Shown here: piece after piece, positions 1 through 64,000 of the stretch
Position numbering within the stretch: position 1 is the stretch's first letter
Layout: every line of letters begins with the position of its first letter
NCBI GenBank assembly: GCA_034096865.1
Contig: JAWQFJ010012246.1
Coordinates: forward strand, 10,001 to 74,000
DNA length: 64,000 bases
Source of the DNA: Theodoxus fluviatilis
Taxonomy: Eukaryota > Mollusca > Gastropoda > Cycloneritida > Neritidae
Direction: 5' to 3'
Notes under the pieces: model-generated
Told to the model about the DNA's origin: nothing
Seen by the model: the letters and a program-made list of their open reading frames with translations, nothing else
Databases searched by the model: none
Made by a program: the position numbers and the translations under genes

Positions 1-56
1 GTATGTATCTGTGTGTGTGTGTGCATATTTGTGTGTGTGTGTGTGTGTATATTTGT

Positions 57-92
<36 letters not shown>

Positions 93-201
93 ATGGATGT
101 GCAAGTGTGTGTGTGTGTGTGTGTATGTATCTGTGTGTGTGTGTGCATATTTGTGTGTGTGTGTGTGCATATTTGTGTGTGTATGTGTGTGTATGTGCAT
201 A

Positions 202-240
<39 letters not shown>

Positions 241-260
241 GCATGTGTGTGTGCTTGTGT
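1..260. repeat. GT-rich microsatellite/minisatellite
   Basis: Imperfect GT dinucleotide array interrupted by short motifs such as GCATATTTGT at irregular intervals. The open frames across it read only Cys/Val/Ile and are repeat artefacts. Confidence 0.95.
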
Positions 261-779
261 TTGTCCCAGCTCTCTGTGTTGTCTGAAAAACATGGATTCT
301 GTGCAGGTTGCATCGATGATTGAATCTCCCACAGCATTGTAACTGGTGCATATTACAAAATTCTGAAATTGTCTTTTCTAGGCCTCCTCTGCCCACTCAA
401 ATTAATTTTAATCCTGTTGTGAAGCGCATTTGAACCTTGTAGCTATGGATTTTGTTACACTCACTGCCTCTCTCAACTTCAACAGTTGTTTTCTCAAAAT
501 GACAGATTTGTGGATGGTTGACTATGATCAGCAATAGCTTAATTTTGAATTTTCTGTCTATAATTCTTGCACCAAACTCGATGCCATCTTGGTTACAAAC
601 CTTGTTTCATGTGCAAGCATTACTATAAAGGGCGGTTAAAGTTCAAGTTGCATATTTTTTTCATGCTACCAAGAGCTCAAAATGTTCAAATTTGACTCTC
701 AGTACCTTTTGCTGATCACATCACAAATGAGGTTTGTTGTTTAAACTTTGTCCCTTTAAACACAACTGGGGTTGAAAAT
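261..779. other. Non-coding, probably intronic
   Basis: No exon, RNA gene or known repeat recognised. It lies upstream of the terminal exon at 1087-1298 and is probably part of that gene's last intron. Confidence 0.5.
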
Positions 780-1037
780 CAGTAAGGCCTCCAATAGGGC
801 CATGCTAGTGGACTTGTCCAAGGAAAGGGGTGCTTGAAGCTGATGAGCTCCACCGCCAGACGGGCCACATCGCCTCATTGGCTGAAATTTGCTGTGTATT
901 TACATCAGTGTTTATGCTTGAGACAAATCTCAGCCAATGGGGTGATGTGGCCCGTCTGGCGGTGAAGCAAGTCAGCTTCAAGCACCCCTCTCCTTGGACG
1001 AGTCCACTAGTATGGCCATTAAATGGAGCCTTACCTG
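780..1037. mobile_element. Foldback (inverted-repeat) element, MITE-like
   Basis: The left arm (about 780-891) reads almost base for base as the reverse complement of the right arm (about 924-1037). Both arms contain CTAGTGGAC, GGGGTGCTTGAAGCTGA and CCGCCAGACGGGCCACATC, with a loop of about 30 bp. The outer ends are CAGTAAGGC and, on the other strand, CAGGTAAGGC; a 4-bp AAAT target duplication is possible. There is no coding capacity. It ends 49 bp before the exon that starts at 1087. It resembles a miniature inverted-repeat transposon; the superfamily is not assigned. Confidence 0.85.
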
Positions 1038-1086
1038 AAATTCTCTCCTTTCACCAAAAGTGACTGAGTGTCTGCTGTCCCTGTAG

Positions 1087-1298
1087 GTGCTATCAAGGAT
1101 GCCACCAAGTCTTGGGACAGAGCATTCATCTTCTGTGGCGTGCTACCCATCGCTGGCGCTGTCATAGTACTGCTGGAACCCCTGGCTGTGCGGTACATTC
1201 AGATGAAGGAAGAAGCCAAGTCGGTGCCCAACAACCCTGCAGATCGGTCCAAGATTCCACTCGTGGATGCCAAAAAGGAAGCTAAGGACTTGAAATGA
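1087..1298 (+). CDS. Terminal exon of a major-facilitator (monocarboxylate-transporter-like) gene
   Basis: The exon follows a CTGTAG acceptor at 1081-1086 and enters in phase 1, giving Gly then AIKDATKSWDRAFIFCG and ending with TGA at 1296-1298. It encodes one hydrophobic helix (about FIFCGVLPIAGAVIVLLEPL) preceded by a D-x-T-x-S-W-D-x-A-F loop, then a Lys-rich cytosolic tail of about 35 residues. A G-x-I-x-D-x-T-x-S-(W/Y)-D-x-(A/S)-F segment before the last helix is typical of SLC16-type transporters, so this is probably the twelfth helix and C-terminus. The rest of the gene lies left of the window. A polyadenylation signal follows at 1395-1400. The family call rests on one exon; another MFS family is possible. 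Confidence 0.65.
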
Positions 1299-1420
1299 TT
1301 ATCTAGGGATTGGGAGTTGTATCTAGTGTCTCAGTGCTGTTTTGGTGATGAGCAATCACGATACACTGTTATGAAATGCTTTGTTTAATTTTTTAATAAA
1401 CCCATATTTTTCCCATCCCG
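1299..1420 (+). terminator. 3' UTR with polyadenylation signal
   Basis: AATAAA at 1395-1400, 97 bp after the TGA of the transporter exon, fits a short 3' UTR. Confidence 0.6.
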
Positions 1421-1480
1421 GGGATAGAACCACGGCACTGCGCCTCACACATCGTCCAACCCCAGAGCATGCTTGCCTAT
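1411..1480 (-). mobile_element. tRNA-SINE-like fragment with B-box
   Basis: On the minus strand this reads GCAGTGCCGTGGTTCTATCC, which resembles an RNA polymerase III B-box (GGTTCNANNCC). The same segment occurs at 50931-51080, where it is tandemly repeated. No complete A-box or tail was identified, so the SINE call is tentative. Confidence 0.4.
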
Positions 1481-2051
1481 CTTCGCCTGTCTAAAGACAT
1501 GGTTTCAACAAGCGAGTAGAGGCTGAGGGGCTGACCGTGTACTCATGCAAGAGGGGAGAGCACTGGGGTGGGGGGTGGGGGGGGCTGGTATTATAAACAA
1601 GTTTGAAGGGATGCAAAGCTCCTGTAAATGCTTTTTGTCTGTTTTTGCTTTGGCCTATTGTAGACATTAATCCAAATCTTGTATGACAGCACTGCCATCC
1701 TGAACAGTCTGTGGGTAAAATCTGTATGGTGCTCTGTCATATGAGTACGAAGGAGAATTAGTGGCATGAATTTCATGACTTGACTCATCCGATTTGACTG
1801 ATGACTCACTGGTCGACACACTGACTGTCAGAATAGGCTCAGTCGGCATTGCTAGTGGATCATATTAAGTGCAGTTATTTTCATGTTATGACAGCAGCTG
1901 ACTTATATTGATTAGATGCTCGTGTTTTTTTGGTGGTGGTGATGGAATTGATCATCCAAAGACTATTACTTTACTCTACATGTTCTGACCTGATTAGATC
2001 TGATTTTACCAGATCTGGCTAGACTGATAACTGACTGGTGGACAGATGGAA
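1481..2051. other. Intergenic, nothing recognised
   Basis: Unique-looking AT-rich sequence with a short G run near 1567-1585. The small open frames have no recognisable domain. Confidence 0.5.
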
Positions 2052-2246
2052 GGATGGATGGATGGATGGATGGATGGTGTTTAACGGCCTATCAGCCTTT
2101 GTAGGCTATAAGGCTAGTAAGCACAAAAATCACTAGAACAGTTTAAGAGTAAATGCAAATCAAGTCATGGTGTCCCTAGTTATTCGCCTCTTACGAATTG
2201 TGTAGGGAGATATGGTGGATCAATTCTTACCCCTAACCCACAGGGG
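2052..2246 (-). mobile_element. CATC-tailed SINE-like element, copy 1
   Basis: Read on the minus strand it starts near CCCCTGTGGGTTAGG, carries the family core (GTAAGAATTGA, AGAGGCGAATAACTAGGGA, AGCCTACAAAGGCTGATAGG) and ends in CATC repeats, seen on the plus strand as GGAT repeats near 2050-2076. Decayed; no clear target-site duplication. Confidence 0.8.
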
Positions 2247-2254
2247 AACAGATG

Positions 2255-2325
2255 GAAGGATGTGTGGACAGACAGATAAATGGATGAACAGATGGACGGG
2301 TGGATGGATGGATGGACCTGGCTGA
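2255..2325. repeat. Imperfect GGAT microsatellite
   Basis: Degenerate GATG/GGAT repeats next to SINE copy 1. Confidence 0.7.
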
Positions 2326-2384
2326 CAAATATTTTGGCTTTTTGATTGAGAGGCTAGTACTAGTAGAATGAACTTATTTGGTTG

Positions 2385-2388
<4 letters not shown>

Positions 2389-2436
<48 letters not shown>

Positions 2437-2466
2437 CATGCGTGTGTGCGCGTGTGTCTGTGTGTG
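2389..2466. repeat. GT microsatellite
   Basis: About 22 pure GT units followed by GC-interrupted GT. Confidence 0.95.
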
Positions 2467-2593
2467 AGTTTCGATTGTTTCTTTTTTATAATTACTTGAC
2501 TTCTTTGACTGACTGAAAATTTGACTGATTATAAATCACTGACCTGAATATCAATATTAGGAAGGAGCTAGTGTCCACAATATTGAAAAATGA

Positions 2594-2672
2594 TACACAC
2601 ACACACACATCAATGCATACATACACACACACACATGCACACACACGTGCACACACACGTGCACACAGAGGG
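2594..2672. repeat. CA microsatellite
   Basis: Interrupted CA repeat with CACACGTGCA motifs, ending in a short GA run. Confidence 0.9.
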
Positions 2673-2846
2673 AGAGAGGAAATGCTTGTATAACTTTGAA
2701 AAACATTAGCATTTGAATGAGACTTTTGTTTACATAATTTGTTATCTGTACTTTGCTTTGGTGGAAAAAATAGAAATTATGACTGTAACTCTAGGCACCT
2801 GTAGGTAGCCAACATTTCCCATCTTCGTCTTTTGACAGGGAGACTT

Positions 2847-5800
2847 CACGTGTTGTGGCAGACTTCATGTATTGCAGCAGACTTCATGTGTTGGTTGTGG
2901 CAGACTTCACGTGTTGCGGCAGACTTCATGTGTTGTGGCAGACTTCATGTGTTGCAGCAGACTTCATGTGTTGTGGCAGACTTCATGTGTTGCAGCAGAC
3001 TTCATGTGTTGTGGCAGACTTCATGTGTTGGTTGTGGCAGACTTCATGTGTTGGTTGTGGCAGACTTCATGTGTTGGTTATGGCAGACTTCATGTGTTGG
3101 TTGCGGCAGACTTCATGTGTTGCAGCAGACTTCACGTGTTGGTTGCGGCAGACTTCATGTGTTGTGGCAGACTTCATGTGTTGCGGCAGACTTCATGTGT
3201 TGCGGCAGACTTCATGTGTTGTGGCAGACTTCATGTGTTGTGGCAGACTTCATGTGTTGTGGCAGACTTCATGTGTTGCGGCAGACTTCATGTGTTGTGG
3301 CAGACTTCATGTGTTGGTTGCGGCAGACTTCATGTGTTGGTTGCAGCAGACTTCATGTGTTGTGGCAGACTTCATGTGTTGTGGCAGAATTCATGTGTTG
3401 GTTGCGGCAGACTTCATGTGTTGTGGCAGACTTCATGTGTTGTGGCAGACTTCATGTGTTGTGGCAGACTTCATGTGTTGTGGCAGATTTCATGTGTTGC
3501 GGCAGACTTCATGTGTTGGTTGCGGCAGACTTCATGTGTTGTGGCAGACTTCATGTGTTGCGGCAGACTTCATGTGTTGCGGCAGACTTCATGTGTTGTG
3601 GCAGACTTCATGTGTTGGTTGCGGCAGACTTCATGTGTTGCGGCAGACTTCATGTGTTGCGGCAGACTTCATGTGTTGCGGCAGACTTCATGTGTTGGTT
3701 GTGGCAGACTTCATGTGTTGGTTGTGGCAGACTTCATGTGTTGGTTGCGGCAGAATTCATGTGTTGGTTGCGGCAGACTTCATGTGTTGGCTATGGCAGA
3801 CTTCATGTGTTGGTTGCGGCAGAATTCATGTGTTGGTTGCGGCAGACTTCATGTGTTGTGGCAGACTTCATGTGTTGTGGCAGACTTCACGTGTTGCGGC
3901 AGACTTCATGTGTTGTGGCAGACTTCATGTGTTGTGGCAGACTTCATGTGTTGGTTGCGGCAGAATTCATGTGTTGTGACAGACTTCATGTGTTGTGGCA
4001 GACTTCATGTGTTGTGGCAGACTTCATGTGTTGGTTGCGGCAGACTTCATGTGTTGGTTGCGGCAGACTTCATGTGTTGGTTGCAGCAGACTTCATGTGT
4101 TGTGGCAGACTTCATGTGTTGTGGCAGAATTCATGTGTTGGTTGCGGCAGACTTCATGTGTTGCGGCAGACTTCATGTGTTGTGGCAGACTTCATGTGTT
4201 GGTTATGGCAGACTTCATGTGTTGGTTGCGGCAGACTTCATGTGTTGCGGCAGACTTCATGTGTTGCGGCAGACTTCATGTGTTGTGGCAGACTTCATGT
4301 GTTGGTTATGGCAGACTTCATGTGTTGGTTGCGGCAGACTTCATGTGTTGTGGCAGACTTCATGTGTTGCGGCAGACTTCATGTGTTGGGGCAGACTTCA
4401 TGTGGCAGACTTCATGTGTTGTGGCAGACTTCATGTGTTGTGGCAGACTTCATGTGTTGTGGCAGACTTCATGTGTTGCGGCAGACTTCATGTGTTGCGA
4501 CAGACTTCATGTGTTGGTTGTGGCAGACTTCATGTGTTGGTTGCGGCAGACTTCATGTGTTGGTTGCGGCAGACTTCATGTGTTGTGGCAGACTTCATGT
4601 GTTGGTTGTGGCAGACTTCATGTGTTGTGGCAGACTTCATGTGTTGCGGCAGACTTCATGTGTTGGTTGTGGCAGACTTCATGTGTTGGTTGTGGCAGAC
4701 TTCATGTGTTGGTTGCGGCAGACTTCATGTGTTGGTTGTGGCAGACTTCATGTGTTGTGGCAGACTTCATGTGTTGTGGCAGACTTCATGTGTTGCGGCA
4801 GACTTCATGTGTTGGTTGCAGCAGACTTCATGTGTTGTGGCAGACTTCATGTGTTGTGGCAGACTTCATGTGTTGTGGCAGACTTCATGTGTTGGTTGTG
4901 GCAGACTTCATGTGTTGTGGCAGACTTCATGTGTTGTGGCAGACTTCATGTGTTGTGGCAGACTTCATGTGTTGGTTGTGGCAGACTTCATGTGTTGTGG
5001 CAGACTTCATGTGTTGCGGCAGACTTCATGTGTTGTGGCAGACTTCATGTGTTGCGGCAGACTTCATGTGTTGGTTGCAGCAGACTTCATGTGTTGTGGC
5101 AGACTTCATGTGTTGTGGCAGACTTCATGTGTTGTGGCAGACTTCATGTGTTGGTTGTGGCAGACTTCATGTGTTGTGGCAGACTTCATGTGTTGCGGCA
5201 GACTTCATGTGTTGTGGCAGACTTCATGTGTTGTGGCAGACTTCATGTGTTGCAGCAGACTTCATGTGTTGCAGCAGACTTCATGTGTTGCGGCAGACTT
5301 CATGTGTTGGTTGCGGCAGACTTCATGTGTTGTGGCAGACTTCATGTGTTGCAGCAGACTTCATGTGTTGTGGCAGACTTCATGTGTTGGTTGCAGCAGA
5401 CTTCATGTGTTGCGGCAGACTTCATGTGTTGCGGCAGACTTCATGTGTTGGTTGCAGCAGACTTCATGTGTTGGTTGTGGCAGACTTCATGTGTTGGTTG
5501 CGGCAGACTTCATGTGTTGCGGCAGACTTCATGTGTTGCGGCAGACTTCATGTGTTGTGGCAGACTTCATGTGTTGCAGCAGACTTCATGTGTTGGTTGT
5601 GGCAGACTTCATGTGTTGCGGCAGACTTCATGTGTTGTGGCAGACTTCATGTGTTGTGGCAGACTTCATGTGTTGGTTGCGGCAGACTTCATGTGTTGGT
5701 TGCGGCAGACTTCATGTGTTGTGGCAGACTTCATGTGTTGCGGCAGACTTCATGTGTTGTGGCAGACTTCATGTGTTGTGGCAGACTTCATGTGTTGTGG

Positions 5801-6969
5801 CAGACTTCATGTGTTGCGGCAGACTTCATGTGTTGTGGCAGACTTCATGTGTTGCAGCAGACTTCATGTGTTGGGGCAGACTTCATGTGTTGCAGCAGAC
5901 TTCATGTGTTGGTTGTGGCAGACTTCATGTGTTGCGGCAGACTTCATGTGTTGTGGCAGACTTCATGTGTTGGTTGTGGCAGACTTCATGTGTTGTGGCA
6001 GACTTCATGTGTTGCGGCAGACTTCATGTGTTGGTTGTGGCAGACTTCATGTGTTGCGGCAGACTTCATGTGTTGCGGCAGACTTCATGTGTTGGTTGCG
6101 GCAGACTTCATGTGTTGTGGCAGACTTCATGTGTTGCGGCAGACTTCATGTGTTGGTTGTGGCAGACTTCATGTGTTGGTTGTGGCAGACTTCATGTGTT
6201 GCGGCAGACTTCATGTGTTGTGGCAGACTTCATGTGTTGTGGCAGACTTCATGTGTTGCGGCAGACTTCATGTGTTGCGGCAGACTTCATGTGTTGCGGC
6301 AGACTTCATGTGTTGGTTGTGGCAGACTTCATGTGTTGTGGCAGACTTCATGTGTTGTGGCAGACTTCATGTGTTGGTTGCGGCAGACTTCATGTGTTGT
6401 GGCAGACTTCATGTGTTGGTTGCAGCAGACTTCATGTGTTGCGGCAGACTTCATGTGTTGCAGCAGACTTCATGTGTTGGTTGTGGCAGACTTCATGTGT
6501 TGTGGCAGACTTCATGTGTTGTGGCAGACTTCATGTGTTGGTTGCGGCAGACTTCATGTGTTGTGGCAGACTTCATGTGTTGGTTGCAGCAGACTTCATG
6601 TGTTGGTTGCGGCAGACTTCATGTGTTGCGGCAGACTTCATGTGTTGCGGCAGACTTCATGTGTTGGTTGCGGCAGACTTCATGTGTTGCGGCAGACTTC
6701 ATGTGTTGTGGCAGACTTCATGTGTTGTGGCAGACTTCATGTGTTGCGGCAGACTTCATGTGTGTTGCGGCAGACTTCATGTGTTGGTTGCGGCAGACTT
6801 CATGTGTTGCGGCAGACTTCATGTGTTGGTTGCGGCAGACTTCATGTGTTGCGGCAGACTTCATGTGTTGCGGCAGACTTCATGTGTTGCGGCAGACTTC
6901 ATGTGTTGTGGCAGACTTCATGTGTTGGTTGTGGCAGACTTCATGTGTTGCGGCAGACTTCATGTGTTG
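2847..6969. repeat. 4.1-kb minisatellite, mixed 19/23-bp units
   Basis: About 200 head-to-tail units. The short unit is 19 bp (CAGACTTCATGTGTTGTGG) and the long unit carries four more bases (TTGG), making 23 bp. The base before GGC varies among TGT, TGC and TGCA forms, and rarer units have CAGAATTC, TTCACG or TTATGG. A shortened unit (CAGACTTCATGTGG) lies near 4392-4410. All three plus-strand frames stay open for more than 1000 codons because no unit or junction contains a stop; this follows from unit composition and is not evidence of a gene. Confidence 0.98.
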
Positions 6970-7634
6970 TCACTTACTAAATGTCTTGTCATTGTTCTGT
7001 GAATTTCACTAAGTGACTTCATTGTGTGTCTTCACTAAGTCCGGCAACAGCATTCGGGTTTGAATCTCTAATATGTTTTTGCAGGCACGTTGGTGTGCAT
7101 ACGGGTGCAAGAGCTAGAAATGAAGCCAACATTGATAAACAACCCATTTTGTGAGATGCAGTTTCTTTCTGAACAATTCATAAGTTTTTGGTTGTGGTTG
7201 TGTGCTCCTTAGAATAGTGTGTGTGTGTGCGAGTTTGAGTGTGTGTGAGTGTGTGTTTGTGTGCGTGTGTGTAAAATCTCTCCCCTTACCTCATCATCCT
7301 ATTAGACTCTCAGAGCTTTTCTGATTTGCTACAGAAAATTGGCAACCTGTGATAGAATTTACATTTTATCTTTTTATGACAATGCAGTGCCAAATGCATG
7401 AGTAATGATTTTGTTTGAATGTCCTTTTGGTCCCAGAATTGAATTTAAAAATCAGACTTGTTATTAATTGGTTGTGATGCTTATTGTATATGAAAAATAC
7501 CATACCATGATACATTTTCAAAGCAAAAGCACCATGTTAGAATGGAGTTTAAGGGTTGACAACCTGATGGTGTAGAGGATCACCTCTTTTGGGGATTAGT
7601 AGGAGCATGAGCATGTTAATAAAAATGCCAATTT
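6970..7634. other. Intergenic, nothing recognised
   Basis: Unique-looking sequence with a short interrupted GT run at about 7215-7272. Confidence 0.5.
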
Positions 7635-7842
7635 CCCAGTCATGTGGATGGATGGATGGATGGATGGACAGTGTTTTACAGCCTATCAGCCTTGTAGGCT
7701 ATGAAATGCCATTTAGCATGAAAATCACTAGAACAGTTTAGAGTAAACGCTAATCAAGTCACGGTGTCCCTAGTTATTCGCCTCTTATGAATCTCGTAGG
7801 GAGACGCAGTGGGTCAATTCTTACCCGGACCCCAGTCATGTG
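7635..7842 (-). mobile_element. CATC-tailed SINE-like element, copy 2, with 12-bp target-site duplication
   Basis: The element body is 7647-7830 (184 bp). It is flanked by a perfect duplication CCCAGTCATGTG at 7635-7646 and 7831-7842. Read on the minus strand it begins GTCCGGGTAAGAATTGACCC and ends in CATC repeats next to the duplication. This copy defines both ends of the element and shows insertion by target-primed retroposition. Confidence 0.93.
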
Positions 7843-9640
7843 CCATCGAAACTTGTTGATAAAAGACGAAGTGTGTCACCCCCATCTCCTTGGAGAGGGG
7901 AGGGAGGGAAGGTTACAGAACATGGAGGACTGGATGAATCTAAACTAATTCTGGTCTTTGCTTGCGAAGTTACAACAGGTTTTTTTTCACATCTTTTTTT
8001 TCTTTTGATTATTCATGTCTGAATTTGATCCTCTGCATGTAGTGCTGAACCCACGCTTCTAAACTTCAAAATGCTCGATTGGACTGTAGGAGTGCCATGC
8101 TATTGCTTGTACACACATTGCATAAAACTTGTATTCATATAACATTGATCATCAGAGCTTGTAGACTATCCCAGTATAAAGTTGTTTGTTTGCTTATCAA
8201 AGAATATAAAATCACTCTTGATATCACAGCATTATGGCTGGGGTTTTACTCAACTCATGTATGGTGACATAAAACCTTTCCTGAAATGAGTTTTAGTGAA
8301 ACAGAGGTACTGTGATGTCTACATGAAATAGATTTATCAACCCCTCACCACAGAGTCGAGTTGCCCCTTTGCTCACTTTGAGATCTATACAGTGCAGAAA
8401 TGACTGTGTGGATCTGAGTCAAGTGTTTGCAAATTGTGGATCTGTTGATGAGTTTGATCATCAATCTATGCGCTTGTAAAGGTTTTCACCAGAGTTTGGC
8501 CTCTACGTGACATAAAAATAAAGTTTGTGCAAGTTGTTTGAGCAATCAGCAACACACACAAATATCAAGTCACGAAACAAGTGACACCTCACCACTGTTA
8601 CACAATTATTGACTTCACGGAATTGCTGTATCATAGGATGCTTGAGGTTTGGAGGAGGGGTTGGGCTGGGGGGGGATTGTCTTTGGATGTCTAAAAATAA
8701 AAGAGGAATAGAGGGCTTCGAAACATGCCAACAATTGGGTGATTTCACAGGTAAGGTTGGAGACAAAATTTCATCTTCTTTAATGCCCAATTTTGAAAAA
8801 TTAAGTTTTACAATCTGTCATCTTTTGACAACCTTTAACTCCTTAACAATTAAAGGTCAAATATTCAAGTGCTATATTTATGCTGTAGCAATGTTTCAGA
8901 ATGTCCAAAAGGCCCAAGTAGACTTATTTTGTGATGGAACATCACATTTGAGAGTTGCAGCCATTTTATCCCAAGCATTCTGTGTGGACCATGACCTGCC
9001 AAACATGCCATATGTAAATCTCCTGTGATCAATTCAATCTCGTACTTGCAAAGAGTGACAACTATACAGTGTCTCGGTGTCAACCGTACTCGATGTTTAC
9101 ATAGCTAGAGAACCTGCGGTATATTTTACATTGAAAGTACTTTAGTGTACGTATATACCTGTATACTATTGTTAGTTATTTTTAGTCCTAAGTATTAGTA
9201 CAAAGAGAGCAGTTTCAGGAGAGAAATGCAAGGCGACATTTTATTGTTTTATTATTTTCACAATAAAGTAATGAGAAAAATTATGACACAATGTTTTGTG
9301 GAGTATCTTTACTGTGGAAAATATTATTCCATGTACAGTCAGTACATGAACTCAGGCAATGTTAACGCAGCAGCTGCCTCCGGTCCCCCAGACCCTGGCG
9401 AAGGAAACCGAAGCCATAAAATTAAAAGCCACATCTTCTCACAAAGAAAAAACATCGGAGACAATGACAGGAGCATACAGAGCAAGCCCTGACATGTACT
9501 GATGACTGTTTCCAGCTGTACAGGAAGTGTAGCAAACAGCCCGAGTTGCTCCATGCCCCCCTCATCATTGGAGCCCCTGGCTATCCGGCTCTGGAGGCTT
9601 GCTCCAGCAACAGCCTGGGATGGCCTCAAGCAGCTGGAGG
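7843..9640. other. Non-coding, possibly distal WDR53 3' region
   Basis: No exon recognised. On the minus strand AATAAA-type signals occur around 9239-9252 (seen as TTTATT on plus), which could end a long WDR53 3' UTR, but the repeats in between make this uncertain. Confidence 0.35.
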
Positions 9641-9644
9641 CTAC

Positions 9645-9645
<1 letters not shown>

Positions 9646-9702
<57 letters not shown>
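9646..9702. repeat. GT microsatellite
   Basis: About 28 uninterrupted GT units. Confidence 0.97.
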
Positions 9703-9704
<2 letters not shown>

Positions 9705-9865
9705 GGACAGTCGGGTCATTCAGATCCAACCATACATTGAAAACACCCTGGAAAATTGAGCACACCCAACATGCATTTATAAACAAACTGGTTCACAATC
9801 TCTGTATAAACCCAATGAAACCCAGCAGGCCTCTACCAACCAAAAAAACAAAGTTGTACAGTTGT

Positions 9866-10018
9866 ACAAGCCTATCAGTCTTTGTAGGCTATTTAAGGCC
9901 ATTAATCATAGAAAACAAGAATTAGAACAAGAACATGTCATGATTTCCTAGTAATTCGCCCCTTGCGAAACTAGTTGGGAGATGCGGTGGGTCTATTTAT
10001 ACCCCAACCCACAGGGGG
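9866..10018 (-). mobile_element. CATC-tailed SINE-like element, copy 3 (diverged)
   Basis: Shares GCCTATCAG..TTTGTAGGCTAT, AATTCGCC and GCGGTGGGTC..ACCC with the other copies, in minus orientation. It is old and lacks a clear tail. Confidence 0.75.
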
Positions 10019-10437
10019 GTTCAACCAAAACTAAAACATCAACACCTACACCTCACTCTCCTATTCTTCTGACAAGAGTACATTTTGGTATCTTTTGTGC
10101 ATCCCTGAAGAAATTGGTGTGGGGGGATAGGGGTGGCGCAGCAGCACAGTTGTCAAGGCATGAGCTGTCATTTCAGAGTGCCTGCATCAAACTTTCACCA
10201 TCATGGTTGCTAAATACCATTCTTTGAGACAAGCGCTATGATTTTGTTGCATGTTTCTCTTTCTCCCTTGACAGAAAACAGAACAAGATGCCAAAAATGG
10301 CAGTGTCAAATGGGAAGAGTTATGTTACCTAGGTTCATTGGCTGCAACTATCGTGGGGGTTTTTAGCCACTGACCAGTTAAGATTTAAAGAAACTCTAGT
10401 TTCCAAATTAGTCTTCATGGCAAAAAATTCACTTGGC
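10019..10437. other. Intergenic, nothing recognised
   Basis: No exon or repeat family was identified in this stretch. Confidence 0.5.
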
Positions 10438-10449
10438 CAAGAAAAACAA

Positions 10450-11297
10450 GAAGGGCAAAGCCCATATGACTCATGCTTGACCTTGACATTTATATGACCT
10501 TGACCTTCAGGTGACCTTCAAGGTCAAGGTCAAACAACTAAACCTACCAATGACATCATACACAAAGAAATGCTTTACACATTTTTCCTACCAAAATTCA
10601 TGTGACCTTGACCCAAGGTCAAGGTCATCCAAGGTCATGCAACACAAAGCTGTTAATTCAAGACATAGGAAGCACAATGGTGCTTATTGGCACTTTCTAC
10701 CATGAGATATAGTCACTTTTAGTGGTTCACTACCCCATTTTGGTCACATTTCATAAGGGTCAAAGTGACCTTGACCTTGATGATATGTGACCAAATGTGT
10801 CTCATGATGAAAGTATAACATGTGCCCCACATAATTATTAAGTTTGAAACAGTTATCTGCCATAGTTCAGGGTCAAGGTCACTTCAAAATATGTATACAA
10901 TCCAACTTTGAAGAGCTCCTGTGACCTTGACCTTGAAGCAAGGTCAACCAAACTGGTATCAAAAGATAGGGCTTGCTTTGACCTATATACCACTTGTAGC
11001 TAAGGTTGCCATTCTCAATAACGTGGGAGAAAATTGGGAAAATGTGAAAAATGACTGTTTTTGAGACCACATTTATGGCTCCTGTGACCTTGACCTTGAA
11101 GCAAGGTCAAGTCACTATGTATGTTTTTTGAGGCCTTGTCATCATACACCATCATGCCACATTTGGTGTTGATAGACTTAATAGTCTCCGAGAAAAATCC
11201 AACGTTTAAGTTTTTTACGCCCGGACGGACGCCCGGACGGACGGACGGACGACACGGCTCAGTACATAGACTCACTTTTGCTTCACATGTGAGTCAA
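10450..11297 (-). mobile_element. AGGTCA-rich dispersed element, copy 1
   Basis: Same element as at 22.6 and 30.7 kb, here in the opposite orientation. One end carries GGGCAAAGCCC, the other GACTCAC..GTGAGTC, both able to form short hairpins. The inner ends share GACTCA(CA)TGC in inverted orientation. The body holds many TCAAGGTCA/TGACCTTGA motifs and a CCGGACGGACG-rich stretch at about 11219-11250. No coding capacity was recognised, so it is probably a non-autonomous element of unassigned class. Confidence 0.85.
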
Positions 11298-12169
11298 AAA
11301 TCACCACGCATGCACATAATGTATACCATACTTGACTCTCCATTCAGCAAATTGATTGCCTTGTAACATAACCTATAGACAAACTTAATTACAAAGAATT
11401 TTCTATAAAAATAAAGACAAAATAAAAGTTATTATTATATTCTGCTAAGACTAAGAGAACACAGGGTGACACTGACCACAACTGTAAACTTTAAGTAGGT
11501 GTAGACAGTATGCTCATCTTGGCATGCATCCAGCCCACAGCCAAGTCCAGCATGCAGATTGCAGGTCTGTTTTTGGTTCTCCTTCATGTATTCCTGTATG
11601 TGGCAGGAAAAAAGACTTACAAAGATGACATTGAGAGGAAGAAAGTCTCAGCAAACTACATAAGGCTATCTCACTCCTTCTGGCCATGTGGTCAAAATCC
11701 TTACGTATCAGCCGCAGCCTTCTCACAATAGTCCAAAAGAACAAAAATCACATACACGTAAAAGTATAAACAGCATAGGTGTTGTCATGCATTCACATGG
11801 AAATATTCCCTTCACTCTCTGGTAAAGATGTAACATGTGAACGGACTCAAAACCAATTTTCTGCCATCATGGTATTTGGTAACACTTGTACCAAGCAATC
11901 TCTGTCATTTTCAAGTGCACACTGTGTCTCCGAGATGAAAAACGTCTTCACGTTTCTGCATACTGAGTGCTCAGAGCTCCTATTGCTTGTTTCCAAACTT
12001 GTACTTGTACACACACTTCAATGCGTCTAATCAATGGCAGTGAAAAAATAACCACTGATAGTTTTACTGGCTTGGTTACAAATACTTTTTAGAGTAAATG
12101 CATGGTCATGCCAACTTAGGGAAAGCCCTACAACTGCACAAATCCAAATCGGCACACAAATGCTGACAT
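11298..12169. other. Intergenic, nothing recognised
   Basis: Unique-looking sequence. The open frames at 11510-11744 and 11779-12030 have no recognisable domain. Confidence 0.45.
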
Positions 12170-13438
12170 TCATTTTCAACAGCAAGGCACTTTAGTCGAT
12201 CACAGCAACTGTCTCACTACATTCCAAAGCTTTAAGTGCACTGGTAGTTAGAGTCAGTCACAGCAACTTTCACACTTCAACCCCAAGCTTTTAGTTCAAT
12301 GGCAATGTGAGTAAATCACAGCAACTTTCACACTACAACCCAAAGCTTTAGTTCAATGGCAACGTGAGTAAATCACAGCAACTTTCACACTTCAACCCAA
12401 AGCTTTAGTTCAATGGCAACGTGAGTCAGTCACAGCAACTTTCACACTACATCCCAAAGCTTTAGTTCAATGGCAACATGAGTAAATCACAGCAACTTTC
12501 ACACTACAACCCAAAGCTTTTAGTTCAATGGCAATGTGAGTAAATCACAGCAACTTTCACACTACAACCCAAAGCTTTAGTTCAATGGCAACGTGAGTCA
12601 GTCACAGCAACTTTCACACTTCAACCCAAAGCTTTTAGTTCAATGGCAACGTGAGTAAATCACAGCAACTTTCACACTACAACCCAAAGCTTTAGTTCAA
12701 TGGCAACGTGAGTCAGTCACAGCAACTTTCACACTACAACCCAAAGCTTTAGTTCAATGGCAACGTGAGTAAATCACAGCAACTTTCACACTACAACCCA
12801 AAGCTTTAGTTCAATGGCAACGTGAGTAAATCACAGCAACTTTCACACTACAAAACAAAGCTTTAGTTCAATAGCAACGTCAGTAAATCACAGCAACTTT
12901 CACACTACAACCCAAAGCTTTTACTGGTCAACTTGAGTCAATCACAGCAACTTTCACACAACACCCCAAAGTTTTTACTGGCCAACTTGAGTCAATCACA
13001 GCAACCTTCACACTACAGTCCAAAGCTTTTAGTTCAATGGCAACTTGAGTCAGTCACAGCAACTTTCACACAACACCCCAAAGTTTTTACTGGCCAACTT
13101 GAGTCAGTCACAGCAGTTTCACACTACAACCCAAAGCTTTTAGTTCAATGGCAACTTGAGTCAGTCATGGCAACTTTCACACTACAGTCCAAAGCTTTTA
13201 GTTCAATGGCAACTTGAGTCAGTCACAGCAACTTTCACACAACACCCCAAAGTTTTTACTGGCCAACTTGAGTCAGTCACAGCAGTTTCACACTACAACC
13301 CAAAGCTTTTAGTTTAATGGCAACTTGAGTCAGTCATGGCAACTTTTACACTACAGTCCAAAGTTTTTAGTTCAATGGCAACTAGAGTCAGTCATGGCAA
13401 CTTTCACACAACAGCCCTACACTTTTAGAACACTGGCA
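12170..13438. repeat. About 59-bp minisatellite abutting the WDR53 stop codon
   Basis: About 22 units containing CACAGCAACTTTCACAC, CAACCCAAAGCTTTTAG and TTCAATGGCAAC.TGAGT. Units nearest WDR53 are more mixed (TTTTTACTGGCCAACTTGAG variants), while those at 12300-12850 are nearly uniform. The last unit runs through the WDR53 stop codon into its final codons, so the array lies in, or directly starts, the WDR53 3' UTR. Confidence 0.93.
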
Positions 13439-14816
13439 ACTTGAGAATGGTCAGCACTGAGGACTGGTCAGCCACAGCCAGGCAAGTTTCTCCATTTTCT
13501 CTGAATGGCACAAGCCAGTTGATCTTGGAGGAGTGTTTGAAGGACAACAGCAGACGGGCCTGAGGCTGTTCATCTGAGCAAGATGATGTTGAAGCGGTTG
13601 AAGCTGCCCCCTGCCCTTGCTCCTGAACCGACTCACCAAGGCTTTGAGCAAGACTGCTTGAGGTACCAGCTCCATCTGCTGCTTGAGGAACATCATCTAA
13701 TGCCCTCCCACCCCCACCAACTTCCACCCTGGAGCTCTCTTCCTCTGTCACAGATGCAGACCCATGCATGCAAGCGCCTCTGTTCTGGGAGGGTTCACCA
13801 TGGAGGAATTCTTCACTCAGAGAACCAGACTTGACAGCAGCATCAGTCTTTCCTGTGCCTAGTGCATTTGTACCATTGTGGTGTGCTGTTGTCTTGGCAT
13901 TAGCAGATCCTGTTTTCTTTACTTCCATGCCAGGTTGCTTGAAGGTACTGTTGCATCCTTCCACGCCCTCTCCTTTCCCTCCTTCTTGACTCAATCTGCT
14001 CAAGTTCCATAGCCGGATGAGGGCATCATTGCCCCCCGTCACAAGGAGCCTCTCAGTCACAAATCGAACCTGAGCCACACCTTCTTCATGTGCCTTCATG
14101 ACAAAGAGAAGCTGCAAGTCCCTCTGTGAGCTGTTGAACACAGCCACATGTCCTGACTGAAGTCCACAGACTAGATGTTGGCCCTCTGGGGACATGTCCA
14201 AGTGGTATACTAGGGGTGGGTTTACCATGTACCCTGAAGCATCCTGCTGTTTGGCAAGGATGTCGACCATGTTGTAGCTGGCTTGAGCTCGATGCTGGGG
14301 GTATATCCAGTGTACCAGCTTCTGGTCCATTCCTCCACTAAACAAGTCTGTGGTGCAAGATGGATGGAAATAGATCGAGGAACAGATGTTGGCATGCTTT
14401 TTCCGGAGAGTTTTATAAAGTTTTTTCTTCTTCACATCAATGATCTTTACTTCTCCTGAATCATCGCAAGCTGCAAGATATCTTTCAGACGAATCCAAGG
14501 CAATCTGGTTCACCTCATCACTGTTGCAGGCAAAGGTATGCACAGGAGTTTGCAAGTTGCTGCAGCTGAATCGAAAAACTTTGGACCCAACGGCTGCAAA
14601 CAGGGTTCCTGGCTCTTTCCTAGTAAAACAAATGGACGTACAGTCGCAGTCAGACTCAGGGTCTACCAGAGTTTTCTGCAGCACGTGTCCGGATGCGTCC
14701 CACAAACACAACTCCCCGCTCTCGCCACCTGTGGCCACAAAGCCACTGATAGCATCATGATCAGCACAGAGAATGGATTCACTGTGACCACCTCTGAAGG
14801 TGTGCTTGCACTCCAT
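13425..14816 (-). CDS. WDR53: WD repeat-containing protein 53
   Basis: A 463-residue protein in one uninterrupted exon. An in-frame TAA sits directly before the ATG, fixing the start. Residues 1-273 form the WD-repeat propeller: GGHSESILC..GGESGELCLWD (9-41), a degenerate blade (60-90), SDEVNQIALDSSERYLAACD..VKIID (99-127), KKHANICSSIYFHP..GGMDQKLVHWIY (139-172), SPEGQHLVCG..VAVF (209-227) and HEEGVAQVRF..TGGNDALIRLWNLS (243-273). Residues 274-420 are a Ser/Gly/Glu-rich linker without structure signals. Residues 422-463 (SFKHSSKINWLVPF..LAVADQSSVLTI) match the closing segment of WDR53. Human WDR53 is about 358 residues; the excess lies in the linker. WDR53 is known as a DDB1-binding candidate substrate receptor of CUL4 ubiquitin ligase. 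It is divergent with AMMECR1. Confidence 0.93.
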   Translation of the reverse strand: MECKHTFRGGHSESILCADHDAISGFVATGGESGELCLWDASGHVLQKTLVDPESDCDCTSICFTRKEPGTLFAAVGSKVFRFSCSNLQTPVHTFACNSDEVNQIALDSSERYLAACDDSGEVKIIDVKKKKLYKTLRKKHANICSSIYFHPSCTTDLFSGGMDQKLVHWIYPQHRAQASYNMVDILAKQQDASGYMVNPPLVYHLDMSPEGQHLVCGLQSGHVAVFNSSQRDLQLLFVMKAHEEGVAQVRFVTERLLVTGGNDALIRLWNLSRLSQEGGKGEGVEGCNSTFKQPGMEVKKTGSANAKTTAHHNGTNALGTGKTDAAVKSGSLSEEFLHGEPSQNRGACMHGSASVTEEESSRVEVGGGGRALDDVPQAADGAGTSSSLAQSLGESVQEQGQGAASTASTSSCSDEQPQARLLLSFKHSSKINWLVPFRENGETCLAVADQSSVLTILKLPVF

Positions 14817-15519
14817 TTAGATCTGCGGGTGTGGGAGGATTGAATACAAGTGATCCACACTAGTGACTAGCGAGTAGCGTGCTAGTATCCTATGGATTAA
14901 ATTTGATTTACTGGTCAGGCGCTGTTCAAAAGATTCACAAGTTGTCTGTCCTGGTACGAACAGAAGACATGCACGTCAAGTTTGAAAAGTGTATTCTCAC
15001 AATAATTAAGTTTCAATTCTCCTCGACCACGAGGTGATAGATACCTCACTGAGTAATCCTCTTGATCAAGTGAAAGCACATCATATGTCGCTTGACGTGG
15101 ACGCTACTCTATTTTGTTACCTCACTTAACAAACTTAGGGTACTCAGGAACATTTGGTAGATATATGGCCAGAGCGTATTGAATGATTTCAGTGGCGTCT
15201 GGCAGTGAAAACGTTGAATTGAGGATATTTCTGAAGCCTCATGGAGAGATAAAACAGTCAGGGTTTTTTCTTGCATGCAACATGCAAATAGCCCGCGCTC
15301 TTCCGTCTACCCATTCAAAGTGAGATCAACTTCCGGCAAGTGCGCATTCTCCGTCGCAGAGTGCGTCATATGCTCTACAGCCCAAAATAGAAACTCGTTC
15401 ATTCCCATCGATCCTTGCTCAGGTCGCAGCAAGTTCAACGCCGCTGCATGGAGAGTAAAAGTTTGTTCTCCATCACGCGAGATCTGAGAGTTCAGCGAGA
15501 GGCAGTGGCATTCACAAAC
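14817..15519. promoter_or_regulatory. Shared head-to-head promoter region of WDR53 and AMMECR1
   Basis: 703 bp separate the WDR53 and AMMECR1 start codons on opposite strands, so both promoters must be here unless distal 5' UTR exons exist. ACTTCCGG at 15329-15336 is an ETS-family site (CCGGAAGT on minus), and GTGCGCATTCTCC just after it resembles part of an NRF1 site. Both are common in TATA-less housekeeping and bidirectional promoters. The right half is richer in CpG than its surroundings. Confidence 0.65.
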
Positions 15520-36388
<20,869 letters not shown>

Positions 36389-37400
36389 TGATGAGCTTGT
36401 ACAGTCTCAGAGTTGCCGCATAATACACCCTCCATCATGGCCACATGTCCATCACACCCTGGCTGATTATGCATTTGGTCCTCCTGTCTGCCGCCACCAG
36501 AGTCTAACCACCCGTCACTCTTCCCATGAAAGATTGGCTGAGGATTGTGTCATTGTTGATGTTGCTACCAGGGTGAATTGTTGTGCAAGGGTCTTTCTTT
36601 CTGTGTTTCTTTGGTTCTGTTTTTCATTATTCTCTTTGTTTTGTGAATCTTGGAACCTGGTTTTTTTTTGGGGGGGGAGGGGGCGTTGACTGTGAGAGAG
36701 GGCATATGTAGCGTGCTGGGATCACCTTGTGGTTTGCATCTCTGACAACACACCCTCTGACTAGGCCATGGGGTGAATGCAGTGAAGGGAGTGAGGGAAG
36801 GAGGTTGATGTTTGTTACCACCCAACAACCGTGAATCTGAATCTGAACATGACTCCCATTCTTGCTCAGGCAGCAGACAAAAGATCATTTCACCAAACCC
36901 CCTCCACCTTGTTCTTAGTCCAGTCCTCACAGCTGGACGATGGAAGTGTCTTGAGTCTGTTTTGGTAGAGGTTGTGTGCATTTGATCACTTCTGTGGACG
37001 TCCGTGTGGGGTTGATCATGATGCCATGCCTGTGAGTGTTGATTCTGTTCATTTTGTGTGTGTGTTTTTGTTGTCTGTTTTTGTTGTCTTCTCCTTGTTT
37101 GATGGAGTTGAGGTTTTCCATGTACCCAACTCGCATTGATTTGTTTCCATATTCTTGCATGTGTAGTGTAGTAGGTTTTAGAAGAGTTTTTATGTTTGTA
37201 TGCAGTTTTAGAACATTTACATATTATCCGTTGTTCTTTTTATGTCCGCTGGTTTGACTTGCATGCTGATTTCTGTCACTTGTCATCTCGAGCATTTGCT
37301 CCATGGTTTGAATGTTCTCTGTATTGCTGTCTGGATGTGTGGAAAGTTTCTACATTTCACAGATTCACTTGAATAAATTTGTAATGCTTCTCAATTTTAA
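36389..37400 (+). terminator. AMMECR1 3' UTR with candidate polyadenylation signal
   Basis: AATAAA at 37372-37377 about 1 kb after the stop. A second AATAAA at 44310-44315 would allow a much longer 3' UTR. Confidence 0.5.
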
Positions 37401-38770
37401 TTTTTGTTTTTGAGTAAGCAGTGTATGAGACTGGTTTTGTTTTTGCATTTATTTCTTGTTTTGTCTCTTTTTGGAGAGATGTCTGTTGAGGCAATGCTCA
37501 GATAGCCGATTCTGCAAAACTATCTCTGCTGACTGAATGCACCTAGATAAATGCTTCATTACTCCTCAGAAGTGACTTTTTTGACCAATTGATAGCAGAA
37601 GAACCACCTGACGGCAAAGTGAGACCAAATGGCTTCGTTTCGTTTGCTGTAGCCATGTTGCATATTGTATGCACTATGTTGTTTCTCATCATTATGTTCC
37701 ATCCCATTCCATTATCATCAAAGTGAAAATCAGGGACTACTCGAACATTGTGATAGTATGGGAGACTTGCGTACAACCTGGAGAAGGCAACATCAACCCT
37801 CCAAGTGCCTCTTTCTGTTGAGAATCTCAGAGATCTTGCACACAGCTGATGACAGTCTAGCCCAGATCATATTGCCACCCCCTTGTCATAATCTTTGTCA
37901 CCGGCTCCAATCACAAATCAAGGCAGCACCTTTGCCCCATGCAACCTGTTGCTCTGTCTGTCCCTGTCAAAATGGCGGACTCGCTGCTTTAGCTTGGGAA
38001 TGGGGAAACTTGTTAATTGCATGACATTCACTTCTCGATGTCTCTTGCTAGAAATTTGCTGCAGCTTTTCTGCCACTTTGTACCAACAGGCCTTTGTTGG
38101 TGCTGAAGACGTGCAGTGCAGACTATGAATTGTAACTGAATTATAGAAAACATTTTCCACTTCCTTTTATCATTTCAGCTGCAAGCACAGGAGGGCTGCC
38201 AAAAGATTACCATAATTAGACATTGGGGGACTTCTGCTACAGAAAGCATGTCCATTGCCCACTGAATTGAATGTCCTCACTTTCTCAAGGGACAATTGCA
38301 CACTTCCAGGATTGGAACATCATTTCTCGTCATGATGGTCTAAATACAGCAATGGCAATTAGGAGCTCTCTGACGGGCCAACTCGCATGTCTGTGTTGCA
38401 GTAAAAAACATGAGGTGACAGCCACCCAGTCATAAGTTTGGTTCTTATTCATTTGCTGGCCTCAGCATCTCAGGTCCAGGGACCACCTTATTGATTTGAT
38501 CCTTTCCCGAACTCGGTAACTTTTCAGATAACTCGGGCCACCCGAAACATTTGAGCAGAATATTCTCATTGTGCATGTTCAGCAAGACTGGTACAAAATG
38601 CCCCTCACTAAATTTTGTTGAAAACTTTACATGGAGAAAAAGAGAAAAATTTGGAAGTATATAGAGGTTTGGGAGTTAATGAAATGTACGGATAGGGTGA
38701 CTTCTTTAACAGGCTATAGTCCATGAAGACTGATACTGTGGACAATGTGCCATGGATGGCATTGGCTGAT

Positions 38771-39142
38771 GTCAGTCGGTGGACATCTCAAGAATTCTAT
38801 CCTTTCTCTCTTCCCATGACCATCCACACACTGTCAGTCGGTGGACATCTCAAGAATTCTATCCTTTCTCTCTTCCCATGACCATCCACACACTGTCAGT
38901 CGGTGGACATCTCAAGAATTCTATCCTTTCTCTCTTCCCATGACCATCCACACACTGTCAGTCGGTGGACATCTCAAGAATTCTATCCTTTCTCTCTTCC
39001 CATGACCATCCACACACTGTCAGTCGGTGGACATCTCAAGAATTCTATCCTTTCTCTCTTCCCATGACCATCCACACACTGTCAGTCGGTGGACATCTCA
39101 AGAATTCTATCCTTTCTCTCTTCCCATGACCATCCACACACT
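38771..39142 (+). repeat. 62-bp repeat, six identical copies
   Basis: Units start at 38771, 38833, 38895, 38957, 39019 and 39081. Each contains GTCAGTCGGTGGACATCTCA and ends CATCCACACACT. I see no difference between units. Confidence 0.97.
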
Positions 39143-39413
39143 GGCCAGTGGTTCAGTTTTTGACTTGAAGATTTCCTGTCGGGTCTCTGACAGGCTTGAT
39201 TTCACTCAAGCTCTCCATCCAAACCTGACCCCTTAACCATCATCCATTGAAGTATGGGGCCCATCTAACATCACTTCTGATTCCATCCACCCTTCTCTCT
39301 GAAAGGCAGCACACTTTGTGGCAGTCCCTTGGGACCACCTCCCATGCCGCCTCCACAGTGCACTCTTGCTTAGAGGGTCTCCCATTGCAGTGATCTCTCT
39401 GTGTCTGCATCCC

Positions 39414-39440
39414 ATCCTATCCCATCCCATCCCATCCCAA
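39414..39440. repeat. CCCAT pentanucleotide repeat
   Basis: About five CATCC/CCCAT units. Confidence 0.85.
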
Positions 39441-40437
39441 TCCCCAGCCATGTGTTGTCTACATGTGCTCTTGTGTAGGACATGTCTGGTTTTCCCATTC
39501 CCTCCTGCTTCTCAGATAAGTCTGATTTGCTCTTTTGCTATGTCATACCAACTTCATCTTAATGAGTTTTCCCCTCCTGCAGTAAAACAAGGAAGTAACT
39601 TGGTTCTATATCAATATTTGCATTATGATTTGCTATTGACAACTTTTCAGTGAGAGAGCTGAGTGTGTATTTTATATGAAATGGCATAAGAACAAACTAG
39701 GGAACATCAGTATGGTAACAATTTACTAGTGAATGTCTGGCTCACACCTCTGGAAGGCAAGAGTAAGTTGTGTTTTTTTTCATTGAACGTGTCATTTCAT
39801 CACAAATGCCACGTCAGCCTCCCCCCTCAGCTCACAAAACTCCATGTCATTATGCATATTCTGAGACTGTACAAGTGTATAGGTCTGGACTCCATCATGC
39901 CATTGTAAATGACACAGACCATCACTCACCTGTGTGAAAGATAGATACATAGGTCCACCAGTGATGCAGATATCAGATAACGTCTTTGTTTGAGTGAGTT
40001 TTCCTGAGGATTTGATGTACCTAGACAGCAAGGTAGGTGATCATGGTGTTTTGCCTGTTGGTTTCTGGATTTTATCTATTTAACGAAGATAACTTTTCTG
40101 CTGGCATTTTCATTGAAATACTTTTGCAGCTAATCTTTTTTTTTCATGAATAAGCTAGCCCAGTGGAGATTGAGCTAGTTGGAACATCACATGCATTCAA
40201 GTGTAAACAGAGGTTTCATGTCCATGTTGGAACATCAAATGTTCAGGTGTAAACAGGTTTCATGGTTTGGAAATATTTTCCAGCTGTTTCTTGGCTTACA
40301 GTACACAAAAGCCAGCTAATGAACATGTGGAAATGTTAGAAGGTTAGATGTACTAAGACCTGCTAGTGTTGATAATTCAACAACGGATTTTTACTAGTTG
40401 TTCAATTCTGCTATGTATAATGAACAAAACAAACTGG

Positions 40438-40474
<37 letters not shown>
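40438..40474. repeat. CA microsatellite
   Basis: About 18 CA units. Confidence 0.95.
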
Positions 40475-40476
<2 letters not shown>

Positions 40477-43400
40477 AATATTGAAGATCAATGATGAACT
40501 TTAAAGTTGTTTTAGATAAGGAAATAAACTTCTTGGTTGTTTGCATTTAATTGGTGGTGTTTTGGGGATTAAAAAGGCATTTACTTGAAAGTGGTTGAGT
40601 TAAGCTTACATTAATATGAACAATTGAAGCCTGGATGTTTTATCCTTTGGAATATTCTCTGAGTCAGTATCCTGCAAGACAGTGGGACTGAGCCAGTCTA
40701 AGGTTAAAATGTTTGTTACTTGTGACAGAGAAGATCACATATGGAGAAATGTGTGGATTCATTTGTTGTGGAATATCAGCCATTCAGTGTGAAATGTGGC
40801 AAGGTGACATGCCAGGTGTATTACTTACTTACCTCAGGAGAATGAGCTTGATATTATTTCTGTCAAGAAAGCTTTCACAAAGTGAGCATTACGAAATGAA
40901 TTGTCGGGAGATTTCATGGGTGGCTCAGGCTTTGAGAATGGGATCAAGGCTTGGTTGATGAGCACTGAACCAGCCTCTATGTGTTGCTATGAACTCCACA
41001 GGTAATGAGAATATGCAGGCAGAGTGCCAGAAATGGGTAGAGAGGAAAATGCATGTTTGTCATCAATGCTGTTGTCAGAACTCATGCTCCTGGTCCGAGC
41101 TCTGCCTGGGGAAGGCAGGGGTTTTCATGACTAAGCTTCCAGTCCGCTCCAAAATTTTTATCTAATCCTTTGATTTTTCCCTTGGGCATTGAGCTTTGTG
41201 ATAAGCTCTCTTAGTAAACAGTGTTATGTCTGAAGTATGATCAGTGTGGGTAGTTTTGTTTTCCTCATTATTAGAGAAATGATCTGTTTACTTTCCCCCT
41301 CGGTGATTTGTGAACTGAACTAAAGATTTGTGTATTGATTGATGGAGAGACTGCTTCACATGCTGTCATGATGAAGGAATGCTTAAAAAAAATTGAAGCA
41401 CAGGCCATTAACTTTTTTCTATTTTTCTTCTTCCCAAGTGTAAGCCTTTTTCCAAAGTAGCCATAAAGTGTTAAAAGAGAAAATATATATATTTAATTTT
41501 AAATCTTTGTGCATGGTAGGAAACTGTTTATTTAAAATTATAAAATATAAATATATAAAAAACTGAAATATGATTCAGCTATTCTTATGTCAACTCACTT
41601 TGGAATTCAAAGAATTTTGACTCATGAGTGGTTATGCCTTTCTAAATTCCATTGTGCAGGGTTGACAGGGGAAGTTGAATTATCAGAATAAGATTTTTTT
41701 TTAAATCAAGTATTGACATGGACACCTCTGTAACAACTGCCTGCCATGCAATGAGATTCATCAAGGAGTTTCTGTAGACTTCTTGGATGGCAAAACACTG
41801 GTCCATGCAGACTGCAGTCTTGCTTGCTCACGGAGGGGGAAAAGCAACAACAACAACAAACTATTGACAAAGGAGAATGTAGCTCTGCGTAGACTTCAGC
41901 AGTAAGGGATTTTAGGAATGAACGTGGAGTGAGTATTTGTTTGTTGGACAGAGTTGTCCAGTGTAGTAGTGAAGATTATTTACTCCAACTCTCATTTGCT
42001 CACAGACTTTTCTGCAGAGTTAGTTTGCTTAGATATCAAATGAAGCGCCCATCAGAATTGTAAGGGAAACACAAAAAATCTCTCACCAGCGCAGATTTAA
42101 CATAAAGTCAAGGAGCTAATTTCTGTGAAAAACAAAAATATTTTTCAAAGCAAAGGATTTTTCCCCCCTTGTGGTGACTTTGGGTTCTCAGCATGCATTG
42201 TGTTTGGTGCATTACCTCAGAATGATACGTACATGAGAAATTTCTCTAAAAGGGAGTTGGGTACTGTTTGATGTGTTTGTTGTAGATGATGGTGATTTTT
42301 CTCTTGGCGCTGTAATCATGGCAAGAAGTTCTTTGGCTAGAACTAGAGAAAAATTACTTGATGTTTTTAGATGTTCTATGTGACCTTAAGACTAGTTGTG
42401 GTGTGTGAAGTTAAATGGGAATTGTCCATAGAAGGAAAAAAACCAAAAAGAAAAGAAAAGAAACTACCTTTACTTGTGCTGTCCTTTCTGGTTTGATTCA
42501 GTCTTCGGTGTCCATTTGACAGTTGTTGGTCTCTTTTCCAACTGCTTTTGCCTTCTGGCAAGTTGAAACTAAATGGTCTTTGTCCTTGGAAACTATTGAT
42601 TGATGTTTGATGCTTGCCCACTGAAACTACTGAATGTTTGCACTTGAGATATTTGATGTTGTTCTTGGTCTTAGTTACTGAAGGGTTCCGTTTGCACTTT
42701 GGTCAATGACTGTGCGGCTCTGCTCTATGGAGCACATGCCTGCTACCATCACTGTGTGTTGAAGTACTGTTACATGTTTCATGGTTATGGTAAGACTTAG
42801 GCACCTGGTGATAATGCATGTAGCCTTTAGGTGACGATTTTGCGTGTAACTTGAGTGTGGAGTATCAGAAGTTGCTTATGGCTTTTTTGCTTGGCACATT
42901 TGATTATCTCTCCCATGTATCCATCCATAGTTTGTAGGCTTCTCTCTCTCTTCAGACTCTTGTGTCTTTATACCCTCCTCATTAACCCCAGTGTGATCAT
43001 TGATATATATCTATATATGTATTAATCTCATTTTTTCATGTTTGGTAGTGGAAAGATGGTTGGGGTGGTTTTTCTATTATCCAGATTTGCTCCCATTGTT
43101 CGATAGACATGATATTCACTTGAAATCTGTAATGCTCTAAAGACCCTTGGTTAGGTTTTAAGAATCATTAGATGGGAATACTGTTTTTCACAGAGTTTGT
43201 GAAGAGATATTAAAGTTTTGCCTGCTATAAGCAGTTGAATTAGGAATTTAAATAAAATGAATTCAGTTGATGAATTAATGGGCCATAAACAAGTTTCAGC
43301 CCTTTGCATGCCTGAGATGGGTATGGTTTGCATCATTGATTGGAACTCTCATCATCAGGGAGAGAGAGAAAAGGTATATAATGTATGCACAATTTCTAAC

Positions 43401-44870
43401 AGAAGCATTTTAAAGTCTGGCTTGATTAATTAAGTTTTGTTGTAACAAGGGTCTATGGAAGCAATACTTTATTTCAAATACTTACACTAGTACCACTCAT
43501 GTTTTTCTTTGTGTCATTGGTTTGTTTTGGATGTTTGACATTCATATTGCAGTACAGGTGAAATCCAATAGAATAACCATACACCATCAGGGTATTTGGT
43601 CACAAGTGATCTGAAACAGAGTTCCACATGTGGAATTAGCTTCCATAACCCATTGAACACGAACACAATCAGAAAAATGTCAACTTTGCACACCATGATC
43701 TTCAGATGATCTTGCTATCATCAGCTTGTTTTGCAGGGGTAACAAAGGCAGGTTAGCAGTACCTTGCAGTGTTGTTTTCTAACATTGGCTTTTGAACTCT
43801 GGGGTGTGCTCCAGCCTTGAACCCAAATTGCACGCTTTTTGTGGATTGGAATGAATATGGTTTGATGATCTCAGAAAGTAGGTTTTGCTGCATTTCTGTG
43901 TTTCACTTGCGACTCCGTTTGAAAGAGGTTTCCATCCAGTTTGTTGTTGAAAAGATGGTCTGATCTGATTGCTACGTGCCACCATCACTACCATCCCAGT
44001 CAACTGCCTCTTCCTGCAGATGTATACAGTAGATTCTCCACTGTTGGACGTGCCAGTTTGCCAGCTGTTTTCCGATTGATTCAAGAGGAGTGCTTGGTTT
44101 GGTTCTCTGTGTCACCGTGTTTGATCATGCTAAACAGTTTGTGATGCAAGGGATGCGTGGTACCACCTCCAGGCAAGGCAGAAGGGGGAGCCAGTCGCCT
44201 TGCCAACCTGACTACCACCCTCCTCCCTCCCATGTCTGATCCCTCTGCCTGCAGACGCAAGAAATTGTGATGAGTGTACCTGTGACTTTGCAACTGTCTA
44301 TGTAGAGGCAATAAAAAGGATACTTATGATTCTTCATCTTGGCGTTGCTGATTTCTTGTTGCTTGTTTCTAGCAAAGTAGTGCTTACCATTCAGATGAAA
44401 GGAACTGATTGCCTGCTCTTACAGGAGCAACAAGTTGGCAGACAAGTTGTCTCAGTAGAAAGGGGAAATGCGTATACATCATCATGATCATGTAAATATT
44501 TTTACTTGGTCAATGGCTTACTTGCAGACTAATGTGCACCCTTCTCTACATGCATCAGTGCTACATTTCAGTGAAAACACAATCTTTACTCAGAAATTAT
44601 TGCAGCTGATAACCAGCTAGACCACAGGAAAGCAAGTTAAATCTCTTCTGACCAGCAGGATTACTCCGTCGTCGGCTGTCCAAGGTGACCTAACTTGGGA
44701 CGTATAGATGTGGGCTGACTTGATTTATGGAGGATGGGATGGAGAATTGGGGAAAGAGACATAAGTATGCATATCAGTGCTTTGCAGAATACAGATACAT
44801 TTTCCCCAAAATGTTCGTGATGTACAGATTATCGGGACATGTACATCATCCCTGTATGCACCTCATCGTT

Positions 44871-45094
44871 CCTCCAACCAACTTCCACTGTGGGTTCGGG
44901 GTAAGAATAGACCCACAGTATCTCCCTATGCGATTTGTAAGAGGTGAATACCTAGGGACACCGTGACTTGATTAGTGTTTGCTCTAAACTGTTCTAGTGA
45001 TTTTCGTGCTAAATGGAATTACATAGCTTAAAAAGGTTGATAGGCCGTAAAACACTATCCATCCATCCATCCATCCATCCATCCTCCAACCAAC
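44871..45094 (+). mobile_element. CATC-tailed SINE-like element, copy 5, with 12-bp target-site duplication
   Basis: Body 44883-45082, flanked by perfect CCTCCAACCAAC at 44871-44882 and 45083-45094. Plus orientation; it ends in seven CATC units directly against the right duplication, the expected layout for an intact SINE 3' end. Confidence 0.94.
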
Positions 45095-45111
45095 ACATTT
45101 AAGACCTGTGT

Positions 45112-45715
45112 AAAAGAACTTTGGTCCAAACCAGAGATACTGTCCAGGATAGCACAAACAACAGCAGCATTGGCAAAGTTGAAGCCAATATGGCATGACA
45201 GAAATATCACTCTCGCGTCGAAGATCAGGCTCATGCGCACGCTGGCCATCTCCGTATTCTTGTATGCATGCGAGTCCTGGACGCTCACATCTGAACTACA
45301 GAGACAGATACAAGCCCTGGAAATGAGATGCTACCGCAAGATTCTGAACATCTCATATAAAGACCATGTCACGAATGAGGAAGTCAGCAACAGGATCAGG
45401 AGAGCAATTGGACAGTACGAAGACCTGCTCTCAATCGTGAAAAGCAGAAAGCTGAAGTGGTACAGTCACGTGTCAAGAGGCAGTGGGCTGGCCAAGACCA
45501 TCCTGCAAAGTACCATACCAGGTGGGAGAAGGAGAGGCAGGCAGAGAAAGAGGTGGGAAGACAACATCAAAGAGTGGACAAGCTTGACCTTTGCTGACTC
45601 ACAGCGAGCCACAGAGGATAGAGATCGATGGAGGAAGATTGTCCGAAAGTCATCAGTGGTGCCTCAACAACCCATCTCAGGGTAAAGAGACTGAACTGAA
45701 CTGAAAAGAACTTTG
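45112..45715 (+). mobile_element. 5'-truncated LINE with ACTGA-repeat tail and 12-bp target-site duplication
   Basis: Body 45124-45703, flanked by AAAAGAACTTTG at 45112-45123 and 45704-45715. It holds only the 3' end of a non-LTR element and ends in tandem ACTGA units. It lies 17 bp downstream of SINE copy 5. Confidence 0.93.
45125..45685 (+). CDS. C-terminal fragment of a LINE reverse transcriptase
   Basis: Open throughout in one frame, from SKPEILSRIAQTTAALAKLK through PIWHDRNITLASKIRLMRT, SVFLYACESWTL, LEMRCYRKILNISYKDHVTN and KSRKLKWYSHVSRG to a stop after PQQPISG. The Y-x-C-E-S-W-T-L and Arg-rich GGRRRGRQRKRWEDNIKEW segments are typical of the post-thumb region of animal LINE polymerases. 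No catalytic residues remain and there is no start of its own. It belongs to a different family from the LINE at 17.2-19.1 kb. Confidence 0.88.
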   Translation, partial: SKPEILSRIAQTTAALAKLKPIWHDRNITLASKIRLMRTLAISVFLYACESWTLTSELQRQIQALEMRCYRKILNISYKDHVTNEEVSNRIRRAIGQYEDLLSIVKSRKLKWYSHVSRGSGLAKTILQSTIPGGRRRGRQRKRWEDNIKEWTSLTFADSQRATEDRDRWRKIVRKSSVVPQQPISG

Positions 45716-46635
45716 ATATTTTAGTGAAAACTACAATAATGAAATGCAGCCTTCTTGTGAATGTCAAGAGGTAGAACTGTCATAGGATCCCTGTGGATGT
45801 GAGACATCAGCCAGAGTGGCAGATCCACAGAGGTGATGCGAACACCAGAGCCCAATAGGATCACTGGTTAGGTGTGACAGAGAGCAAATGCAGTCAATGA
45901 ATTTGATCTTGTCACATCTGAGTTGAAGTGAAAGAGGTGTAGATATCAATTTTGTGGTGCAACTTTACATTGGCATCTGGATCTTGCACTGCCTTACACT
46001 GTACCCTCTGTAATTAGCTCTTGGTCACTTTGGTCAGTCTTACACTCAGGCCAGACATCAGAGTCGGGTAGACCACACCCACACTGGTACGAGCACTGTC
46101 ACCACTCTCTGTGGAATATTCCAAATTGAAGCTGGCTCAGACCACTCAGAAGTTCATTATTTGTCTGTGGACTTTCACTGCCATCACAGATGCCCAGGTC
46201 TTATATCCGTGGGTGGGACATGTGATCTTTGCACTTTGTCCACTTAGGTGTCTCGAAGATCTTTGCGGGCTTGGAACATTACTAAACTGCAAACTTCCGC
46301 GGACAAGCACTTTAGCAATTGGACAAGAAAGGCTAAACGAGAGAATGACAGAAAGAAATATTACTGTATTGTCAGGACTTTTCTAGCTGGACAGGTAGCA
46401 GGCGTAACAAGGGAGGCAACTGAGTAATTACAGTGAAATTTACTATATAACGACATTTCCAATAGGCCTTTTTGCAGTACTATGTGCGGTTTTCGTGTCT
46501 TTAAATTGCTGTGTTCTTTAAATTCAAAATAGATAGAACAGGAAAACCCCACATATCACCAATGGTTTCGCAAAAGCAGTACCGGAAACGTTCCGTAAGG
46601 TCGTACACGACAACTACCACCGAAAGGCGAAAGCA
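45716..46635 (+). other. Upstream region of EMC5
   Basis: No exon recognised. The 80 bp before the EMC5 start are CpG-richer (CCGGAAACGTTCCG near 46580), which fits a promoter or 5' UTR, but no TATA box is evident. Confidence 0.45.
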
Positions 46636-46711
46636 ATGGCAGTCGGTGGCAAATTCTTTGTGACTTTCGGGCTTGTTGCCCTCGCGCACGCAGCGTATTC
46701 TGCTGCTCAAC
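46636..46711 (+). CDS. MMGT1: EMC5/MMGT1 exon 1
   Basis: ATG at 46636-46638 in context AAGCAATGG. 25 codons plus one base (C of His), donor GTATGT. Confidence 0.93.
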
Positions 46712-47334
46712 GTATGTATCTCAGTTCATCCATTGTTCTCATTCGGAAACAGTTGGACAATTATTTTTCACAAAATGCAGGACGGATTATTCAATTTAAT
46801 GAGTGCTGTTACCGCTGTCGCTGCAACTGTTCCCGTCATTGCCAGGGTCAATCGACTCGTTAGTCCATCGGTGCGAGTTATACAGACCGTACAGTGTATA
46901 CTTGTGCGCTTATGGTGCAGTTTGTGTACCTTGCTTTTAAAACAAAGTGAAACGTTTGTGGTGAATATTAACTTTTGCGACTGATAACTGGCTGATTCTC
47001 TCTGAGTCATCTATTCACTCCTCACCAAACAATCTCCCCATACTCTTTCTCATATTCACTCACTTGTTCATCTTTTTCACTCTCGTATTCGCCATTTATG
47101 AATTTTCACAGATCTATGACCTTGTTTTATGTCTTTGTGTTGCAGACAGAACATACCTGAGGCTTACTGAACAGGAGTTTTCATGTTTGCCTATTGATGT
47201 AAGTTTTGTGACCCCCTTTGGCTGTCAAACTATCTGTTCATCCATCTGTTCATCCGTCTGTTCTTTCTCTTGTGTGAATGGATATCCTCACACATTCATG
47301 CCTGCAGGCAGGTATTCATACATGGATGTACACA

Positions 47335-47420
<86 letters not shown>

Positions 47421-49085
47421 CACACACACCACACATGCATGCATGCATATGCACGTGCGTGCGCACACAGTTCAGTTCAGTTCAGTCTCTTAACCCTGAG
47501 ATGGGTTGTTGAGGCACCACTGATGACTTTCAGACAATCTTCCTCCATCGATCTCTATCCTCTGTGGCTCGCTGTGAGTCAGCAAAGGTCAAGCCTGTCC
47601 ACTCTGCGCACACACACATACACAAAGATACACACTTATAGTTTGTTCATGGAGTACAACAAGGCAAACCATTCTTTCAAAACTACATCCAGATGTTTGT
47701 AACATAACGAGTTACTCTGTGTTTAATGCACCTTATATATGTATCTTGTTGAACATTTTTTGGTCATAAATTAAGGGATCTCCATGTATTTTTGGGGAGA
47801 TATTTCTTTGCCATAGAGCTGACACCTGTTTCCATGTGTCATATAATTACATACTTGTTGACTGATTGTGTTTCCTTGTTGACAGATATTGTTTCCTTGT
47901 TGACAGATATTGTTTCCTTGTTGACAGATATTGTTTCCTTGTTGACAGATATTGTTTCCTTGTTGACAGATAATGCTTCAGTGTATTCTTGGACTCTGCC
48001 TCGTGTGCTTTGGTGTTGTCCAAGTGGCAGGTGGCTTTAGGGAAATCCGAGCAGCATCGGAACTAGAAAACAGGTAAGTACAGTTCCGCAGCCCCAGCCC
48101 TGATTTTCTGGCATCTTAACTGTTAGTACCGAGAAACAGTACTGAACCAATCAATTGACAAGTTGTTGACACTCTGTTTAGCTCGGAGGGCTAGTACTTG
48201 ACCAATTGACTGAATCCACGAGGTGTAGATGGCTAGCAGGTTGCGGTCTACTCTGTTCCAGATCAAATGTTGGTTTCTTGGCTGCCATGCTCAAACCTTC
48301 TTAGCTTCAATCTCAGATATTTTGACATCTGCTGGGTAAAAATAGTTTTTCTCTTCAGCAGATGAGCACTAACTGGGAAGGATTGTCATAACTGTCATGT
48401 CTAGTTGCTTATACTTTCTTCAGTAGTGTGGTTATTTCTTAGAAATGTATTCCATGTATGTGAGGAAGAAAGACTTTTTCTTGGAAGAGATAGATGTTGA
48501 AAACAAATGTATTGTATCTCATTGAGAATGTCATTCCTAGTACTGTAATAGAAACTGGTTTTTGTGTGATCGCTTGATGTACCACTGCAGACTGACAGAA
48601 GATACAAAATGTAATAGAATTTGTTCTTTTGTTTAATTAATCTTGTAAAGTGGTCAGAGATTCTTGGGTAGTGTCATTAAACCTGTTGCATTCCTTTTGA
48701 TAGATTTTTTTCCCTTCTAAATGTTGAAGTTTATTTTGAGCTTTGCTTTACAGAAATGGTTTATTGAACATTGTTTACTGTTTTTTCACTGGCTTGCATA
48801 TTTTGATGAGGAATAGTTGGTTGGGCAGCCAGTTATAGAATGTCCTCCCACCTCTCAAGAACACACTGGCGTAAAACTCTAATCACAACCTTCTCTTTTC
48901 CCCCAAAATGCAAAGAAATTCCCTAGGTGGTAATTTAGGGTTACTTTGTCACACTATTCCCACCTAAGGTCATCTTGATTTCTATGGTTCCTTGCAGAAC
49001 CTGGGATATGTTGAACAACAGGCAGTCTTTCAACATCTTCAACCATCGAGGCAAAGCCCTGTACCGGTATGAGGAAGAGGACTGA
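46636..49085 (+). CDS. MMGT1: ER membrane protein complex subunit 5 / membrane magnesium transporter 1 (whole gene, four coding exons)
   Basis: Exons 46636-46711, 47146-47198, 47970-48073 and 48998-49085 join in frame to 106 residues with GT-AG introns. Residues 1-25 (MAVGGKFFVTFGLVALAHAA YSAAQ) form the first membrane helix with the family signature ALAHAAxSAAQH. HRTYLRLTEQE and LPID match the conserved cytosolic loop. Residues 44-66 (IMLQCILGLCLVCFGVVQVA GGF) form the second helix, and FREIRAASELENRTWDMLNN and FNIFNHRGKALYR match the conserved C-terminal region. The vertebrate protein is about 131 residues; only the variable tail is shorter here. EMC5 is a core subunit of the ER membrane complex that inserts tail-anchored and multipass proteins; Mg2+ transport has also been proposed. 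Confidence 0.95.
47146..47198 (+). CDS. MMGT1: EMC5/MMGT1 exon 2
   Basis: Acceptor TGTTGCAG at 47138-47145. AC completes His, then RTYLRLTEQEFSCLPID, ending in phase 0 before GTAAGT. Confidence 0.94.
47332..47418. repeat. CA then GA microsatellite in EMC5 intron 2
   Basis: About 14 CA units followed by about 24 GA units. Confidence 0.95.
47467..47608 (-). mobile_element. LINE 3'-end fragment, same family as 45.1-45.7 kb
   Basis: Read on the minus strand it matches the last about 130 bp of the 45.1-kb LINE (GTCAGCAAAGGTCAAGCCTG seen on plus; then CCTCTGTGGCTCGCTGTGAG, ATCTCAGGGTTAAGAGACTG on minus) and ends in the same ACTGA repeats. Strongly 5'-truncated; lies in EMC5 intron 2. Confidence 0.9.
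47858..47981 (+). repeat. 21-bp repeat carrying the EMC5 exon 3 splice acceptor
   Basis: Units start at about 47858 (degenerate, ACTG instead of ACAG), 47879, 47900, 47921, 47942 and 47963. The full unit is TTGACAGATATTGTTTCCTT plus G, so each brings its own pyrimidine-rich tract and CAG. The last unit runs into exon 3 (CAG at 47967-47969). Confidence 0.97.
47970..48073 (+). CDS. MMGT1: EMC5/MMGT1 exon 3
   Basis: Uses the 3'-most of five ACAG acceptors. Encodes IMLQCILGLCLVCFGVVQVA and GGFREIRAASELEN plus AG of Arg; donor GTAAGT. Using any upstream acceptor would add 21 bases per unit with an in-frame TGA. Confidence 0.94.
48998..49085 (+). CDS. MMGT1: EMC5/MMGT1 exon 4 with stop
   Basis: Acceptor TCCTTGCAG. 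A completes Arg, then TWDMLNNRQSFNIFNHRGKA, LYRYEEED and TGA at 49083-49085. Confidence 0.95.
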
Positions 49086-49815
49086 CATGACAGGAGCAAG
49101 ATGAAGAATGTTGGGATTTCTAAGGCCTGGATTTGGAAGTGACTAAGAAAACCTTTGGAAGGAAAAAAATGCATGCTATTGAAATGGAACTCTTGACCAG
49201 CAGCCTCTGGAGGGTTCTGGGAATTCAACTGTGGTTGTGTAGTGCACAGATGTTAGGTGTTGAACTGTTTGTGGAATGGAAGTTGGTGATGTAAGTCAAA
49301 TTTCCGCTGCCTTCACAAGACTGCTTGCACCTGATATTACGCGTGCGATTTCATGAAGTCTGGAATGAGGAAAGTTGACATTGGGACGCTGACTGTATTG
49401 AATTGGTAATGATCAGACTGAAGTCCTTCAGCGCAGCAAATAGGATTTTTAGGACCAAGCCAGCTCAGCTAAGAGTGAAACTGCAGCATGTGTACTCCGA
49501 CTTGCTTGGGGAGTATGCTTGTGCATTGTTCCGAGTGAATTATTATTCATATTGAGAATGGACGTGTGCATTAAACTCCACATGTAGATGTGCACACATT
49601 TGCATGTACTCACATGCACACACACACACACATACACACACACATACACACACACATACACACACACACACATATGCACACACACATTTACACATTCACA
49701 CACACATTTACACATACACACACATACACATATGCTCACTCATCAGTTTCATACATAGGTTTTTGAGATGTCAGACAGTGTGATTGCTTAATAAAGTAAA
49801 ATTTATATCAACTCA
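49086..49815 (+). terminator. EMC5 3' UTR with candidate polyadenylation signal
   Basis: AATAAA at 49790-49795 about 700 bp after the stop; a CA microsatellite at 49616-49730 lies within. A further AATAAA occurs near 51877. Confidence 0.5.
49616..49735. repeat. Interrupted CA microsatellite
   Basis: CA units with TA/TTTA interruptions every 8-12 bases. Confidence 0.93.
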
Positions 49816-50815
49816 AGTAAAGTTTACTGAAGCTGGTTTGGATATTGTCTGCATTGCTGTTTCCCCAAACCATTCCCAGTTGTGCATTTTCTGTCAAAAC
49901 ATTTGCTGTGTTTGTGTGACTGAAGGCAAGAAATCTGTATGTTGCAAGATGTGTAATTTCTGTGGTCTTTTCCCTCAACCTTTTGAATGTGATGCATTTA
50001 TTTCCAAACATTCTTGATTCCACTTCAAGATTCTTGCACTAACTGTTGCATATGATGCTACTAAACCTTTACATGGGCACTGCATTTCAACTTCAAAGTT
50101 ATTCAATCCTAAATTTAAAAAATAGTATCAGAGTAACAGCACATCTGATTTTACATGCATTGAATTTTTTAATTAACCATAGATTTGTAGAAAGACTTGA
50201 ATCTTAGCACTGAGCAGTTTGAATAACAGATCTCACAGTGAGGGCTTCAATGTGGCGATGAGGTCATCATGTCTACAACTGTTGCTGCCAGTGGTAGAAA
50301 GACTGGCTGAAGTGAACCTGATCATTCATGAATTCACGGAAGGCTACACTGTAGCACACAGCCAAGCTGATGCATGCCTCATCAGCTGGAGGCCCAGGCT
50401 GCCGGCTTTCAAAGCCTACACTGCCAGGGACGCTCATGAGCATCCTCCCATGGTGGCGGGGCGGCGATACAGGCACCAAGTCCTCACCTGGTCGCAATGT
50501 ACCTGGGTGGCTATCGCTAAACACCAGTTGAGTTTGATGTGCATACACTTGAGTTGAGGAGACGAAAGTTTTGTCTTGCAGATGTTTTATCCCCATTGTT
50601 TTGGTGTCATTGGATGTTATTGTTTTCTGTTGGAATGGTGCATTTATGCAAGTCCTTGCGAGTGAAGAAAAATTAAATATCAGTCTAATGAGGAAAGTGT
50701 TTCTTTGTTGTTTGATGCTTAATGGAAGTGCAGTTCACATTGTGTGTGGTTTGAGCACCCACTAACGGGCAAAAAGTCTCTATATAAAAGGCCACCTTTA
50801 TCCTTTTAGGCCAAA
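49816..50815. other. Intergenic or extended EMC5 3' UTR, nothing recognised
   Basis: The open frames at 49784-50017 and 50219-50557 show no family features. Confidence 0.4.
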
Positions 50816-50817
50816 GA

Positions 50818-50930
50818 AAAATAAGTTGTGGTTATGGTAACCCGACTAACTCCATTTTCATCTGCTGACTAAATTTGTTTTCCTATTTAGAAAAAAAATG
50901 ATAAAATTTAATAATCCAGATTCTCCTGTC
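50818..50930 (+). repeat. Dispersed repeat with GTTGTGGTTATGGTAACC, copy 4
   Basis: AAGTTGTGGTTATGGTAACC followed by CTGCTGACTAAATTTG, matching the start of the 20.65-kb copy. Confidence 0.45.
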
Positions 50931-50936
50931 CCAGGG

Positions 50937-51082
50937 ATTGAACCACGGCACTGCGTCTTGCACGTAATTAAACATTGAACCACGGCACTGCGTCTTGCAC
51001 GTAATTAAACATTGAACCACGGCACTGCGTCTTGCACGTAATTAAACATTGAACCACGGCACTGCGTCTTGCACGTAGTCAA
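50937..51082 (+). repeat. 37-bp repeat, four copies, with B-box-like segment
   Basis: Units at 50937, 50974, 51011 and 51048, each with ATTGAACCACGGCACTGCGT and CTTGCACGTA. On minus each reads ACGCAGTGCCGTGGTTCAAT, as in the fragment at 1411-1480. Confidence 0.93.
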
Positions 51083-51110
51083 CAAAGAAATTGATGGTAA
51101 ACAATGAACT

Positions 51111-51292
51111 GTGTTCTGTCCCATATTCCCTGCCCTGGGTGCTGTCCCATATTCCCTGCCCTGGGTGCTGTCCCATATTCCCTGCCCTGGGTGCTGTCCC
51201 ATATTCCCTGCCCTGGGTGCTGTCCCATATTCCCTGCCCTGGGTGCTGTCCCATATTCCCTGCCCTGGGTGCTGTCCCATATTCCCTGCCCA
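51111..51292 (+). repeat. 27-bp repeat, about 6.8 copies
   Basis: Units GTGCTGTCCCATATTCCCTG plus CCCTGGG at 51111, 51138, 51165, 51192, 51219, 51246 and 51273. Length is a multiple of three and there are no stops in plus frames, so the open frames are artefacts. Confidence 0.97.
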
Positions 51293-51400
51293 ATGAGCCC
51301 TTGGGGTATCCATTTTTTTAAAGCATTTTCTGAGAAGGAAAATTTGATGTATGTTCAGATCTGGCCTACTTCACACACACACGCACACACACATGTGACA

Positions 51401-51426
51401 CCCTCCCCCCCCCCCCCCCCCCCCCC
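51401..51426. repeat. Poly-C run
   Basis: About 22 C with one T. Confidence 0.9.
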
Positions 51427-52628
51427 ATGTTGCAGGATGGCATGCTCTCTCATGACAGTCTCGGCCTCATCCACCAAGAAACCCCTGCATCTGACCTGCA
51501 TCTGACCTCCACCCGCATTGCTTTCATGCCCACCCAACCCCACAAGGTAGCAGCTCTAGGCCTTGCGACTTCAGTGCTAAATGGAGGGATGCAGCTTCAA
51601 CCTCCACCATTCAATGGTCATGTTCAGCTGGATTGCTGATGATAGCTTATTAATCCTACTGTCAAGTGATGAACACCAGGGAACGAGAATTCATATGTGA
51701 CCAGCCACGACAAAACCAGTGCCAAGTCGCGCAGCCCTCTCTTGCGCTAAGTCTGAGAAAAGGCAGGGAGGGTCAATCTGGGTGATTTTCACTTTTTGAT
51801 AAAAATAGATTCTACATGGTTCAAACTATCCTGCCAGTAAAGGAAACATGTTGAAGAATTATATTTTGATGGTAAAATAAAGACTTTTGTGTTATGTATT
51901 GTTTCAAAAGCTCCCTGTAATTAGCGTTAATTGCCTCATTTTAGCAGCAATAAACACACCTAAACCCTTGCAGAACCCCTTCACGTTATATATCGTTAGA
52001 AAAGCCGCTCTCTCGGCGTTCCCGCTCTGTGGATGTCGAAGAAAAATAAGGTCAGGTATTTTTGGAAACGGAGTTTGAAATACTGTTGCTAAGGTGTTTA
52101 ATGTCTGAAGAGGGTAAATCTTCTGAGACTGTTTTTTCAAAATGACCGGTTTCAGTACCCAACTTGAAATGCCTGTAACTCCTATTCTAATTAACTCACA
52201 CTGTTCATTCTTATATCAAAACAAACAGAAATAAATGCAGAATTCAAAAATATTAAAACCCTATTTTGTTTAAAAATCGACTTAGCACTGGTATTGTCGT
52301 GGCTGGTCACATATTTTGTCAATTTCCTAGGAACTCTCTACTCGTGAATGGAATATATTCCATAATGGTTGCATTTACATATTGATGCTTCTTTAGGTCA
52401 CATGGCTATTAACTGGGCAAATGGCCACCAAAGATCAAAATCTCTAAGACGGCTGGGTTTCTGACACATGGAATGGTAGGTGAAGACGAGAACATGTGCA
52501 CATTTTTGGCCTGTATGACCATCGGACTAAACGATAAACAGCATTAGCTTCTCACTGAGGAAAATTTAGAAAGATGGAAATCTAACCTACACTTGCTCAT
52601 GCAGCACAGTTTTCCTCAACTCTCCTAT
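51427..52628. other. Intergenic, nothing recognised
   Basis: No exon, RNA gene or repeat family identified between the poly-C run and SINE copy 6. Confidence 0.45.
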
Positions 52629-52777
52629 GGGTTCAGAATAAGAATTGATGCATTTCGTAAGGGGTGAATAACTAGGGAAATTATGACCCAACTTGTTGTT
52701 ATACTAACCAGTTATTTATTTCTGTGCTTACTGGCCTTACACAGCCTCCAATAGCTGTAAAACTCCATCCATCCATC
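52629..52777 (+). mobile_element. CATC-tailed SINE-like element, copy 6 (diverged)
   Basis: TATGGGTTCAGAATAAGAAT, GGGGTGAATAACTAGGGA, TGGCCTTACACAGCC and a CCATCCATC tail. About 40 bp of the 5' half is deleted. Confidence 0.78.
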
Positions 52778-52914
52778 TTCTTTCCACAAAAATGCAGCTT
52801 AAGCATGTAATCCTGATGGGTCTCTACTGCTTATATTCTCATATTTGGCTAAAACTTGTGTCACGGTGAGTTTCTAGTGCAATTCAACTCTTTGCATGAA
52901 AAACAGAAACATAA

Positions 52915-55885
52915 CCATACAATAGAGAGCTTTTTTTATTCCAGTGAGGTAAAAAAAATACAGCACAAAATGGATCAAGATTCACAGAGACAGTAGCCAC
53001 ACTCGGCCTCCTATCAAGACCAGCAGTGGTGAGGGCAAGATGGTCAGCAAGTTCTAACTACACACTTCCCTCTACGGCCTGCCTACTGCTCAGTCTGTGG
53101 CTCGCATTCTCTACACTGCACATTAACACCTACAGCAATGTTGTCTGTGATGTACAAGCACAGTGGCTCTAACAGTAGTGGAAACCTCTGAACGAGAGCT
53201 GCACTTGACCTGACCATAAATGTGTACCGAGACAGAAGGAAAGGGAAGAAGAGGCCATGTTAGTCTACACAGACATGTCGAGAGATGACTGGCATATCCA
53301 TGCATGCAGAACTTGCATAGAAGCCATCAGTCGGCTGAACTTCTTGAGAAATTATTACATCAATTCACAGCAAAGGTCTGTTCTAGTCTTTAGAACATTT
53401 AGAATACACAGTATTAACAGTTCTTGAGGTCTATATTGCCAGAGATAGAGTGGGAAATATTTACAATATAACTACTGTAAAAGTGTTCAACCCATCCAAC
53501 CGCCTTTTGACGAATCATCTGTACAGTCTAAAAGAATAGCTAGGATAATTGGAATTTTTTTCCACTCACTATCAAGTCTGCCACTGCATTAGAGTTCTGG
53601 ATTAAATTTCACTCAAACATCAGAGAAAAACTGTTGATAACCATAGCAACACAAATGTTCAAATTGGTGTTTGTACAGAAAAGAATTGGCATAGCTTTAG
53701 TTTCAACAAGGCATTCTTAATTGAAAAAGGAAATAATTCTACATGTGTAAAGAGATATAAATGATCTGACAAAGAAATTCCAATTGCATCCAGATTTTAT
53801 TTTCGGCCTTTGACAGTCAAAACAAAGTTACATTGACTGCAGCACTTTTTCTTTCTTCATGATAATTATTCACACACACAAAATTGAATTGGTTTAGAAC
53901 TCAAATGGCGACTGTCCCATCTTCATGACAAATCAACTCATGTTTTCAGCTGAAAAGTTCCTACCAGCACATGCAACTCCTCCCATTCAGGAAAACCTGC
54001 TCATCCTGAAAACTGAATTTAGGTGGAGCATTCCCCCTGCAGCATAGGAGTGTACCCTTTAAGGTTTCCTAGGTAGGTCTATTTTCCACAGAACTAGTTT
54101 ACTTCTCCACCATCTATAACTGACATCAAAAGGCGGTTGGATGAAGCCGTACTACCCTGCTACTGGCTAATAAAGTACAAACCAGTTTGTCATTAAATAA
54201 GGGAAAGACAAACCTGCAGAACCTTACTGCATGAAAAGTGCAGTGCAAAATTCTCAGACAGATTCATCATGTTCTTTTCACCCAGGTAAAGTCGCACACC
54301 ACAGTTTCACTTTCTTATTTGGAATGAAATTTATATTTCTGCAATACTGAATGTAAATAAAGAGTGAGAGGGAAAGTGTTGATGTCATATTGCAAGACCT
54401 GTCTTGGTGTAAACTTTCACACCACCAGTCAGACTAATTCATCCTGATGTCTGATCCTCAGTAAGACGGTGATACAATCATCGTGCCACAACATTACCTC
54501 GTAGAGAGAACCCTGCCTAAATAAATGCACAAAATGCTTTCTCCAACAACCTATATAATGACATACAAATTGCACCATGACATACAAATTGCACCATGAT
54601 TATACCAGCAATTTACAAACTGTGCTCCTCACATCACAGAACAAAGGCCCTATTGAGCTAATTATGCCATACCAATGAACATCATGTTGAACTCAACAAA
54701 CTTTGGTACATTCAGTAGATCTCTACACAACACTACCAACATCTCAAGAAGCCATGTTCCTGAATGACAGAGACACACTACAAAAAGAGCACACTAGAAG
54801 AAAGTCCACACACTAAGCTCTCACTTCCGTAGGAAGTTGTAAATTTCAGCTACTAACGTGTGATTGCTTCCTGTAGTTGCATCTGCCAGAGCAAATGCAT
54901 TGCGTACATTTCACTAGGCAGATCCAGATAACTCCAGCTCTTGCAGTCACTCATGCACATGCACATTTCTGCACATCGGGCACACGCTTCACCCCACTCG
55001 TCTCCAATTTCGCACTGTGAGCTACACTAATTCATCATGCACACACGATATAGAAATCTTTCACACTCTGAGCGAGCATTCTGATCAATAAATATCGGTT
55101 CCCGATGTCACACCCTGCTTCAGCTTGGAAAAATGGTGGCAACCGAAGGGTTTCCCAATCAAAGAAATGAAAAAACTAATAATATCCTAGACTATCATTA
55201 TTGGAAATGTTTACACAAAATGACGATAGTCAAAAACAGGCTCATGGATTATTTGCATTTTACCTCGAGTCACAATGCTGCTGAAGAACTAAAACAAAAC
55301 AGCAGATACAACATTCATGTCACTAAGCAGGAAAAAGCAGATAGCTTCCAGAAAATGATATTCTTACAGGGGGAAAACTTGATTTTTAAAAATAAAAGTG
55401 ACAAATCCAAACGAAGCAAATGAGCCAGGGTGATAATGGGACCCCTTAGTTGCCCATTCCCAGCACCATACAGAGAAATGACACAGTCTTTTTGGCTTCC
55501 AACAACACAGCCAGGAGCAACAGCACAACAGGAAGTATCATTGAAAGAGCTGCTCGTCGCACATCGCACTTCACGAAAGACTTGGGTAAGCAGAGTCCAC
55601 ACTTTTTGCACTGGCACCAGGCTCTCTTGGCGACAAACCCACAGATCTGGATGCCAAACTCGAAGCCCTCCATACGACCAATACACAACAGGAGAGGTTT
55701 TGTTCCTCCCTGCTGCATTGATCACCTGGCTCTTCCTGACACACTGCTTGCACAAGACAAGTAGCCAATGCATCACTGCACTAGGTTCCTTGACACCAGT
55801 GCATCCTTCCACCTGCAGCCAAATGGAAGTCTCTGCGTGGATGTTCCTGTCCCATTCAGCTGCACCTCCTGTGGTCTCCTCCACC
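52915..55885 (-). terminator. Probable 3' UTR of the mitochondrial carrier gene
   Basis: Unique-looking sequence after the carrier stop codon (minus strand). A minus-strand AATAAA at 52935-52940 could end the transcript, giving a 3-kb UTR. Two short copies of CATACAAATTGCACCATGA occur near 54566-54599. No exon recognised. Other AATAAA motifs may be used instead. Confidence 0.35.
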
Positions 55886-55924
55886 TCAGTAGACCTTCTT
55901 CAGCTGTTCGTAGGTCATGAAGAA
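55886..55924 (-). CDS. SLC25A30: Carrier last coding exon
   Basis: 12 codons, [12 protein letters not shown], then TGA (55886-55888). The acceptor on minus is CTATCAG (55925-55931). Confidence 0.92.
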   Translation of the reverse strand, partial: FFMTYEQLKKVY

Positions 55925-56666
55925 CTGATAGCGTCAAGGAATCTTGTCCACAGAGCAAACTGATAGAAATGCACAACTTCCCATTTTCCATGCCAAGGTC
56001 TATGGCAAAGCAATACATACATGATGATTTAAAAACAAAATTCACTGCCACTTCAGTTAGGATAAATTTTATACATGTAGATTGCCTTTGCTAGCATATC
56101 ATAGTCCTGGGAAACCCCTCAACTGTCTGTGTGTCTGTCTGTCTGTGTGTCTGTCTTTCTGTGTGTCTGTCTGTGTGTGTGTGTCTGTCTGTCTGTGTGT
56201 CTGTCTGTGTGTGTGTGTCTGCCTGCCTGCCTGCCTGCCTGTCTGTGTGTCTGTCTGTCTGTGTGTCTGTCTGTCAGTCTGTCTGTGTGTCTGTCTGTCT
56301 GTCTGTCTGTCTGCCTGCCTGGATGCCGGCCTGCCTGTCTGTCCATCCGTCCATCGGTCTGCCTGTGTGTCTGTCTGTCTTTGTGTCTGTCTGTGTGTCT
56401 GTCTGTCTGTGTGTCTGTCTGTCTGTGTGTCTGTCTGTGTGTGTGTGTGTCTGTCTGTCTGCCTGCCTGCCCGCCCGCCTGTCTGCCTGCCCGTCCGTCC
56501 GTTCGTCTGTCTGTCTGTGTGTCTGTCTGTCCGTCTGTGTGTCTGTCTGTCTGTCTGTGTGTCTGTCTGTCTGTCTGTCTGCCTGCCCGCCCGCCTGTCT
56601 GTCTGTCTATGTGTCTGTCTGTGTGTCTGTGTGTCTGTCTGTCTGTCTGTTGTCTGTCTGTATGTG

Positions 56667-56711
<45 letters not shown>

Positions 56712-59700
56712 GGTTTTATCCCTAACTCACTGATGGTGTAGGAACAACTATGAGGACTGGCCGACTATTCAATAACCCCAGTTTGAGCTACACGAAGCAC
56801 ATATACTACTGTTACAATCAGAGGATAGCGTTACCTAATGTTCTGCTCAGGGCATCATTCCTCTTCAGTGAATTATACAATCCATTTGACCTAAATTTCA
56901 GTCCTACGGGTAGGAAAGGGTTAAAATGCAGATTCAGGAGTCTAGTGTAAAACCCTCAACTTGCCTGCATCCCAGTTCAAACATCCAAGGACCATGCATG
57001 CCTACGTACCATTAAAATGCAAGTGAAATGTAATTACTACACCCACAAAACAATGTTACCTCAGGCAACTTTACACTCATAATTTCATATAAGGACACAC
57101 AATCAAAAGCAAGCCTACACAAGATTACCTGGGGACAAGCTAGAGTGGGCAAAGCGAAAGGATACGATAATATTCCATGGTCCAAGTCGTACCCAGGTGG
57201 GAATGAAGCCCTTGTACAGCGCCATGAAACCCTCAGAGCGTACAGTCTGGAAACAGGAGAGAGCAAACATACAGCTACAACAATCATGGTAGAATAGCAC
57301 ACATCATTAGCAACATCTGGCACTATCTGATAAAATCATACAATTCAAGTTGTGTCATTGTCCATATAACACAGATAGAAACATGGTGTTATTACATTTG
57401 TTAGAGTAATAAAGTATGATACAATTGCATGCTATCTTATTTTATGGCCTATGATTAGTGTGTGGACTCCATAACTTGAGCGATGTGATTGAGTTAATTA
57501 ATGTTGAACTTCTTGTACGTTTCTGTTTTTGTATGTATGTATTATGTTTGTGCCACCGACAAAACGAATGTCCTTGTACAATGAGGACAATAAAGTATCT
57601 TGTATCTTGTAATTCAACCAATGCATAGGAGAAAAATAGTGTTTTCTGCAGGCAAACACACACACAATCACATGCACACACACACACAATCACCTGCACA
57701 AACACACACACACATACACCATTTCCTATTGAACAGTAATTCAACGAATTATTTGATTAAAAATACTTGAGATCATGATATTTGACAACAGAGGTATTTG
57801 GGCTGAAAGAGGTCCAGCATGGATAGATGGATTTAAAGAGATGAGCAGAATTATTTGCAATGAACAGCTGTGTCCAAAAGGACAGCAGGAGCTAAACAGG
57901 CAAAACAAAGAGAAAAAAAGAGAGATAAAACCAGTTTCTGTTTTTAATATACTGTGTATTAATTTATGATAAGTCAATGCTTCAAAAGTATGCAAGTCTT
58001 CAGTTATGATTACCTACAGAAATAACTGTACCCATAGAAGCAAAAGTTTATTTAAATAATGATTATCAAAAGTGGTATCAATATGCAAAGGATACACCAC
58101 CTTCATGAAAAGCATCAGACTGGAAACAATTTATTTCCAAGAAAAATACCAACATTACAGCATCAAACAAGTGCTAAGAAACACAGATGGCCAGACAACT
58201 GCACTAACGATAGGTGGATGTCCTACAATAGGAAATCCAATCACAACTGCAAAAACTCAGTCTAGCGAGACAAAAACTCTGTAGAGCTTTCACAATACGT
58301 GTACTACAGGAACATAGGTCTCCACACAGCAATGTTGGAAAGACGTCCTGTGTAATTTCACATGACACGCGTACCTGGACGAAGCAGTCAGCAGCAGATG
58401 TGTAGATGGCTGGGGACACACCTCCTACCCCTACCGACGCCTTGAGCTTCTGCTGGTTCATCAGGCGTGTCTGTAACGACCAAGACCAGACCCCGTCTGA
58501 GAGCAAGTCCCCATATCATACAGTGGCCTGAGGCAGACAGGCAAGTGATGGTGCAAGAGCTTTGTCACAAGTCTCTCTCTTCCCAAAATGAAACACCCAA
58601 CCCAATGTCATCTTTGTCAAAAGTCGGGTCTTGTCGGTCCTTCTGTTGTGACTGCGTTTAAAACAAGAATCATCCACACATTTTTATTTACCATGCAGCT
58701 AGCCGAGTTATCTGAGGTACAGAGTTTTGCACACTAAATCACAATAATCTACAATGTTTGGTATTAATGATTGGGCATTTTAAAATCTAACACCTAAAAA
58801 TAAAATAAAAAGCACAAGCATAAATTCAAACACAAGTTTATATTCCCTAGCAAATAGAAATATTGTTGTTCTACTATGTCATAGGTAGAATCAGTCCATC
58901 ACCATTCCCAGAAACCTTTTGTAGAATGTCAGTCTCACTGTCGGTCAAAGTGATTACATAACTAATACCAAGAGAACAGCCAGCTCCAAGAGAAGAAAGA
59001 GAATTCACTTTTAATTGTCATTATTTAGATCCTACTTAATTGGGTGATCTAACATAGTATTACTTAAAATCAACATTTTTTTTTAAAAAGGTTCCATCAT
59101 TCTGTTTGTGTATGCCACATTTCCCCACACTCCTATCATAGCATTTACTGCTTTACTTTTATTTCCCAATCATGCATACTCAACTCTTTTTTCCACGACA
59201 TAAATTATTTCATGCAGAGGTTACATAAGGCTTGTTCAGGAGTACGAAGTGATGTATGAGTGCTTCATGTTGGCAAATGAGCACTGTTTGCCTCTCGTCA
59301 ACACCTGCCCCCTGTGGGTTCGGGGTAAGAATTGACTCACCGCGTCTCCCTACGCGATTCGTAAGAGGCGAATAACTAGGGACGCCGTGACGGGACTATG
59401 TTTACTCTAAACTGTTCTAGCGACTTTCGTGCTTAATGGCCTTACATAGCCTACAAAGGCTGATAGGCCGTAAAACTCCATCCATCCATCCATCCATCGT
59501 GAACACCTACAAATTTAGTGAAGCTCTTCACTTGTTAAAGGGAGGTAAATCTTCTGCGCTGCATGTCATGTTGCTAGAAGCTAGAGAAAGTGTTTTCTGT
59601 GCCACAGACATCGTTTATGCACGTTTACATGTATTCTGCATGAATAAAGTCCACTACTGTGTCATCCTTACCTGCCATTACTCGCGCATACAGAGCGCTT

Positions 59701-62700
59701 GGGGCAAATAAAGCCCGTTCCAGTCCCAAAATGGTGTTTCTGAGGGTTATTTTACGCATTGATGGCCACGGGATCGAAGACGCTATTTTGAAAATCGTGT
59801 GAATCACCTCGGATGCGTGCTTGTCTGTGATGCACAACCCTGAGTGAAGCAAGCCCCAAAATTGCTGTTCGGGAGTGAAACACGTGGAGCGCTTCGCAGC
59901 GCTGTGCCTCCAAAACAAGCCTGAACTTTTATTTGTCTTCCTAAATTTTCAATTCACAAAAAAGGGGGGGGGGGGGGGGTAGCCGGGGTCGGACTGACAA
60001 CAGTACAAAAGATAAGTCGTGACAATGCTTCCGACTGATTGAATTCTTTCAATGTTTCAATGTTTTTACTATACTGCCTTTAGAATTCTGTATACACTAA
60101 TAGTTGATTATAAAAAACTTGGTTGGGAGTGAATGATAGTTTTAGAATATGAAGAGGCTAGATATCAGATCATGTCATGCAGAAACAATCAAACTGCTTT
60201 GTAATATGAGAGAGGTCACTAGCATTTTTTCTTTCTTTATACCCAGGAATCTTAAATCTTTGTTTGTCTTTTGGTATTTTTAGAGTAGAACAAGTACTGA
60301 TCATTCAGAATGGTTGAAATCCACATAATCAATCAGTTAAATCTGAAGGAAAACATGAGTTTGGGTGATGTTTCTCTAGGCTTTATAACACGTCCTGTCT
60401 AAATCAACGATGCCAAATTAAACATTTCTCAGACTGCAGACAAGTGAACTACAGAAAAAATTGGAACCACCTACATAAGCACTGGTCAGATCTATTCATT
60501 TTTCAACATTCTCCCTCCGGAATTGAACACCTCTCTGCGGAGCTGGCTGCCTCTGAGTGTGTGACAAAGCTCTACAGAGACAGGCATGGGACACCAGAAG
60601 ACATGAGAGTGAGAGATGATGGAGGAAGGGTGGAGGAGCAGGAGAGCCAACACTCAAAATGTCCAGTAACGAATCTAGGACTAGGCCATATTCAAAGGGA
60701 GGTAACTACAACCCACTACTGATGGCAGGATAGGAGGGGCACAGCCAAGCCGCGCGTGCCCCTTGAGCTAGCCTCCATGACAGCCTGTGGGTTCAACTCT
60801 TGCCTCTGGACATCAGCTGTGTCAGCTCAGAGTGATACCTGGCCTAAACCTTCAAAGACAAAACCCGTCGGGCATTTGAAGGCATCCAGTGGTCCCAAAG
60901 CAGACCATCTGGAAAATTACATCAGGAACGAAGTCAGTTTACACAAATCCTGTACAAGCTAGTCTTCAAAATATGCATCATGTCTTTAAATTCTTTTATT
61001 GATGTTCACACTCATGAGGGCATAAATGATTTTAAATAGTTTCCACAAGGAATGCTGCTATAGGTATGATGTAGGGGGGAAAAAAGACAGTGGGATCATC
61101 CAGAAATCATTCAACACATAAGTGACAAAGGCGTGGCACACATAGCATTTAAAACTGGACATATGCTGAAAAAACCATCAGATTTGTTGACTGGCCACCA
61201 TCAGTGCCAACAGTAGTTAATCATGTTCGCAGACTACATTTCCAGTGAGACCTGCCAACATCACAAAGCCCCTAATGCAGAGTTGAAATGATGCAGGGGA
61301 TGGTCATTAAAAACTGAGATACGCTGTCTCCGTATTGCTCGTCACTGAGGCATCTGCTAACCCCACGACAGCTGTGATGCAGTATGAGAATCTCCATTCA
61401 ATGTGTGATAGACAATCCTGATTAGTATCGTCACTGCCTGATGCATACTGAAGCAGCAACGCCTCACAACCTACAATAGCCTGGCATGTAAAATCAGATA
61501 ACTTTGCCTGAAGATGGAGAAATCTATTATTACTCCCACAAGTTTCTACTGGTTGGCACTGATGGTATAATGGCCATTACTTCACAGCAATTAAGCTTTC
61601 ATAAGGATCCATCTCATTTCACCCTTCTGCACTAATTAACACGATTCTAATAATATTCACATAATGTCATCGTCCTTCTGGAAGAAAATAAGGTCTGAAT
61701 TATACTAATCATTTTACATTTTAACAATTTTTAAAAAGCATGTCACATTTCAAAATAACAAAAAGACAAGGAAGTCAATCAGGATATTAGCACTGCTCTT
61801 CAAATAATCATATCACGCAATGTGGATGTATACTTTTCATCTACATTTGCAACATGGCATCAACTGTTCTTGTCTTGAAGAGTTGAACTGTCATGCAAGG
61901 TGCAATCCCCCCCAATGAGCCAATGCACTATATCACTATTACTGAAGAGCGGTACCAACAACCTCAGGTACTGTAATAAATGAGTCAGATTTAAAAATTA
62001 AACCAAAAAAAAGTGTATCTCACCTTGACAACATCAATGGGGTTGGAGGCAATGGCGCCAGCAAGGCCAGCTAGAAAACTGGAGCTATCATCAAAAAAAG
62101 AAAATAGTTGCATTAATCATCACAGCAGTTATGCCAAGTTGGGCTGACAGAGTAAGGAGTGTAGTTTGCAAATTCACAAAGAAGAGAAAATCTAAGCACT
62201 AAAGCCCACATCAAGCAAAATGCTTTATACGTTTCTCAGCATCTCTTTCACCTTAGAAACTCTGATCTTTTCACAACAGATTGGATTGGAATGATAGTGT
62301 TTTACTGCCTATCAGCCTTTGTAGGCTATGTAAGGCCATTAATTAAGCACGAAAATCACTAGAACAATTTAGAGTAAAGGCAAATCAAGTCAGGGTGTCC
62401 CTAGTCATTCGCCTCATACGAATCGCGTAGGGAGACGCGGTGGGTCAATTCTTACCCCCAACCCATAGGGAGACGCGGTGGGTCAATTCTTACCCTGAAC
62501 CCACAGGGGTATTTTCACAACAGAGAGAGATGCCAAAAATAGTTCAAGACTGTTACTGGCATGCTTCCCAGTTCTATCAAGATGTAAGCTCTCATCATTT
62601 CTTTCTTTCTAGTGAACCACTAATATTCCATTACACAGGTCTACAAGTCTTTAAAAAATTTACTTCAATCAACATTCACTTATGATTCATTCTATATCCC

Positions 62701-63848
62701 CTTGAGGCTGTCAGTGAATTTCACTGGCAAAGACAACACCTGCCACATCCTGCTGCCGGTTACTCTGCTCACATGAAGTGCGTGGACTTGGTGTCGCCCA
62801 TGTGGCCCGAGTGGATGAGGTGCTTCTTGCACAGGTCGTAGGCTGGTAGCTCCACTCCGGCAACCACCGCGGCCCTCTGGGCTGTCGGGCCCACTCCCTG
62901 CAATGGACCATCCGCATCAGACCATATCCCAGCCGGCAGTTCCGTCTTTGCTGGTATTGCTGCCCTTAAGTGTGTCAGTTGTGGCATGAGCTCTTCAAAC
63001 TCATGGGTCAAAAAGTAGCAGTTGAGGTATATGTTGTTTACACACCACATGGCTACATATCCATCCTTGAAAATGGAACTGCATGTATTCTCTGTTGGTT
63101 TAACATGAAAATTTATCTTTCTATCTGTGCATGACAGAGGATAGGTTCTCCCCCCATGCGCACATTGCTTACTGCCTGGAAATTTGCATTCACACTCCAT
63201 GCACTTCGTGCTTTTCAACAACTACACCAAATGACTTAATGAGTGGATGAGCTTTACGGCCAATAAGCCTTTGCAGGCTATGTAAGGCCTGGAATCATGG
63301 AATCGGTAAAACAATCTAGAGTATGCATATGTTAAGTCACGATGTCCCTATTGGTTTGCCTCCAATGGATCATGTAGGGAGACACGGTGGGTCTATTCTC
63401 ATCCCCAGCACACAGGGGTGGGGATGAGAATACAGGTTGGAATGAGTGTATCATGATGGCAGTCTGCCAGGCATACAGCTGGGAATGTGTCCATCATGAT
63501 GGCAGTCTGCCAGGCATACAGCTTGGAATGTGTCCATCATGATGGCAGTCTGCCAGGCATACAGCTTGGAATGTGTCCATCATGATGGCAGTCTGCCAGG
63601 CATACAGCTTGGAATGGGTCCATCATGATGGCAGTCTGCCAGGCATACAGCTTGGAATGGGTCTATCATGATGGCAGTCTGCCAGGCATACAGCTTGGAA
63701 TGGGTCCATCATGATGGCAGTCTGCCGAGCCAGGGAAGTCACAACTCACCCGCCACAGGCCATTGACTCCCTCCTCCCTGTAGATGTGCAGGAAAGACTG
63801 CAGCATGCTTCGGCCCTTCTCCGACTTCCCTCTCGCCTGCATCCGCAC
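55886..63848 (-). CDS. SLC25A30: Mitochondrial carrier, SLC25A14/SLC25A30 (UCP5/KMCP1) group, partial
   Basis: Six minus-strand exons, 63750-63848, 62773-62897, 62024-62084, 58375-58470, 57166-57246 and 55886-55924, join in frame to 166 residues ending in TGA. All introns are GT-AG. They cover repeat modules 2 and 3: VRMQARG follows the (missing) module 2 Px[DE]xxK signature, [20 protein letters not shown] and [17 protein letters not shown] are module 2 helices, NPIDVVKTR is the module 3 signature, and [34 protein letters not shown] is the C-terminal helix. The LGPWNIIFF ending separates this group from UCP1-3 and UCP4. The vertebrate proteins are about 290-325 residues, so about 125 or more N-terminal residues lie right of the window. 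Inner-membrane anion transporter; KMCP1/UCP5 are reported to carry inorganic anions and dicarboxylates. Invertebrates often have one gene for both vertebrate paralogues, so the exact symbol is uncertain. Confidence 0.92.
56126..56712. repeat. CTGT/CTGC tetranucleotide tract
   Basis: About 580 bp of CTGT units mixed with GTGT, CTGC and CCGC/CCGT variants. It lies in the last intron of the carrier gene. All three plus frames remain open; artefact. Confidence 0.97.
57166..57246 (-). CDS. SLC25A30: Carrier exon, module 3 second half
   Basis: Acceptor TTTCCAG on minus; 27 codons [20 protein letters not shown] and LGPWNII; donor GTATCC, a weak but valid GT donor. Phase 0 on both sides. Confidence 0.93.
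57655..57720. repeat. Interrupted CA microsatellite
   Basis: CA repeats with AATCAC interruptions. Confidence 0.9.
58375..58470 (-). CDS. SLC25A30: Carrier exon, start of module 3 loop
   Basis: Acceptor GTTACAG on minus; 32 codons [20 protein letters not shown] and [12 protein letters not shown]; donor GTACGC. It joins NPIDVVK to TR to complete the P-x-D-x-x-K-x-R signature. Confidence 0.93.
58471..59295 (-). other. Carrier intron, nothing recognised
   Basis: AT-rich sequence without recognisable exon or repeat. Confidence 0.6.
59296..59510 (+). mobile_element. CATC-tailed SINE-like element, copy 7
   Basis: Starts near CCCCCTGTGGGTTCGGGGTA at about 59308, keeps CGCGTCTCCCTACGCGATTC and AGAGGCGAATAACTAGGGAC, and ends in CATC units at about 59497. 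Imperfect flanking duplication around CGT(C/G)AACACCT. Inserted in the carrier intron, antisense to the gene. Confidence 0.88.
59511..62023 (-). other. Carrier intron, no exon recognised
   Basis: Holds a poly-G run at 59965-59979 and unique-looking sequence. The open frames at 60444-60962 show no family features. Confidence 0.5.
62024..62084 (-). CDS. SLC25A30: Carrier exon, module 3 first helix
   Basis: C completes Ile, then [20 protein letters not shown]; donor GTGAGA. The acceptor on minus is GATAG. Confidence 0.93.
62268..62524 (-). mobile_element. CATC-tailed SINE-like element, copy 8, with 13-bp target-site duplication
   Basis: Body 62281-62511, flanked by perfect TTTTCACAACAGA at 62268-62280 and 62512-62524. 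The 5' end carries a tandem duplication of about 38 bp (GGGAGACGCGGTGGGTCAAT twice, at about 62430 and 62468). The tail is decayed to TTGGATTGG. Confidence 0.92.
62773..62897 (-). CDS. SLC25A30: Carrier exon, module 2 second half
   Basis: Acceptor CCTGCAG on minus. 41 codons [41 protein letters not shown] plus AT of Ile; donor GTGAGC. Confidence 0.94.
63237..63417 (-). mobile_element. CATC-tailed SINE-like element, copy 9 (diverged)
   Basis: TACGGCCAATAAGCCTTTGC, AGGCTATGTAAGGCC, GTAGGGAGACACGGTGGGTC and CACAGGGG on plus. In the carrier intron, directly left of the 43-bp repeat. Confidence 0.8.
63439..63727 (+). repeat. 43-bp repeat, about 6.7 copies
   Basis: Units start at 63439, 63482, 63525, 63568, 63611, 63654 and 63697; each contains CATCATGATGGCAGTCTGCC and AGGCATACAGCT. 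It ends about 17 bp from the splice donor of the neighbouring carrier exon. Confidence 0.96.
63750..63848 (-). CDS. SLC25A30: Carrier exon, module 2 first half (first exon inside the window)
   Basis: Acceptor TCTGTGCAG on minus; 33 codons [20 protein letters not shown] and [13 protein letters not shown]; donor GTGAGT. Phase 0 on both sides. Confidence 0.94.
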
Positions 63849-64000
63849 CTGCACAGAGGAACAAGCTGTTGCATTATGGGAGACAAGGGGAGTTACTTCA
63901 TCACAATGTGGCCACACAGAGGGTCTCATATCACATCCTGTGAAGTACACAAAGTTTTTTCACAGCATATGTAGAATATAGAGGTGGTAGAAACTGATGC

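What the first reader, a model, noticed from the sequence alone, without database searches (positions are those of the whole stretch)
47858..47981. Splice acceptor of EMC5 exon 3 is tandemly amplified
The 21-bp unit holds a complete pyrimidine tract plus CAG and is repeated five times, the last copy being the real acceptor. Each upstream acceptor would insert 21 bases containing an in-frame TGA, so the cell must choose the 3'-most of five near-identical sites or make a truncated protein. A sixth, degenerate unit has ACTG instead of ACAG. This is a natural test of acceptor choice and may tune EMC5 dosage through nonsense-mediated decay.
Basis: partly seen in the sequence, partly recalled or inferred. 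Interest (0 to 1): 0.75.

Follow-up and report, generated by a model that had tools for sequence, protein, structure and literature searches.

The report
Five-copy splice acceptor array in EMC5
In a snail-like genome a 21-base tandem repeat has swallowed a splice site of the EMC5 gene, leaving five near-identical sites of which only the last gives a working protein: most likely a chance minisatellite, but a clean natural test of how cells pick a splice site.

Summary
At 47854-47979 a 21-bp unit repeats six times; five units end in CAG (47885, 47906, 47927, 47948, 47969). The gene is EMC5/MMGT1. Its four exons join into an intact 106-aa protein only with the acceptor at 47969; each upstream acceptor adds 21-84 nt with an in-frame TGA. 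0 of 106 homologues carry an insertion there.

New points. (1) The first 10 nt of exon 3 belong to the repeat (8 of 10 match). (2) Each unit holds a branch-point-like TTGAC 24 nt before the next AG and 3 nt before its own, so the array reads as a ladder of branch-point/AG pairs; the in-frame TGA lies inside that motif. (3) A second splice-site array lies in the window: the donor of AMMECR1 exon 4 is copied four times in a 74-bp unit, and only the first copy keeps the reading frame.

Best reading: a passive minisatellite that captured an exon edge, exon definition favouring the exon-proximal copy, upstream use giving NMD-prone waste. Dosage tuning is untested. Splice-site minisatellites are known (human F7, IFI6); an acceptor version with a branch-point motif in the unit looks like a new variant. 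No RNA, population or own-genome data were reached.

The parts
46636..46711 (+). EMC5 exon 1, coding part
   Evidence: spliced translation
47146..47198 (+). EMC5 exon 2
47199..47969 (+). EMC5 intron 2, 771 nt, phase 0
   Evidence: from the exon ends
47854..47979 (+). 21-bp tandem array, six copies, running 10 nt into exon 3
   Evidence: TRF; copies read
47865..47885 (+). acceptor unit 1 (two mismatches); using it adds 84 nt with stops
47886..47906 (+). acceptor unit 2; using it adds 63 nt with stops
47907..47927 (+). acceptor unit 3; using it adds 42 nt with stops
47928..47948 (+). acceptor unit 4; using it adds 21 nt with a stop
47949..47969 (+). acceptor unit 5, the only one that gives full-length EMC5
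   Evidence: 0 of 106 homologues have an insertion between D43 and I44
47942..47946 (+). branch-point-like TTGAC (A at 47945), 24 nt before the coding AG; equivalent motifs with A at 47861, 47882, 47903 and 47924 each lie 24 nt before AGs 1-4
   Evidence: motif scan YTNAY; consensus recalled
47970..48073 (+). EMC5 exon 3, 104 nt
48998..49085 (+). EMC5 exon 4, coding part with stop
33664..33970 (+). companion array: 74-bp unit x4.1 holding the last 24 nt of AMMECR1 exon 4 (33597-33687) plus its donor; donors at 33688, 33762, 33836 and 33910
   Evidence: AMMECR1 by Pfam 6.7e-46

Best explanation
A minisatellite of period 21 arose across the intron 2/exon 3 edge of EMC5. Its unit contains the first 10 nt of the exon, a pyrimidine tract, a branch-point-like TTGAC and the CAG acceptor, and it spread by slippage or unequal exchange into the intron (inferred). 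Because each TTGAC lies 3 nt from its own AG, which is too close to use, and 24 nt from the next AG, the array is a ladder in which choice of branch point n sets AG n+1 (inferred from spacing). Full-length EMC5 needs the last rung: branch A 47945 with AG 47969. With flanking introns of 771 and 924 nt I expect exon definition, which favours sites close across the exon, to select mostly the last rung (inferred). Upstream rungs give mRNAs with a stop after five added codons, a 48-aa product, and these should be removed by NMD (inferred). The array is probably tolerated rather than selected.
For: Array and junction consequences. Exon start is part of the repeat, 8 of 10 matches; the unit's second codon TTG encodes Leu, the residue in 52 of 106 homologues, whereas the window's own Met is in 2 of 106, as if the units preserved an older exon start. 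Branch-like motifs exactly 24 nt before each AG. AGs closer than about 12-15 nt to a branch point can be bypassed and otherwise the first AG downstream is taken (passages of PMC1431707). Sites >=20 nt apart are typically chosen with separate branch points in the first step, and with long flanking introns pairs close across the exon are favoured (abstract and passages of PMC9225289). The same kind of array occurs at an AMMECR1 donor in the same window, where the coding copy is again the exon-proximal one. 11 high-identity arrays of period >=15 in 64 kb show that such arrays form readily here.
Against: No RNA data: use of any junction is unknown. In PMC9225289 alternative acceptors >=20 nt apart show an overall preference for the UPSTREAM acceptor; long flanking introns reduce it significantly but the passages I saw do not say they reverse it. 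The original branch point, if it is the 5' copy (A 47861 or 47865), points by the first-AG rule to the non-coding AG 47885. The five acceptors have the same pyrimidine count, 12 of 18, so sequence strength does not favour the last, and RNA folding shows no special structure to hide the others (z -0.24, 89 of 200 shuffles fold as well). The enrichment of arrays on splice sites is not firm: rotations reach 2 arrays in 2248 of 64000 cases for high-identity arrays of period >=15, 3232 of 64000 for period >=10, but 29921 of 64000 when degenerate arrays are included. The 8-of-10 exon match is a single short comparison.
Confidence: 0.6

Rival explanations
1. Dosage tuner: unit number sets the share of EMC5 transcripts that splice to poison acceptors and are lost to NMD, so array length is a selected or at least effective rheostat of EMC5.
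For: Every upstream acceptor yields an early stop 107-170 nt before the last junction; the stop TGA lies inside the branch-point-like motif, so it cannot be lost without touching that motif.
Against: No expression, population or cross-species evidence; such arrays are common in the window outside genes too; two arrays in two unrelated genes argue for a general mutational process.
Confidence: 0.12
2. Silent passenger: the spliceosome always uses a fixed branch point near the exon, the upstream copies are never used, and the array has no effect on EMC5 at all.
For: The last rung is complete in itself, branch A 47945 and AG 47969 at 24 nt. Human F7 has an array of 37-bp repeats at a donor of which only one copy is normally used (passage of PMC6627357).
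Against: The upstream rungs are identical in sequence for 63 nt (units 2-4 against unit 5), so complete silence needs a strong positional rule.
Confidence: 0.2
3. Assembly or copy-number error: the true genome has fewer units.
For: The internal units are identical, which is where collapse or expansion errors occur; raw reads were not available.
Against: The whole array is 126 bp, short enough for single reads; the edge copies carry their own differences.
Confidence: 0.05
4. The locus is a non-functional or second EMC5 copy, so the array is free of constraint.
For: The genome could not be searched for another copy (genome search did not complete).
Confidence: 0.03

Closest known systems
Human coagulation factor VII intron 7 (37-bp repeats at the donor)
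   Same: A minisatellite straddling an exon edge repeats a splice site in highly similar copies, and the coding copy is the exon-proximal one (passages of PMC6627357; the primary paper, Borensztajn 2006, is not held).
   Different: F7 repeats a donor, and the coding copy is also the first transcribed. EMC5 repeats an acceptor, and the coding copy is the last transcribed. The AMMECR1 array of this window is the closer match to F7.
Human IFI6 (G1P3, 6-16) minisatellite with multiple splice donors
   Same: Repeat units serve as alternative splice sites (passage and reference list of PMC4526556; Turri 1995 itself not held).
   Different: Donors, not acceptors; downstream units there are used and give different isoforms.
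Human UBC tandem array of dual-specific splice sites
   Same: Splice sites repeated with a tandem unit and used in a ladder (abstract and passages of PMC10809524).
   Different: UBC uses AGGT sites that act as donor and acceptor at codon-unit borders. The EMC5 unit has AG|AT and intron 2 (771 nt) is not a multiple of 21.
NAGNAG and other closely spaced tandem acceptors
   Same: Competing acceptors for one exon.
   Different: NAGNAG sites lie 3 nt apart and share one branch point; here the spacing is 21 nt and each AG has its own branch-point-like motif.

Membership tests
EMC5 / MMGT1 gene | MMgT domain, homology to EMC subunit 5 and an intact reading frame | tested here: met
   Pfam MMgT 2.4e-13, 51.1 bits against cut-off 23, profile 2-57 of 118; PDB EMC subunit 5 1.3e-33; 106 homologues; frame intact
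Splice-site minisatellite (F7/IFI6 kind) | High-identity tandem array of period 10-100 that includes a coding splice site | tested here: met
Splice-site minisatellite (F7/IFI6 kind) | Repeat unit holds exon as well as intron sequence | tested here: met
   10 nt of exon 3, 8 of 10 matching; in AMMECR1 24 nt of exon 4, identical in four copies
Splice-site minisatellite (F7/IFI6 kind) | Copy number varies between individuals | not testable with these tools
   no population data
Splice-site minisatellite (F7/IFI6 kind) | Known pattern of site use in RNA | not testable with these tools
   no RNA-seq
NAGNAG tandem acceptor | Two AGs 3 nt apart | tested here: not met
   spacing 21 nt
Dual-specific splice-site array (UBC kind) | AGGT at the unit border and intron length a multiple of the unit | tested here: not met
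   AG|AT in every unit; 771 is not a multiple of 21 (from coordinates)
Poison-acceptor / NMD switch | Alternative site introduces an early stop upstream of a later junction | tested here: met
Poison-acceptor / NMD switch | Poison isoform is made and its level is regulated | not testable with these tools
   no RNA data

The most novel reading that the evidence does not exclude
The array is a length-variable rheostat: each unit adds one more branch-point/AG rung that competes for U2 snRNP, so unit number sets the productive fraction of EMC5 splicing (1 of 5 if the rungs are equal) and varies EMC5 dosage between animals. Acceptor and donor minisatellites of this kind would then be a general source of heritable expression variation in minisatellite-rich molluscan genomes.
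Probability: 0.1. Interest if true: 0.8.

Novelty: new variant of a known kind. Interest (0 to 1): 0.5.

Why it matters
Two accounts have been offered for which copy of a repeated splice site is used: oriented 5'-to-3' scanning, and proximity across the exon. At donor arrays such as F7 both predict the same copy. At an acceptor array they predict opposite ends. EMC5 gives five acceptors with the same 12-of-18 pyrimidine count, four of them identical over 21 nt, in an essential-looking gene with a clean readout in 21-nt steps, and AMMECR1 gives a matched donor array in the same genome. One RNA-seq data set would therefore separate the two models without engineering. It would also show how much splicing noise a genome tolerates when minisatellites invade exon edges.

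Tried and rejected
Structure that hides upstream AGs: RNA fold of 47810-48073 is no better than shuffles (z -0.24, 89 of 200). Rejected.

Stronger pyrimidine tract at the coding acceptor: 12 of 18 in all five units. Rejected.

A significant excess of arrays on splice sites: 2 arrays hold one of 16 junctions; rotations reach this in 2248 of 64000 (period >=15, identity >=90%), 3232 of 64000 (period >=10, identity >=90%) and 29921 of 64000 (all arrays of period >=10). An earlier version with a hand-typed interval list gave 264 of 9143 and 3819 of 9143. Sixteen junctions of three genes on one contig are too few, and they are linked; no claim is made.

Dual-specific sites and NAGNAG: tested and not met (see membership). 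Known RNA families and tRNAs: none found in the window. A PDB match for the 30-aa AMMECR1 exon alone: none; Pfam on that exon alone gave 17 bits, below its cut-off of 25. The joined 194-aa piece gave 156 bits.

Literature: ten searches were run. Among the papers listed I noticed none describing a tandem acceptor minisatellite, judged from titles and starts of abstracts; most lists were cut to 15-20 papers and subscription journals are largely missing, so this is weak evidence of absence.

Full report
What is there. Tandem Repeats Finder reports a 21-bp array at 47854-47979, six copies, 95% matches. Read so that units end at the acceptor, four units (47886-47969) are identical, the first acceptor unit (47865-47885) has two mismatches and the unit before it ends ACTG instead of ACAG. 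With up to three mismatches the core occurs only in these five units and at one place elsewhere that lacks the AG, and 0 of 100 shuffles reach six matches.

Which gene. Exons 46636-46711, 47146-47198, 47970-48073 and 48998-49085 join into an open frame of 106 aa. It matches Pfam MMgT at 2.4e-13, solved EMC subunit 5 at 1.3e-33 and 106 database proteins, the best a Littorina saxatilis protein at 74% identity over 91% of the query. A gastropod origin is likely; the species was not established. No homologue of 106 has residues inserted between D43 and I44, the exon 2/3 junction (one of the 106 has a gap from I44 on). So 47969 is the coding acceptor.

What upstream acceptors would do. Each adds 21, 42, 63 or 84 nt beginning ATA TTG TTT CCT TGT TGA, so the product stops after ILFPC, 48 aa in all. 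The first stop lies 107, 128, 149 or 170 nt before the exon 3/4 junction, so NMD is expected by the recalled 50-55 nt rule. This was not tested. A further CAG at 47979-47981 inside exon 3 would delete IMLQ in frame; Q47 is present in 105 of 106 homologues with one gap, so that site is unlikely to be productive.

Anatomy of the unit. The first 10 nt of exon 3 match the unit at 8 of 10 positions. The unit reads ATA TTG where the exon reads ATA ATG. Leu, encoded by TTG, is found at that residue in 52 of 106 homologues and Met in 2 of 106. This fits units copied from an older exon start, but the comparison is short. Each unit also contains TTGAC, which fits the recalled animal branch-point consensus yUnAy, with its A 3 nt before its own AG and 24 nt before the next. 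The in-frame stop TGA lies inside this motif. Since an AG within about 12-15 nt of a branch point can be bypassed and otherwise the first AG is taken (passages of PMC1431707), the array can be read as five branch-point/AG rungs. Only the last gives EMC5.

Which rung should win. The five acceptors have the same pyrimidine count (12 of 18) and no distinctive RNA structure. The flanking introns are 771 and 924 nt. PMC9225289 (abstract and passages) reports that sites closest across the exon are favoured when flanking introns are long, that acceptors 20 nt or more apart are chosen in the first step with separate branch points, and also that such acceptors overall prefer the upstream site, a preference that is reduced with long introns. 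It further describes Reed and Maniatis 1986 as finding the upstream of two competing acceptors chosen. The expectation for EMC5 is therefore exon-proximal use, but not a safe one. These data are from mammals.

A second array. At 33664-33970 a 74-bp unit is repeated 4.1 times at 99%. Four copies are identical and each holds the last 24 nt of an exon plus AAG|GTAAGT. The exon is exon 4 of the five found here of AMMECR1, whose exons lie in order at 15634-36387 and whose 194-aa joined piece matches Pfam AMMECR1 at 6.7e-46; exon 1 was read only from 15634. Donors 2-4 all lead into a stop; donor 1 keeps the frame. Its flanking introns are 1767 and 2528 nt. As in EMC5 the coding copy is exon-proximal. 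In human F7, where 37-bp repeats hold donors, only the most upstream is normally used, attributed to oriented scanning (passage of PMC6627357). Exon proximity and 5'-to-3' scanning agree at donor arrays and disagree at acceptor arrays. That makes EMC5 the informative case.

Is the overlap of arrays and splice sites special? Eleven merged arrays of period >=15 and identity >=90% cover 2.8% of the window; two hold one of the 16 junctions that I placed, and a third begins 23 nt from the donor of a mitochondrial-carrier exon. Rotating the junctions reaches two arrays in 2248 of 64000 positions for this set, 3232 of 64000 for period >=10, and 29921 of 64000 with degenerate arrays included. This is suggestive at most. 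The simple account is a minisatellite-rich genome in which some arrays fall on exon edges.

Limits. No RNA data and no raw reads exist here, and the own genome could not be searched (11 unanswered requests). The mechanism is inferred from sequence and from mammalian rules.

Noticed in passing
33664-33970, + strand: Donor of AMMECR1 exon 4 repeated four times in a 74-bp array; only the first copy keeps the frame.
   Followed up: yes
63430-63726, - strand: A 43-bp array (6.9 copies, 96%) begins 23 nt after the donor of a mitochondrial-carrier exon (Pfam Mito_carr 3.9e-06).
   Followed up: partly
window 15634-49085: AMMECR1 and EMC5 are neighbours here.
   Followed up: partly
17865-18629, - strand: Reverse-transcriptase frame (Pfam RVT_1 3e-37) in the first AMMECR1 intron, beside further frames without Pfam matches.
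   Followed up: partly
13425-14816, - strand: WD40-repeat protein frame of 463 aa (Pfam WD40 1.2e-21), with a 57-bp array at 12200-13445 overlapping its 3' end.
   Followed up: no
2841-6970; 28176-29640; 31913-33213; 56123-56712: Long degenerate arrays of period 19, about 13, 12 and 4; the first leaves long stop-free frames (up to 1391 aa) that are most likely not genes.
   Followed up: no
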